Shown: one piece after another, positions 1 through 64,000 of the stretch | Layout: the number at the start of each line of letters is the position of its first letter | How positions within the stretch are numbered: the stretch's first letter is position 1 | Assembly: GCF_013388945.1 (NCBI RefSeq) | Contig: NZ_JACAEH010000004.1 | Coordinates: 363,754 to 427,753, forward strand | Length of the DNA stretch: 64,000 nucleotides | Reading direction: 5' to 3' | Source: Nitrososphaera sp. | GTDB lineage: Archaea; Thermoproteota; Nitrososphaeria; Nitrososphaerales; Nitrososphaeraceae | Made by a program: the position numbers and the translations under genes | Notes under the pieces: model-generated | The model's database searches: none | What the model saw: only the letters and a program-made list of their open reading frames with translations | What the model was told of the DNA's origin: nothing

Positions 1-310
1 GATAGCAGATTGGTTCAACCAACCCGATGAGACGCCCGATGTTAAGCCGTCAAATGCAGAAACAACGATAACCATCGCACAATCACTACGTGTCTATGAC
101 TGCTATGTCAATGGATACAACTGCCTGAACGTGCCATAGATAAACATACAAAAAGCCTTTAATCTTTCATTCCCTTTTTCTTTTGTCACCATATGACCAG
201 AAAATACAAGTTTCTAATTGCTGGCTTGGCATCATTTGCAATCTTGGTATATGTTGGCCTGTCTTGGATAATTGCTGTCGGGGCCGCGCCACCATAAAGA
301 AAAATGATGG

Positions 311-706
311 CTAGAGAGTAGCAATTTTTGGCTTCTTTATCTCGCCGGCAAGCATTAACTTTCTGACTTCATCCAAGCTTAGAGCAAAGCCTATGTGTAT
401 GCACTCATCGCTTTCGCATGCAGGACATCGCAGCTCGCCATCAACTATTCTCACTTCGATTATCTGCCGCTTTTTGCTGTCAAATATCCCGACTTTGTCA
501 TCATACAGTCCAAATTTAGAAAGCCTGGGCATTTTCTTGCTCCATTCCCTGTGGAGGTTGAGCAGGTATTCTAGGAACATGTTAAGCCCAACATCGGTCT
601 TTGAAGACGTAGAAAGCTTTTGCCTCTCCTGCATGATCTCTTCAAAGACTTTTTCGCTTACCGTTAACGACTTTTGGCCAGTTCGTGGCATTGATAAGTT
701 ATACAC
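311..706 (-). CDS. Small predicted ribbon-helix-helix-like DNA-binding protein with C-terminal Cys/His cluster
   Basis: 131 aa ORF; N-terminus PRTGQKSLTVSEKVFEEIMQER is RHH-like; C-terminal CPACESDECIHIG. Confidence 0.6.
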   Translation of the reverse strand: MYNLSMPRTGQKSLTVSEKVFEEIMQERQKLSTSSKTDVGLNMFLEYLLNLHREWSKKMPRLSKFGLYDDKVGIFDSKKRQIIEVRIVDGELRCPACESDECIHIGFALSLDEVRKLMLAGEIKKPKIATL

Positions 707-727
707 GGTGCATCATATTTAAATTGA

Positions 728-815
728 ACGGTTACAATTACGGTAACTGTCCCCTGCCTTTAACCATTTTTCGGAACGAATTGCACCGTTCATAAGAATA
801 AAAAGACACGGTTAC
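728..815. promoter_or_regulatory. Shared divergent promoter region with three ACGG(T/A)(T/A)AC-type direct repeats and a TATA box
   Basis: acggttac at 728-735 and 808-815, acggtaac at 740-747; tttatata immediately after the third copy, ahead of the rightward operon. Confidence 0.5.
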
Positions 816-856
816 TTTATATACAAGCGAACTGCTATTACTATTGGCGATGCACA

Positions 857-1030
857 GTGCCACGGTACAACCAGAAGTCAATAACCGTGTCGATAAGCTT
901 GAAGAACAAGATCAGGGATTACATGAAGGACTATGGCTTTCGCAGCCAGCCGCAGGCGATAGAAGATGCGCTGGAATTGGCAAAGTCGGTACGGGCTGCG
1001 GCAAAGAAAAAGGAGGCTGCGGTTAACTAA
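857..1030 (+). CDS. 57 aa RHH/CopG-like regulator (below the length cut-off of the ORF track)
   Basis: Hand translation from GTG: VPRYNQKSITVSISLKNKIRDYMKDYGFRSQPQAIEDALELAKSVRAAAKKKEAAVN*; its TAA overlaps the ATG of the integrase (TAATG). Confidence 0.6.
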   Translation: MPRYNQKSITVSISLKNKIRDYMKDYGFRSQPQAIEDALELAKSVRAAAKKKEAAVN

Positions 1031-2436
1031 TGGCTCAATCAGATGCAATATTGGAAAAAAGCGATCGCGCTCAAAAGCTTGATGTCCAAAAAATTGAAAG
1101 AAAAAAGAGTCGCCTAAGAGTCAAGGGCATCAAAGTCAAAGACAGGGAAAAGATCAAAGAAGCTATTATGATCAGTATCCAAAAAGGCAATTACACTACG
1201 CGCGAGATCGGCCTTGACATCGGCAAAGACTACAGCACTGTATCGCGATACTTATCAGAAATGGAAGCTGATGCAAAGTGGGGAGTAAAGCGCGATTCAA
1301 ATGGCAACATCGTCATGTCGCTCCAGGAGCAGCTGGCACATGAATATGCCAAGCTTCAGAATGAAAAGTTCAATCAGCTCCCATCAATTCAGAAATGGAT
1401 AACATATCTGAAATCAGCAAAGACTCCAGCTACCAGAATCAGGTACATGATAAACATCATTCATGGCATATCGGACCAGCTGATGGTGATGCCAGAAACT
1501 CTGGTTAGCCACGGCGTTCCAATAGACGCAGCAAAGCGCAAAGAGATAGCCATCGAATACTGGCAGAACTTCCTTGCATGGTTCAATACTGCTTATCCAC
1601 AGATGCAGCGCACAAATACCATCGTTGCGTACCGCAGCTTTTTGTCAGCCCACAGCATCAACTTCGCTCATGGCGAAGGCAAGCGGTACGGTCTTTCAAC
1701 CACGTCCGAGAAGCTTGGCGAGTACAAGGAAATCATGCTTACGCCGGAGCAGATTGAGATGGTAAACAGGCGGCTGGAAAATGAGAAGGACTGGGAGGCA
1801 TGGTCGTTCATGAACATCGACCTGCATACCGGAGCTAGAGCGTTTGCAATGGCATCCATGAGCTGGGACAGGGTAGCAATGTCTCCCGTTTTCCGGGTAG
1901 AGCAGTTTGAGCCCAAGATAAAGAAAGGCTCATGGTATCTGACAAGGGAAGGAAAGTGGTGGGTCAAGTACCCAACAGAAGAATGCCGCGCTATTGTTGA
2001 AACAGCTCATGATAGGCTGCCAAAAAGAGATTTCATGTTCTTTGACGATGCTCGCAGTGACAAGGCGAATTGTCTGAAGGCCCACTATTTTGCGAAGAGA
2101 ATGACGGCTAGGTTCAGAAAGATATTTTCAGAGCTTGACAAAAGAAGCTGGCTAAATGAAAAAACCAGGATCTACGCATTGGGAGACGCATTGTACTTTG
2201 ATGGCCGTCCATTGCACCTGTTCAGGCACACGATGGCTCAATACTATCTTGCAGCAACGAATTGGTCACTTGCTTATGTGGCAAGCTTAGGTGGATGGGA
2301 AAATACAGAGATATTGAACAAGTGCTATGGTGGGATACCTGAGCATATTAAAGCTCAGATTGCTAAATCGTTACATGTAAAATTTGATACTATGAACTTG
2401 AACTCCTCACTAATGGTAGAGTCGCTGAAATTCTAG
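1030..2436 (+). CDS. Tyrosine recombinase/integrase-family protein with N-terminal HTH
   Basis: TGAR arginine region, LHLFRHTMAQYY (HxxR box), LNKCYGG candidate nucleophile Tyr; N-terminal HTH-like TTREIGLDIGKDYSTVSRYLSEM. Confidence 0.75.
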   Translation: MAQSDAILEKSDRAQKLDVQKIERKKSRLRVKGIKVKDREKIKEAIMISIQKGNYTTREIGLDIGKDYSTVSRYLSEMEADAKWGVKRDSNGNIVMSLQEQLAHEYAKLQNEKFNQLPSIQKWITYLKSAKTPATRIRYMINIIHGISDQLMVMPETLVSHGVPIDAAKRKEIAIEYWQNFLAWFNTAYPQMQRTNTIVAYRSFLSAHSINFAHGEGKRYGLSTTSEKLGEYKEIMLTPEQIEMVNRRLENEKDWEAWSFMNIDLHTGARAFAMASMSWDRVAMSPVFRVEQFEPKIKKGSWYLTREGKWWVKYPTEECRAIVETAHDRLPKRDFMFFDDARSDKANCLKAHYFAKRMTARFRKIFSELDKRSWLNEKTRIYALGDALYFDGRPLHLFRHTMAQYYLAATNWSLAYVASLGGWENTEILNKCYGGIPEHIKAQIAKSLHVKFDTMNLNSSLMVESLKF

Positions 2437-2534
2437 TGGTAAATTAGGAGGCACTGCATCAGGTATTACAATTCGAGTGGCCTTGCATGAAGACATCCTA
2501 CTCTGATTATCTACATATTGGTTCTACGCTGGAA

Positions 2535-3317
2535 TTAGTCCTCAACTCTTGGAGCCATAAAGAACTCTATCTTGACTGCATTTGGAAGAGCAAATATGAG
2601 TTTCAGCGGCATCTTTGAGGTAAACTCTGCTGTCACTTTTTCTGACGAGGCTCCAACTGCCTTTACCATCTTGGACATGAATTCAGAACTATAGGTCGCC
2701 TTGCTGGGTTTGGTAACCGATATCTCGTTTAGGTTTTCAATGCCGCTCTTGTCATCCAAAGTGACTGTAGCCTCACCTGAATCGCCCCTTGTACTGCAAA
2801 TGACTTTCTTGTCTTCTGTAGTCTCTATTGTAATCTTGTCAGATACAACTTCGATATCGCTTAAGATTCTGTCAAGTATAGCAGGAGCCATTACCAGCCT
2901 GCTGCCAAATTCCAGCTTTGGAAGTGGGGTTGAAGATCCGCTGCTGCTTTCTATCAGTCTTAACTTGTAACTTCTGGTATAGCCGCCTGATGTCTTTATG
3001 TTCAGCATGCTGTCTTGGAGGCCAAGCTCCACTGAATCGCTAGTACCTGCTCTTTTGATTACTTTGGCAAAGTCGTCAACTCGGAAGCCGAACTTGACTT
3101 GAGAAGGACATTCATACTTTTCAAATGCAACTGCAGGACAGCTTATATCAATAAGCGCGATATGCGATGGGTCCATTGACCTGAACTGTAAACCTTCGCT
3201 AGTGGCTTCAAAGTGTGCTTCATCGACAATTGTCATTATTGCTGAAGAAATAGACTTCCAGAGATCGGCGGTTCGTGTAGTAGCTGAAAATTGAAGCTGA
3301 ACCTCTTCCTTTGCCAT
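2535..3317 (-). CDS. pcn: DNA polymerase sliding clamp PCNA
   Basis: 260 aa; FEATSEGLQFRSMDPSHIALIDI and C-terminal LKLIFALPNAVKIEFFMAPRVED are PCNA signatures. Confidence 0.93.
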   Translation of the reverse strand: MAKEEVQLQFSATTRTADLWKSISSAIMTIVDEAHFEATSEGLQFRSMDPSHIALIDISCPAVAFEKYECPSQVKFGFRVDDFAKVIKRAGTSDSVELGLQDSMLNIKTSGGYTRSYKLRLIESSSGSSTPLPKLEFGSRLVMAPAILDRILSDIEVVSDKITIETTEDKKVICSTRGDSGEATVTLDDKSGIENLNEISVTKPSKATYSSEFMSKMVKAVGASSEKVTAEFTSKMPLKLIFALPNAVKIEFFMAPRVED

Positions 3318-3460
3318 ATAATGTTCCGGTTCTGGGTGTAGCTGCTTCTTAAATTAGCTTGCGGTCAGTGCTATCCTATTTTGCTCCATTCTTTGAACGC
3401 CGGATTCACTAAAAACATACAGCCAACCAGAACTAAATCTTCTGGCTTCACCTGGCGCGC

Positions 3461-6400
3461 TTACGCCATCTCCCTTCCCTTAATCTTGAATTCCTCAAAG
3501 AGCTTGTTCAGTGAAGTGATCAAATTCCCGATGCTTTGGTCTTGTAGATACTTTTCGTGTATTTGCCTAAAGTCTTCCTCCCATGCAGGGTAATTGGTCT
3601 TGGCTAGTAGTTGGTAAATCGGAATGATGTCGTCCTTTGCTACTTTAGCCGTGTCAAACATTTCATATAGTAAGAGGCGCAGTTTTTCCTGATTCTTGCC
3701 TTTAATCTTGGCGGCTTTGCGCGCTTCAAATGGCGCGTTTACAGCTATCAATATCTCTTGTCTCGCCTTCTCGTCTATCAGCTTTAATTGCGTAAAAAGT
3801 TGCTCTCCTTCAAGAGGCATAACCCTAGGTTCGTCTTCTCTACATTCAGCATGCCTGAATATCCAAGTCACGTCTTCTGAATGGTCAAATTTCGCATGTT
3901 TGAAGTCATAAAACAGCAAGTGCATCGAATCATCCTTTTTCTTCTCTTTATATGCCAAAATCAGGCCGCTTTCATCGGTAGATTTTTTCCCACTCCTTTT
4001 GCCGTATGGGATGGCCTTCAATTCTTTTTCTCCGACCTTCTTCAAATAGCTTAGAATTTCTTGGAACGGTGTCTGCATTGGTAGAAGCTCGGCTCCGTGC
4101 TCCATTTCATCTATGAGAGATGAATCCTGCTTTTTGATTCTGTCAAAAGCGTTAAAGTTCTTGGGACTTGACGGTTCGCCCAATATAGAGACTTCTACTC
4201 CGACGGTGCCTGCTGCTTTCTGTATCTTTGTACTAAGCTTGATTACAAGTCCAAGGAGGTCTTCAAGCTCTTTTTCTGGAAAGAATACCGCCGATGTAAC
4301 AACTGGAAATTCGCTTGTCAATCTATCAACGCGGCCGACACGTTGAACAATCTTCATAGGGTTCCATGGCAGGTCATAATTGATTGCATAGTTGGCATCT
4401 TGCAGATTCTGCCCTTCGCTGAGAACATCTGAACAAATCAGAATATCGATCTCTCTTTCGATTGGTTTGTTCTTTGGATTGTTTGACTTTGGAGCAAATT
4501 CCCGTAGAATTCTTTCTCTAGCTTCAGGCTTTGTTTTTCCTACCAAAATATCTATTTTTTTGTCTGGGATTTCTTTCTTCAAATACTCGTAAAGGTAATT
4601 TGCAGTATCGACAAACTGCGTAAATATGACGACCTTCTTGCCGCCAGTTGTAAACACCTTATCCTTTACAAAGACATTCTTTAGAGCATTCAGCTTTTGA
4701 TCTGCCCAAGGCTGGATCGTCTGCAGGCTGTCTTTAAGAGGTTGAAGTTTCTTGATGTCTTCCTTTAGTTCGCGCTGCATCCTTTTTGTGTCTAGGTCGC
4801 GGACTGGTTCTAGTTCAATGGCTCTTATTTTTTCGACAAACCAGTCATCGTCGATTTCCTCATCTTGGTCCTCGTATTCTGACAGCAATTCATGGAATTT
4901 TTTATTGTCGAGGATTTTATCTTCTGCCAGCGAATCTGCAAACCATTTGTAAAATGTGAGAAGCCGGTCAACACTTTTTCGTATCGCTTCTACACTACTT
5001 TCGAACCTCTTCAAAAGGCCGTACTTTTGTAGCGATGCTCTATGTTCTGCTTCCTCCTTTTCCTTTTCTTCAGCAGTTATCCTGTACGAATCTACTCTGT
5101 AGGGAACCATGTTGAGGTTATCAATTGTATCAATAACCTGCTTGTAAACTGGGCCAAACAAAGCCGTAAGGCTATATTCGACTTTGGTTAGTTTTCTCTC
5201 GGGGAACTTGATTGGCTTGCCGTTGAGAGTAGCATTTGGATAGTTCTCCTTGATAAAGTTCCTAGTTCGGCGAATCATTACTTCATCAAGAAGTCTGACA
5301 ATATCTTCTACACCGCTTGCCAGCTGTTTCCTGTCTGCTCTATTAAAATATGTCCGCAAATCAGCGATCCCAAGATCAGCAAAGTGTGCATCATCTCCGG
5401 CAGTAATAAGACTAAGCTGGTTATAGAGGTCGATTAGACTGTTGTTGACAGGCGTGGCTGTCATTAGTATAACTTGTTTGCGTTTGCCGCCTGCTAATAC
5501 TTTCATCAGGTTGTTATGACGTTTGGTAGATCCGGAGCGGTAGTTGTGGCTCTCATCCACAAGTACAATGTCAAAGTCAAGATAATCCGTAGGGTCAAAA
5601 TTGTCAGTGCCTGTGCTTTCTAGCGTCACATTCTTGGTCTTGATGCTTTCGTCTAGAAGCCGCTGCTCCCAAACTGCATCCTTTACTTGCTTTGGCGCGA
5701 TAAGCAGAATCTTTTTTCTTTTCAGAGCCAGATTATGCAGAAGCCATAAACCAATGTGGGTTTTTCCAAGGCCAGTAGAATCTGATATTATAACTCCGCC
5801 AAACTTGTCCATGATCCGCTCTGCCATTGTAACAGCGTCTCTCTGAAATTCTGTTAGAAGTTCAATGCCTGTATCCTTGCCTTTCTGAAGCTCTTCGAGT
5901 GTTGGACGATAATACTCGTAAAGCAGCTTCATATACATCTGAAACGGATCCAGCGGAAGCCCAAACTTGGAATTCTCTAGGATATTTATCAGGTCGGCTT
6001 TGGCGTCTTCAGCTTCGTTCCAGCGCCTTTCAAACCAGTCCAAAAGTTCCCTCTGAGCAGAGGGTTGGTAGAGAACTGCATTAAGTTCAACATTGCCTAC
6101 TAGTCCAGCTTTTGTAAGGTTGCTAGAGCCAACGGCGGCGGTATCGTCAAAGATGTAGCATTTTGAATGGTTGAACCTGTTCTTGTTGGTTCTCACTTGA
6201 ACTCTATCCTGCAGCAGAAAATGGATGAGGTCGTCAACAAGCTTGGCAGATTCCCACTCAAGATCAAGCCTGTTTAGTTCACTTTGCAAATCCATTTCAT
6301 TTTGTGTGTCGGGCAATCGTTCTACCAGTTCTTCAAAAGTCATTTTATCTTCTTTGACGCTAATGGCCTCTTTGCCGAATAGGAATCGCAGATTGAAATC

Positions 6401-6574
6401 TGGACGCTTTGAGAATTTCCAAAGCGAATCACGAATTAGTTGATAGCCGCCGACATTGAAGAAGCCCGAAGATATTGATAATCGACCCTTATTTCTGTCA
6501 TTATGCAGCTCCTCATTTAGGAATTGAGACATCGTATACAAATCTTTTTGGTTGTCTATGATTTCTTTTCTCAT
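3461..6574 (-). CDS. SNF2/DEAD-like helicase with N-terminal phospholipase D-like domain (restriction/defence component)
   Basis: PLD HxK...N motif HSKCYIFDDTAAVGSSNLTKAG; Walker A STGLGKTH; VLVDESHNYR; MTATPVNN; EGQNLQDANYAINYDLPWNPMKIVQRVGRVDR. Confidence 0.85.
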   Translation of the reverse strand: MRKEIIDNQKDLYTMSQFLNEELHNDRNKGRLSISSGFFNVGGYQLIRDSLWKFSKRPDFNLRFLFGKEAISVKEDKMTFEELVERLPDTQNEMDLQSELNRLDLEWESAKLVDDLIHFLLQDRVQVRTNKNRFNHSKCYIFDDTAAVGSSNLTKAGLVGNVELNAVLYQPSAQRELLDWFERRWNEAEDAKADLINILENSKFGLPLDPFQMYMKLLYEYYRPTLEELQKGKDTGIELLTEFQRDAVTMAERIMDKFGGVIISDSTGLGKTHIGLWLLHNLALKRKKILLIAPKQVKDAVWEQRLLDESIKTKNVTLESTGTDNFDPTDYLDFDIVLVDESHNYRSGSTKRHNNLMKVLAGGKRKQVILMTATPVNNSLIDLYNQLSLITAGDDAHFADLGIADLRTYFNRADRKQLASGVEDIVRLLDEVMIRRTRNFIKENYPNATLNGKPIKFPERKLTKVEYSLTALFGPVYKQVIDTIDNLNMVPYRVDSYRITAEEKEKEEAEHRASLQKYGLLKRFESSVEAIRKSVDRLLTFYKWFADSLAEDKILDNKKFHELLSEYEDQDEEIDDDWFVEKIRAIELEPVRDLDTKRMQRELKEDIKKLQPLKDSLQTIQPWADQKLNALKNVFVKDKVFTTGGKKVVIFTQFVDTANYLYEYLKKEIPDKKIDILVGKTKPEARERILREFAPKSNNPKNKPIEREIDILICSDVLSEGQNLQDANYAINYDLPWNPMKIVQRVGRVDRLTSEFPVVTSAVFFPEKELEDLLGLVIKLSTKIQKAAGTVGVEVSILGEPSSPKNFNAFDRIKKQDSSLIDEMEHGAELLPMQTPFQEILSYLKKVGEKELKAIPYGKRSGKKSTDESGLILAYKEKKKDDSMHLLFYDFKHAKFDHSEDVTWIFRHAECREDEPRVMPLEGEQLFTQLKLIDEKARQEILIAVNAPFEARKAAKIKGKNQEKLRLLLYEMFDTAKVAKDDIIPIYQLLAKTNYPAWEEDFRQIHEKYLQDQSIGNLITSLNKLFEEFKIKGREMA

Positions 6575-9500
6575 TTGTTTTCTCCTATTAATTTCGCTTG
6601 AATAATATCATAGTTGACTAATGCTCTTTTCCTCATCTCTCCATTAAACTTCTTAATCAGTGTCTCATCCCAGTTTATTCTTGCCAAATCCTCAATAGAA
6701 TTGTCTTCTCTGAAGTCTTCAAATGTGCCGAGCACATACTCATATTCTTCTTTAGACAAACCGTAAAGATGTGCAACAAGAGCATCTAGCCTAGCTGTCA
6801 TTTCCAATCTCTGCTTCATTGTAGGGGTCGAACATTGAATTCCAATCGGAATTGCTAAGTCTTGGAATCTATCATCTGCACAACTTAATTTCGCAGATAT
6901 TTGGACAATTTCATGCACTAATGGACTATCTAGAATTGCGGGAATAGGTGTCTGATATACTAGGAAGAAGTTAAGATTCATGAAAACTCGCCGAAACACA
7001 AGGAAGTCGAAGACACATGAGTTGAATATTCCAACTAAATACGAGATTATCTGGTAATAATCCTTAGTTAACATAAGCATACCGTTCATACGGGGTACTA
7101 CGATCGAGGCATTGTTTGGACTGAAAGTGTGCTTTGGAAGAATGCATGCGATAATGCTTCTTATGTTGGTGCTTCCTCCAAAATTTCTAAAAGCTAAACG
7201 GGATACATTATGAAATTCCTTGTTTAGATCTCCATATTCTCTAACCTTAGATGTCCACTTCAGTCCCTCTTCTTTATCAATTGTGAAATCAGGCTTTTCA
7301 TAGTCTGGAATAAATTGATGAAAATGCTTTCCTTCGATTAAAGGCCACCCTTTACCGTTTGTTTTAAAAAGATGAGCAGCATTAGTCCTATCTATTTCTC
7401 TGACGAACCTGAAACTCCATTTTTGATTGGCACCTATTCCGTTAGAGATAATGGGGTGATTGGAATATAGTTTTGTGAATAATCTGACCTCCTTCTGATT
7501 TCTTACTTCTGGAATTGAAAAACTCTCAGGCGACACTAACCTCACGAATTTGTTAGACATAGTTAGAAACTTGTCCCGCTCGACGCGGCCATCGAGTGCA
7601 TCCATATCGTGCAGATAGAAAGCTGCTGGAAATTCCGTTGCAGTTCCCCTATTGGTTGCTATTAATAGCACAAACTTGTAATCACTGTGGATAGCAGGAA
7701 ATATGCGTTGTATATTGTCAAACTCGTAAAGATGCATGATTCGCTTATCGAGGAGTTCTGACCTAAGCCCTGTTGCACCTTCGTTGTTGAGGACTCCAGA
7801 TGGCAAAAGAATTGAGAGTGTGCCATCATTGGAAAGGAGAGAGAATGTCCTTTCAAGGAAAAGTTTCCACATATCAATGTCACCGCTACCTCTTTTTGTA
7901 TACTGTTCGGAGCCTTTGTAAAACGACATTTTACTATCTATTGCTTGTATGTACGAATGATGAGCCTTTGCTATACTGACGTTTTTCAATAGTTTTTCTT
8001 TAATCTTCTTCTTATCGGCCTTACTCTTTATCTTCCTGAACCCGGGATGATATTGTGAGAAGAAATCATCATCGTCAGGTTTAACAGCATCCCATGGAGG
8101 ATTCATGACTATGAGGTCGAAACCTCTCTTTTCGTCAGTGAACGCATCGGGAAACTCTAACTCCCAATGAAAGAACCGATAGATTTTCGCGTACTCTAAG
8201 GATTTAAAGACAGGTTCTGACCAGATGACTTTATCCAGCCTTCCATTTCGTATTGTTTTTTCGATCAATGGTAAGTTTGGAGGAAGTCTCTTTCTCAATT
8301 CTTCATCAATTATCCCTGCTGATTGCATGTCTAAGAGTACTCTAAGTGGCTCACTTGCCTTTCTGAATTGTTCATAATTGTCCCTACTCTTCTTTATTTC
8401 ATCAATATTCAAATCAGCAGGGTAACTAATCTCTTCAAGGATGTCGCCAATAGCTTCTACATCGCCCATCCAGCCATCTAATGTTGTATTGTCTGGTTTT
8501 CTTGCTTTCAGATTATTCATCCATAAGCCAATCAGGCTATCACCGGTCCTTATGTGATGGTCTAGGAAGGTGAGCGGAGTACCGATGGTAAATGAATCAA
8601 GCCAAAGAGAGACCTTTGCAAGTTCAACCGCCAAAGGATTGATATCCACACCAAAGACACAGCGCTTCATGACCATCCTCTTAAGTATGACATTGAAGGT
8701 AAGAAGATCTGTGTCTAACTCAATTCTCTTTGATTTTTGTTCTTCGATAATCCTTTTTCTATCTTCCTCAATCTCTCTTTCAAGCGGTGCATCGGGATAT
8801 TTGTCAAGAACGCCCATTATCCACTTTGTAATTTCATCTACCACATTTACGAGGAAATGACCGCTACCCATAGCGGGATCCACGACTTGTATGTCTAGCA
8901 GCGCTTCAGTGCTTTTCTCTCCTGCTTCCTTGTCGCCACTGTTTCGCCATTTTTGATACAGCTCTGCAAACCTCTTTTCCCTATCAGCAAATATTGGCTC
9001 CAATCCCTTCTTTACAAGAAACTTCACTATCTTTTCAGGCGTGAAATAACTGCCCGTACCTTTCCTCGCTAGTCCGCCTGCTGATAGGTAGAGTTCTCCT
9101 TCATCTATAATGCGTTCGTATTTCATACCCTTTGCAAACTTCATGTCCAAGATTTCGTCTTTGACTATTGCCAAGTCAGTCTCTGCTTGCCTGACTGAGT
9201 ATTCAAGAAGTGCTTCATACAGTGAACCCAGTTGTCTCACGCTAAGATTCTGATAATCGATGCCCTTACCATCCCGTTCCATTAATGCCCGCAATGCTGG
9301 AACAAGATGTTTGTTCATCACGCTCAGCCTATCAATAGTTTCATCAAACTCGAAAAGAGCACCATCATACTGAGGAAGATTAACAGTCGGATCACCTTCG
9401 CTTATGCCCCTGAAAAGTCTGCTTAAAGCATCCCATGCAGACGAAGAATCCGGGTCTTTTTCCATTCCATCCAGTCGTTCCTTTATCTGACCTAAAGAAA

Positions 9501-10734
9501 TCTGTGAATAACGCTTATCCTTAACCGGTAGCAGGCTGCGGGATTCTGCATACAGAATAAAGAGTAACCTGTAAAGCAGCTTTAGTGCTTTCCTTTTTGC
9601 GTCTGCAAGCTGCTCCTCATTGTACTTCTTCTTCCTGGAATGCCGCAGAACTCCTCTTACAAGGTCCAGAAAGAGTTGCTTGTCAAAGACCTTTGTCCTA
9701 AGATCCTCTTCAAGCTCAGTTGCATACTGAGCTCCTCCTTCAAGTATATGGTCAAGATCCGTCACATCTTGTTTTGGAACAAGTGCGCTTGCCGAGAAGA
9801 GAGACACGAAATACTTGAGCCTTTGGTCCTTCTCGTCAGTGATGCCATCAATATCAACTTCAAAATAGTTCGTACTTGCAGAAGACACCTTCGAAGAATA
9901 GAGCCGCCAAAGCCTTCCGTTGGTAAGGATTACCCATGGATATGTTGCTAGGGAAGCTACTGCCTGAACGCTGGGTACAGTCCTATCGTCACTCTTCATC
10001 ACGTCAAGATTATCCGCGCTTGACACTACAGCAATTGTGGTTTGCATCTGTTGTGGACCAGATGACAAGATATATTGCGTTGGTGATGGATTCCCTACTG
10101 CCTTAGTCTGATATCCGAGTGCCTCAAGTACCTTTGGAATGTGTTCAAAATCGGTAGGGATTCCACCTCCATCACTTGCAAATTTTGAGAAGAATGTCGC
10201 GGCCTCCTTCCAAACGTCTCTTTTTCTGTCAGAAAGTGCTTTTTCGAGTCGTTCTTTAAGAAAATAGTTTGAAAACAGGCCGCGGTTGATGAACGGTCCT
10301 TCGCCGCTGCCAGACTTTAGCAGATCAATCGACTTGTTTATGGCATAATGCGCCGACAGAACGTCGGAAGTAAAATTCTGTCCCCTAAAAACTGTAATAA
10401 CTGCATCATAGTCCTTATCTTGCCTTAAGGTAAGAACAAGGGGCTGTTCTCCTCTCTTGTGTCGGCTCATACATAAAACATCAAAACCGTCTAGTTCAGC
10501 TATAACGATATAATGCTCGGCTTGGATTCCGGTAATTAAATTCCTGATTTCAACCGTCTTCGCACCTTTAGCATCGATCTTGTAGAGCGGAAAATGTGCG
10601 TCGTCAACGGTAAATGCCTTCCAAGACTTTGGCGCTGGCTTTAAGGAAAATGTAAACGACGTCGGATGAAAAGACGAGGGATCAAATCCAAGGGATTGTA
10701 TTATCCTGTCTGAATGCTTTAGGACTGACGTCAA
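6571..10734 (-). CDS. Large N6-adenine DNA methyltransferase (Eco57I/type IIG-like architecture)
   Basis: Motif I VVDPAMGSGHFLVNV, motif IV LIVMNPPWDA; 1387 aa; 4-bp overlap with the downstream helicase. Confidence 0.85.
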   Translation of the reverse strand: MTSVLKHSDRIIQSLGFDPSSFHPTSFTFSLKPAPKSWKAFTVDDAHFPLYKIDAKGAKTVEIRNLITGIQAEHYIVIAELDGFDVLCMSRHKRGEQPLVLTLRQDKDYDAVITVFRGQNFTSDVLSAHYAINKSIDLLKSGSGEGPFINRGLFSNYFLKERLEKALSDRKRDVWKEAATFFSKFASDGGGIPTDFEHIPKVLEALGYQTKAVGNPSPTQYILSSGPQQMQTTIAVVSSADNLDVMKSDDRTVPSVQAVASLATYPWVILTNGRLWRLYSSKVSSASTNYFEVDIDGITDEKDQRLKYFVSLFSASALVPKQDVTDLDHILEGGAQYATELEEDLRTKVFDKQLFLDLVRGVLRHSRKKKYNEEQLADAKRKALKLLYRLLFILYAESRSLLPVKDKRYSQISLGQIKERLDGMEKDPDSSSAWDALSRLFRGISEGDPTVNLPQYDGALFEFDETIDRLSVMNKHLVPALRALMERDGKGIDYQNLSVRQLGSLYEALLEYSVRQAETDLAIVKDEILDMKFAKGMKYERIIDEGELYLSAGGLARKGTGSYFTPEKIVKFLVKKGLEPIFADREKRFAELYQKWRNSGDKEAGEKSTEALLDIQVVDPAMGSGHFLVNVVDEITKWIMGVLDKYPDAPLEREIEEDRKRIIEEQKSKRIELDTDLLTFNVILKRMVMKRCVFGVDINPLAVELAKVSLWLDSFTIGTPLTFLDHHIRTGDSLIGLWMNNLKARKPDNTTLDGWMGDVEAIGDILEEISYPADLNIDEIKKSRDNYEQFRKASEPLRVLLDMQSAGIIDEELRKRLPPNLPLIEKTIRNGRLDKVIWSEPVFKSLEYAKIYRFFHWELEFPDAFTDEKRGFDLIVMNPPWDAVKPDDDDFFSQYHPGFRKIKSKADKKKIKEKLLKNVSIAKAHHSYIQAIDSKMSFYKGSEQYTKRGSGDIDMWKLFLERTFSLLSNDGTLSILLPSGVLNNEGATGLRSELLDKRIMHLYEFDNIQRIFPAIHSDYKFVLLIATNRGTATEFPAAFYLHDMDALDGRVERDKFLTMSNKFVRLVSPESFSIPEVRNQKEVRLFTKLYSNHPIISNGIGANQKWSFRFVREIDRTNAAHLFKTNGKGWPLIEGKHFHQFIPDYEKPDFTIDKEEGLKWTSKVREYGDLNKEFHNVSRLAFRNFGGSTNIRSIIACILPKHTFSPNNASIVVPRMNGMLMLTKDYYQIISYLVGIFNSCVFDFLVFRRVFMNLNFFLVYQTPIPAILDSPLVHEIVQISAKLSCADDRFQDLAIPIGIQCSTPTMKQRLEMTARLDALVAHLYGLSKEEYEYVLGTFEDFREDNSIEDLARINWDETLIKKFNGEMRKRALVNYDIIQAKLIGENK

Positions 10735-10802
10735 TAGCCTCTAAATGCTAGAAATCTCTTCTATTTGACTTTTCTGTGATTAATCGTCACCTTCTGGTAA
10801 AA

Positions 10803-12302
10803 TCATTGAAGGGCAAGCTGATGGTTAGAGGTGACCTCTATGACGTTATTATGCCATTTCTTGTGATACTCTTCGTGTTCTGTATGAATCGGCACAAGCA
10901 TCTTTGACTTGGTCCCTTCAATGACCTTCTTTATCTGGTCGCCAGAGCCATGCCCGGAAACATGAGTATGGGTCCAGTCCTTTTCGCTTGTTATCAATCT
11001 AAAATGCTCAATCCATCTCTTCACTCGCTCTTCTTTCAGCTCCATTTCGTCGTCAAACGGCTCTGTCTGCGACCTGATGTAACTTGAACCTTCTATCGGC
11101 CTTACGTCGATTAGTTGCTGCAGCTGATAGTCGTTGCAATAAAAGATGTAGTCCTTTTGCTTGTTGAAAACATCATGATAGTTGACGGCATTGCCATAAT
11201 TAAGAAATTGTCTTTCCCACACTTCATAATCTTGCAGCAGCTGCTTTTCAGTCCAGTAGCTGCTGATGTCGTCTTCTTCTCTCCCAACCAGACCCCATGA
11301 CTTTCTTGGCAGGTATATCTTGATTCTCTTGTCATCCGGCTTTGGAAAGACATTCTTCCACTGCTCCGACTTTTGAAACAACTTCAAGAGGTAGGCTTGC
11401 TTTAGGTCAATAACCAAGTCTCTTTCAGACTCTTTGGCGGCATTGTAAAATGAGAGCAGCCTATCCAGATCTCGAGTTGGGTATGTGCACACAACCAAGC
11501 CCTTTGTCTTGTTTACTATCGTCTTGACATCCTGCTCTACGCTAAACTCTGTGGTAGAAAACGTCTCCTCAACCCTGGTGCCCTCGCACAAAAGAACGTC
11601 AATGTCAGAATTGCCGCATCGCTCTACAAAGCGCTCTGTATCGCCGGCCCTTCTTCCGTGATAACGAATATCGGCAGTATAGCCAATGGAGCCCTTTGAC
11701 GTATGCATAATGATCCCAGTTACGCCGGGCAGCGAGTGGTCAACTGCCAGAGGCTCGACTTCTATAGAGTCAAGGGTAAATTTTTTTGCATTTTCAAATA
11801 CCGAAATCTTTCTTGGCTCCTGATAGTCCTCTCCCTTGCCCCGGCTCATCTCGCCCTTTTTGTTTTCATAAATGCGGAAATTGTGCTTGAATGTCAGGTA
11901 ATCCTCTTTGCCGCCCGTGTCCTGTATGCCTTGCAGTATCAATTTTGTAGCTTCAGAGCAGTAGACTGGGATGTCAGGCCGCAGATAATGGATGTATGCA
12001 GCGTGGTCTACATGTGCATGTGTTAAAACCAGCGCGTCAAAAGCAGTCTCTTCCTTCCCGTCAAAGCCCATATGCTTGGCGTAATCCTGTCTGTATAAGC
12101 CTGGAAGCTTGGGCAACAATCCAAACTCAAACAAGTCGCCCATGCCGTTGAGCGCCCTAGGCTTTAGAAATTCAGAAAAGTAGTCGTTTACCTTGCCCAT
12201 CTGCATTCCAAAGTCAAGAAAGACCCGAGTGCCCTTGTCCTCGACCAAGAACTTGTTACCCCCTATCTCGTGTATGCCACCATAGAAGGTTATCTTGGTC
12301 AA
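10803..12302 (-). CDS. MBL-fold / beta-CASP (RNase J-like) nuclease
   Basis: LTHAHVDHAAYIHYLRPDIPVYCSE; C-terminal HVSGHGSGDQIKKVIEGTKSKMLVPIHTEH. Confidence 0.8.
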   Translation of the reverse strand: MTKITFYGGIHEIGGNKFLVEDKGTRVFLDFGMQMGKVNDYFSEFLKPRALNGMGDLFEFGLLPKLPGLYRQDYAKHMGFDGKEETAFDALVLTHAHVDHAAYIHYLRPDIPVYCSEATKLILQGIQDTGGKEDYLTFKHNFRIYENKKGEMSRGKGEDYQEPRKISVFENAKKFTLDSIEVEPLAVDHSLPGVTGIIMHTSKGSIGYTADIRYHGRRAGDTERFVERCGNSDIDVLLCEGTRVEETFSTTEFSVEQDVKTIVNKTKGLVVCTYPTRDLDRLLSFYNAAKESERDLVIDLKQAYLLKLFQKSEQWKNVFPKPDDKRIKIYLPRKSWGLVGREEDDISSYWTEKQLLQDYEVWERQFLNYGNAVNYHDVFNKQKDYIFYCNDYQLQQLIDVRPIEGSSYIRSQTEPFDDEMELKEERVKRWIEHFRLITSEKDWTHTHVSGHGSGDQIKKVIEGTKSKMLVPIHTEHEEYHKKWHNNVIEVTSNHQLALQ

Positions 12303-12355
12303 GCATCAATGGTAATGGGTGCTTGCTTATTAGGCTGCTGATGTAAAGGAGCCGA

Positions 12356-12629
12356 TCATTTTTCTGATTCCTCTTCGTTCTCCTCATCTTCTTCTTCCAG
12401 ATGATCCTTAGGTGTTAGGGCAAACCATCCCGTGTTAATGTTAGGTTCTAACCTCCTCAATGTACATGTTGAGATCATCTAACAGCCTGCCGAAAAGAAA
12501 GACAACTCCTTGCTCGTTAATCGGGCTATAGACGAGGCCACGGAAATTGATTATTTCCCCAACTATGCTGTCTTCTTTAGGCAACATGGAACCTTCTAAT
12601 ATAATATTTTTAAGTATTCTGTATGGCAC
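12356..12629 (-). pseudogene. Remnant of a restriction-endonuclease-like protein (N-terminal part plus frameshifted acidic tail)
   Basis: EIINFRGLVYSPINEQGVVFLFGRLLDDLNMYIEEVRT* followed in another frame by NTGWFALTPKDHLEEEDEENEEESEK*; the NEQGVVFLFG segment is characteristic of longer archaeal restriction-like proteins (from memory). Confidence 0.45.
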
Positions 12630-12710
12630 AATGGGTCGGTTACTTCAAGAGGTCATCTATGATATCGTACGTTTATTCCTAAGCGGAGTTCTTTCGTAAA
12701 ATAGCATCTC

Positions 12711-12757
12711 AAGCTAGCTTAAAGCTTAAGAAAAGCTTTCCTGACACGACATATAAT
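12711..12757 (+). promoter_or_regulatory. Promoter region of the TIR-APAZ/Argonaute operon: AAGCTT-core palindromes followed by a TATA box
   Basis: aagctagctt, aaagcttaag, aaaagctttc, then catataata ~40 nt before the GTG start. Confidence 0.4.
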
Positions 12758-12797
12758 AGGTACCACCTATATTTACCTCAGCCGGAAGCGTAACGTC

Positions 12798-14267
12798 GTG
12801 AGAAAGAGTGCAGCAACTGCCACACCTCAAGGATCGTCTTCTGAAGCGGACACGCCTGATGTCTTTCTCTCATACCAACATGATGATGAGGAATGGGTAG
12901 GAAAATTAGCTGCCAAAGTGGAAAAGGAAACTCTCAATGGCAGACACCTGAAAACTTGGTTCGCACCTTGGGATATTCAACCAGGTGATAACATTGTCCT
13001 GAAGATAGAAGATGGCCTCAGAAAAGCCAGATTTTTTGCCCCAGTCATGACACCAGAGTGGTCTGCCTCTGCATGGGCTAATCTCGAAAGAACAATGGCG
13101 ACATTTAGTGACCCATTAGGCATCAAGAGAAAGATAGTTCCAATATATCTGAGGGAATGCGAGATTCCACTTTCTCTTCAGGGCACGCTATGGCTTGATT
13201 TCAGGTCGGAATCAAACTATGCACGAGAAACAAAGAAGCTCATAGCACTGCTAAAAGGAGAGTCCCTGCGGCCACGGCCCGGGGGAGTGAATGAACCTTC
13301 ACCAAAGCCTTCGCTTCTATCAGTAGCTCCTGATCAACAAGAAGAATTGATAGTTTCCAATCTTTTGCCTGTAACCAACATGCCGCAACAGCTGTTCTTG
13401 GCAAAGACGACATTGCGTAAAAGGGGCGATGTCTGGGACATCATACCAAATACCAACCCTCCTCCATTCGCATTTGATGACAAGGACCAGACAATACTGT
13501 CATTTGCGAATCCACAAACCAATGAGCTCAAGCAAATACTTGCATCAACGCAGGTCAAGAAAGTGACATTGGAACAATGTATTGCGAATTTACCCGTAAC
13601 GCTAGTTGATCTGCTCAATCGATGCAATACCCGGCACACGCAAAGTCTGGGTCTATATTATGATTATCGCAGCATGAAAAAGAACTTCTTTGTGCCAGAT
13701 TCTAAGGCCACAAAATACTACAAGGATGGCAAAATCATTACAAATGACACGGGAAAAGACTCAAGGAGGCTGGGGAGAACCCTCGTAAAATACGTTGAAT
13801 CGATAGAGCCGTTTTACGTTCATCGGTCATGCAAGACAGGCTTTACAATCGTTGGCAAATCGATCTACTTCAAGATAGTTCCCGGCTGGCACTTCACCAC
13901 AAACGGCACAGACCCTGTTGACAGAAGGAAGATGAGTTCACTCTCAGCTCAGTGGATGAACAGAGAGAGAAACCATGCTGTATTAGATGATTTGAGACTT
14001 TGGACAAGAATCTATGCCAGAGAAGCAGATAGCATTGCAATGGATGTAGGAGTGACAGAGCCGATAACAATTGCAACGACCCCGCTCCTTGCAAAGCTGG
14101 AGGTTGGCATCTTTGGTGATTACAGAGATGGAATCTGGGAAAAGGAATCAGCAACCGATGAAGAGATAGAAGAACTTGAAGAAAACATCGATGCTGATGC
14201 AGAGCAGGCTATGCAATCGACGGACGCTGGTCTGGAGGATGATTCTGTGGAGGAAGATGAGGAGTGA
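12798..14267 (+). CDS. TIR-APAZ protein (SPARTA effector subunit)
   Basis: TIR domain DVFLSYQHDDEEWVGKLAAKVEKE...W(A)PWDIQPGDNI...SASAWANLE (candidate catalytic Glu); APAZ-like C-terminal half; strongly acidic C-terminal tail ATDEEIEELEENIDADAEQ...EDDSVEEDEE. Confidence 0.88.
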   Translation: MRKSAATATPQGSSSEADTPDVFLSYQHDDEEWVGKLAAKVEKETLNGRHLKTWFAPWDIQPGDNIVLKIEDGLRKARFFAPVMTPEWSASAWANLERTMATFSDPLGIKRKIVPIYLRECEIPLSLQGTLWLDFRSESNYARETKKLIALLKGESLRPRPGGVNEPSPKPSLLSVAPDQQEELIVSNLLPVTNMPQQLFLAKTTLRKRGDVWDIIPNTNPPPFAFDDKDQTILSFANPQTNELKQILASTQVKKVTLEQCIANLPVTLVDLLNRCNTRHTQSLGLYYDYRSMKKNFFVPDSKATKYYKDGKIITNDTGKDSRRLGRTLVKYVESIEPFYVHRSCKTGFTIVGKSIYFKIVPGWHFTTNGTDPVDRRKMSSLSAQWMNRERNHAVLDDLRLWTRIYAREADSIAMDVGVTEPITIATTPLLAKLEVGIFGDYRDGIWEKESATDEEIEELEENIDADAEQAMQSTDAGLEDDSVEEDEE

Positions 14268-14276
14268 GGAGACTGA

Positions 14277-15890
14277 TTGGCTAGCAAAGCGATTCTAGGT
14301 CCTCGAATGGAAGCATGGTTCGTTAACGAGATGCCGCTTACGTTGGGTGGTAACAACAAAGACTATGACCAGAAGCATGGGTTGGCGCTATATGGTCCTG
14401 CTGAATGGTCAGGTGATGATGCAGGGGATTCTACCCCACTTAAGATAAGGATTGGAATAGTAGGTACAGGAGATGGCATTACTGAAGTCAACGGATTATG
14501 CAGGAAGTTATCTGAAAGAATAATCAATAACTTCAAACAGCCAATCAAGGCTCCTCCGTTCCCTGGCATTGAAAAATCATTCCGCGCCAAACTAGTGCTA
14601 AATGATAGCTGGAACGTAGTACTAAGCAGCGGCGAGGTGCAACGAATACTTGACATAATGAATTATGACAGAAGAGTGAAGGAAGCTGCTACCATATACG
14701 CAGATAAAGTAGGCAATATCTGTCGCCGTGATTCAAAGCCTGATGTCATAGTGTGCCACCAAGATTCTAGGCTTGAAAATAGCATCGGAGCTAGCACATC
14801 CCCTGAAGAAAAGAACCGCACTATATTGAGTAGGCAGGACAGAAATCGTATTAACAGAATTAAAGATAATCTGTCAAAACACCTTTTCACCTTTGCACCA
14901 CTTGACCCAGAAGTACAGGACATGATTGAAATGCAGGTTCAGCAGGACTTTAGGCGTCAATTAAAGGCGCTCTGTATGGACCATGACATTCCAACGCAAA
15001 TTCTCGCCCATAGCACCATAACAGATATTCAGAAGCCTCCCGCGCCTGTTATTAGGAATAATACAGGCAATAACAGAGATGATGAAGGAAGGGAAGTTAT
15101 GAAAAATCAAGATGCAGCAACTATAGCTTGGAACTTGTGTGCTGCGCTCTACTTTAAAGCTGGATATTCCACATGGCGTATCTCTGGCCTTAAAGAGGGA
15201 ACATGTTATGTTGGGGTCTCGTTCTATCGAGATATTGAAAGTACAAATAATGATATGCGAGCCAGCCTTGCCCAAATTTTCACCGATGAAGGAAGAGGGA
15301 TGGTATTGCGTGGAGACTTGTTTCATTGGAGCGAATCAGATGGTCCGAATCCTCATCTGTCCAAAGACTCTGCACTCGCTCTTTTAACAGACGCTCTAAA
15401 GCTGTATGAATCCCATACAGGACACAAACCATCAAGAGTGATAGTTCATAAGACATCTGATTATCTTGAAGATGAAGCAAAAGGTTTCAGGGAAGCTGCT
15501 TCTGAGATACCATACCACGACTTTATCTCAATGAGAAAAAGCAGGGGTCTTTACATGTATAGGAATGGTTCTGAACCACCGCTGCGTGGGACAGTAGTCA
15601 AATTAGAGCAAAACAGATACTTGGTATACACTGTAGGATATGTTCCTTATCTCAAATCTTACCCAGGACCAAGGATTCCACATCCTATTGAAATATGGAA
15701 GCATGAAGGGGATTCCTCTGTTGAAGAGCTAGTAAGAGAGGTTCTGGCACTGACACGTTTGAATTGGAATAGCACCGGATTCAATTCTTACTTACCCATA
15801 ACTCTTCAATTCGCAAGATCTGTTGGCTCTATATTGACAAGAGTTCCAAAGAATTCCCGAATACAAAATGAGTATAGATACTATATGTGA
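14277..15890 (+). CDS. Short prokaryotic Argonaute (MID-PIWI, predicted nuclease-inactive)
   Basis: AATIAWNLCAALYFKAGYSTWRI, TCYVGVSFYRD, PSRVIVHKTSDY, RLNWNSTGFNSYLPITLQFARSVGSIL; 9 bp downstream of the TIR-APAZ gene. Confidence 0.88.
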   Translation: MASKAILGPRMEAWFVNEMPLTLGGNNKDYDQKHGLALYGPAEWSGDDAGDSTPLKIRIGIVGTGDGITEVNGLCRKLSERIINNFKQPIKAPPFPGIEKSFRAKLVLNDSWNVVLSSGEVQRILDIMNYDRRVKEAATIYADKVGNICRRDSKPDVIVCHQDSRLENSIGASTSPEEKNRTILSRQDRNRINRIKDNLSKHLFTFAPLDPEVQDMIEMQVQQDFRRQLKALCMDHDIPTQILAHSTITDIQKPPAPVIRNNTGNNRDDEGREVMKNQDAATIAWNLCAALYFKAGYSTWRISGLKEGTCYVGVSFYRDIESTNNDMRASLAQIFTDEGRGMVLRGDLFHWSESDGPNPHLSKDSALALLTDALKLYESHTGHKPSRVIVHKTSDYLEDEAKGFREAASEIPYHDFISMRKSRGLYMYRNGSEPPLRGTVVKLEQNRYLVYTVGYVPYLKSYPGPRIPHPIEIWKHEGDSSVEELVREVLALTRLNWNSTGFNSYLPITLQFARSVGSILTRVPKNSRIQNEYRYYM

Positions 15891-16041
15891 GTCATTATTG
15901 TCGTTTTTCTTCGTAAAGTCAGCTCCGAGTTTAAGCCTGAAGTGTCGTCATATGTGTTGCATATAACATTACCCCTAGTCTGAATGCGCCTCGTTATGCA
16001 ACAAAATACCAGTTTAATTCTTATAACAAAAGGGGGTATTA

Positions 16042-16143
16042 GGCGCTTGGCGATCCCGCGTCACGACCTGTTACAGCCTTTGCCGTTAAAGTCGCGGTCT
16101 GGCACCTTTCGACGCAGTTTTGCTTCCGTCGCCGCCAAGCGCC
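16042..16143 (+). ncRNA. Candidate structured ncRNA (or MITE-like element) closed by an 11-bp perfect terminal stem
   Basis: GGCGCTTGGCG (16042-16052) / CGCCAAGCGCC (16133-16143); TATA-like cttataac ~20-25 nt upstream. Confidence 0.4.
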
Positions 16144-16328
16144 AACGTTAAGCATCGTTTCTCGGCAGCTTCACAGGTAGTATTATACAAGATTTTCTAT
16201 TAAAGGATTGTGTTTTCATAAAAGATTGATGTTTTTTGTTGTATAGGATAGAATTAGAATTGAAAGAAGGTATTTAATGAATTTACTGGATCGTGCGATA
16301 TGCGTATTCTAACCGGCTATTGACGATA

Positions 16329-16652
16329 CTACCCGAACCCGAAATAATGCACGCGCTGGTGCAGGTTGCGCTCCACTTCGTTGCGAAAGACGGTGGCGCA
16401 ATAGCCGCACAGATACAATCCAAGCTGCTCGATGTCGCCTTCCTTCAATACCGCAAGCAACATCGGGTCTTCTGTGCTTTCTGCCACGACATAGCCTTCT
16501 GGCAGCATCTTTTCTATCGCCTGTTTTACCTGCGCCGGAGTGCCTGACGCGAATATCCTGCCTTCCTGCTCCTCTGCTCCTAGCGCTTCAACTATGGCCG
16601 GCTTGCTTGCGTCGCACAGGCGCGAAATGTCTATCTTCACGGAATCAGTCAA
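16329..16652 (-). CDS. Small C2H2-type zinc finger protein
   Basis: CGYCATVFRNEVERNLHQRVH. Confidence 0.55.
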   Translation of the reverse strand: MTDSVKIDISRLCDASKPAIVEALGAEEQEGRIFASGTPAQVKQAIEKMLPEGYVVAESTEDPMLLAVLKEGDIEQLGLYLCGYCATVFRNEVERNLHQRVHYFGFG

Positions 16653-17040
16653 GCGCTATCGAGATCCCCACAAGCTCGCCCTTGGTGCGCGAGACAAACC
16701 CGGCAAGCTTTGCCTGAAAGCCGTACTTTTTGTTTCGCGCCTTGAGCGCCCTTTCCAGTTCGTCTTTATCAAGGAACCTTGCCTTTCCTTCCACCCACTC
16801 GCCCTGGGGCTCGCCCCTCATGCCGGAGGGCACTATTCTAACTTTGTCGTTGTTGCGCAGGCGCTTGACCTTCCCGGTCTCGCTCTTTGTGACGACGATA
16901 ATCTGCCCGCCTTCTGCCATGAACCACACGGGCGTGGCGACTGCCTGCCCGCTCTTGCGGTACGTTTCAAGGTTGATGTACTTGCCTGAAAACTGCGCCA
17001 GCCTGTCGGTGCTCATTGAATTAATGACGTGCTTTTGCAA
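16645..17040 (-). CDS. PPOX-class (pyridoxamine 5'-phosphate oxidase-like) flavin/F420-binding protein
   Basis: GKYINLETYRKSGQAVATPVWFMAEGGQIIVVT. Confidence 0.75.
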   Translation of the reverse strand: MQKHVINSMSTDRLAQFSGKYINLETYRKSGQAVATPVWFMAEGGQIIVVTKSETGKVKRLRNNDKVRIVPSGMRGEPQGEWVEGKARFLDKDELERALKARNKKYGFQAKLAGFVSRTKGELVGISIALD

Positions 17041-17048
17041 TTAAAGTC

Positions 17049-17990
17049 TTATTCGTAGCTTGCTATCAGTATCCTTGCGGCTATTATGCCCACTATCGTG
17101 GTGAGCCAGAGGGTCGACATCCTTGCCAGGAGCGCGACTGCAGCTGCTGTGGAAAGCGCTAGGCCCTCTTCCTGCAAGAGCCCTATCATGCTTCCTTCCG
17201 TCACCACGAGGCCGCCCGGGATTATGCTGAGCACGCCGGCTCCAAGCGACGTGAAATATACGACTGTTGAATGCGCGAACTCGAAATCGACGCCAAGCGA
17301 GACGAACACGAGGTAGACAGTCACCGCCTCCATGAACCAGACAGGCAGGCTCAGGAGCCACGCCCTGCCAGCGACTTGCAGGTTGAGGAACGTGGAAAAG
17401 CTGTGGTGCATGTCGCCAAAGCCGGCGGCGTATCCCTTGACAAGCCTGAACCTGCCAAAAAACTTGGCAAAGCCGTCAAAGACCGCCCTGTTTCTTGCAA
17501 GGACGTAAAACAGGACCGCGACCGGCAGGATTATCCCTGCGACTACAAAGCCTTCCCAGAGCGGGAAAAATGCAAGGGAGACGAACATGACTGCAAGCAC
17601 TGTGATTATGTCCAGGAACCGCTCGACAAAGTACAGCGGCGCGGTGGTAGGTATCGGAGCGCCCGACTCTTTTTTGATAAATTGCGCCCTGACAAGCTCG
17701 CCTGCGCCGCCCGGCGTAATGACTACGACTGCAAGCGCAGACAGGTAGATGAGGATGTGCCGCCAGAACGCGATTGATATCCCGATTGCACCGAGGAGGA
17801 ACCGGTTGCGCATCGCCCTCAGCCCAAGCACCGCAAGCTGGGAAATTATTATCAGCGGGATATATTCGGCCTTTATGAGGTAGAACTGGCTGACAGTGGT
17901 CCCGGCGCCTGTCAGGATGATTATTGCGATATAGATGGCAGCAGCGGCAGCCGCAAACATGTACACTTTATTGAATAAGTGGTCTGCCAT
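17049..17990 (-). CDS. Lysylphosphatidylglycerol synthase TM region/UPF0104 family membrane protein
   Basis: Multiple TM segments; TPGGAGELVRAQFIKKESG and ERFLDIITV family motifs. Confidence 0.75.
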   Translation of the reverse strand: MADHLFNKVYMFAAAAAAIYIAIIILTGAGTTVSQFYLIKAEYIPLIIISQLAVLGLRAMRNRFLLGAIGISIAFWRHILIYLSALAVVVITPGGAGELVRAQFIKKESGAPIPTTAPLYFVERFLDIITVLAVMFVSLAFFPLWEGFVVAGIILPVAVLFYVLARNRAVFDGFAKFFGRFRLVKGYAAGFGDMHHSFSTFLNLQVAGRAWLLSLPVWFMEAVTVYLVFVSLGVDFEFAHSTVVYFTSLGAGVLSIIPGGLVVTEGSMIGLLQEEGLALSTAAAVALLARMSTLWLTTIVGIIAARILIASYE

Positions 17991-18066
17991 TGCACGATAA
18001 TGTCCAGATGCGTTATAAGGGTTCTAGGTCAAAATGTTTTAGCACCGGCGCGTTTTATCACGTTGC

Positions 18067-18609
18067 ATGAGCCTGGAGATTACAAAGTCGCTGAAGGGGG
18101 CGCTTGGCGAGCTTTACTACAAGGAAGGAAGCGACCAGAAAGGTTGGGCGTACATTTCGCTCGAGAACATCCACAACAGCGATTTCAAAGACAACGTGCT
18201 TGTATTCAAGAAGGGGTTCCACCGGATAAAAATCAAGATCCACGATAATCTCATTCGAGAGATAAAGGAGATCTCAAAGCCCACCAACGATTCAAAGGAA
18301 AACCCTAGCTTTGTGTTTGACTACCTTGCCTGCAAGGTCAGCCAGCGCGAGCGTTACGACGGCGTACTGGTCGCCAATCCAACCGCGCTCTGTTGGGTCG
18401 AAGTAAAGACAGGCAGAAGCGGATTTTCAGACAATCAAGTTGACGCGCTGGAAAAGATCAAGATACCTCTTGCATTGTTTTACATACAAGATGTGCTTGC
18501 GCCGCCACGCAAGATCGAGATAGAATGGGACACCAGGACCGGCGACGAGTGGCTCGACGAGCTCGACGACAAGCGCGACCAGGCAGAGTCAGACGACGAT
18601 TTTCTCTGA
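18067..18609 (+). CDS. Predicted PD-(D/E)XK nuclease-like protein
   Basis: GALGELYYKEGS ... RYDGVLVANPTALCWVEVKTGRSGFSDNQ (E, D, ExK and Q pattern). Confidence 0.5.
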   Translation: MSLEITKSLKGALGELYYKEGSDQKGWAYISLENIHNSDFKDNVLVFKKGFHRIKIKIHDNLIREIKEISKPTNDSKENPSFVFDYLACKVSQRERYDGVLVANPTALCWVEVKTGRSGFSDNQVDALEKIKIPLALFYIQDVLAPPRKIEIEWDTRTGDEWLDELDDKRDQAESDDDFL

Positions 18610-18640
18610 TTGGTTAATTAGGCGGCAGTTTCAAGTTGTC

Positions 18641-18838
18641 ATGATGTCTGCAAGGCAGGTCTGGAAAAAGTGCACGTTCTGCGAAAACGGAAGGAGGAGA
18701 TGCTTTAACTGCGGCGGCTCTGGCAAGGTGGGGCCGAGCTGGCAGACATGCTACGACTGCAAGGGGATCGGGACTGTATTGTGCACGGAATGTGGCGGCG
18801 CAGGCGGCCGGCGCGAGACTATCTGGAAGCAAGAATAG
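18641..18838 (+). CDS. DnaJ-type CxxCxGxG zinc-finger small protein
   Basis: CTFCENGRRRCFNCGGSGKVG...CYDCKGIGTVLCTECGGAGG. Confidence 0.6.
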   Translation: MMSARQVWKKCTFCENGRRRCFNCGGSGKVGPSWQTCYDCKGIGTVLCTECGGAGGRRETIWKQE

Positions 18839-19071
18839 CTCTTAATTGTAACTCTTGCGTATCGGTATTATTGGCGGCGTGCAAGCATTGGGCGTGCAAT
18901 CTGTCTGACAGCACCTGCGTCGGTTGTGGGGTTAGGATATGTCCTCAGTGTTTGAAGGAACCCGAGTTTTGCAGGTGCGAGAACAAGGATGAATGCTGCG
19001 AGTAACTTCCAGACACTATCTATGTCTTGGAGAGTGCTTAATAACAAGAGAAACGTGGAAGCCCTATTCCA

Positions 19072-19758
19072 ATGACTAAGGAAAGTCATGGATCAGGGTG
19101 GGCAAAGGCACTGGTCCCTGCTGGCATCGCAGCGATCATTGCAATTACTATAGCGGTTTGGCAGGGCAACGACCTTCGAGATCAGATTAATCAGCTTTCC
19201 GCACAAACTAATGCGCTTATTGAACAGAACAGAATTCAAGGCGAAACATTAGAAGAACAAAAAAAGATAGTCACGGTACTAAACAAAACCCTAGATGCCA
19301 CCCGCGAGGGGTTGGCTAAGAAGTCATTCATAGATGTGGTCGTTGTACCACATGTTCCTAGGGAGGATGTACGCTCTATTACTGTTACTCACAGCGCTTC
19401 TGATGGCTTGATTACTGTTAGTGAACCAGAGATTTCAGCTGAATATGGAGATCTGATTCTTTCAAATCCTACTGCCAGTTTCGATATACTCGTATCGAAT
19501 TTTGGTACAAACGGTGCATTTATCGAAAGATACACTGTGAATGTAATTCCGAATAGCGAAGTCCTAACAGCTCTCGGTGTTGCCGAAGAAAATATTGCTA
19601 CGTATCTAAAACCTGGCGAAGGTCCAATAACGATCCCTCTCGAATTTAACGTTACAAAAGACTTTGCGCCATCAGGGGAAATTGTTTTCAAAATCTATCA
19701 TAATTCTAATTATGAGATACGAACGTATCAATATCAGTATGCAATTGCTGATAGGTAA
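19072..19758 (+). CDS. Hypothetical protein with N-terminal TM segment and coiled coil
   Basis: 228 aa ORF; GIAAIIAITIAVW TM followed by heptad-rich QINQLSAQTNALIEQNRIQ. Confidence 0.6.
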   Translation: MTKESHGSGWAKALVPAGIAAIIAITIAVWQGNDLRDQINQLSAQTNALIEQNRIQGETLEEQKKIVTVLNKTLDATREGLAKKSFIDVVVVPHVPREDVRSITVTHSASDGLITVSEPEISAEYGDLILSNPTASFDILVSNFGTNGAFIERYTVNVIPNSEVLTALGVAEENIATYLKPGEGPITIPLEFNVTKDFAPSGEIVFKIYHNSNYEIRTYQYQYAIADR

Positions 19759-19876
19759 CTTCTAAATTATTAGATGCGACGAAATTCACATTTTATCAGT
19801 ATAGTATTACCAAAGTCATATTTCCTACTCTACTGCTACAAGTAGTTTCAAATTCAGCCGCCTATCATCCGCATTC

Positions 19877-21460
19877 TTACTGCGGCTCTATCGTTGCCGG
19901 TGGCTTGCTCGACACCGCGTACGTCACCCATGTCGCGCCGTCAACCTCGTTTGTAATCCTGTTGCTAATCTTTTCCAAAAGATCGTACGGCAGGCGCGTC
20001 CAGTCTGCAGTCATGGCGTCTATCGACTCTACGACTCTTACCATCACGACGTGGCCGTAAACGCGCTCGTCGCCCAGGACGCCAACCGCCCTGTCGTCGC
20101 CGACAGCCGCATACGCCTGCCACACCTTGTCATAAAAGCCAGCAGCTTTCAGCTCGTCTTCAACAATCTTGCTTGCCTGCTTGGCTATCCTTATCTTGTC
20201 CGGCGTCAACACCCCTATGACCCTGACCGCAAGGCCGGGCCCGGGGAACGGGTGCCTCTTTAATAGCTCGTCGGGCACGCCAAGCAAGCCTGCGACCTTT
20301 CTCACCTCGTCCTTGTACAGATACCTCAGAGGCTCGATTATCTTTAGCTTCAGCCACTTTGGCAGGCCGCCGACGTTGTGGTGCGTCTTTATGACGGCTG
20401 CAGGACCTTTCGACACGCCGCTTTCAATCACGTCAGGGTACAGCGTGCCCTGCGCAAGCCACTGGAACGGCCCGTGCTTTTTGGCAACTGTTACAAACTC
20501 TTTTGCAAACTGGTCGCCTATTATCTTGCGCTTCTTTTCAGGATCGGATACGCCCTTCAGGCGCGCAAGGAATCTCTTTTCCGCGTCGACGTAGATCAGG
20601 TTTATCCCTAAATGATCCTTGAACAGTTTGACGACTTCCTTCTCCTCGTCCTGGCGCAAAAGGCCATGATTGATGAAAACGCACGACAGCTGCTTCCCGA
20701 TAGCCTTGTTCAATAATGCTGCAACTGTAGTAGAATCGATGCCGCCGCTCACAGCCGCCAGCACATGATCCTTGCCGACCTTCTCCCTCACCTCTTTGAC
20801 CGTCGTCTCGATAAAGCTCTGCATGTCCCACTCTGGCTTGGCACCGCTTATCTCCTGCGCAAAGTTCTTCAGCAGCTGCACGCCCCGCTCCGTGTGCACC
20901 ACTTCGGGGTGGAACTGTATGCCGTAGAATTTTTTCTCCCTGTTGCCTATCGCTGCAGAAGACGAGTTGTCCGTGTGCGCAAGCACCTGGAAACCTTCTG
21001 GAAGCTTTTCTGCCGCGTCGCCGTGGCTCATCCAGCAGTTGATGCCGGTTCCAAGATCCTTGAACAGGTCTGAATTGTCGTCTATCTTCAATCCTGCCCT
21101 TCCATATTCGCGACTTGCCTGGCGCCTGACGCTTCCACCAAAGTTGTTCACGAGCACCTGGTGGCCGTAGCATATCCCAAGGATTGGCTTGCCCATCTCG
21201 AACAGCTTTTTGTCCGGCTTGGGCGCCCCTTTTGCATAGACGCTTGCAGGCCCGCCCGAGAATATGATGCCTTTCGGGTTCATCTCCCTTATCACCTTGG
21301 CAGGCGTGTCATAAGGGAGAAGTTCGCAGTAGACGTTAGCCTCCCTTATCCGTCTGCAGATGAGGTGGCTGTACTGCGAGCCAAAGTCGAGGACGACTAT
21401 CTTGTCCATCTTGTCGGACATGCCTACGCGGACTTCTCCAGCATGCGCGTGAACACCCAC
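19877..21460 (-). CDS. guaA: GMP synthase (glutamine-hydrolysing); true start possibly near 21421 (MSDKMDKIVVLDFGSQYSH)
   Basis: GATase GICYGHQ, ATP-PPase AAVSGGIDSTTVAALL, C-terminal dimerisation domain. Confidence 0.95.
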   Translation of the reverse strand: MGVHAHAGEVRVGMSDKMDKIVVLDFGSQYSHLICRRIREANVYCELLPYDTPAKVIREMNPKGIIFSGGPASVYAKGAPKPDKKLFEMGKPILGICYGHQVLVNNFGGSVRRQASREYGRAGLKIDDNSDLFKDLGTGINCWMSHGDAAEKLPEGFQVLAHTDNSSSAAIGNREKKFYGIQFHPEVVHTERGVQLLKNFAQEISGAKPEWDMQSFIETTVKEVREKVGKDHVLAAVSGGIDSTTVAALLNKAIGKQLSCVFINHGLLRQDEEKEVVKLFKDHLGINLIYVDAEKRFLARLKGVSDPEKKRKIIGDQFAKEFVTVAKKHGPFQWLAQGTLYPDVIESGVSKGPAAVIKTHHNVGGLPKWLKLKIIEPLRYLYKDEVRKVAGLLGVPDELLKRHPFPGPGLAVRVIGVLTPDKIRIAKQASKIVEDELKAAGFYDKVWQAYAAVGDDRAVGVLGDERVYGHVVMVRVVESIDAMTADWTRLPYDLLEKISNRITNEVDGATWVTYAVSSKPPATIEPQ

Positions 21461-22011
21461 GTCGAGGTGTTGAATATCTCGCCGAGGCGCTCCTTGTCGC
21501 GGTAGTTGCTTATCGTTATGCGCTTTATCTGCCCGTTTGACTCGTCCACCGAGTACGAGAGCGCGTCGCTCACGCCCTTCTCGGCGTCCTTGGCTTTCAT
21601 GCCGTCAAGTATCCTGCTCAGGAAAAACGACTTGAACGGTGGAGTGTTAGAACTAAGATTAACGACAGGCGTGATTATGACAGAGTTGGGAGTCACCTCT
21701 GCGTTTGCCAGGAGAAATTCGTCCTTGGCGCGCTTTAATTGTCGAACATCTTTGCCGACTTCAAAGCTTGACTGCTTTGCCGGCGGTGGAGGCGACATTG
21801 CCATCGCCTGCTTTGCGGGCGCCAGCTTGGGTTCCGGCGCCAGGGTCGCAGCGGCGCGGAAGCTGCCCTGCTTTAGTATGCTGTCTACTACTGCAAGCGT
21901 GTTCCGGAGCCTCTCCAGCTCCTCCTGCTTGTCTGCTATCTGCTTCATGAGCCACTCGCGGATATCGGCCGCGCGCCTCACGTCGTCTTCAGCAAACCCG
22001 GACATCAGCAA
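21424..22011 (-). CDS. Conserved hypothetical protein
   Basis: 195 aa ORF; coiled-coil N-terminus, Pro/Ala linker, C-terminal domain. Confidence 0.6.
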   Translation of the reverse strand: MLMSGFAEDDVRRAADIREWLMKQIADKQEELERLRNTLAVVDSILKQGSFRAAATLAPEPKLAPAKQAMAMSPPPPAKQSSFEVGKDVRQLKRAKDEFLLANAEVTPNSVIITPVVNLSSNTPPFKSFFLSRILDGMKAKDAEKGVSDALSYSVDESNGQIKRITISNYRDKERLGEIFNTSTWVFTRMLEKSA

Positions 22012-22197
22012 GCCCTCTTGATTCTAAATGGTATAATAGCTTTTACCGCCTTTTCTTGTTTATCTTGAGCATTATTATTATCGCGACGCCCCAGAGGATG
22101 AACGCCGGGATCGTCTGCCCAAAGAACCACGCGGCCCCGCCTGCCACTGCAAAGAACATGCCTATTATGGCGATTGCCTTGCGCTGGCTGACCATGC

Positions 22198-22914
22198 CTA
22201 GTAAGGCGAAAAGCCCCTTATCGGCTTTTTAGACGTGTCAAAGAGCTGCGAGCGCGACTGCTTGGCAAGGACCTCGAGCAGGCGCTTGCCGGCCTCCATC
22301 TTGCGCTTTTTGAGCGCGGCGTCTTTTACTTTTTTCTTCGAGTATTTGCCAATCACAGAGCCAAAGTCCATGCCCACGAGGACTATTTTCTTTGCGCCAA
22401 ACTCTTCTGCCAGGAACACGCACCTGTCGCCGTCTGTGAAACCCCCAAAGTTGTGGACGTTCTCGACCGGCATCACCTGCGTGGTGCCGACAAGATTCTT
22501 GAACTTGGGCACCAATTTCTTTAGCATGGGCATGTTGTCGCCGTGCGCGTGCACCACCATTATCGCGCCTCCTTTTGCGGCCTTTTGCAATGATGCAGCA
22601 TCGCCGTCCAAGTCTGTCACGACGATGTCGGGCTTGATCCTGTTTTCAAGAAGCGCCTGCGCCGCGCCGTCTGCAGCTATTTTCACGGCGTTCTTGTTCT
22701 TTTTCAGCACGTCGATATTTTCTTCAAGGCTCGGGCCTGCACCCACCACAAACACGTTCTTGCCCTTCAGCTTTTTCTGGAGGACCTTGGGGTCAAGCGC
22801 CTTTTTCTCTATCATCGCAGAAAGCGTCCTTGCCGCCTCCTGGTCCTTCTCGGTGCTGTAGCCGAATTCTGCACGGATATTCTGGTAATACGGGAACCAG
22901 TCGACGAATCTCAC
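22198..22914 (-). CDS. mptE: 6-hydroxymethyl-7,8-dihydropterin pyrophosphokinase, MptE-like (DUF115)
   Basis: FVVGAGPSLEENI, DIVVTDLDGD, VHAHGDNM, GFTDGDR. Confidence 0.85.
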   Translation of the reverse strand: MRFVDWFPYYQNIRAEFGYSTEKDQEAARTLSAMIEKKALDPKVLQKKLKGKNVFVVGAGPSLEENIDVLKKNKNAVKIAADGAAQALLENRIKPDIVVTDLDGDAASLQKAAKGGAIMVVHAHGDNMPMLKKLVPKFKNLVGTTQVMPVENVHNFGGFTDGDRCVFLAEEFGAKKIVLVGMDFGSVIGKYSKKKVKDAALKKRKMEAGKRLLEVLAKQSRSQLFDTSKKPIRGFSPY

Positions 22915-23007
22915 GAAATGGGTTGTGCCCTCGATGATAATAATACTTTACTGAAGGGCAGGCTTAACGGTTAATAACGGCATAAAGGCACTTGCAACAA
23001 AAGCCCG

Positions 23008-25350
23008 ATGGAGCCCAAGATAGAGAGCAAGGCGTGGAACCACGAGATTGAAAGCGCAATCCTGAAAAAGTGGCAGGACGACGACGCCTACCGTTTTGAG
23101 ATAAGCGACAAGCCCGCGTTTGTCATAGACACCCCGCCCCCATACCCCTCGGGCAAGCCCTGGCACATGGGCGCGGCCGCCCACTATGCGCAGATTGACA
23201 TGATAGCCCGGACCGCAAGGATGTCGGGCAAGAACGTGCTCTTTCCCATAGGCATAGACCGGAACGGCCTGCCTGTGGAGATCTACACGGAGAAAAAGTA
23301 CAAGGTAAGGATGCGCCAGATGGACCGGCAAAAGTTTCTTGATCTTTGCAAAGGAGCATTGGACGACCTGGAGGCAGAGATGCTCCAGATAATGAAGAAC
23401 ATGGGGCTCTCCGGCGACTTTGCGCACTATTACAGGACCGACTCTGACGAGTACCGGGCGCTCACGCAGGCGACGTTCATCGACCTCTGGAACCGCGGGC
23501 TTGTCTACCTTGCAAACAGGCCGAACAACTACTGCCCCGACTGCGGCACAACGATTGCGGACGCGGAGATAATCTACGACGACCTGCCGACGAAACTCGT
23601 GCACATGAAGTTCAGAGTCGCCGGCACCGATGAAAATATCATAATCGCCTCGACGAGGCCCGAACTGCTGTTTGCCTGCCAGGCTGTCGTCGTCAACCCG
23701 GACGACGAGCGGTACCTCGACTACCAGAACAAGTCAGTCATCCTTCCTATCTTTGGCAGGGAAGTCCCGATAAAGATGCACCACTCTGCCAAGCCCGAGT
23801 TTGGCTCCGGCGCAGTCATGGTCTGCTCGTACGGCGACCAGAACGACGTGCAGGTTTTCAGGGAATTGCAATTAAAGGAGATAGTCGCGCTGTCTGAAAA
23901 CGGCATCACTACAGAAGCGGCAGGCGCCTATGCCGGTCTGCGCATCAACCAGGCGCGCACGCGGATAATCGAGGACCTGAAGGCCGCCGGCCTCGTGGAA
24001 AAGGAGGAGAGCATCATGCACCGGACTCCACTGTGCGAGCGCAGCAAGACCCCGATAGAGATAATCCCGCTCCACGACTACTATGTCAAGCAGCTTGAGT
24101 ACGTTCCGCAGCTGCGCGAGCTTGCCATGAAGCTGAAATTCCACCCCGAGATGCACCGGCAAATTTTATTGAACTGGCTTGACTCTGTCGCTATAGACTG
24201 GCCGGTCTCAAGGAGGCGCTTTTACGGCACCGAGATCCCGATATGGTACTGCAACTCTTGTAAAACGCCATTGTTGCCAAAGCCGGGCAAATATTATCGC
24301 CCCTGGAAGGAAAAGCCGCCGTTTGACACCTGCTCCAAGTGCGGCGGCAAAGAGTTCACGGGCGAGGACCGCACGTTTGACACCTGGATGGACTCGTCAA
24401 TAAGCCCGCTTTATGTCACCAAATTCAGAAGTGACGACAAACTGCACAATTATGCGTACCCTGCTTCTGTCAGGCCGCAGGCAAAGGACATCATTCGCAC
24501 ATGGTTGCATTACACGATGCTCAGGTGCGTGCAGCTGACAGGCAAGATGCCTTGGTCAGACGCTTGGATAATGGGCTACGGCGTAGACGAAAAGGGAGAG
24601 AAGATGAGCAAGAGCAAGGGAAACGTCATCGACCCGTTCCCGATAATACAGAAATACGGCGCCGACACGTTCCGGTTCTGGGCCGCAAGCGAGGCCAACC
24701 TGGGCTACGATTTCAGGTGCTCAGAGCAGAGGATAGCCGGCGCGCAAAAGTTCCTCAGCAAGCTCTGGAACGTGGGCAGGTTCCTCTCGTCGTTTGACAT
24801 CGTCAGGGAAAAACCTGCCAAGCTGGAGGCGTCTGACGAGTGGATACTTGCCGAGCTTGCAAGGCTCGTGCAGGAGTGCAAGAGGGGCTACGACGAGTAC
24901 AACTTTTTCGTTCCTGCAAACGCGATACGCGACTTTACCTGGAACGTCTTTGCCGCCCACTATATCGAGATGGTAAAGGGCAGGGCGTACGAGGACAGGC
25001 CCGGGCACGCGTCGGCGCTTTACACTCTGCACAGGGTGTTCTCTACGCTTTTGCTCTTGCTTGCACCGATAACGCCGTTTATCGCAGAAGAGCTGTGGAC
25101 AAAAATGTATTCAGAAAAGAGCGTGCATCTGCAGGAACTTCCCGCCGCAGGAGCGGAAACCGGCATGGCAAAGTTCACGAAAGCGATATCCGACTTTAAC
25201 TCGCAGGTCTGGAACAAAAAGAAGGAGACAGTCTCGCCGGAGACGGGCAAGCCGCTCTCGCTCAAAGACCCCATTGACATCCCGGTCCCAGACGACCTGA
25301 CGCCTTTTGCCGCCGACCTCGTCTCGATGCACAACCTGACCCGGAAATGA
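23008..25350 (+). CDS. valS: Valyl-tRNA synthetase
   Basis: Class I aaRS: DTPPPYPSGKPWHMG, KMSKSKGN, ValRS-like connective peptide. Confidence 0.9.
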   Translation: MEPKIESKAWNHEIESAILKKWQDDDAYRFEISDKPAFVIDTPPPYPSGKPWHMGAAAHYAQIDMIARTARMSGKNVLFPIGIDRNGLPVEIYTEKKYKVRMRQMDRQKFLDLCKGALDDLEAEMLQIMKNMGLSGDFAHYYRTDSDEYRALTQATFIDLWNRGLVYLANRPNNYCPDCGTTIADAEIIYDDLPTKLVHMKFRVAGTDENIIIASTRPELLFACQAVVVNPDDERYLDYQNKSVILPIFGREVPIKMHHSAKPEFGSGAVMVCSYGDQNDVQVFRELQLKEIVALSENGITTEAAGAYAGLRINQARTRIIEDLKAAGLVEKEESIMHRTPLCERSKTPIEIIPLHDYYVKQLEYVPQLRELAMKLKFHPEMHRQILLNWLDSVAIDWPVSRRRFYGTEIPIWYCNSCKTPLLPKPGKYYRPWKEKPPFDTCSKCGGKEFTGEDRTFDTWMDSSISPLYVTKFRSDDKLHNYAYPASVRPQAKDIIRTWLHYTMLRCVQLTGKMPWSDAWIMGYGVDEKGEKMSKSKGNVIDPFPIIQKYGADTFRFWAASEANLGYDFRCSEQRIAGAQKFLSKLWNVGRFLSSFDIVREKPAKLEASDEWILAELARLVQECKRGYDEYNFFVPANAIRDFTWNVFAAHYIEMVKGRAYEDRPGHASALYTLHRVFSTLLLLLAPITPFIAEELWTKMYSEKSVHLQELPAAGAETGMAKFTKAISDFNSQVWNKKKETVSPETGKPLSLKDPIDIPVPDDLTPFAADLVSMHNLTRK

Positions 25351-26366
25351 AGGCAGTCGCTTTTCACGAGCACGGGTCTGCCGGCGTCCTGAGATACGAG
25401 GACTTGCCTGACCCTGTCCCGGGCAAAGGCGAGGTAGAAATCGACATCGAATACTGCGGCGTCAACCACCTGGACATCTGGACCCGGATGGGAATCACGG
25501 GCAAAAAGATACGCCTGCCGCACGTCTGCGGCTGCGACATAGTCGGCACCGTGCGCAAGACCGCGCAAGGATTCAGGCAGGGCGAGCGCGTCATGGTCTA
25601 TCCGGGGATGAGCTGCGGCCGCTGCGGGCACTGCAGGGCAGGCAGGGAAAACCTCTGCAGCCAGTTTGCCATCATCGGCGGCATGAGCGACTATGACGGC
25701 GGCTACGCCGAGCAGATAGCCGTGCCGGCAAGAAACGTGATAAAACTTGGCAGGATGAAAAGCGAGGTTGCAGCCACGCTTGCAGTCTCGTACCTCGTCT
25801 CGTGGAACATGCTCAGGGCAAACGGCGCCGGGAAGGGCAGGTCGCTCCTTGTCTACGGCGCGGCTTCTGGCGTCGGCATGGCGACGATACAGCTTGCCCG
25901 GGCGCTTGGCGTCTCTAAAATAATCACTACTGTTTCAAGCGCCGAAAAAGCCGAGTTTGCAAGGCGCACAGGCGCGCACCACGTAATAGACCGGTCACAG
26001 ACCCCTGACATCGCCGGCGAGGTAATGAAGCTGGCAGGCGGGGTCGACATCGTGATAGACCACGTCGGCGCCGCAACCTGGCAGACAAGCATCGCGTCCC
26101 TCAAGGTAGGAGGCAGGATGGCAGTCTGCGGCATGACGTCTGGCAACGACGCGCTGGTGCCGGTAAGGACGTTTTACAGCAAGCAGATAACGATGACAGG
26201 CGCGCTCATGGGGACGAAAAAGCAACTGGTCGAGCTTGCCAGGTTTGTGGAGGCAAAAAAGATCCGCCCTGTCATCGACTCTGTGTTCCCGCTTGCGCAG
26301 GCCCGCGACGCGCAGGAAAGGATGGAGCAGGGCCGGCACGCCGGCAAGATACTGCTGGCCTGCTAG
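25347..26366 (+). CDS. Zinc-binding alcohol dehydrogenase/quinone oxidoreductase family protein
   Basis: CGVNHLDIW, GMSCGRCGHCRAGRENLC, VYGAASGVGMATIQLA; ATGA overlap with valS stop. Confidence 0.85.
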   Translation: MKAVAFHEHGSAGVLRYEDLPDPVPGKGEVEIDIEYCGVNHLDIWTRMGITGKKIRLPHVCGCDIVGTVRKTAQGFRQGERVMVYPGMSCGRCGHCRAGRENLCSQFAIIGGMSDYDGGYAEQIAVPARNVIKLGRMKSEVAATLAVSYLVSWNMLRANGAGKGRSLLVYGAASGVGMATIQLARALGVSKIITTVSSAEKAEFARRTGAHHVIDRSQTPDIAGEVMKLAGGVDIVIDHVGAATWQTSIASLKVGGRMAVCGMTSGNDALVPVRTFYSKQITMTGALMGTKKQLVELARFVEAKKIRPVIDSVFPLAQARDAQERMEQGRHAGKILLAC

Positions 26367-26728
26367 CGCTTGCTGTCCAGTATCTCAAGCGTGTCTTCTG
26401 CTATGTCCATCGCGGTGTGCGAGTCGAGGTTTGGCTCCAGCGTCACCACGAGCGTGTGCCCGTTCATGAAAAACGTCAGTATGGATATCTTGTCCCGTTC
26501 GACGTAGGCAAAGCGCGCCTTTCCCATAGACGCGTCAAACTTTTCCCTCATCGACTTGCGGAGCGCCGTCTGCGCCAGGTACAGCTCGTCGTTGCTCTGG
26601 TCTGTGATAGAGTCGATGCCCTTGCGCATGCCGCCTTCCATCACCGCGCCCATGTCGTCGATGACCGCGGCGTACCTGATGTCGTCGTTCAGCGCAAAAA
26701 CCTTCTTGCAAAGCTTGGCAAAATCCAT
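26363..26728 (-). CDS. Conserved thaumarchaeal hypothetical protein (DUF6659-like)
   Basis: 121 aa ORF, convergent overlap with the ADH stop. Confidence 0.6.
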   Translation of the reverse strand: MDFAKLCKKVFALNDDIRYAAVIDDMGAVMEGGMRKGIDSITDQSNDELYLAQTALRKSMREKFDASMGKARFAYVERDKISILTFFMNGHTLVVTLEPNLDSHTAMDIAEDTLEILDSKR

Positions 26729-26806
26729 TGCTCTTTTCTGGGATTACTGCCTTTTGAGCTTTTTCGACCATCTGGTTTAAAGCGCACTTGCATCCATGTT
26801 ACTCTG

Positions 26807-27643
26807 TTGAAGATAGGCCCGGTCGAGATCGGCGCAGGCTCGCACGTAAAGGTGATGGGCATAATCAACGCAAGCCCCGAGTCTTTCTACAAAAGGTCAG
26901 TCAGGACGGGCGCGACAGAGATAGCGCAGGCGGCAAGGGAGATGCAGGAGGCAGGCGCGCACATCATCGACATCGGCGCCATGTCAACTGCGCCGTACCT
27001 TGAGACAGTCATTCCCGTCGAGGAGGAGACAAGACGCATGACGGAGGCGATAGGCGCAGCCAAGTCTGCCTGCAGCCTGCCAATCTCGGCAGACACGCCC
27101 CGCGCCGAAGTAGCGCAGGCGGCAGCAAAGGCCGGCGCGCACATGATAAACGACGTGACCGGCCTGAAGTATGACGGCAAGATGGCAAAGGCAGCCGCAA
27201 AGGCCGGCCTGCCTGTCATCGCCGGCGCCTACAGCAGCGCGCCTGTAAAAGGCGACGTCGCCGGCACGCTTGCCGCGCTGAAGGAGAGCATGGTGATTGC
27301 CAAAAAGGCCGGAATAAAGGATGTCATAGTCGACCCGTCGATTGGCTTTTTCCGAAGCGAGGGCAAGAACCCCTTTTTCACGAAAATGACCGACGTGCCG
27401 TGGTACGCCCGCGACCTGCAGGTTCTTTCTAACCTGGACAAGCTTGCCCGGCTTGCGCCCGTGTGCGTCTCTGTCTCGAGAAAGTCGTTCATGGGCCACC
27501 TGCTGGGAGTCGACGCCGACGAGCGCCTTGCGCCCTCGATAGCTTGCGAGATAATGTCGGCAATAAACGGCGCCAGCATCATCAGGACCCACAGCGTCAA
27601 GGAGACGGTGCAGGCTCTTGCGATGCTCGAGCTTTTGCGCTAG
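26807..27643 (+). CDS. folP: Dihydropteroate synthase (TTG start assumed)
   Basis: VKVMGIINASPESFYK, IIDIGAMST, PISADTPRAEVAQAA, INDVTG. Confidence 0.85.
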   Translation: MKIGPVEIGAGSHVKVMGIINASPESFYKRSVRTGATEIAQAAREMQEAGAHIIDIGAMSTAPYLETVIPVEEETRRMTEAIGAAKSACSLPISADTPRAEVAQAAAKAGAHMINDVTGLKYDGKMAKAAAKAGLPVIAGAYSSAPVKGDVAGTLAALKESMVIAKKAGIKDVIVDPSIGFFRSEGKNPFFTKMTDVPWYARDLQVLSNLDKLARLAPVCVSVSRKSFMGHLLGVDADERLAPSIACEIMSAINGASIIRTHSVKETVQALAMLELLR

Positions 27644-27720
27644 CTGGGGCTTTGTAAAAAAAAGTCCGCCTTAAAAGAACCAATTCTGCGCACGAGATTG
27701 TTTTTGCCTCCTGCCATCAT

Positions 27721-27770
27721 GCAAAATTGTATCATTTTTTCGTGCTCAAAATGTTACATGATGTAACATT
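27721..27770 (+). promoter_or_regulatory. Three-half-site hairpin/palindrome element, copy 1 (between folP and guaB)
   Basis: TGTATCAT-TTTTTCGTGCTCAAA-ATGTTACA-TGA-TGTAACAT followed by a T tract; matches the 45373-45414 copy in spacing and spacer. Confidence 0.6.
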
Positions 27771-27935
27771 TTTTCTGCAGGTAGAAAAGGGGTTCGGGAC
27801 CTGTCCGGATTGGGCACAGAGTCCGACTCTGGCTTTGTAAATGTGCAGGCAGAGGCATCGAGAGGCGGCTTTTTTTAAGCCGCTAGCTGGCAAACGCTTA
27901 TAACACTTCTTGCCGACTAGACAGCAAGGGAATAG

Positions 27936-29369
27936 TTGGACTTTAAAGAAGGCCTCACGTTCGACGACGTGCTTCTTGTCCCGAAACGATCGCCTATAGT
28001 CTCGCGCAGCCAAACCGATCTCAAGACGCGGCTGTCGCGAAACATACACCTGAACATACCGCTTGTAAGCGCCAACATGGACACGGTGACAGAGTCGCAC
28101 ATGGCAATCGCCCTTGCGAGGGAGGGAGGCATCGGAATCATCCACCGCTTCATGAGCATAGAAGACCAGGTGGACGAGATACTGCGCGTCAAGAGGTCGG
28201 AATCTGTCATCATCGAGCAGCCCTACACCGTCAGCCCGGACATGACGGTCACGGATCTCAAGAAAAAGATGGCCGAGTACGGCGTCTCGGGGATGCTCGT
28301 CGAAGAAGCGGGCAAGCTTGCCGGCATCATCACAAGGCGCGACATCACTTTTGAAAATAACCACCGGCGCAAAGTTTCTGAACTTATGACAAAGGACGTC
28401 ATCACGGCCAAGGCCGGCACGACGATAGAGCAGGCTAAAGAGATCCTGCACAAGCACAGGATCGAAAAACTGCCACTGGTAGACGCCAAGGGCGGGATAG
28501 CCGGCCTGATAACGAGCAAGGACATACAAAAGATGGAGGACTACCCGCACGCCACAAAGGACAAGAAAGGCCGGCTGCTGGTGGGCGCGGCGGTAGGCGT
28601 CAAGGGCGACTACCTTGAAAGGACCGAGGCTCTGCTTGAGGCAGGCGCGGACACGCTCGTGGTCGACATCGCGCACGGCCACAGCGACAACGCAATCAAC
28701 ACGGTCAGGATGATAAAGAAGGCGTTCCCGGCCTGCGACCTAATCGCAGGCAACGTGGCAACAGGCGAGGGCGCACGCGACCTGATAAAGGCCGGCGTGG
28801 ACGCAGTCAAGGTGGGCGTCGGCTCGGGCTCTATCTGCATCACCCGCGTGGTGACAGGCTCGGGCGTGCCGCAGCTCACAGCAGTGATAGACGCGGTCAA
28901 GGCCGCAAAGGAATACGACATACCGGTTATTTCAGACGGCGGCGTCAGGACTTCGGGCGACGTGACCAAGGCACTTGCAGCAGGAGCGTCGTCTGTGATG
29001 GTCGGCAGCCTCTTTGGCGGCACCGACGAGAGCCCCGGCAAGACGCTTGTAAAGAACGGCAAGAAATACAAGATGTACAGGGGCATGGCGTCGTACATGG
29101 CGTCGCTTGGCAGGAAGTACCGCGAAGAAGGGGAGCAGGTGGTCGACACGGACGACCCCAACGAGTACGTGCCAGAAGGCGTCGAGGCGATGGTGCCCTA
29201 CAAGGGGAGCGTCGTCGAGATAGTGCGCCAGCTTGCAGGCGGCCTGCGCTCAGGGCTTTCCTACTGCGGCGCAAGGACCATACCGGAGATGCAAAAGAAC
29301 GCCGAGTTTGTCAGGATGTCGTCTGCAGGGTACATGGAAAGCCAGCCGCACGACGTAGACGTGATGTAG
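27936..29369 (+). CDS. guaB: Inosine-5'-monophosphate dehydrogenase
   Basis: [11 protein letters not shown], two CBS domains, [21 protein letters not shown]. Confidence 0.95.
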
Positions 29370-29370
29370 C

Positions 29371-29820
29371 TTGTCTCAAAAGATCTTTTACGCGATGATA
29401 GGGGCCGGCGCGATTTTCATCGCAGTCGGCATAGCGGCAGCTCTTTATTCCGGCGTCGCGGTGACGGTCCCGCTTGACAAGACGCTTGGGCCCGGCCTCA
29501 CCGACGAGATAACGCCTGAGATGGACGTGGGCAACACGCTTTCCATACGCGCTTTAGGCTCCACCTTTGACTTTACCGTACAGGACCCGGACGGAAACGC
29601 CCTCGCCTCTACAAAGGACCAGTCGGACTTTAGCTACAACCTGACGGCAGACAAGGCCGGCGAGTACACCGTAACGATAAAGAACACCGGCACTTCCGAC
29701 GTTGAAATAACCGGCACCACGCAGACAAAGGCCGGCCCGCTAGGGTTCACCGGGCCCATGATGCTCATCATCACCGGGGTCATAGTGGCCGGCATCAGCC
29801 TGAGGTTCCGCCAGCGCTAA
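29371..29820 (+). CDS. Hypothetical membrane-anchored protein
   Basis: N- and C-terminal TM segments around a beta-rich domain. Confidence 0.6.
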   Translation: MSQKIFYAMIGAGAIFIAVGIAAALYSGVAVTVPLDKTLGPGLTDEITPEMDVGNTLSIRALGSTFDFTVQDPDGNALASTKDQSDFSYNLTADKAGEYTVTIKNTGTSDVEITGTTQTKAGPLGFTGPMMLIITGVIVAGISLRFRQR

Positions 29821-30638
29821 AAGCTGGCCTTTTTGTACGAGCCGAGCACCTTCAGGTACGACGTCTTGGGCTTTATGGCGGCAAGGGCCTGCTTGACCGC
29901 CCTGTCGCCCAGGTGGCCCTCAAAATCTACGTAAAAGTTGTACTCCCACGGCGTCTCCTTTGTGGGACGCGACTCTATCTTTGTCAGGTTGAGCCTGCGC
30001 AATGCAAACTCGACCAGGATGCCAAACAGCGCGCCGGGGACGTGCCTGACTGAGAATATTATCGAGGTCTTGTAGTCCCTGCCCGACCTGTCGCCCGCCC
30101 TGGGCGCCATAATCAGAAACCGTGTGAAGTTGTTCTTCCTGTCCTCGATGCCTTCTGCAAGAATCTCCATGCCGTAAAGCTCTGCCGCGCGCCTGCTTGC
30201 TATCGCCGCCGAGTCACGCATGCCGCGCTCTTTTATCATCTTGACTGCGCCTGCCGTGTCGTACGCCGGTAGCGGCTCGAGCTTTTTCTTTCGCAAATAG
30301 CCCCTGCACTGGCCCAGCGCCTGCGGGTGCGAATAGACGGACTTTATCTGCGATATCTTGGCGCCCTTGTTTGCTATCAGGCAGTGGTGGACGCGCTGGT
30401 ACACCTCGCCGACTGCCTTGAGCTTTGTCAGGAGCAAAAGGTCATAGACCTCGCCGACGCTTCCTTCTATCGAGTTTTCAACCGGGATTACTGCGTATGC
30501 AACTTTCTTCTTTTCTGCCGCCTCAAACACGTCTGCAAAAGACTTGCACGGCACCAAGGTCGCGCCGGGAAAGTACTGCAGGGCGGCCATCTCGCCATAG
30601 GCCCCGCGCTCTCCCTGGAAGGCAACCCTGGCTGCCAT
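29817..30638 (-). CDS. pheA: Prephenate dehydratase
   Basis: MAARVAFQGERGAYGEMAAL, VENSIEGSV, ESRPTKETPWEYNFYVDFEGH (start trimmed from the ORF-track value). Confidence 0.92.
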   Translation of the reverse strand: MAARVAFQGERGAYGEMAALQYFPGATLVPCKSFADVFEAAEKKKVAYAVIPVENSIEGSVGEVYDLLLLTKLKAVGEVYQRVHHCLIANKGAKISQIKSVYSHPQALGQCRGYLRKKKLEPLPAYDTAGAVKMIKERGMRDSAAIASRRAAELYGMEILAEGIEDRKNNFTRFLIMAPRAGDRSGRDYKTSIIFSVRHVPGALFGILVEFALRRLNLTKIESRPTKETPWEYNFYVDFEGHLGDRAVKQALAAIKPKTSYLKVLGSYKKASF

Positions 30639-30643
30639 CTGGG

Positions 30644-31225
30644 CTACTTGCCCGCCCTGTATACCTGCCGGAGAGCTTCCCTGCCGTAGTCGTGGGTGAC
30701 CTTCCTCGGCTCCCACGCGCCGCACTCGATGCACTTGACCGTGTCGTTCACCCTGACGGTATCGCCACCGCACATGAAGCACAGGGTGTAGAGCACGCCG
30801 AATTCTTTTTCGGCCATCGTCAGGTGCACGGTGTTGTTGAGCAGGCTAGTCACGCGTCCGCGGATGATGTCGCCCGTGCGGAATATTGGCCTGTCGCGCC
30901 TGTCCCTGCCGACGCGCATGGACGCGATTGCAGAGAAGCCTGACACCGACTTTTTGTCGTTTATGTAGAGTACCTTTACCGACACCATGCTGGAAAATAT
31001 CATCTCGACTACTCCGACTATAATGTCGCCCACCTTTGGAAGCGTCGGCGCGTTCTTGGGCTCTATCTTTACCGTGCGCCTTTTCAGGTCGTAGACCTTG
31101 GTTCCGACCGCGGCCGACCTGACGGTGCCGTCGGATGTGAGGTAAGTGTTCTTGCCGCCTTCGAATTCTTCAATCGAGGCAATCTGTTCGCCCGGCAATA
31201 TGGGCTGCGTATCCTGTCTTTCCAA
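30644..31225 (-). CDS. csl4: Exosome complex RNA-binding subunit Csl4
   Basis: S1-like domain plus C-terminal zinc ribbon CFMCGGDTVRVNDTVKCIECG. Confidence 0.85.
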   Translation of the reverse strand: MERQDTQPILPGEQIASIEEFEGGKNTYLTSDGTVRSAAVGTKVYDLKRRTVKIEPKNAPTLPKVGDIIVGVVEMIFSSMVSVKVLYINDKKSVSGFSAIASMRVGRDRRDRPIFRTGDIIRGRVTSLLNNTVHLTMAEKEFGVLYTLCFMCGGDTVRVNDTVKCIECGAWEPRKVTHDYGREALRQVYRAGK

Positions 31226-31267
31226 TTCAAGTCAAGTTGCTCTGGGCAAGTTATAATCCTTTATGGG

Positions 31268-31543
31268 TCATTGCAGGAGCTCTGCCGTGTGCGTCCTTGC
31301 AGCCTCGCTCGCAGTCCGGGAGCTCACCCTGCGCGAGAACCTCTCCATCACCCACAGGTCGAGCGTAAACGGCCAGTTGTACGGAAAGTCCTCGAGCATG
31401 GTGGCGCTGTCGATAATCTTTTCAAACATCATGTTCGGGTGGCTCGTCGTGATGGCCTTGAACCCCGGCTCGCCGGCGACCCTTATCCCAAACTCGGTCT
31501 CTCCCTCGTTTGCCCACAGCTCTACCATGCGGCATTTTGTCAT
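31268..31543 (-). CDS. Conserved hypothetical protein (possibly RNA polymerase Rpb11/L-like)
   Basis: MTKCRMVELWANEGETEFGIRVAGEPGFKAITTSHPNMMF... Confidence 0.4.
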   Translation of the reverse strand: MTKCRMVELWANEGETEFGIRVAGEPGFKAITTSHPNMMFEKIIDSATMLEDFPYNWPFTLDLWVMERFSRRVSSRTASEAARTHTAELLQ

Positions 31544-31752
31544 GGACGGAGAAGATGTAGGCGCAAGTAAAAGCGAGCTTGTGTAAAAGCGCGGACGGAC
31601 GGCGGGTTCCGGACACACAAAAAATAGCAAAATCCTGCCTGACAGTTTGGAAAATATTCACGCGGGCTTTGAAAAACGGTGCGTGTTTGTAATATGCAAT
31701 CTGGGCGAAAGATAATAAAGGTATAAAGACAAGTTACGGCAAAGGTGTTAGT

Positions 31753-33918
31753 GTGAGCCAGAATACTCTGTCACTAAAGGTTCTTGAGGCGTATACTAGG
31801 GACGTCGGTAGGGGCGTAGCCAGGATCGACTACGACTCGATGGATTCTCTGGGCGCGTCAACTGGCGACGTTATCGAGATAAGGGGCAAGCGCAGGACGG
31901 TTGCCAAGTGTTTACCGCTCTACCCGTCAGACGAGGGCAAGGGCATAATCCGCGTCGACGGGCTTGTGAGGAACAATGCCGGCATCGCCATCGGCGACAC
32001 GGTGACTGTCAAGAAGATAAAGGCAGTCCCGGCAGAGAAAGTGATAGTCGCTCCGCTTGAGGCAATCCCGCCGATAGACGAGCGCTACCTTGCAGACGCG
32101 CTTGAAAGCGTGCCTCTCATCAAGGGCGACAACGTGATGGTGCCGTACTTTGGAGGCAGGCTCACCTTCCAGGTAATAGGCGTCACGCCGGCCGCAGACG
32201 CGGTGCTTGTCACCCAGAAGACGATATTCCACATCGCCGAGAAGGGCGAGACCATGAGGGGCGTCCCCCAGGTCACCTACGAGGACATCGGCGGCCTGAA
32301 GGAGGAGATCCAGAAGGTCCGCGAGATGATAGAGCTCCCGCTCAGGCACCCCGAGATTTTCGAGAAGCTTGGAATCGAGGCGCCAAAGGGAGTCTTGCTG
32401 TACGGTCCTCCTGGCACCGGCAAGACGTTGCTTGCAAAGGCAGTCGCCAACGAGAGCAACGCCCACTTTATCTCCATATCCGGCCCGGAGATCATGAGCA
32501 AGTTCTACGGCGAGTCAGAAGCCCGGCTCAGGGAGATATTCAAGGAGGCAAAGGAAAAGGCGCCGTCAATCATATTCATCGACGAGATAGACTCGATTGC
32601 TCCAAAGCGCGAAGAAGTTACAGGCGAGGTGGAGCGCCGTGTAGTGTCGCAATTGCTGTCGCTGATGGACGGCCTCGAGGCAAGGGGCAAGGTCATCGTG
32701 ATTGCAGCGACGAACAGGCCAAACGCAATCGACCCGGCGCTCAGGCGCCCCGGCCGGTTTGACAGGGAAATAGAAATTAAAGTTCCTGACAAGCGCGGTC
32801 GCTTGGAAATCTTGCAGATACACACGCGCAACATGCCTCTCGACACCGACGTCGACCAGGACAAGATAGCCGGAGTAACCCACGGCTTTGTGGGCGCAGA
32901 CTTGGAGTACCTGTGCAAGGAGGCAGCGATGAAGTGCCTGCGCAGGCTCTTGCCGGAGCTGAACCTTGAGGACGAAAAGCTCTCGCCAGAAGTGCTCAAC
33001 AAGCTGATAGTGACCATGGCCGACTTTGAAAACGCAGTCAAGGAGGTCATGCCGTCTGCCATGAGAGAGGTCTACCTCGAGTCGCCTGACATCCCGTGGT
33101 CCGCAATAGGTGGCCTCGACGAGGTCAAGCGCGAGCTCCAGGAGGCAGTCGAATGGCCTTTGCGCTACCCCGACCTTTACACAAAGCTTGGGCACACCAT
33201 GCCAAAGGGCATACTGATGCACGGCCCGTCCGGTACAGGTAAGACCATGCTTGCAAAGGCGGTAGCCACCGAGTCGGAGGCCAACTTTATCAGCGTCCGC
33301 GGTCCGGAACTGCTGAGCAAGTGGGTCGGCGAGTCGGAGCGGGGAATCCGCGAGATATTCAGGCGCGCCAGGCAGGCTGCGCCGTGCGTCGTGTTCTTTG
33401 ACGAGATAGACTCGATAGCGCCGACTAGGGGCATAGGAGGCGACAGCATGGTGACAGAGCGCGTCGTTTCGCAATTGCTCACCGAGCTTGACGGCATACA
33501 GTCGCTTTCAGGCGTGGTCGTGATTGCGGCGACAAACAGGGCAGACATCATCGACCCCGCGCTACTGCGACCCGGAAGGTTTGACAAGATTGTGTTCGTG
33601 CCGATGCCTGACAAGGCAACGAGGCTGAAGATACTGGACATCCACGCCAAGAGCAAGCCGCTTGGCTCCGACGTGGACCTGGGCAAGGTGGCCGAGCTGA
33701 CCGACGGGTTCAGCGGCGCGGACACGAGCTCGGTGGTCAACACCGCGGTGTCGCTTGTCCTGCACGAGTACCTTGCCAAGTACCCGACGCCGGAAGAAGC
33801 AGCAAAGCACGCGGCCGAAGCGCACGTCATGATGCGCCACTTCGAGGACGCAATCAAGAAGATAAAGACGCAGCGCGAGGGCAAGCCTGCAGAAAAGGCC
33901 GTGCCGTACTACCGCTAG
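31753..33918 (+). CDS. cdc48: CDC48/VCP-like AAA ATPase
   Basis: N-domain plus two AAA modules ([16 protein letters not shown]), [13 protein letters not shown]-terminal PYYR. Confidence 0.96.
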
Positions 33919-34044
33919 GCGCGGCCCGAAAATCTCGGCGCCAATTTTTTTGGCGCGCAAAATTTTTCCGGCAGGTTTTTGCTCAAACTTTCTTCACCAC
34001 TTCCGGTAGGATTTCCGGGGTAATGTTTTTAAAGTGATGGTTTA

Positions 34045-35409
34045 TTGATAACACTAACTACAAAATTGGCAGATAACTCCCAAATCCAACTTGTAAGCAA
34101 ACCGACTGCCGCACTTCTGAACCGCTTTGCAACACCGCTTGACGTAAAGAATTTGGCTGCAGAATATGGCACACCACTCTATCTTGTTGACGAGGACACG
34201 CTCCACGCCAAAGCGCGCGAGCTGCACAGGGCCTACTCAAAGTACAAGGGCCCGGTCAAGGTGGCGTACTCTATCAAGGCCAACTTTTCCCCGGCGGTAA
34301 TCCGCGCGTTCATGAAGGACGGGCTCACATTCGACCTCACGTCGCTTGGCGAGCTCCACTTTATACGCCAGTGCAACGCCGACCCGGAGAACGTCATCTA
34401 CACGAGCGTGACCGAAGAGCCGGAAGAGTACGTCGAAGTGCTCAGGAGCGGCGTGCGCAGGGTGGTCGTCAGCTCCCACAAGGGCATGATGAACCTGGCA
34501 TACGCGGCAGGCAAGGCAGGAGTGCGCCCGCTTGCCATGGTCAGGATAAACCCCGAAGTCGCAACTGACGCCAAGGTCCGGGCATCGTACAAGAACGGCA
34601 AGTTCGGCGTGCCATTCAACGGCGGCACCATCGACAGCGCGGCAAAGATGGTCAAGCACATGCTTGCAAGCGACCTGCTAAAGTTCGAGGGCTTCCACTT
34701 CCACCTAGGCTCGCAGATAACGGACTTTTCCTGCTACACCCACGCACTGGACAAGATGGACGCCTTCATGACAAAGATGAAGAAGGAAAACCCGGCGTTC
34801 CAGGTAAACACGTTTGACATAGGCGGCGGGACGCCTGTCTTTTACAACGACCCCGTGCCGACTCCGGCAGAGATGGCCGAGAACCACACAAGCAGGCTCA
34901 ACCAGCTTGCAGACAACCACGGCGTGTTCACCTTGATGATAGAGTCCGGGCGCTTCCTCGTGGCAGAGTCGTCGATACTGGTATCAAAGATAGTGAACAC
35001 CAAGGAGTACAACGAGCACAAGATAGTCATAGTCGACGCAGGCTACCACATCCTTCTCGACGCAGCGCTCCTGAAGCAGGAATACCCGCAGGAGGTAATC
35101 CCGGTGGTGGACAGCAAGGACCAGACCACGGGCCTTGCGGCTCCAAAGAACACGCACCTTGCCGGCAGGTTGTGCGACACGTACGACGTGTTCCCGCTCT
35201 CAAAGGCGTCGGACATGAGCAGCCCGGAGGTCGGCAACTACGTCTCGTTCTACAACGTGGGAGCCTACTCTGTCGTGTTCAACATGCCGTTCCACTGCCA
35301 GACAAAGCCGCCCATCGTCATGAAGGACAGCGACGGCAAGTACCGGCTGGTGAGAAAGGGCACGACGTACGAGCACCTGTTCGCCGAAGAAGGCGGACAC
35401 CTGGCCTGA
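34045..35409 (+). CDS. lysA: Diaminopimelate decarboxylase
   Basis: VAYSIKANFSPAVIR, HLGSQI, DIGGGTPV, ESGRFLV, GRLCDTYDVF. Confidence 0.9.
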   Translation: MITLTTKLADNSQIQLVSKPTAALLNRFATPLDVKNLAAEYGTPLYLVDEDTLHAKARELHRAYSKYKGPVKVAYSIKANFSPAVIRAFMKDGLTFDLTSLGELHFIRQCNADPENVIYTSVTEEPEEYVEVLRSGVRRVVVSSHKGMMNLAYAAGKAGVRPLAMVRINPEVATDAKVRASYKNGKFGVPFNGGTIDSAAKMVKHMLASDLLKFEGFHFHLGSQITDFSCYTHALDKMDAFMTKMKKENPAFQVNTFDIGGGTPVFYNDPVPTPAEMAENHTSRLNQLADNHGVFTLMIESGRFLVAESSILVSKIVNTKEYNEHKIVIVDAGYHILLDAALLKQEYPQEVIPVVDSKDQTTGLAAPKNTHLAGRLCDTYDVFPLSKASDMSSPEVGNYVSFYNVGAYSVVFNMPFHCQTKPPIVMKDSDGKYRLVRKGTTYEHLFAEEGGHLA

Positions 35410-35424
35410 TTTTTTTCGGCCACG

Positions 35425-36459
35425 CTATTTTGCGTATACTGCAAATCCTGCGCCGGACAGTAGCCGGCCCTCGTCATGGTCGTTTCCAAAATACACCCCT
35501 TTTTCAGGGAACACCGTCTCTATGACGGCAGCCGAGCCGGGCGGTATGCTCCACGTCTCGTCGTGCAACGGCCTGCCGTCAACTGTGTTGATTATGCCTG
35601 CGCCAAAGTTGAACGCGACGTGCCCCCTCGGGCCGGCGTTGACGATGTACCACCTTGTCAGCTCGCCTGCTTTCACATCAAAGCGCTCCGCGTCGTTGTT
35701 GAGCTGCATGGTGCTTGCAGATCCGAAATAGGGTATGTACCTGTAGGCCATGCCGTTTGTAAGTATCAGGTCGGGCCTGTTTGCAATAAACTTGTCCAGA
35801 TCAAAAGATCCGATTTCTCTGACAGCGCCTGAAAACGGCCCGTCGCCTTCCGTATTGTAGAGCTCGCCAAACACAACGTAGAACTCTTTTACGGGTTTTT
35901 CGTCGCCCGAGCGCACCACGATGCCGCCGTACATGCCGCTTGCGATGTGCTCCCAGATGCCGTTGAGGTTGTCCCCGTCGCAGTGGTACATGAAGACGCC
36001 CGGCGTGTCTGCCACAAACGACCATGTCTTGCTCTCGCCGGGCCTCACCGCCTCCGACAGCACCTGGCTCGGGCCTACTGCCGCGTGAAAGTTCAGACTG
36101 TGGATTATGTCGCCCTGGTTTTGAAGCGTTATCTCCACCGTGTCGCCCTTGTTGACTGAGATGAGCGGGCCGGGTATGGTGCCGTTAAACGTCATTGCAT
36201 GGTACCTTATTCCTCCCTGATGCAGCGCGCTGTCGGGCGCCACCTGCACCACGTTCTCGTCAGCAATCAGGGTTATCCGGCGCAGGGTTGGTTCTATGGT
36301 GACAGCAGTCTCTTGCTCCGGCTGGCCCGACACTACAAACATGCCTGCCAAAATGCCGGCTACAAACAGGCCTGCAGCAAGACCGGCGGCAAGGACGTTT
36401 TTCACAAGTTCGGATATTGGCTTTTGTTCTATAAGAGCGCGGTGTACAGTGCAAGGCAT
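35425..36459 (-). CDS. nirK: NirK-like copper-containing nitrite reductase/two-domain cupredoxin oxidase
   Basis: FNGTIPGPLI, HSLNFHAAVG, MYHCDGDNLNGIWEHIASGMYGGIVV; N-terminal TM anchor. Confidence 0.75.
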   Translation of the reverse strand: MPCTVHRALIEQKPISELVKNVLAAGLAAGLFVAGILAGMFVVSGQPEQETAVTIEPTLRRITLIADENVVQVAPDSALHQGGIRYHAMTFNGTIPGPLISVNKGDTVEITLQNQGDIIHSLNFHAAVGPSQVLSEAVRPGESKTWSFVADTPGVFMYHCDGDNLNGIWEHIASGMYGGIVVRSGDEKPVKEFYVVFGELYNTEGDGPFSGAVREIGSFDLDKFIANRPDLILTNGMAYRYIPYFGSASTMQLNNDAERFDVKAGELTRWYIVNAGPRGHVAFNFGAGIINTVDGRPLHDETWSIPPGSAAVIETVFPEKGVYFGNDHDEGRLLSGAGFAVYAK

Positions 36460-36504
36460 TGGAAGCAAAGCACAAATTTGGCGCCCTTGCCACCTCTGCC
36501 GGCT

Positions 36505-36783
36505 ATGGCAGACATCCGCGTCCACGTGTTTGTTACCGGCAAGGTGCAGGGAGTCTATTTCCGACAGAACACCATGCGGACCGCTAGGGAGTACGGCGCC
36601 ACGGGCTGGGTGCGGAACCTCGACGACGGAAGGGTCGAGGCAGTGATTGAAGGCACAGAGGAGGTCGTGAGAAAGGTGGTAGAGTGGTGCCACCAGGGCC
36701 CGTCGGCTTCAAAGGTCGACGACGTGCAGGTCAGGTATGAGCGCTACACGGGCGAGTTCTCTGACTTTACGATAACCGGCTAG
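36505..36783 (+). CDS. acyP: Acylphosphatase
   Basis: VFVTGKVQGVYFRQNTMRTAREYGATGWVRNLDDGRVEAVIEG. Confidence 0.92.
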   Translation: MADIRVHVFVTGKVQGVYFRQNTMRTAREYGATGWVRNLDDGRVEAVIEGTEEVVRKVVEWCHQGPSASKVDDVQVRYERYTGEFSDFTITG

Positions 36784-37199
36784 CGGATCTTTTCAAAAGC
36801 CTGCGTTGCCTGCTTTTTCACCTGCTCGAGGTCCTGCTGCGTCCTTACATCAAAGCGCTCGGCAGGTCCTGCGCGCCCTGACCTGACCTCCACGGACAGG
36901 TGGTCGCCGGCCGGCTCGACATCAAGGAAAGTCCTGAAAGTGAGCGTCTTTGCATAGACGACCCTGTGCGGCCTAACCTCCTCAATCACATTTGGCCCAA
37001 GCGTCTTTGCAAAGCTGCGGATATCCAGCATAATCTCCTTTCTCTGCGCGTCAAGGTGCTCTAGGTGCGCCTCAAAGGGGATGCTGTTTCCGGAAGGTAG
37101 CAGGCCGAACTTGTCCATGCCGACTATTCTGTAGAGTAATAATATACGCGTTTCCAAAGCAGCCTGCACAAGGCTGAAGTATCCGAATTGCGAATTCAA
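36780..37199 (-). CDS. Conserved hypothetical protein
   Basis: 139 aa ORF. Confidence 0.5.
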   Translation of the reverse strand: MNSQFGYFSLVQAALETRILLLYRIVGMDKFGLLPSGNSIPFEAHLEHLDAQRKEIMLDIRSFAKTLGPNVIEEVRPHRVVYAKTLTFRTFLDVEPAGDHLSVEVRSGRAGPAERFDVRTQQDLEQVKKQATQAFEKIR

Positions 37200-37823
37200 G
37201 GCAAATCGTTGAAACGCATTATTTTGACTCTTTTTGGCACCCTTGTAATCGCATTTTTCTTACTGGGCTCCGTCCAGCTTGACCGAGCCTACGCATGTGA
37301 AGTGATAGGTCAGCGGCCTCTTCAGGATTCACTTGAAAACTCAGTTGCCATATTTTCTGGCAGAGTTGCAGAAGTCCAAACCTTTACGGTTGAAGGCTAT
37401 GGCGATTGGCATCTGATGTCCTTTGAAGTCGACAGGTACTGGAAGGCCCCGGATGGAAAGGACTACAATCAGCTAGTCGTCTTTACTGGAACGAGCGGCG
37501 ATGTTTGCGGCTACGAGTTTGAAAAAGGCAGGAGCTATCTTGTATATACAATACAATGGTGGCACGACGATAATTATCTCTACACCGGGCTTGGATACAG
37601 GAACCAGCCAATTGAAGGCGCGCAGGAAGATCTAGATTTTCTAGGCGAGGGCATGGCGCCCGCCACGCAGTCGAGTTGGTATGAACAGATAGATGGGATA
37701 AACATTCAGCCGCTGCCACAGCCGCAGATAGAAGAAAAGACAGTTGTATTGTCGATGGTCGGGATAGGAGTGGCCGTAGCAGGGACGGTAGCTTTTTTCA
37801 CGATGAGAAAGGTCGGAAATTGA
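37188..37823 (+). CDS. Secreted TIMP/netrin-like domain protein with C-terminal TM anchor
   Basis: Signal peptide, YACEVIG...FSGRVAEVQ...WKAPDGKDYNQLVVFTGTSGDVCGYEFEKGRSYLVYT, C-terminal TM. Confidence 0.6.
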   Translation: MRIQGKSLKRIILTLFGTLVIAFFLLGSVQLDRAYACEVIGQRPLQDSLENSVAIFSGRVAEVQTFTVEGYGDWHLMSFEVDRYWKAPDGKDYNQLVVFTGTSGDVCGYEFEKGRSYLVYTIQWWHDDNYLYTGLGYRNQPIEGAQEDLDFLGEGMAPATQSSWYEQIDGINIQPLPQPQIEEKTVVLSMVGIGVAVAGTVAFFTMRKVGN

Positions 37824-37844
37824 TCGTCCGGCCGGCGCCAAACA

Positions 37845-38246
37845 CTATTTCAGGCACGTCTCTGTCTCGGCGTAATTCACGATGTCGTCATACGTGAATC
37901 TGGGCTGGCCTTCAGCATAGCACTCTACAAACATCTCTTGGGGATTGCCATCGTCGTCGGAAAACACCCTCAATCTCAGATATTCTGAACTTTCGTCCAC
38001 GCTCTTGTCCACCCTATAGTCCGCTGCCAGCCTGCCGCTCCTGTCGACGTTTGTCTTTGCGTCGGGATACTTGTCAAGAAACGCCCTGACCTCTGGCAGG
38101 TCCTCCTGGTTCGCAAGAATTACTTCAGCCGGCAGCTCCTCTTCGCTTGGCGCTTGCCTAGGATAGTAGGAATATACGACAACTCCGCCGGCACCAATTA
38201 TTGCGACCGCGATTATCCCTGCAATTGCCATCATCTTTCTAGCCAT
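37845..38246 (-). CDS. Hypothetical membrane-anchored protein
   Basis: 133 aa ORF with N-terminal TM. Confidence 0.55.
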   Translation of the reverse strand: MARKMMAIAGIIAVAIIGAGGVVVYSYYPRQAPSEEELPAEVILANQEDLPEVRAFLDKYPDAKTNVDRSGRLAADYRVDKSVDESSEYLRLRVFSDDDGNPQEMFVECYAEGQPRFTYDDIVNYAETETCLK

Positions 38247-38291
38247 CGCCGGCTCTCATTGTCCATATACACGTTAGAAAATAAAAACATG

Positions 38292-39101
38292 CTATGCCCT
38301 TATCTTAATGCCGCTTCTCTTCAGGTATCTCTTGACCTTGTCCACCGTCGACTTTTCGTAGTGGAATATCGACGCGGCGAGCGCGGCGTCGACGTCGGCC
38401 TTTTCAAACACGTCGCGCATGTGGCTCGCCTTTCCGCAGCCGCCAGACGCTATGACCGGAATGTTGACCGCCTTGCAGATGGCACCTGTGAGCTCGACGT
38501 CGTAGCCGTTCTCCGTCCCGTCGGCGTCGATGCTTGTGAGGAGTATCTCGCCGGCGCCAAGCGACTCGGCCTTTTCCGCCCACTTTACCGCGTCAAGGCC
38601 TGTGCCCTCTTTTCCGCCGTATATCATCACCTCAAACCAGTACCTGCCTTTCTTGTCGCGGAACATTGTCTTGCCCTTTGCCGCGCCCTTGGTGTAGATT
38701 CTCTTGGCGTCTATGGCTACCACGACGCACTGCCTGCCGAAAATCTCCATCAGCCGGGTTATCAGCTCCGGAGTCTTGACTGCAGCCGTATTTATCGACA
38801 CCTTGTCGGCGCCTGACAGCAAAATGTCGCGGGCGTCTTCAAGCTTTTTTATCCCGCCGCCTACGGTGAACGGGATGTCTATCACGCTTGCCACCTTTCT
38901 CACCACGTTTTTCATCGTGTCCCGGCCTTGCTGCGACGCCGTGATGTCGAGGAAGACAAGCTCGTCGGCTCCCTGCTCGCTGTACTTTTTTGCCAGTTCA
39001 ACAGGATCGCCGGCGTCCTTGACATCGGCAAAGTGCACGCCCTTTACAACCCGGCCGTTGTCGACGTCAAGGCACGGGATTATCCTCTTTGCTAAAGTCA
39101 T
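38292..39101 (-). CDS. hisF: Imidazole glycerol phosphate synthase subunit HisF
   Basis: [19 protein letters not shown]. Confidence 0.96.
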
Positions 39102-39829
39102 GCTACTGCCTTCACCCTCTCGACGGTAACCTTGCCGTCGTACATCGCCTTGCCAAGTATGACGGCGGCGCAGCCGGCGCTCTTGACCCTGACGGCGTCG
39201 TCGACGCCTGAAATGCCGCCGCTTGCGATTATCCTTGCACGGCTGTCAACGCCTGCGGCCTGCGCCAGCGTCTCGACGTCGGGGCCGGCAAGCGTGCCGT
39301 CCCTGTCTATGCTTGTGAGCAAAAAGTCCTCGACGCCCATGCCGAGGAACTGCACAATTGCGTCCTTCACGCTGACGCCGGCGGACTCTTTCCAGCCCTT
39401 GACCATTACCTTGCCGCCTGACTGGTCGATTGAAACAACTACCCTGCCCGGGTATTTCTTTGCCAGCTTTCTGACAGAGTCGGGGTCGCTGTAGGCCATC
39501 GTGCCTATGACCACCCGCGCGGCCTTTTCTAGGGCGTCCTTGGCAGCATCTGCAGTCCTTATGCCGCCGGCGACTTGCACAGGCACCTTCACCGACGACA
39601 CAAGCTTGGCTATTGCGTCCTTGTTGCTTCCGGTGCCAAACGCCGCGTCAAGGTCGACTACGTGGATAAGGTCGGCACCTGCAGCCTCCCACTTTTTTGC
39701 CATCTCTGCCGGATCGTCGCCGTAGACCACCTTGTTTGCCGGGTCGCCCTTTACCAGCCTCACGACCTGCCCGCCCATGATGTCTACTGCTGGGATTACC
39801 TTCATTTCTCTTCCTTTGCCTCTTCGCAC
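39098..39829 (-). CDS. hisA: ProFAR isomerase HisA
   Basis: [21 protein letters not shown]. Confidence 0.95.
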
Positions 39830-40422
39830 ATCGCAAGGAAGTTCTTTATCATCCGCGCACCGACGTCGCCTGACTTTTCAGGGTGGAACTGCACGCCAAC
39901 GAGGTTGCCTTTTTCCACGACTGCAGGGACGGTGGTGCCATAATCCGACGTGGCTACTACCAGCTTTTTGCTTGCAGGCGCCGCGCGGTACGAGTGCACA
40001 AAGTAAACCCACGAGCCGTCCTTTACGCCTTTTAAAAACCTGCTCTTGCCCTTTATCTTCAGGTTGTTCCAGCCCATGTGCGGGACCTTGACCTTGCGCT
40101 TTGGGAGCATCACGACCTCGCCGTCCAGTATCTTTAGCCCTTCAAGTTTTCCTTCCTCGCTCCTGTTGAAGAGCATCTCCATGCCAAGGCAGATGCCCAT
40201 CACAGGCATGCCACTGTCTATCGCTTTTTCAAGCCTGCCGGCGCCCTTTGCCACCGACTCGATCGCAGGGTCAAAGTTGCCAACGCCGGGGAGCACCAGG
40301 CCGTCAAACCTGTCGAGGTCTTCCATGTCGCGGATTATCGTGACCTCGGCGCCGTTTCGCTCAAGCGCAGCCTTTAGGCTGAACAGGTTTCCTGCCCTGT
40401 AGTCAAATATCGCTATCTTCAT
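39802..40422 (-). CDS. hisH: Imidazole glycerol phosphate synthase subunit HisH
   Basis: MKIAIFDYRAGNLFSLKAAL, GICLGMEMLF, GVQFHPEKSG (start trimmed). Confidence 0.95.
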   Translation of the reverse strand: MKIAIFDYRAGNLFSLKAALERNGAEVTIIRDMEDLDRFDGLVLPGVGNFDPAIESVAKGAGRLEKAIDSGMPVMGICLGMEMLFNRSEEGKLEGLKILDGEVVMLPKRKVKVPHMGWNNLKIKGKSRFLKGVKDGSWVYFVHSYRAAPASKKLVVATSDYGTTVPAVVEKGNLVGVQFHPEKSGDVGARMIKNFLAMCEEAKEEK

Positions 40423-41018
40423 CACATCGCGCCTTTGGTGCTTGGGACTCCCTTCCTCTTCGTGTCCGCGCCACATGCGGCCCTGAGCGCAAGCGCCAGC
40501 GCCTTGAGCGCGGCCTCGACCTTGTGGTGGTCGTTCTCGCCGTACTGCACGACCATGTGCGTGCACGCGTTCAGGTTCTGCAAAAGAGACCGTACAAAGT
40601 GTTCAAGATCCTCGCGCGGCATGCCCTCTATGCTCGACCTTTCCAATTTCAATTCCACCTTCTGGTACTGGCGCTTTACCAGATCAATGGCGACATAGGC
40701 AAGCGACTCGTCCATCGGCACCATCGCGCTTCCAAACCGCACTATTCCTGCCCTTGCCCCGAGCGCCTTGTCTATTGCCTGCGCAAGCGCTATTGCGACG
40801 TCTTCTGCCAGGTGGTGCACAATCCCATCGTTTGACTTGCCTGAAAGCGTGATGTCTATCATCGAGTGCTTGCCAATCGACGTAATGAGGTGGTCGATAA
40901 ACGGCAGGCCGGTCTTTACTTTTGCGTTGCCGGCACCGTCGATGTTTACCTGCACGGTGACTGCAGTCTCTTTCGTGACCCGCTCGAGTTTTGCCCTTCT
41001 AGCAGAAGCCAAGTACAA
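40422..41018 (-). CDS. hisB: Imidazoleglycerol-phosphate dehydratase
   Basis: KTGLPFIDHLITSIGKHSMID, HHLAEDVAIALAQA. Confidence 0.95.
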   Translation of the reverse strand: MYLASARRAKLERVTKETAVTVQVNIDGAGNAKVKTGLPFIDHLITSIGKHSMIDITLSGKSNDGIVHHLAEDVAIALAQAIDKALGARAGIVRFGSAMVPMDESLAYVAIDLVKRQYQKVELKLERSSIEGMPREDLEHFVRSLLQNLNACTHMVVQYGENDHHKVEAALKALALALRAACGADTKRKGVPSTKGAM

Positions 41019-41028
41019 TTCAAGCCCC

Positions 41029-41961
41029 CTATACTTTATTTAACAGTAATGGCAGCGAGTTGACGCTCTTTGTCACCGCGTCGGCGCCCTGCTCCCTGAA
41101 CTGCCTCAGGGTCTTTGCAGGCTGGGGGCTCAGGCCGTACACGCCCACAAACGCGATGTCAAAGCCTCCTTCTTTCTGGGCCCGCCTTGCCATCATCATG
41201 TCCTCCGCAGAGTCGCCGGCATAAACCGCGCTTTTTGCGCCCATGACCTGCATCGCCTTTTTGATTGCGTAAGGGTTTGGCTTGGCGTGCTCCCTTGCCT
41301 CGTCTTCTAAAAACACGCAGGCAGGCAGGTTGAAGTATTTCATGACAGGCGCAAGCGAGTATTCTGCTGCAAGCCTGCTCCTTCCAGAAACAATGGCAAG
41401 GTTGCCGGAGAACCGATCGTGGAGGCGCTTCATCGTTTCCTTCTTGACCGCAATCCTGTCGTTTGCTATAAACGGCCTTTTGACTTTGCAGTACTTTGGC
41501 TCAAGGCCGTTCTGCTTCTTGAAAAGCTCGGGCCCGTAAAACAGCTCGTCAAACACCCTGCCGATGTAGCTGTCCTTTACCGGCGCAGGGTATACCAAAT
41601 CTTGCCTGTGCTTTTCAATGCCGTACTCTGAGAGGAACTTTTCTACTGCTACGATGCCGGTGTCGTCGGCGTTTTCTGCGACTTTGAACAGGAACTTTCT
41701 CATCGCAGGCGTTTTCTGCGGGTTTGCCATCGCCGCCAGCGCTATCGCATAGCTCGTGTCGGTGTCGTTGTTGAATCCGCCTCCCTGCCGAAAGCGCAGT
41801 ATCAGCTGGTCGGTGACAAGCCCACTGTATTTTCTGCCCGCCTTTTGCTCGAGCACAAACTCGACTGTCTTTTTTATCGCCTCGTTGTACGACCTGCGTA
41901 TGTCGACGAGCACGCCGTCGATGTCAAACAGCGCGCAGTCCATCATACCGATTCCACGCAT
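41029..41961 (-). CDS. HAD-superfamily hydrolase (candidate histidinol-phosphate phosphatase)
   Basis: CALFDIDGVLVD, AIVSGRSR, GDSAEDMMMARRA; embedded between hisC and hisB. Confidence 0.8.
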   Translation of the reverse strand: MRGIGMMDCALFDIDGVLVDIRRSYNEAIKKTVEFVLEQKAGRKYSGLVTDQLILRFRQGGGFNNDTDTSYAIALAAMANPQKTPAMRKFLFKVAENADDTGIVAVEKFLSEYGIEKHRQDLVYPAPVKDSYIGRVFDELFYGPELFKKQNGLEPKYCKVKRPFIANDRIAVKKETMKRLHDRFSGNLAIVSGRSRLAAEYSLAPVMKYFNLPACVFLEDEAREHAKPNPYAIKKAMQVMGAKSAVYAGDSAEDMMMARRAQKEGGFDIAFVGVYGLSPQPAKTLRQFREQGADAVTKSVNSLPLLLNKV

Positions 41962-43001
41962 TGCAGGAACCTGCTGTTCGTCCTGCGCGTCCCTATGGTC
42001 ACGCGCATGCAGCCTGGGTGGCCGGCGACGTTTCCAAGCAGTTTTACCACTATCTCTTTTTTCGCAAGCGCTTCCGCAATTGCGTGGTACTTCCTGCCGG
42101 CCTCGATGAATAGAAAATTGGCGTCGGAGCGGTACACCTTGATTCCCTTGACCTCAGAGAGCCTCTTTGCCACGCGCTCGCGCTCCCTCCTGACAGCCTC
42201 GATTGTCTTTTTGACGTGCGCCGACCTCTCTAGCACGCTTGCGGCTATTGCAAGCGAGAGCGTGCTCACCGGGTAGGGCGACTGTATCGTGGAATTAAAG
42301 ACGCCTGCCATCCTCTCGTTTGTCACCATGTAGCCCACGCGGGCGCCTGCAAGCCCGAAAGCCTTTGAGAGCGTGCGGAGCACGATGACGTTGTGGCGCC
42401 TTGCCGCAATCTTGGCAAGCGAGTAGCCCGCAAAGTCGGCGTACGCCTCGTCGACCAGCACAAGCGTGTCGTCCAGCTCGTCGATTATGGCCTCGGCAGT
42501 CCTTCTCGGGATCTGGCCGCCGGTGGGGTTGTTTGGCGAGCAAAGGTAGACAAGGTCTGCCCTCCTTGCGCGCTTGACAAACACGGCCGCGTCAAGCTCG
42601 AAATTGGAATCAAGCGGGACCCTGTCTACAAGTATGCCGTGGAGCTCGCACCTGTTTATGAAATACGAAAACGTCGGCACGAAAACTGTGGCCCTGCTGC
42701 CTTTCTGCGCAAGCGTGGTGAGCAGGAGCTCGATTATCTGGTCCGAGCCGCTGCCGACGCTGACGCACTCTTGCGGCACGCCGGCGTACTTTGCAAGCTT
42801 GGCATAGAGCCCTTCAAGCTCGTCTATCGGGTATTCCCGCAGGTCGACGCGCCTTGCCGCCGACTTTGCCACCGCCGTTATGAAATCCTTGTCAAGGGCA
42901 AAGTTCTCGTTAGAGTCTAGCTTTATGGCGCCCTCTATTTTTTCCGGGCGCACGTACCTGTCAAGCTTGGATATCCTTGACAGTTCTCTTGAGAACCTCA
43001 C
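41943..43001 (-). CDS. hisC: Histidinol-phosphate aminotransferase
   Basis: KLDSNENFALD, CSPNNPTGG, VLRTLSKAFGLAGARVGY. Confidence 0.95.
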   Translation of the reverse strand: MRFSRELSRISKLDRYVRPEKIEGAIKLDSNENFALDKDFITAVAKSAARRVDLREYPIDELEGLYAKLAKYAGVPQECVSVGSGSDQIIELLLTTLAQKGSRATVFVPTFSYFINRCELHGILVDRVPLDSNFELDAAVFVKRARRADLVYLCSPNNPTGGQIPRRTAEAIIDELDDTLVLVDEAYADFAGYSLAKIAARRHNVIVLRTLSKAFGLAGARVGYMVTNERMAGVFNSTIQSPYPVSTLSLAIAASVLERSAHVKKTIEAVRRERERVAKRLSEVKGIKVYRSDANFLFIEAGRKYHAIAEALAKKEIVVKLLGNVAGHPGCMRVTIGTRRTNSRFLQCVESV

Positions 43002-44281
43002 CTGCGCTTCCCCCTTGCCTTTACGGCCTCGTAGTGGTTGGGCAGGCCCTCTGCAGTCGCCATCTCTCTCACGGCCTTTTCCACCTTCGCAAGGCCGGCC
43101 TTTGACACCTTTACCCTGTTCACCAGTTTTACAAAGTCAAGCACCGATAGCGACGCTCTTGATTTTGCAAAGCCAAGCGTCGGAAGCACATGATTTGAGC
43201 CAAGCGCATAGTCGCTTGCAGACGACGGGCTGTCGGGTCCGACCAGCACAAGGCCGGCAGACCTGAACTTTTTCGCAACCGTATCGGCCCTCTTGCAAAT
43301 GACTTCAAGGTGCTCGGGCGCAAACTCGTCGGCAAACTCTATGCACGCCTTTTCGTCGGCGCAGACTGCGGCAAAGCCGTTTTCGCCGAGGCTTTTTGCA
43401 ACGATGTCAGACCTTGCTATCTGCGGCAGCATCCTGTCAACTTCAGCCTGAACGCTTGACGCCAGCTTTTGCGACGCGGTGACAAGCCCGCACACCGTAT
43501 CTGGGCTGTGCTCTGCCTGAGAGATGAGGTCTGCGGCCACAAGCCTCGGGTCCGCAGACGCGTCAGCATATATCAAAAGCTCCGTCGGACCGGCCACCAT
43601 GTCGGTGGACGCGACGCTTGCCGCCGCAAGTTTTGCCGCAGTCACGAACATGCCGCCGGGACCCGCTATCTTGCTCACCGGCCTGATGGACTGCGTGCCG
43701 TACGCAAGCGCCGCTATTCCCTGCGCGCCGCCGGCCTTGTAGAATTCGTTCACGCCACAGATGTCTGCAGCGACCAGCGTGAGCGGGTCGATGCTGCCGT
43801 CCCTTGTCGGCGGCGAAATGGCGACAATCCTCCTGACGCCTGCGACTTTGGCCGGCACCGCGCACATGACGACAGTGCTTGGGTAGCGCGCCTTTCCGCC
43901 CGGTATGTAGCAGCCGACGCTTGAGACGGGCGCAAGCGCCCTCTCGATGGCGACGCCCTCTGATCTTACTTTGATTCCGCGCAAGCGTTTTGCGACTGCA
44001 AGCTCGCTCTTTTCAAGGCGCGCCTTCATCAGCTTCAATGCCTTGATCTGCTCTTTTGTCACCTTGCAGTACGCGTCCTTTATCTCCTGTTTTGTTACAG
44101 CAAGCGACTCGAGCCTGACGCCGTCGAATTTTGCAGTGTAGTCGATGACGGCCGCGTCGCCGTGTTCCTGCACGTCGCGCATTATGCCTACTGCCTGTGC
44201 CATCAATTCATTGGAAATGTTAACTGACTTGCGCATCCCTGCAGCGGCTGACGCCGGCTCGGTTACGTCCAGGATCTTCAT
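42998..44281 (-). CDS. hisD: Histidinol dehydrogenase
   Basis: GCYIPGGKARYPSTVVM, AGPGGMFVTAAKL, AGPTELLIYAD. Confidence 0.95.
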   Translation of the reverse strand: MKILDVTEPASAAAGMRKSVNISNELMAQAVGIMRDVQEHGDAAVIDYTAKFDGVRLESLAVTKQEIKDAYCKVTKEQIKALKLMKARLEKSELAVAKRLRGIKVRSEGVAIERALAPVSSVGCYIPGGKARYPSTVVMCAVPAKVAGVRRIVAISPPTRDGSIDPLTLVAADICGVNEFYKAGGAQGIAALAYGTQSIRPVSKIAGPGGMFVTAAKLAAASVASTDMVAGPTELLIYADASADPRLVAADLISQAEHSPDTVCGLVTASQKLASSVQAEVDRMLPQIARSDIVAKSLGENGFAAVCADEKACIEFADEFAPEHLEVICKRADTVAKKFRSAGLVLVGPDSPSSASDYALGSNHVLPTLGFAKSRASLSVLDFVKLVNRVKVSKAGLAKVEKAVREMATAEGLPNHYEAVKARGKRR

Positions 44282-45255
44282 GAGTAGCCGTCCAGGTTTA
44301 CCTCGTCAAGCGGCAGTATCTGCCTTGGCTCGAGCACGACTATGCCCTGCGCCAGCTTTCTCATCTTGGGGACTATCTTGATGAACTCGCGCTTGTCGAT
44401 TACCGTGTTGACTCCAAACCAGCCCTCCTCGGAAAGCGGGCTCACAGTCGGCCTCTTTAAGGCCGGCAATGATTTGAGGAGCTTGTCGAGGTTCTCCTTC
44501 CTGACATTGACAAACAGGTGCAGCTTTTTCCTGCCCTCCACCACGCCTTTGAGCAGCGCGACCATGTCGGCTATCTTTTCGCGCTTTGCCGCGTCCTTTA
44601 GCGACTTTTTGTTTGCGACAAAGACTGCCGTCGACGTCGCTACCGTGTCGATTATCTTCAGGTTGTTCTGCGCCAGCGTCGTTCCTGTCTCGGTGATGTC
44701 GAAAATCGCGTCAACGTCTTCAGGAGGCTTTGCCTCAGTCGCGCCAAACGAGAGGAATATCTCGACCTTCTTGTTGTCGCCCACGCGAAGCCACGGCGTT
44801 ATTATGGTCGGGTCAGAGTCGCCGTAGTGCTTTTTGTACGCCTTGGTTGCCTTGATGTACGCCGACGTGGTCGTCAGGTACTCTGCAGAAAAGCGGAGCG
44901 TCTTTTTCTTTTTAGCAAAATCGTCAATCAGAGCGTCCAAGCTGTCGTAGGGAAAGCTGTTCGGAATCGCTATCACCTGGTTGACCCTGCCGATCTCAAG
45001 GTCGAGCAGGACCTCGACGTCTGCCTTTGCCTCCTTTATCCAGTCCCTACCTGTTATGCCAACGTCGTAGAACCCCTCCTGCACGTATGTCGGTATTTCC
45101 TGCGGCCTGAGGATCTTGGTCTCTATCTCGGGGTCGGACAGCTTGACCCTGTAGGTGCGCCCACGGCCGCTTACCGTCTGGTAAGCCTGCTCGAGGAGCT
45201 TGAACGTGACTTCCTCTATGCTACCCTTTGGAACCGCAAATTTCACAGTGGGCAT
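44278..45255 (-). CDS. hisG: ATP phosphoribosyltransferase (long form)
   Basis: VKFAVPKGSIEEVTFKLLEQA, DVGITGRDWI, DIVDTGTT-like DITETGTTLAQNNL, C-terminal regulatory domain. Confidence 0.92.
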   Translation of the reverse strand: MPTVKFAVPKGSIEEVTFKLLEQAYQTVSGRGRTYRVKLSDPEIETKILRPQEIPTYVQEGFYDVGITGRDWIKEAKADVEVLLDLEIGRVNQVIAIPNSFPYDSLDALIDDFAKKKKTLRFSAEYLTTTSAYIKATKAYKKHYGDSDPTIITPWLRVGDNKKVEIFLSFGATEAKPPEDVDAIFDITETGTTLAQNNLKIIDTVATSTAVFVANKKSLKDAAKREKIADMVALLKGVVEGRKKLHLFVNVRKENLDKLLKSLPALKRPTVSPLSEEGWFGVNTVIDKREFIKIVPKMRKLAQGIVVLEPRQILPLDEVNLDGYS

Positions 45256-45372
45256 TGGCAGATGCTCAAATCGGTCTATCGGATATATATCTTGTAGTAG
45301 GTTGTTGAGGCGGCATTAAGACTGTATTTGCGGCAAGTCAGCATTCTGTCAGCAAGCCTTTCCAGTGGAAAT

Positions 45373-45420
45373 ATGGTGCATTGTGCACCATTTTAAGCAC
45401 GAAAAAATGGTGCAATTTTT
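45373..45420 (-). promoter_or_regulatory. Three-half-site hairpin/palindrome element, copy 2 (between the HMGR gene and hisG)
   Basis: Minus strand: CAAAAATTGCACCAT-TTTTTCGTGCTTAAA-ATGGTGCA-CAA-TGCACCAT; same spacings as copy 1. Confidence 0.6.
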
Positions 45421-45462
45421 GTGATTATCCCAAGTTGCCTCATCCAACGCTTGTCATAGCGC

Positions 45463-46593
45463 CTATTTGCCGAATTTCCGGGCGTGCAGCCTCATGTGGC
45501 CGGCCTGGATGCCCTCTGCAGAGAGCGCCCTTATTGCTGCCAGGTTCTGGGCAAGGCCTGCTGCCGCCATTGCCATCGCAAGCTCCTGCGCGCTCTTCAC
45601 GCTCATTATCTTCAGTGCAACCTTGGCAGTCGGGTTGACGTTTGCAACGCCGCCGACGATACCTACCGCCAACGGCAATTCGATCTCGCCGGCAAGGTCG
45701 CCTTCCTTTGTGCGCCACCATCTTGTCAGAGAACGGTAGGTGCCGTCGCGTGCAGCGTAGGCGTGCGCGCCTGCTTCGATTGCGCGAAAGTCCTGTCCTG
45801 TTGCCAGTGCAACGGCATCGATGCCGTTCATCACGCCCTTGTTGTGCGTTACTGCGCGGTACACGTCGGAATGCGCAAGCGCGTACGCGTACAGGATGCG
45901 CTTTACGATTTTGCTTCCTCCAAGCTCGCCCTTGTCAAACACGGCCTTGCAGCGCACCATCCTCTTTGTCGCATAGTTTGAGAGAATCTTCAGCACCACC
46001 TCGCCGCCCGTTATCTCGGCAATCTTTGGCGCTATTGCCTCGCACATCGTGTTCACCGCGTTTGCGCCCATCGCGTCCTTGGCGTCTATCGTCAATTCAA
46101 CAACAAGCATCCGGCCCATCCTGTTCCTGCTAGCGTCGCGCACTTCACGCGCGCCCAGGCCGATGGCAGCAACTGACTTGCTCTTTGCGTTTGCTATCGC
46201 AAGGATCTCCTTCTTTTTGGCAAGCACCTTTCGTCTTGCGCCGGCGACGTTTTTTACCGAAACGACCTGCACCTGGCCTATCATCAATGATCTGTCTGCC
46301 TTTGCGGTAAATCCGCCCTTTGCCCTTGCAATCTTGGCCGCCTTGCTTGCAGCCGCTATCACGGACGGCTCCTCTATCGCCATCGGCACAAGGCGCTCAA
46401 CGCCGTTTATCACGAAATTGGTCGCAATCCCGAGCGGGACGGACATGATTCCGACCGCGTTTTCGACCATCCTGTCCGCGCTCTCAAATGCCAAGGGCGC
46501 GCCAAGCGACGCCTTCTCCTCCTCGGAAAGCCCGACCGCGTTTTTGATAAAGTCGAGGCGCTCGTCCCTGACCATCTCGTAGAACTTTTTCAT
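45463..46593 (-). CDS. Hydroxymethylglutaryl-CoA reductase, class II-like
   Basis: ENAVGIMSVPLGIATNFVINGVERLVPMAIEEPSVIAAAS. Confidence 0.85.
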   Translation of the reverse strand: MKKFYEMVRDERLDFIKNAVGLSEEEKASLGAPLAFESADRMVENAVGIMSVPLGIATNFVINGVERLVPMAIEEPSVIAAASKAAKIARAKGGFTAKADRSLMIGQVQVVSVKNVAGARRKVLAKKKEILAIANAKSKSVAAIGLGAREVRDASRNRMGRMLVVELTIDAKDAMGANAVNTMCEAIAPKIAEITGGEVVLKILSNYATKRMVRCKAVFDKGELGGSKIVKRILYAYALAHSDVYRAVTHNKGVMNGIDAVALATGQDFRAIEAGAHAYAARDGTYRSLTRWWRTKEGDLAGEIELPLAVGIVGGVANVNPTAKVALKIMSVKSAQELAMAMAAAGLAQNLAAIRALSAEGIQAGHMRLHARKFGK

Positions 46594-46602
46594 CCAGAGA
46601 AG

Positions 46603-47730
46603 CTAGGGGGAGGTTATCTTTAAAATCTTGTCATCGCCCTGCTCCGGGATCGCCCTGCCGTCCCGGTTTGACGTGAGCACGTAAAGCGAGCCGTCGGGCG
46701 CCTCTGCGACGTCGCGTATCCTGCCAAAGCTGGTCAGTATGTTGTTGCTCTCGCCAGTCTCTAGGTCTATCTGGCGCACGTGCGCGCCCTTGAGCGACGC
46801 CATCAATATGTCGCCCTTATATCCCAGTTCGTCGGAAGTTGGGATCACTATGCCGCCGGGAGCAAGGGCGGGGCTGAAGCACCGGACCGGCTTTTCGAAG
46901 CGCACTGCATCGCACTCTTCCACCGGCCAGCCATAGTTTTCGCCCGGCTTGATGAGATTTATCTCGTCGTTGCCGCTCTCGCCGTGCTCGCTTGCGTACA
47001 TTGCGCCCGTGTCCGGGTCCCACGCAAGCCCCTGCACGTTTCTGTGGCCGTAGCTGTAGACAGGCGAGCCGGGGAACGGGTTGTCGTCCGGGATAGTGCC
47101 GTCGTCGTTTATCCTCAGTATCTTACCTGCCAGCGAGTTTGCGTTCTGGGCAAGCTCGGGCTGCCTTGCGTCGCCGGTTGCGACGTACAGCTTGCCGTCG
47201 GGGCCGAACTTTATCCGCCCTCCGTCGTTTCGGTCTGCGGCAGGTATGCCGTCAAGGATGGTTGCAGAGTCGATTATCTTGTCGTCGCGCTCTGTCAGCA
47301 TCACCACCTTGTTGAACACGCCTGTCGAGTTGGCATAAGTGTGGTAGATGTACAGCCTGTGGTTTTCTGCAAAGTCGGGGTGCAGCGCAAGCCCGAGAAG
47401 GCCGGACTCTGTCCTCTGCTCGACGTTGATGTAGGCTGCAGGCTCTGCTAGCAGCGTGCCGTTTTCTATTATCCTTATCCTGCCGGCCCTCTCTGTGAAA
47501 AAGACCCGCCCGTCGTCTGCAAAGTCGACAGCCCAGGGCACTTCCAGGTCCTGCGCTATGACCTGTATGCCAGACGAAATGCCTGTATTGTTCTGGCCAG
47601 TGGTGGGCTCTGGCAATGGAATAGTCGTCCCGCCGGGCGAATACATTATCGTGACTATGGTCGCTATTATCACCGCTGCGCCGGCGACAAGGGCAAGCCG
47701 GCGGTCTCTCTCCATCAGGAAGGCTTGCAA
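46603..47730 (-). CDS. PQQ-dependent sugar (glucose/sorbosone) dehydrogenase family protein
   Basis: DLEVPWAVDFADDGRVFFTERAGRIRI, YGHRNVQGLAWDPDTGAMYASEHGESGNDEIN. Confidence 0.9.
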   Translation of the reverse strand: MQAFLMERDRRLALVAGAAVIIATIVTIMYSPGGTTIPLPEPTTGQNNTGISSGIQVIAQDLEVPWAVDFADDGRVFFTERAGRIRIIENGTLLAEPAAYINVEQRTESGLLGLALHPDFAENHRLYIYHTYANSTGVFNKVVMLTERDDKIIDSATILDGIPAADRNDGGRIKFGPDGKLYVATGDARQPELAQNANSLAGKILRINDDGTIPDDNPFPGSPVYSYGHRNVQGLAWDPDTGAMYASEHGESGNDEINLIKPGENYGWPVEECDAVRFEKPVRCFSPALAPGGIVIPTSDELGYKGDILMASLKGAHVRQIDLETGESNNILTSFGRIRDVAEAPDGSLYVLTSNRDGRAIPEQGDDKILKITSP

Positions 47731-47772
47731 AAGAGAAGGCTTAAAATGTAATCCCCGGCCACGCTAAAGGCA

Positions 47773-48873
47773 ATGAAGGTCTCTGAAATCATGGTTACAG
47801 ACGTTGCCAAGCTGACAGCCGAGGACACCGTTGCAAAGGCCCTTGCCCTCATGGTGGACCGCTCCATCCACCAAGTCCCGGTCGTAGACGAGTCAGGCGC
47901 CTATTCAGGCATGATATTTGCCAAGCAGTTCCTTGCTTCCAGCGCACAGCCAGCCTCAAAGCTGAAAAGCTTTGTGACAAGCACCACGTCGCTCTCGCCT
48001 GACCAGGAAGTTGAGGACGCGGCAAAGACGATCCTTGGGACCGGGAGCAGGGCGCTTCCCGTGGTGCAGGACGGGAAACTGGCAGGGATGCTGAGCGAGA
48101 CTGACATCGCCCAGACCGCGGATTTCGGCCACGCAATCGTCGACGAGGTGATGACGGGCGCAATCGTGATTGAAGAGGACACGCCGCTTGCAGACGCGGT
48201 ATCGAAAATGAGGCGCTACAACATATCGCGCCTGCCGGTGATAAGCAAGGCCGGCGTGATACGCGGGATTTTGAGCATCCTTGACGCCGCAGGAATAATG
48301 GCGGCGCCTACAGAGCGCACCAGCAAGTCTGCGGCCATATCTGGCGGCAGGTCGAAGGTGAAAGGAGAGGTCAAGGTAAAGGACATCATGCGCCGGGCAA
48401 TTTCAGTCGAGCGGGGCACAAAGCTGAACGAGCTGTCAGACTACTTCAAGAAGAACGAGGAGCTTGTAGTCGTTGGCGACGGCAGGCCTATTGGAGTTGT
48501 AACGCCAAAGGACGCGCTTGAACTTGTATTGCCAAAGAAGGGCGAGATTGCCATCCACATCGCGCACATGGGCGACGAGGACGACAGGCGCGACATCGAG
48601 GATCATCTGACAAAATTCGTGAAAAAGATCCAGGGCCAGATCCGCGATTTGCAGAACGTCGTCGTGTACGCGGACAAGCACAGGACACGGAAATATTCCG
48701 TGCGGTGCAGGCTGATAACCGGCAAGGGCGTGATAAACGCGCACGCAGTGGGCTTTGACCCGATAAGCGCGGTGAAGGAGCTGATACGCAAGCTGGACAG
48801 GCAGGTCAAGGCCGAGCACACGCAGAAGGTCAAGCAGAGAAAGAAGCAGCGCGGGACGCCAAGAAGAGGATAG
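47773..48873 (+). CDS. CBS-domain protein (multiple CBS pairs)
   Basis: MKVSEIMVTDVAKLTAEDTVAKAL repeats, C-terminal basic tail. Confidence 0.85.
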   Translation: MKVSEIMVTDVAKLTAEDTVAKALALMVDRSIHQVPVVDESGAYSGMIFAKQFLASSAQPASKLKSFVTSTTSLSPDQEVEDAAKTILGTGSRALPVVQDGKLAGMLSETDIAQTADFGHAIVDEVMTGAIVIEEDTPLADAVSKMRRYNISRLPVISKAGVIRGILSILDAAGIMAAPTERTSKSAAISGGRSKVKGEVKVKDIMRRAISVERGTKLNELSDYFKKNEELVVVGDGRPIGVVTPKDALELVLPKKGEIAIHIAHMGDEDDRRDIEDHLTKFVKKIQGQIRDLQNVVVYADKHRTRKYSVRCRLITGKGVINAHAVGFDPISAVKELIRKLDRQVKAEHTQKVKQRKKQRGTPRRG

Positions 48874-48874
48874 G

Positions 48875-48994
48875 CGCGGACGAGGAGATTTGAACTCCTG
48901 ATCGCCCGAGGGCGAATCGGCTGTCCGGCAATGACTCGACTCAAGGCCGACGCATTACTGTGTCTCGCGTGAGAGACCACTCTGCCACGTCCGC
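48875..48994 (-). tRNA. tRNA-Ser(UGA) with two predicted introns
   Basis: Acceptor GCGGACG/CGTCCGC, T-arm AGGAG-TTCAAAT-CTCCT, long variable arm TCGCCCTCGGGCGA, anticodon stem TCGGC/GCCGA with 24-nt loop, 19-nt excess in D-loop; 120 nt = 84-nt class II tRNA + 19 + 17. Confidence 0.85.
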
Positions 48995-49166
48995 GCAAGT
49001 GGGTTTTCTTGCTGCCTTACTATTATACGTTAATGGGAGTTGGTATCGACCTAAGCGCCTGACATTCATCCGATAGATTTGTCACCGAAACGAGCTTGGT
49101 ATGGACATTGCGATTCTTACAAAGGGATCCGGCAATGGTTAAATTGTTCATAATTGTGTTAATGAT

Positions 49167-50699
49167 ATGACTCTGGAAAGCAAGTCAAATGCAGATAATC
49201 TTCAGGATTGGTTCTCAAATTTAATAGACCATTTTAGAGAAGAATATGAAAAAATATCTGATGAAGAAAAAAGCTATGGGGTAGATACTTCTGTCAACTA
49301 TCGCTTTCCCTGCCAGATAGAAGTATTCTGGCTCGAGAACCCTGAAATTCAACTCATTTTCAAGTTCAATTCTGGCAACAGACCTGACAAAGAAATAATC
49401 ATTCACGGTCCGCTTGACAGTCACAATTTCATTGACCGTGTGGAACCGATATTGAAAGAACCTAGATGGTCTGAGGTGAGCAGTGGTAGACGGCCTTATC
49501 TTGATGAACCCGGAACGACTCTTGCATTTACGTTGGCTAGGCATCTCCATAGACTCGTCGAGATGGCAAAAGCCATGCATTTTGAACGCCGAGTGCACAG
49601 AGGGTCGGGAATGGGCTTGCTCGAAGGTACCAATATCTGGACATCGTATCATTACGGCAACATCGCTGAACAAGACTATGTTACAATTGTTAACGAAATA
49701 TTGCGCGAAACAAGGTCAAGAGCTAAGAACATGAAGGAGAGGTCGGAAGGCAAAGCAAAGGAAAAGGTACATGTGCTTGACAAACCGAGAGATAATCCCA
49801 AAGCTTATGGCGTACATTTCTTTCCGCCGATATTCGTTGGTAGACAACCGGAATTGACGCCTTCTGACGTATTATATGGTAGAATAAGCAATATGCCCTA
49901 CATCTCTCCTTTTGAAAACGGAATTTCAATGTCCTTCGGGAAGCATGCAGCTATAGTCAATGCTGACGGGTTCATTTTCATACCAATCTCAAATAAGGAA
50001 ATTGCACTTAGAGCTCTAAATGTGATAATGGCGGTGGGCATGTTAAGAGGACTAGACTTCTTAGCAGTTAGAGAACACGAACTGTCTACCATCGAATACA
50101 ACAAAGAGACTATGACGCCGGGAAGCATGACCTACGACCCGGAAGTAACTTTGCGAACTCGTCAGTTTCTAGATCGGATGGGGCAAGGTACCTCGGGCTA
50201 TAGAAGAAGGGAGATCGACGAAATGACTCTCCGACAAATCGTTGCCAAAGCTGGCAGGATTTTTGATGAAGGGAAGTATGTGGAGGATCTGAGATTACTT
50301 TCAGAATCGTTTACGCATTTTAATGATGCTGAATATGCGCCTTCTTTTGTTATGAGCTGGAGCATTATTGAAAGACACATCTCAAAATTGTGGAAGAAAA
50401 AAGTGGATGAAAAGGATCTGGATGAAGACAGAACAAATAAACTCCTTGATACTAATCGGTGGTCGGCTGATTATCTTCTCGAGGTACTAAATCTTAACGA
50501 GGAGATATCAGAAGATGATTATGATAGGTATATGGAGATGAAATCAAAGAGAAACAGGTTTATTCATAGAGGAAAGCAAATAGTTCGTGAAGATGCAGAA
50601 AGATGTTTCAACATCGCGAAGGAAATCGTAGTCAGAAAGGTCGGAAGCTTGAATCGTAATAAGATTTCCGATTTTGCTGCCTTGATAACTAGGGCATAA
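49167..50699 (+). CDS. HEPN/Apea-like domain protein (510 aa)
   Basis: C-terminal WSIIERHISKLWKKK...YMEMKSKRNRFIHRGK with RNxxxH motif. Confidence 0.55.
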   Translation: MTLESKSNADNLQDWFSNLIDHFREEYEKISDEEKSYGVDTSVNYRFPCQIEVFWLENPEIQLIFKFNSGNRPDKEIIIHGPLDSHNFIDRVEPILKEPRWSEVSSGRRPYLDEPGTTLAFTLARHLHRLVEMAKAMHFERRVHRGSGMGLLEGTNIWTSYHYGNIAEQDYVTIVNEILRETRSRAKNMKERSEGKAKEKVHVLDKPRDNPKAYGVHFFPPIFVGRQPELTPSDVLYGRISNMPYISPFENGISMSFGKHAAIVNADGFIFIPISNKEIALRALNVIMAVGMLRGLDFLAVREHELSTIEYNKETMTPGSMTYDPEVTLRTRQFLDRMGQGTSGYRRREIDEMTLRQIVAKAGRIFDEGKYVEDLRLLSESFTHFNDAEYAPSFVMSWSIIERHISKLWKKKVDEKDLDEDRTNKLLDTNRWSADYLLEVLNLNEEISEDDYDRYMEMKSKRNRFIHRGKQIVREDAERCFNIAKEIVVRKVGSLNRNKISDFAALITRA

Positions 50700-50731
50700 C
50701 ATGCATTTCGACCCATTTTTATATTCGTGAA

Positions 50732-51022
50732 GTGATCAGAGTACCGTTGGCCAGACGAGCCGAGCAGAGGTTAAAGTCCATTTCGGTGCTTGTACCACTG
50801 GAAAGAGTGCAGGCAAGCCTCTCCGAGATAGGCTTTTTGCTGCAGGACACCGCCACAGTCGTTGCGGACGGCAAGTTCTGGCAAAAGATGCTCTACGTCC
50901 GCGGCCAAGAAACGATAAGCGTGTCTGAAGAAATTGGCGACGTTTACCCGAAGGACCCGATTATCACCATCTGCGGCTCCAACAGGACGATATCGCACGT
51001 CGTAAAGGGCGTGGGTGGCTGA
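50732..51022 (+). CDS. Conserved hypothetical protein
   Basis: 96 aa ORF, overlaps the next gene. Confidence 0.5.
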   Translation: MIRVPLARRAEQRLKSISVLVPLERVQASLSEIGFLLQDTATVVADGKFWQKMLYVRGQETISVSEEIGDVYPKDPIITICGSNRTISHVVKGVGG

Positions 51023-51575
51023 AATGCCGCTGTACGAGTGCAACGAGCACCAGTTCGTGGAAAACGTCCGCCGGCTACTGGAGGCAGGCGACAAGTTCAT
51101 CGTAAACAGGCGCATAACGATGCACGACGACGCAAAATACGGCCCCGCTACTTTGCCGGACGAGGAATTCAAGCGCTATGAAACACTTGTCACAAGAAAG
51201 GTGGTCAACTCGACGGTAACCACAAAAATCCCGTTTGTAGACACGTTCCACAGCAGCAGGTTCTACGACGCAGACGAGACCGTGCATTCCACGACTGCTC
51301 TGATGTTCCCGAGGATGTCCATCCCGTACTACCGCGTAGAGTATTCTGTCAACGTCTGGGGCGGCACCTACTTTTTCGCCTTTGACGCGCTCTTTGACCC
51401 GGAAATAGCGATAGAGAAGAGGAGCGGCAGGCGGCTTGGAAAAGGCGCGCTGGTGCACGTGTTGCGCTACAGCCCGCCAAACGAGCGCGTGCTTGCAATC
51501 AACATGCCAAAAGGCGTCGTTGTCTTGGACGTCAAGCACATGGTCCGGGTTATTGATCATTCATCCAACTTTTGA
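51015..51575 (+). CDS. Conserved hypothetical protein
   Basis: 186 aa ORF in GC-rich coding context; internal ATG at 51024 also possible. Confidence 0.55.
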   Translation: MAEMPLYECNEHQFVENVRRLLEAGDKFIVNRRITMHDDAKYGPATLPDEEFKRYETLVTRKVVNSTVTTKIPFVDTFHSSRFYDADETVHSTTALMFPRMSIPYYRVEYSVNVWGGTYFFAFDALFDPEIAIEKRSGRRLGKGALVHVLRYSPPNERVLAINMPKGVVVLDVKHMVRVIDHSSNF

Positions 51576-52145
51576 CAGCCAGTCGAAAAACGGCACAAGA
51601 GGGCTGAACGGCAGCTCTTTTGCGCTCTTGGCGTTGTATCCAAGAAGCACCATGCGCCCCTCGAGCTTTTTCTGCAAGGGTGCCGGCACCTGCTCCTTTG
51701 CAAGCGGCCCGAAGATCTCGAAATAGAAATTCTGGGAAAAATGGGCGACGTGCTGCGCAAAGCAGTCCAGCAATATAGTGGGGTCGCCGGCGACGCGCCT
51801 GTTCATCTCCTCCTGGCTCATCCCGCGCGTGTCGACTGCAATCTGCAGCATCCTTTTCGTATAGTTTTCACGCGTAAACGTGGGGTCGAGCCTGCCCGGG
51901 TTTGACTGGTACATCCTGATCTCTTTGGCCGCCTGCTCGACAGTCCTGCGCGCGAGGTCCTTTGCTTCGTTTATTTCAACGTCGCCATGAATTCCAAAAT
52001 CCTTGCCGAAAATGAAAAACGCGCCCATCTTTTCTTCCTTCTGCACGTACGGGAAGGTAGAACTGCCTGTCAAAAACCGCGTTATCCTCTTCTGAATGTC
52101 TGCCGGCAAGAACATGCCCATGTACGAGTCCAGTGCCACCGGCAC
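51561..52145 (-). CDS. Conserved hypothetical protein
   Basis: 194 aa ORF. Confidence 0.55.
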   Translation of the reverse strand: MPVALDSYMGMFLPADIQKRITRFLTGSSTFPYVQKEEKMGAFFIFGKDFGIHGDVEINEAKDLARRTVEQAAKEIRMYQSNPGRLDPTFTRENYTKRMLQIAVDTRGMSQEEMNRRVAGDPTILLDCFAQHVAHFSQNFYFEIFGPLAKEQVPAPLQKKLEGRMVLLGYNAKSAKELPFSPLVPFFDWLSKVG

Positions 52146-52208
52146 GACTATCGACAGCGCACGCTGGGATTTATTCCTTAAAACAAAAGAAAAGAGAAGA
52201 AAAGAGGG

Positions 52209-52745
52209 CTAGTGCGCGTGAGGCGGAGGTGCGCTGCTCTTCGAGAGTGCCTCGTTGAACGTGCCTGAGGCCTTCTCGTGGAATTCCAGGTTTGACTGGT
52301 CCACCTTGACTGCCTGCGGCGGGCACACCGAGACGCACGCCATGCACCAGATGCAGTCGTGCTCCCTGATTGGGTCTGCCTTGTCCGTGTAGTCCTTGCG
52401 CTCTTCCTTGACGGAGCTGCCAGTACCCGCAAACTCCATATTTATTGCCTCTTTTGCCGGCACGTCGTGCTCGGTTCTGTACCACTGGTACACCTGCACT
52501 GGGCAGGCCTCGATGCAGGCGCCATCGGCAACGCACGAGTCCCAGTCAATTGCGACCATCGTGCCGCTTACGCCCAGCGGGACCAGCTCCTCGCCGTGCT
52601 GCTCGTAGGCGTGCTTTACCTCCTCGTTCTCTGCGGCCTCTGCAGCTTTGCCCGGGCCCCAGAAGTAGTGGTAGTGCTCGCCATCCGAGTGCTTTATCTT
52701 GCCTATTACCTGATGATTCCTCGGAAAGTCTGGATCGATTGGCAT
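52209..52745 (-). CDS. Ferredoxin (two cluster-binding motifs)
   Basis: [16 protein letters not shown] and [15 protein letters not shown]; His-containing N-terminal extension. Confidence 0.88.
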
Positions 52746-52807
52746 GTTACTCTTCAGTACTGGGATTCAGATATTATATAAACTGTTTGCGAACGAATAC
52801 TAGTGAT

Positions 52808-53980
52808 CTATTTCTCAAAAAGCACGTCTAGCACCCGCTCTTCAAGCCTTGCCCTTGCAAGCTTCATGCTTGCAGTCGCGACTGGAAGCGGCACGATGTT
52901 TACGACCCTGCCTGCGGCGGTCCTGACGCTGACTGTCAGCTGGTCGCCGTAGCGCTCTATTGCAAAGTCGTCCTTTTCTGAAAACGGCACCTGCACCGTC
53001 ATCCTTACCGTCGTGCCCTCGGTTGTGAAGTGGTACGGCTTGCCACGGTAGAACACGCCTGCCGGGTCGTCGCTTCCGTAGATCCTGTCGCCGTGCTTTG
53101 AGAGCATCTCGATTCCGCGAAGCTCCGTCTCGTACAGCTCTACTTCCCTTATAGGCAGCGGGTAAAAGTTGGCCTTGGCGTCGGCTACCTTCCCTTGTTG
53201 GAACCTAGCCCACCTGTCGTAGTAGGCGTCAGACGAGCCGGCCATTATCTTGTTCACTATCGCAAGGTCGACGTTTATGCCGTACAATGAAGCCGACATA
53301 AGCGCGCGTTTGGCGTTTTCGATGCTGAACGTGTCCGGGTTTGCGACAAGCCGGATGCTCGTAGCGTCGTTGTCCTTGATTATCTCTGCAAGCGAGTCAA
53401 GCCTGTCAAGCAGGTCCATCTCGCTCTGGATGACGTCCCGCGACGGGGCAGGGATTTTTGCAAGCGGCTGGAATATCCTGCCAAACCCGGCAAACAATCC
53501 TGCAAGCCCGGTCAGCTTGCGCCCGATGCTTCCCACCAGCTTGGGGAAATACAGGTACCGCAGCGCCTCGCCGGACGCCGGCATGTCAAGCACGATTGCG
53601 TCGTACGCTTTGGTCTGCCATGTCTCCTCTATCTTTAACAGCGAAAAAAGCTGCGTCATGCCCGGCAGCATCGCAATCTCGTACGCCAGAGTCTCGTCGA
53701 TTCCCTTTGCCGAAAACACGGACGCCATGTACGACAAGATTGTGTTGTACTTTTTGCCCATCTCGGTGACGGGGTCTATCTGCTGCGCATGAAGCCTGGG
53801 CGCGACCTGCAACGGCTCGTTTCCGACTTCGGGCACCATCAGCGCGTCGCCAAGCGTGTGCGCAGGATCTGCCGACAAAACGAGGGTCCTGTGGTCCCTC
53901 CCTGCAAGCTTTATCGCGGTCGCGCACGAGGTCACGGTCTTGCCCGTGCCTCCCTTGCCGGTGTATATGATGAGCCTCAA
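52808..53980 (-). CDS. ArsA/Get3-family ATPase
   Basis: IIYTGKGGTGKTVTSCATAIKLA, LVLSADPAHTLGDAL, DAIVLDMPASGEALR. Confidence 0.9.
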   Translation of the reverse strand: MRLIIYTGKGGTGKTVTSCATAIKLAGRDHRTLVLSADPAHTLGDALMVPEVGNEPLQVAPRLHAQQIDPVTEMGKKYNTILSYMASVFSAKGIDETLAYEIAMLPGMTQLFSLLKIEETWQTKAYDAIVLDMPASGEALRYLYFPKLVGSIGRKLTGLAGLFAGFGRIFQPLAKIPAPSRDVIQSEMDLLDRLDSLAEIIKDNDATSIRLVANPDTFSIENAKRALMSASLYGINVDLAIVNKIMAGSSDAYYDRWARFQQGKVADAKANFYPLPIREVELYETELRGIEMLSKHGDRIYGSDDPAGVFYRGKPYHFTTEGTTVRMTVQVPFSEKDDFAIERYGDQLTVSVRTAAGRVVNIVPLPVATASMKLARARLEERVLDVLFEK

Positions 53981-54025
53981 GCCTGAAAAATGAGTTTAAA
54001 AAGGGATAAAAGAGTTTGGAGGGGG

Positions 54026-55252
54026 CTAGTACACGTAAGCCCTTTCCGCGTGCTGGCTGATGTCCAGGCCCACGTCCTCTTCCTCCTCGTTCACCTTCAG
54101 GCCGATGGTCCTGTCTATCACCTTCATGATGGCGACGGTGCCTCCAAAGCCCATGATTGCCGCGACTCCGACGCCAAGCGCCTGGATTGGGAGCTGCATC
54201 GGGTTGCCAAACAGCAGCCCGTCGGGGCCTGCAGGGTTGATGAGCGAGGTTGCGACGAGGCCGATTGCAAGCGACCCGATTATTCCGGTAACGCCGTGCA
54301 CCGAGCTGACGTCGAGCGCGTCGTCTATCTTCCAATGCTCCTTGAAGAGCAGGATGGCATAGTACGAGGCAAGGCCCAGCACGATTCCAAGGAAGAACGC
54401 GCTCTGGCCGCTGATAAAGCCGGCGGCCGGCGTTACGCCTGCAAGTCCGCATATCGCGCCGTTGATGGCAGCTGTTGTAGAAGGCTTGCCTGACCTCTTC
54501 CACGAAAGGATTATCCACACAAACGCCGAAGTCGCCGCGCCTATCTGCGACGTGATTATGGCGTTGGCGGCAAGCCCGCCTGACGCAAGCGCGCTGCCCC
54601 CGTTGAATCCAAACCAGCCTACCCACAGGAGCGATGCGCCGATGACTGCAAGCGGGATGTTGTGGGGGACCATGATGTCGGGGCCAAAGTTCTTGCGCCT
54701 GCCAAGCACGAGGGCCGCTGCAAGCGACGCCATGCCTGCGCTAGTGTGAATGACGATGCCTCCGGCAAAGTCAAAGACTCCAAGCTGCGCAAGCCAGCCT
54801 CCGCCCCACACCCAGTGTGCAAGCGGGTAGTAGATGAAGACGCTCCACGCGATTATGAAGACGAAAAACGCTGACCACTTTACGCGCTCTGCAAACGCGC
54901 CTGTTATGAGAAGTGGAGTTATGACTGCAAACATCATCTGAAAAGTCGCAAAGGTGACGCCCGGGATTGTCGACGCCTGCGGGAGCGCATCGTCGACCGG
55001 CACGCTGTTGAAAAAGAAAAAGTCGCCGCCACCGATGAACCCTCCCATCGAAGGGCCGAACACGAGCGTGAATCCGCCTATGAACCAGACGGTTGACAGT
55101 ATGCCAAGACCCGAGAAGGTCTGCATGATTACTGAAAGCGAGTTTTTGGTCCTGATGAGGCCCGCCTCAAAAAAACCCAGGGCAGGTATCATGAGCAATA
55201 CAAGCCCAGTGGATACAAACATCCACGTGGTATCTCCCGTATCGATCGGCAT
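54026..55252 (-). CDS. amt: Ammonium transporter
   Basis: DTTWMFVSTGLVLLMIPALGFFEAGLIR, WVGWFGFNGGSAL, DVSSVHGVTGIIGSLAIG. Confidence 0.95.
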   Translation of the reverse strand: MPIDTGDTTWMFVSTGLVLLMIPALGFFEAGLIRTKNSLSVIMQTFSGLGILSTVWFIGGFTLVFGPSMGGFIGGGDFFFFNSVPVDDALPQASTIPGVTFATFQMMFAVITPLLITGAFAERVKWSAFFVFIIAWSVFIYYPLAHWVWGGGWLAQLGVFDFAGGIVIHTSAGMASLAAALVLGRRKNFGPDIMVPHNIPLAVIGASLLWVGWFGFNGGSALASGGLAANAIITSQIGAATSAFVWIILSWKRSGKPSTTAAINGAICGLAGVTPAAGFISGQSAFFLGIVLGLASYYAILLFKEHWKIDDALDVSSVHGVTGIIGSLAIGLVATSLINPAGPDGLLFGNPMQLPIQALGVGVAAIMGFGGTVAIMKVIDRTIGLKVNEEEEDVGLDISQHAERAYVY

Positions 55253-55378
55253 TTCCAGAAAATCCTATATCCAGATGCTATAAAAACGCATCGACCTATG
55301 TAATTAACATAATATACAAATTTTATGATATAGTCTTACAAGTTGGGAGAATTGACGCGTCATTGCAAAATGGCGCTC

Positions 55379-56473
55379 TCAGAGCGCCGCTATCGTTGCA
55401 GCAGTCCGCTCCACGTCGGCTTGTGCGACGCCGGGGTGGACCGGAAGCGACAGCACTCGCCCCGCGCACCACTCTGTGGCCGGCAGTTTTGTTTTCGGCG
55501 CGGCCTTGCGGTAAAACGGGGTCCTGTGGACCGGCGGGTCGTAGTACACTGCAGAGCCTATGCCGGCCTTTTCTAATGCAACTTTTGCGGCTTCCCTTGC
55601 CTTTGCAGTTGCAAATGCAACAGTGTAAAGGTACCAGTTGAACTTCTTGTCGGCAGTTTCTGCCGGCAATGCGACGCCCTTTACTCCGGACAAAAGTCGT
55701 GACATCAGCTCCGCGTTGCGCCTCCTTGCGTCAAGCATCGCGCCCAGCTTGCCCATCTGCACCTTGGCGATGGCCGCGCTCATCTCTGGAAGCCTCAGGT
55801 TGAGCCCGAGCACCCTCGTGTCGTAGCCGTGAACCATGCCGTGGTTGCGTATCATCTTCAGTTTTCCAGCAAGCCTGTCGTCGTCCGTGGCGATTGCGCC
55901 GCCCTCGCCGGACGTGAGCACCTTGCTTGCGTACGTCGAGAAGCAGCCCATCATCCCGAGCGTTCCGGTCTGCCTGCCGCGAAAAGTCGAGCCAAGCGAC
56001 TGGCAGGCGTCCTCTATCACTGCAAGCGAGCGCTTCTCTGCAATTTCAAATATTTCCGCGTCGCACGGGTGGCCGTACAGGTGGACGGGGATGACTGCCT
56101 TTGTCCGCCTGCCTATCTTGCGCTTCATGTCCTGGCTGTCGATTGTGTAGTCGCTTTTCTTGATGTCGACAAATACCGGCCTTGCGCCCGACGCGACTAC
56201 GGCGTTTGCAGTAGCCACGAACGTGAACGCCGGCAAGAGCACGTCGTCGCCGGGGCCGACGCCTGCTGCAAGTAATGCCGCGTGGAGCGCTGCAGTCCCG
56301 GAATTGACCGCTATGACGTGCTTTGAGCCTAGATAGCTGCCGAGCGCGCTCTCAAAGTCCCTGACGCGCCTGCCACCGTCGCTTGCGGCGCTTGTCAGCG
56401 CGTTTTCCTCGATGACTCTCATGACTTCAAGCTTTTCCTCCTCGCCAAGCCACGGCCTGTTTATCGGGATCAC
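55379..56473 (-). CDS. DegT/DnrJ/EryC1/StrS aminotransferase family protein
   Basis: INSGTAALHAALLAAGVGPGDDVL-like segment, VIEDACQSLGS, FSTYASKVLTSGEGGAI. Confidence 0.9.
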   Translation of the reverse strand: MIPINRPWLGEEEKLEVMRVIEENALTSAASDGGRRVRDFESALGSYLGSKHVIAVNSGTAALHAALLAAGVGPGDDVLLPAFTFVATANAVVASGARPVFVDIKKSDYTIDSQDMKRKIGRRTKAVIPVHLYGHPCDAEIFEIAEKRSLAVIEDACQSLGSTFRGRQTGTLGMMGCFSTYASKVLTSGEGGAIATDDDRLAGKLKMIRNHGMVHGYDTRVLGLNLRLPEMSAAIAKVQMGKLGAMLDARRRNAELMSRLLSGVKGVALPAETADKKFNWYLYTVAFATAKAREAAKVALEKAGIGSAVYYDPPVHRTPFYRKAAPKTKLPATEWCAGRVLSLPVHPGVAQADVERTAATIAAL

Positions 56474-56751
56474 GCCGGCCGTACTTGCGGACTGGAATAA
56501 AAACAGATGGATGGAAAATACAGGAAATTGTTATCTGGCTGCAATCTGGAACAAAAAACGGCAATCGTTAATAAAGACCGGAGCGCAGATGCGTGCGTAA
56601 CGCGTTTTTGCGTTTTGTCTCACTGTACGTAAGGTTCACCTATATTGGATATTGTATGTATTAGTTTCCCAACATAGAAAACAGTTACGTTACTTTTGAC
56701 TATGCCCATACTGCGTAATGGCTTTTAATTTTCCGGCAGCGCTTCTTCAAG

Positions 56752-57606
56752 ATGAACGGAAACAAGGTTCTAGTCATTGGACTCGGGCAGATAGGATACA
56801 GCAACGCGGAATACATGACGATGAAGGGGTTGGCAGTCGACGGCTTTGACATCAGCGACAAGGCCGTCCAGCGCGCTATCGACGATCAGGTGATCCGCAA
56901 AAAGGCGTCAAGCTTTGCGGGCTACGACTATTATATCATCTGCATCTCGACGCACAGGCCGGACGACATGTTCGTGCCGTACCTCGACGGCCTCTTTGAC
57001 ATCGCAAAGAGGATAGCGTACGAGGGCAAGACAGGCGCGCTCGTGGGAGTCGACAGCACGATTACGCGGGGCACGTCGGAGAAGATAATGGAGATCTTCC
57101 GCCACCGCATGCACGTCGTCCATGTTCCCCACAGGTTCTACATCAACGAAAAGCACGACCACGGCGTGCGGCAGACCCGCGTCATAGGCGGCTGCGACGC
57201 ATGTTGCCTGCAGAAGGCCAGGCACTTTTACGGCGAGCTCCTCGACATTCCGCTTCATGAAGTCGAGTCTGTCGAGGTCGCCGAGCTGACAAAGATAGTG
57301 GAAAACTCGTACAGGTTTGTCGAGATAGCGTTTGCCGAAGAGCTCAAGATGTTCTGCGACCGCGCTGGCATCGACTTTGACGAGCTGCGCAACGCGATAA
57401 ACACAAAGTGGAACATCAAGGTTCTCGAGGCACGCGAAGGGATTGGCGGCCACTGCCTGCCGAAGGACAGCCAGATGTTTCTCAACCTGTCCAAGAACCT
57501 GCTTGAAGCCAGCATCATAGATGCCGCAAAGAAGGTCGACGCCGAGTACAGGGAGCACATCTCGTACGCCGTTCAGGCGAAGGTCAAGCCAGTCGAACTG
57601 CACTGA
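56752..57606 (+). CDS. Short UDP-glucose/GDP-mannose dehydrogenase-family protein
   Basis: VLVIGLGQIGYSNAEYM, ENSYRFVEIAFAEEL, GIGGHCLPKDSQMF; 284 aa. Confidence 0.8.
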   Translation: MNGNKVLVIGLGQIGYSNAEYMTMKGLAVDGFDISDKAVQRAIDDQVIRKKASSFAGYDYYIICISTHRPDDMFVPYLDGLFDIAKRIAYEGKTGALVGVDSTITRGTSEKIMEIFRHRMHVVHVPHRFYINEKHDHGVRQTRVIGGCDACCLQKARHFYGELLDIPLHEVESVEVAELTKIVENSYRFVEIAFAEELKMFCDRAGIDFDELRNAINTKWNIKVLEAREGIGGHCLPKDSQMFLNLSKNLLEASIIDAAKKVDAEYREHISYAVQAKVKPVELH

Positions 57607-57810
57607 TTGTAACGTACGATAGATTCAACGATAACGCAATGCACTGACCGGTTCCGCGGGGTGGGCCGAAAAGAGTGGCGGAACCGCACTGACGTACTAG
57701 GGTTGGCCTAGAAGCGGGAAACACATGAAGGAAAACAGTGGAAAAATCAAGAAAATAGCAATAGCGCCGGCGGGACTTGCAAGGTCACGCGGCATAGCAG
57801 GTGCGCCGGC

Positions 57811-59232
57811 ATGACCGAACAGCAGGAGCAGCAGCTGTCGCCGTCGCTTGCAGTCAGGTGCCAGCAGACCGTTGCGCCTTCGGGCAGGATAAGGGTCAGC
57901 AAGAAGGCGTGGGCGGTGAGGGTAATGACCGTCGTCCTCACAGCCGTGCTGATAGCCGTCACAGTCAGCGTCACGCTCGAGACGGGCGACCCGTTTGTGA
58001 TGGCCGGCGTGATAATTCCGACGCACTCGCTTGCCTACCTCATCATCGGGTGGTTCTTTTTCAGGTCGCCGGCGACCGGCAAGCCCGGCAACGAGCTCGT
58101 GTCAGTCATAGTCCCCATATACAACCAGAAGGGGCTGATAGAGATGGTGATAGACGCGATATTCCGCTCCACCTACCAGAACATAGAAGTCATTGCGGTA
58201 AACGACGGGAGCACCGACGGCACCAAGGAGGTCCTCGACAGGCTTGCTGGGAAGTATCCCAAGCTGAAGGTCATCCACAAAAAGAACGAGGGCAAGCGCA
58301 AGGCAGTGGCAAGCGCGTTTGTCAACTCGCACGCGCGCTACGTGGTCCTGATAGATTCTGACAGCATAGTGGAGGAAAACGCCATTTCTGAAATGATGAA
58401 GGCGTTTAGCGCCGACCCGAAAATAGGGGGCGTCGTCGGCTATGCCAAGGTCTGGAACGCCAAGAAGAACGTCCTCACAAAGTGCCAGGACGTGTGGTAC
58501 GACTACTCGTTTAACATCCGCAAGTGCGCCGAGAGCCGCTTTGGCGCAGTCATGTGCCTCTCCGGGTGCCTCGCAGGCTACAGGCGCGAGGCGATAGCCG
58601 ACTACATCCCGTTCTGGATAAAGGCCCGGCTCAAGGAAAGCGAGGACCGCGAGCTGACGACGTACGTCATCGCGCCGCCAAAGGCAAGGCATTTGCTTAC
58701 GCCCGGGACAAAGAAGATGATGCGCTGGATGTCGCAGTACGACGACGCGGAAGACAGGGGTCTGACAGGACAGGCGCTCATCGACTGGAAGTCAGTCTAC
58801 GTGCCGTCAGCTGTGGTGTACACGGACGTGCCGGAAAACGTCAAAGTGTTCTTGAAGCAGCAGAAGCGCTGGAAGAAGGGGACGCTTCGCGTCAACTTTT
58901 TTGTCAGCGGCTTTTTCTGGCGGCGCAACCCCATCATGTCGCTCCTCCTCTTTTACGTCGAGTTCATGCTGATGTTCACAAACCCGCTCATACTCCTCAT
59001 CGCGTTCGTCTACGAGCCGGTCTTGCTGAACAACTACCTGGTGCCTGCGATTTTCCTCACAGGCTCGGTCCTGACAAGCTTTGGCCACGGCCTTGACTAC
59101 AAGTTCCGGGACCGCACCTCGACTACCTGGTACTACAAGCCCCTGATGAACCTGATAACCGCGTTCGTGATATCGTGGATAATATTCCCCGCTATCTGGA
59201 GCCTGCGCAGGAACGAATGGGGAACGCGCTGA
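57811..59232 (+). CDS. Family 2 glycosyltransferase, processive synthase-like, copy 1
   Basis: VSVIVPIYNQKGLIEMVIDAIFRSTYQN, DSDSIVEENA, QQKRWKKGTLR. Confidence 0.9.
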   Translation: MTEQQEQQLSPSLAVRCQQTVAPSGRIRVSKKAWAVRVMTVVLTAVLIAVTVSVTLETGDPFVMAGVIIPTHSLAYLIIGWFFFRSPATGKPGNELVSVIVPIYNQKGLIEMVIDAIFRSTYQNIEVIAVNDGSTDGTKEVLDRLAGKYPKLKVIHKKNEGKRKAVASAFVNSHARYVVLIDSDSIVEENAISEMMKAFSADPKIGGVVGYAKVWNAKKNVLTKCQDVWYDYSFNIRKCAESRFGAVMCLSGCLAGYRREAIADYIPFWIKARLKESEDRELTTYVIAPPKARHLLTPGTKKMMRWMSQYDDAEDRGLTGQALIDWKSVYVPSAVVYTDVPENVKVFLKQQKRWKKGTLRVNFFVSGFFWRRNPIMSLLLFYVEFMLMFTNPLILLIAFVYEPVLLNNYLVPAIFLTGSVLTSFGHGLDYKFRDRTSTTWYYKPLMNLITAFVISWIIFPAIWSLRRNEWGTR

Positions 59233-59446
59233 TGGTATTATCTACTATAACATTCTCAAAACGACCTGCATCTAGAGTGGAGCGTATAGAAAGAGCCATC
59301 AAAATTATTAAAAAAAATAAGGCAGGATGCTTCACTGGAATGACGGTTGGTCGTACAGGCGCTAGCGAGCTTGCTGGCAGCACGATAGGGGAAGCCGGCC
59401 ACGCTTCATCGCTCCATTCCGGCAGGGCGCAAAGCCGCGCAGGGGC

Positions 59447-60196
59447 ATGCCCGGCATAAGGATGGCGCTCCTTGGCGCGATAGCCACGACGATAGTTATA
59501 GGGATAGGGGTACTGATAGCCATAGGGCCGTCACTGATACAGACGCTTGAGCGCACCAAGCCGACGCCTGTGATGCTCTCGTTTTCAATGGTGAACGGCT
59601 GGAACGCGCCGCAGTGGTGCAACGATCTCGCCTCGGTGCTCCAAAAGCACGACGTCAAGGCCACGGTGTTTGTGACAGGCGAGGTGGCGGAGCAGCACCC
59701 CGAGTGCGTGACTGCCTTTGCCTCCCAGGGCACCGACGTGGGGAGCCAGACCTACAGGTACGTCAACCTCAACGCCGTCGCAGACTACCAGTATGCGCTT
59801 GAAGAGGTGAGGATGGGCAAGGAGGCAGTCGACAGGGCCGGCAACATAGACTCGCACGTCTTCAGGGCGCCGTTTGGCGAGACCAACCAGGACATCTACT
59901 CGCTCCTCTCAAGCTCGGACATAACCGCCGACTTTTCCTACACGACGCAGTACAACAAGTACGAGGGAGACCAGTTCGTCAAGCACGACCTCGTGTCGTG
60001 CGACTGCCGCGACGAGCCGGAGAGAATAGAGCAGCTTCTGAAGCTCGACCTGCCCATCATAATAAACATCGACAACAACACAGCCGTCGGCGAGATAGAG
60101 AGCCTGATAGTCTCGCTCAAGGAAAAGGAGATGAGCCTTGTCAGCGCGTCAGAGCTGACCGAGACTGACCTGACGGTGGAGGGAGCATCGGCATGA
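59447..60196 (+). CDS. Membrane-anchored polysaccharide deacetylase family protein
   Basis: N-terminal TM; VKATVFVTGEVAEQHPECVTAFASQGTDVGSQTY, FRAPFGETN. Confidence 0.8.
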   Translation: MPGIRMALLGAIATTIVIGIGVLIAIGPSLIQTLERTKPTPVMLSFSMVNGWNAPQWCNDLASVLQKHDVKATVFVTGEVAEQHPECVTAFASQGTDVGSQTYRYVNLNAVADYQYALEEVRMGKEAVDRAGNIDSHVFRAPFGETNQDIYSLLSSSDITADFSYTTQYNKYEGDQFVKHDLVSCDCRDEPERIEQLLKLDLPIIINIDNNTAVGEIESLIVSLKEKEMSLVSASELTETDLTVEGASA

Positions 60197-61614
60197 CAGA
60201 CCCCAGCGACAAGTCGTACGTGCCGGCTTCCCGGTTCACGTCCCGGCAAAAGGTGGCGCAGTCCGGCAGGATAAAAGTAAGCAAGGGGGCGTGGGTGTTC
60301 AGGGTCCTTGTCATCCTTGCCCTGCTTGTATTCATGACGTACATGATACAGCGCGGCTGGGAGGCTCAGGACCCGTTCCTTCTGGCAGGCATAATCTTTC
60401 CGATACACGCCGTTAACGCGCTTGTGATTGGATGGATCTTTTTCAAGTCGCCGGCGACCGGCAAGCTCGGGGACGACCTTGTGACAGTCATCATCCCCGT
60501 ATACAACCAGCACGGGATGATAGAGACAGTCGTAGACGCGATATTCAGGTCGACATACAAGAACCTGGAAGTCGTAGCCATAAACGACGGGAGCAAGGAC
60601 GGGACGACTGACGCTCTCAACAAGCTGGCCGCCAAGTACCCGAAGCTGAAGGTCATCCACAAAAAGAACGAAGGCAAGCGCAAGGCCATTGCGTCTGCGT
60701 TCTACAACTCCAAGGGCACTTTCCTGGTGTTCATCGACTCTGACAGCGTGGTCGACGCAAACGCCATCGCAGAGCTGGTCAGAGCGTTCAAGGGCGACCC
60801 CAAGGTGGGAGCGGTGGTGGGACTTGCAAAGGTCTGGAACTCGCACAAGAACACGCTGACAAAGTTCCAGGACGTGTGGTACGACAACTCGTTTAACATA
60901 CGCAAGGCCGCAGAGAGCTACTTTGGAAGCGTGCTGTGCTGCTCGGGCTGCCTCTCTGCATACAGGCGCGAGACCATCGCAAGCTACGTGCCGTACTGGA
61001 CCAAGGCCAAGGTCCCGCTTGCCGACGACAGGGAAATGACGACTTATGTCATTGCGCCAAAGAAGGGCAAGCAGCTGATGACCCCGACGACTAAAAACAT
61101 GATGAAGTGGATGTCAAACTTTGATGATGCAGAGGACCGCAGCCTCACCGGCCAGGCGCTCATGCAGTGGAAGGCAGTCTACGTCCCAAGCGCAGTCGTC
61201 TACACAGAAGTCCCAGACGCGATGAAGATATTTTTAAAGCAGCAGAAGCGCTGGAAGCGCGGCACGCTGCGCGTGAACTTTTTTGTCAGCGGCTTTTTCT
61301 GGCGCCGGAACCCCGTGATGTCGCTTTTGATATTCTACATGGAGTTCATGTACATGTTCATCAGCCCGCTTCTGGTGGTGACTTCTTTTATCTACGAGCC
61401 TCTTGTGCTGAACAACTACTGGGCGCCGATGATAATCCTGGCAGGCATGATACTGACCGGCATCGCCCAGGGCGTCGACTACAAGTTCCGCGACCCCGGC
61501 TCAAAGTACTGGCACTACAAGCCGCTTGAGACTTTGATGTTTGCGTTCGTGCATTGCTGGCTCATATTCCCGGCAATCTGGAGCCTGCGCAAGAACGACT
61601 GGGGGACGAGATGA
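60193..61614 (+). CDS. Family 2 glycosyltransferase, processive synthase-like, copy 2
   Basis: VTVIIPVYNQHGMIETVVDAIFRSTYKN, DSDSVVDANA, QQKRWKRGTLR; same length (473 aa) as copy 1. Confidence 0.9.
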   Translation: MTDPSDKSYVPASRFTSRQKVAQSGRIKVSKGAWVFRVLVILALLVFMTYMIQRGWEAQDPFLLAGIIFPIHAVNALVIGWIFFKSPATGKLGDDLVTVIIPVYNQHGMIETVVDAIFRSTYKNLEVVAINDGSKDGTTDALNKLAAKYPKLKVIHKKNEGKRKAIASAFYNSKGTFLVFIDSDSVVDANAIAELVRAFKGDPKVGAVVGLAKVWNSHKNTLTKFQDVWYDNSFNIRKAAESYFGSVLCCSGCLSAYRRETIASYVPYWTKAKVPLADDREMTTYVIAPKKGKQLMTPTTKNMMKWMSNFDDAEDRSLTGQALMQWKAVYVPSAVVYTEVPDAMKIFLKQQKRWKRGTLRVNFFVSGFFWRRNPVMSLLIFYMEFMYMFISPLLVVTSFIYEPLVLNNYWAPMIILAGMILTGIAQGVDYKFRDPGSKYWHYKPLETLMFAFVHCWLIFPAIWSLRKNDWGTR

Positions 61615-61775
61615 TGCAGGCCTTCCAGATATCCACAAAGTGCAGCAGGTGCGACATACTGCTTGACGGCAGGGATCAGTTCGTCGGCCACATGATCCAC
61701 AGCCACGACATGGGCTTTGAGCAGGCAGACGCCGTCTGGAAGTCCATGTGCGCCGCCACCCACAACACACATTAA
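61611..61775 (+). CDS. Small C2H2-type zinc finger protein
   Basis: MMQAFQISTKCSRCDILLDGRDQFVGHMIHSHDMG; ATGA overlap with upstream GT2. Confidence 0.55.
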   Translation: MMQAFQISTKCSRCDILLDGRDQFVGHMIHSHDMGFEQADAVWKSMCAATHNTH

Positions 61776-61797
61776 ACAGAAACGCCGTGCTGATGCC

Positions 61798-62229
61798 GTG
61801 AGCAAGACCCAGTCTGCCGAGTACGACGCGCTGCTGAAGCGACTGCAGGACAAGATGGGGACCGGCGCCAAAAAGGCCACATCAAGGCTTGAAGTCCCGG
61901 TACCGCAGATAATCTGGGTGGGCCAGAAGACTATATTCCGCAACTTTATGGACTTTCCAAAGGCCCTCAGGCGCGACCCCGAGAAATTGCTGCTGTACCT
62001 CAACAAAGAATTAGCGTCTGCCGGCTACATCCAGGGCGAGCGCGTCATCTTTTTGGGCCGCAAGACCCCGTCGTCGTTTGGCGCGCTCATAGACAGGTAC
62101 GTCAAGGACTATGTCCAGTGCCCTGTGTGCGGAAGCCCCGACACCCGCACGGAGAAGAGCAAAAAGCTAGGCTTTTTGATCTGCGAGGCGTGCGGAGCCA
62201 AGTCGTCGATAAAGGGCAACTACGCCTGA
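61798..62229 (+). CDS. Translation initiation factor aIF2 subunit beta
   Basis: IIWVGQKTIFRNFMDFPKALRRDPEKLLLYLNKELASAG, zinc ribbon CPVCGSPDTRTEK...CEACGAKSSIKG; GTG start. Confidence 0.85.
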   Translation: MSKTQSAEYDALLKRLQDKMGTGAKKATSRLEVPVPQIIWVGQKTIFRNFMDFPKALRRDPEKLLLYLNKELASAGYIQGERVIFLGRKTPSSFGALIDRYVKDYVQCPVCGSPDTRTEKSKKLGFLICEACGAKSSIKGNYA

Positions 62230-62435
62230 CCAGACAGAAAGTCGTGCGCGTGCAGGTTCTTTATCCAAGCGCTGACGACTGAAACGTCGTTTTCATAGTG
62301 CCTGCCGACAAGCGCGTTCATTTCGTTAAACTCGGCCACCTTTTTCCTGACGGCGTGGTTCCTTCCGGCGACGTGCACTGATATTTCAGTTGAATCGACA
62401 AGCTCGTCGCACATGTTGCAGCGCAGTTTCTCCAT
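62220..62435 (-). CDS. Small U1/matrin-like C2H2 zinc finger protein
   Basis: MEKLRCNMCDELVDSTEISVHVAGRNHAVRKK. Confidence 0.6.
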   Translation of the reverse strand: MEKLRCNMCDELVDSTEISVHVAGRNHAVRKKVAEFNEMNALVGRHYENDVSVVSAWIKNLHAHDFLSGQA

Positions 62436-62499
62436 GCCTGCATGAGTCCTGCGCCCGGATTTCTACCATGACACCAAGCGCGCTTGCCACATTCGTCAG

Positions 62500-62997
62500 C
62501 TATTTTTGATCATCGTGCGTGCGCAGAACGTCGAGCACGTGCGCAAGCTCGGGGTCGCTTGTCAGCCTGTCAATAAAGCCGCGAACAATCTGCCTGGTCG
62601 TGCGCTCTGCCGCGCCTTCTCCCCTGTGCTGCCTGTTTACAACTTGTTCATACACAAACGGGCTGATGTAAATCGAGCACACGTCTGCAATCCATCCAAA
62701 CAGAGTTGCAGTCGTCTTGTCGTCGAGCATCTGCTGGCGCTTTTCTTCAAACATCTTGCCGATTATCCTGACGTTGTAGAGGTACATCTTTTTGCCGGTC
62801 TTGCTGTCGTGGCCGGTGAAAAGCACGTTGTCGCGCTCGTCATAGATGAGCCCGAACGAGGCGTTGCCGGGCATTTTCACGTGCCGCGACTTTTGCGCGT
62901 GGTCAAACAGCCCGTCCATGAGCGCCTTGAGGAGGGCGTAGAACCGCTCGGCTGCTTTCTGGCGCTCTTCCTTGTCCTCCTTCTTTAAAATGCCCAC
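62500..62997 (-). CDS. Conserved hypothetical protein
   Basis: 165 aa ORF. Confidence 0.55.
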   Translation of the reverse strand: MGILKKEDKEERQKAAERFYALLKALMDGLFDHAQKSRHVKMPGNASFGLIYDERDNVLFTGHDSKTGKKMYLYNVRIIGKMFEEKRQQMLDDKTTATLFGWIADVCSIYISPFVYEQVVNRQHRGEGAAERTTRQIVRGFIDRLTSDPELAHVLDVLRTHDDQK

Positions 62998-63212
62998 TTC
63001 CTCAATGCACGCCGCCGGCGAATTAAAATGTTGGTTACAAACGCGGTTGTTGAGGCGGAAAAAAACCTTGCAAAATATATGAGATGTACCTTCTCAATCG
63101 ATAAAAATTCCAAAAAATCGCCTCGATCAACGCGCCCATGTCAACCTTGTTCACTACCAAATTGGATAATGTTGACTATTGGTTCTAAGTACGAACCAGG
63201 CTGTATCTCATC

Positions 63213-63431
63213 ATGACAGCCATAATGTCGCTTCACACCGAAGCAACCAACAACAGCAACTTTACGACCGGCCAGAGCTGGGGCGCACTGAGGAAGGCAT
63301 GGAAGGGATACCGCATCGCAAAGGTTCAGGGCGATGCTGCAAGGATGAGGGAATACGCAGGCAAGATCCGCAAGATCCAGGGCGAGCTCGGCGTAAGTGT
63401 TGCCTCCTTTCCGCACCTAGGCATAAACTAG
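63213..63431 (+). CDS. Small basic hypothetical protein
   Basis: 72 aa ORF, isolated with its own promoter-like upstream region. Confidence 0.5.
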   Translation: MTAIMSLHTEATNNSNFTTGQSWGALRKAWKGYRIAKVQGDAARMREYAGKIRKIQGELGVSVASFPHLGIN

Positions 63432-63457
63432 GCGCGGAAAACTTCTCTTTTTTCTTA

Positions 63458-63970
63458 TTATCCGTAAATCGAACCGCTTGAGAGATGCTGCTTTAGTTTC
63501 GCCTCAATCGCTCCCTTTGGCAATGCGCCGATTATGACGTCGACTGCCTTGCCGTTCTTGAATATCATCATTGTGGGTATGCTCTGGATTCCAAACGAGC
63601 CTGCAACGCGTGGGTTCTCGTCGACGTTGAGCTTGCCAAACACCACCTTGCCAGAATATTCTTTTGCAAGCTGGTCTATCGAGGGCGCCACCATCCTGCA
63701 CGGCCCGCACCACGCGGCCCAGAAATCCACGAGAAGGACTGGGTATCTTGCAACCTCTGTCGAGAAGTTGGAGTCTGTGAGGTGCACCGGTGCTGTTATC
63801 GAAGAGAGCGCTGCCCTTGCCTCGGCTGCCTTTTGCAGCTCGGCCATCTTTTTCTGCTTTATCGCCTCAAGCTCGTCGTCGGACACGGCGTGAGGTTGGC
63901 AAAAAGCGCTATTATTCTTTTGGGGATAGGTAATTATCCGGCCGACAAGCATTCCTTTCGATCCCGACAT
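63458..63970 (-). CDS. Thioredoxin-domain protein with N-terminal extension
   Basis: VDFWAAWCGPCRMVAPSIDQLAKEY; MSGSKGMLVGR start assumed. Confidence 0.88.
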   Translation of the reverse strand: MSGSKGMLVGRIITYPQKNNSAFCQPHAVSDDELEAIKQKKMAELQKAAEARAALSSITAPVHLTDSNFSTEVARYPVLLVDFWAAWCGPCRMVAPSIDQLAKEYSGKVVFGKLNVDENPRVAGSFGIQSIPTMMIFKNGKAVDVIIGALPKGAIEAKLKQHLSSGSIYG

Positions 63971-64000
63971 GGCTGATGAAGAGAAGGACATCGAGGTCGA

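Follow-up and report, generated by a model that had tools for sequence, protein, structure and literature searches.

The window, a 64,000-nucleotide stretch of the genome of Nitrososphaera sp. (G000, 2.0 Mb), carries on its minus strand a short non-coding element between the genes for HMG-CoA reductase (HMGR) and ATP phosphoribosyltransferase (hisG). The following features were assigned at this locus:

45463-46593, minus: gene for HMG-CoA reductase; about 57 nt separate its stop codon from the core downstream
45356-45421, minus: stand-alone repeat unit (copy 2), whose 66 bp are 98.5% identical to those of another copy in the genome (L010)
45407-45414, minus: half-site 1, TGCACCAT, read from the sequence
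45392-45406, minus: frozen 15-nt core, TTTTTCGTGCTTAAA
45384-45391, minus: half-site 2, ATGGTGCA, inverted, based on the sequence and the arm-agreement test
45381-45383, minus: 3-nt spacer, CAA, of fixed length and free sequence among copies (about 0.3 bits)
45373-45380, minus: half-site 3, TGCACCAT, based on the sequence and the arm-agreement test
45359-45371, minus: tail palindrome, TTTCCACTGGAAA, a recurrent module boundary in the repeat family
45281-45292, minus: TATA box of the hisG core promoter (AGATATATATCC); it lies downstream of the repeat, and relatives without the repeat retain it
44278-45255, minus: hisG, from the gene call

Positions 45373-45414 thus read, on the minus strand, TGCACCAT, TTTTTCGTGCTTAAA, ATGGTGCA, CAA and TGCACCAT. 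A sequence-only reading of the window had presented this element as the second of two copies, the other lying upstream of guaB, and had proposed that they form a regulatory link between histidine and purine biosynthesis. The strand and the 15- and 3-nt spacings shared by both copies were confirmed, as was the one-base difference between their cores. The first copy reads, on the plus strand, TGTATCAT, TTTTTCGTGCTCAAA, ATGTTACA, TGA and TGTAACAT. The statement that all three half-sites changed together is correct for copy 2 and only approximate for copy 1, where TGTATCAT and ATGTTACA pair imperfectly. The 42-nt architecture stands, whereas the unit that is actually repeated is longer than had been claimed (45356-45421). 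Cores with two mismatches or fewer occur twice in the window, versus 0.13 expected.

The architecture is not confined to these two sites. With three mismatches or fewer allowed, it was found 24 times in G000 versus none with the reversed pattern, so the resemblance between the two copies is real and beyond chance. The core by itself occurs exactly 24 times, four of these at contig ends, where they amount to two physical copies. A covariance model (R1), built from 15 copies, recovered 24 full copies in G000, one degenerate tandem copy and partial copies at contig ends. Eleven full copies, including copy 1, are carried as cargo by a miniature inverted-repeat transposable element (MITE), and 13, including copy 2, are stand-alone intergenic units. 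Among the congeners, the model identified 18 diverged copies, distributed over 15 sites, in G011 (one contig of 2,833,868 bp) and one in G016; none was found in congeners including G008, G012, G014 and G015. At E<=1e-4, the element was present in none of the other genera of the order (about 54). Three weak g2 matches outside the genus were rejected, as they resemble similar coding sequence rather than the element, and two pattern matches in IMG/VR were chance occurrences of the 19-nt core only, with the arms absent, which disposes of viral carriage. The element was unmatched by the Rfam covariance models, and its identity with a known RNA family or riboswitch was rejected. Species differ in their consensus for the core (CGTGCTY vs YGTGCGT), G000 and G011 together holding nearly all the copies, so that statements at the species level rest on few lineages.

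The guaB-side copy shows how part of this family has moved. It lies within a MITE placed between guaB and a gene of the pterin-binding enzyme family (folP-like):

27639-27647, plus: left 9-bp target duplication, GCTAGCTGG, flanking the MITE
27648-27881, plus: 234-bp MITE carrying copy 1, with ends GGCTTTGTAAAAAAAA and GGCTTTTTTTAAGCC
27728-27769, plus: three-half-site core, copy 1, carried within the MITE
27882-27890, plus: right 9-bp target duplication, GCTAGCTGG, followed by the guaB promoter (CTTATAA, from 27891)

The same MITE, about 230 bp long, without coding capacity and with ends GGCTTTGTAAAAAA and TTTTTTACAAAGCC, carries all 11 cargo copies in G000. Its terminal inverted repeats begin with GGCTTTGT, which is of the IS903 type; the ends are termed IS903-like here, since IS903B has comparable inverted repeats (GGCTTTGTTGAATAAATC) and 9-bp direct repeats (PMC10569121). 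Target duplications of 9 bp are perfect in nine of the 11 MITE copies (examples are TTTGCAGGC, GCGCCACGG, TTGTCAAGC, TGTCTTCTC and the GCTAGCTGG duplicated ahead of the guaB promoter), carry a single mismatch in one and are lacking in one. Two of the nine perfect cases are split across contig ends (C7/C18 and C9/C3) and were paired via their duplications; the corresponding assembly gaps of G000 are explained by MITE copies, the 9-bp duplications GGCGCCTTC and TCAGGTAGC matching. At the orthologous folP-guaB junction, the sequence runs uninterrupted (...CGCTAG(..)CAAACGCTTATAA...) and the repeat is absent in G012, G007, G014 and G015, which shows that the MITE was inserted between the upstream gene and the guaB promoter. 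Paired GGCTTTGTAAAAAA ends at IS-like spacing were found neither in G000 nor in 17 congeners, many of which are incomplete.

The hisG side is comparable as regards its orthologs. In G011, G009, G016, G010, G002 and G006, HMGR is followed by hisG within a few dozen bases, the repeat is absent and the TATA box (AGATATATAT) overlaps or adjoins the HMGR stop codon. The HMGR-hisG gap is somewhat longer in G005, G014 and G015, likewise without the repeat. Since the TATA box lies downstream of the repeat and is kept where the repeat is lacking, the element is situated upstream of the likely hisG promoter as a lineage-specific addition. Judging from its absence in relatives, the hisG repeat is most likely an insertion specific to this lineage, placed behind the HMGR stop codon and ahead of the hisG promoter, and not an ancestral operator. 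Terminal inverted repeats of the GGCTTTGT type are absent around 45356-45421, and neither a target duplication nor a clean boundary is demonstrable for this stand-alone unit. The HMGR encoded in the window (45463-46593) ends about 40 codons before those of G014 and G015, as in G011.

The proposed two-copy switch joining histidine and purine biosynthesis was rejected in view of the 24 copies, their unrelated neighbors and the empty orthologous sites. A regulatory link between the pathways is likewise unsupported by the placement of the stand-alone copies, 8-9 out of 13 of which end beside a convergent stop codon and not at a promoter, and by the transposition of copy 1 within a MITE. Absence from the orthologous his and guaB regions, one of the two outcomes named beforehand as counting against the proposal, was what we observed; the other, a lack of further occurrences, was not, since many exist. 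What takes the place of the regulatory pair is a genome-wide repeat family, members of which were inserted in this lineage a short way ahead of two promoters of biosynthetic genes.

In the stand-alone copies, conservation is limited to a block of about 48 bp, from positions -15 to +33 around the core. The information content is 1.3-1.7 bits per base in the block and about 0.03 in the flanks; in the 3-nt spacer it again drops to about 0.3. Palindromes are present in the stand-alone units. Apart from the copy 2 pair, pairs of stand-alone copies share 84-154 bp (66-154 bp with that pair included) with sharp ends, often at CACTGGAAA. The genes next to other copies are diverse, encoding ThrRS, Rpb6, Hsp20, a PAC2 protein, a TrmB-type regulator, a biotin-carrier protein and a PBP-like protein.

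Taken together, multicopy dispersal, MITE ends with target duplications, absence from orthologous loci and conservation confined to one block characterize these sequences. They probably constitute a dispersed, non-autonomous mobile repeat family which in part hitch-hikes in an IS903-like MITE and has a recognition core. How the stand-alone units spread, and what recognizes the core, is what we infer beyond these observations. The family, apparently proper to the genus Nitrososphaera, would be non-coding, hairpin-forming and REP/PATE-like, with a dyad or hairpin as its core, and it exists in two forms: stand-alone intergenic units such as copy 2, and cargo of the IS903-like MITE such as copy 1. 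Their dispersal is most likely that of non-autonomous mobile DNA whose transposase is supplied in trans. The three half-sites and the frozen core may be the part read by a protein or by folded-strand machinery; recognition of this kind would account for arms that match within copies and differ between them. The other readings considered below are not mutually exclusive with this one or with each other, and the confidence placed in them need not sum to one.

It is possible, though we hold it only tentatively, that the units are host-maintained, REP/BIME-like hairpin/T-run terminators or transcript-end boundaries which are tolerated or selected between convergent genes. According to the ORF-based gene calls around the copies, 8-9 of the 13 stand-alone copies have a convergent stop codon at a distance of 70-100 nt from where the core starts, and several sit about 50-60 nt past a co-directional stop codon. 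In many copies, hairpins formed by arms 2 and 3 are followed by T5-T6, one copy in G011 is found immediately behind the SRP RNA gene, and the minus-strand RNA of copy 2 folds better than its shuffles (z -3.3). However, copy 2 ends with ATATTT and received no terminator call, for longer stretches of L107 (a G011 copy) and L023 (a MITE copy) folding did not exceed that of shuffled sequences, and mere tolerance of insertions at the 3' ends of genes predicts an identical placement. A role as a terminator or boundary is compatible with the dispersed-repeat account.

The half-sites have the consensus TGYANCAT, and the three are correlated. Among 22 distinct arm triplets, the mismatches between arms of the same copy numbered 29 versus 39.9 in reshuffled arms, 34 versus 45.5 and 29 versus 39.3 (p = 0.002, 0.001 and 0.004, respectively, before correction for relatedness). 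The covariation scores of the arm 1-2 and arm 2-3 pairings exceeded those of all 500 shuffles; the number of pairs changed on both sides was not beyond these shuffles in either pairing. The earlier proposal that selection acts on symmetry around a frozen core is thus supported, the block of about 48 bp alone being conserved and the arms agreeing beyond reshuffled ones. As regards a DNA dyad versus an RNA helix, the two pairings score alike, G-U pairs are rare and the central arm position is mismatched in 11-13 of 33 distinct rows. The arms resemble a DNA dyad with an added third half-site no less than they do an RNA helix.

Selfish spread alone would leave the near-invariance of the core unexplained. 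The 48-bp block might be a host-maintained site for a putative Nitrososphaera DNA-binding protein involved in chromosome organization or transcription-end control, the arms and core coevolving with the protein species by species and the site having been captured and spread by the IS903-like MITE; we regard this as rather unlikely. It is unlikely, too, that the copies form a family of operators in which a dimeric or tetrameric putative protein binds three TGYANCAT half-sites, with species-specific arms and core tracking the protein. The fixed 15- and 3-nt spacings, the sequence-free spacer, the near-invariant core, the within-copy arm agreement (p 0.001-0.004 before the relatedness correction), the scarcity of G-U pairs, which points to a DNA dyad more than to an RNA helix, and the species-differing core consensus are all consistent with such operators. 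Most copies, however, are located at the 3' ends of genes and not at promoters, their neighbors share no functional theme and the element is missing from most congeners. That the leaders of hisG and guaB contain an RNA switch alternating between the arm 1-2 and arm 2-3 pairings is very improbable: both pairings are possible and about equally supported, but the element lies upstream of the TATA boxes of hisG (45281-45292) and guaB (CTTATAA, from 27891), and hence outside both leaders if those promoters are used, the orthologous loci lack it and the central arm position is frequently mismatched.

The dispersed mobile repeat family favored here was compared with systems described in the literature. 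The carrier of copy 1 resembles IS903-group MITEs of the IS5 family in its GGCTTTGT ends, 9-bp direct repeats, length of about 230 bp and lack of coding capacity; the stand-alone units, including copy 2, differ in lacking such ends, and no autonomous partner was found in the genus on the basis of the ends. The PATEs of Haloquadratum are short, intergenic and transposase-free, with prominent palindromes resembling IS605-type transposon ends, and lack both terminal inverted repeats and target duplications; their copies are heterogeneous and terminal-only forms occur (PMC3119063). The present family is like them in consisting of short intergenic archaeal repeats with palindromes, no transposase and heterogeneous copies, whereas its motifs are absent from one TnpB-like locus in G000 (L138) and from the TnpA loci examined in G011. 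L138 (G000:C31:20500-23600), read by eye, is a TnpB-like coding sequence that bears a terminal palindrome of its own. The likeness to REP/BIME elements and their RAYTs (PMC2817692) lies in the dispersed extragenic palindromes, compensatory arm changes, species-specific sequence and modular or tandem arrangement. Here, however, there is no GTAG-type head, no RAYT/Y1 protein in G000 and a total of only 24 copies, and three half-sites with a fixed 15-nt core stand in place of a single palindrome. No match to the Y1 transposase (PF01797) was found in G000 and the Y1 transposases of G011 are all broken; with the family motifs absent at the loci examined, mobilization by IS200/IS605 or RAYT enzymes appears unlikely. 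BOX, SPRITE and ERIC-type repeats (PMC10969869) are likewise modular, non-coding and terminator-like or hairpin-forming, but they are bacterial and unrelated in sequence to the Nitrososphaera family. The combination of a frozen core with matched yet interchangeable arms is unusual among intergenic repeats. As sources of MITEs in archaea, a review gives Sulfolobus, Halobacterium, Haloquadratum, Desulfurococcus and "several other archaeal genomes", naming no thaumarchaeon (PMC10969869), and the words MITE and miniature are absent from a 2019 survey of thaumarchaeal mobile elements (PMC6563490). Our literature search found no account of such a repeat family in ammonia-oxidizing archaea.

Some further features of the copies and their surroundings were observed. 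TATAAAAGAACTAAT, considered as a possible fixed promoter of the element, is found in several different settings and is inverted in L113 and L114. A strand polarity bias of the G011 copies along the chromosome, apparent by eye, was discarded, hand-counted runs being close to expectation. Short relatives of the type TATAAAAGAACTAATT...TTTCCACTGGAAACGACCCCC without the three-half-site core are present in L058, L060, L062, L064 and L068; several of them abut the stop codons of convergent genes, and a similar one occurs in G015 (L162). In G011 (L109:1165-1479), two repeat copies in tandem come immediately after the archaeal SRP RNA gene. One gap between divergent genes is filled in both species (L012:1400-1620 in G000 and L113:1400-1720 in G011): in the former by a MITE flanked by TGTCTTCTC, in the latter by a non-MITE copy in reversed orientation with CTGTCCTA repeats on its flanks. 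This may reflect either an ancestral insertion or a preference for the target. Lastly, an apparently non-coding block of about 170 bp is shared at 77% identity by G000 (L142:3668-3839) and G011 (L106:1230-1401). It has no Rfam match at the gathering threshold and is possibly a candidate RNA; a repeat copy adjoins it in both genomes, and this shared block suggests that some copies are old and have been kept vertically.
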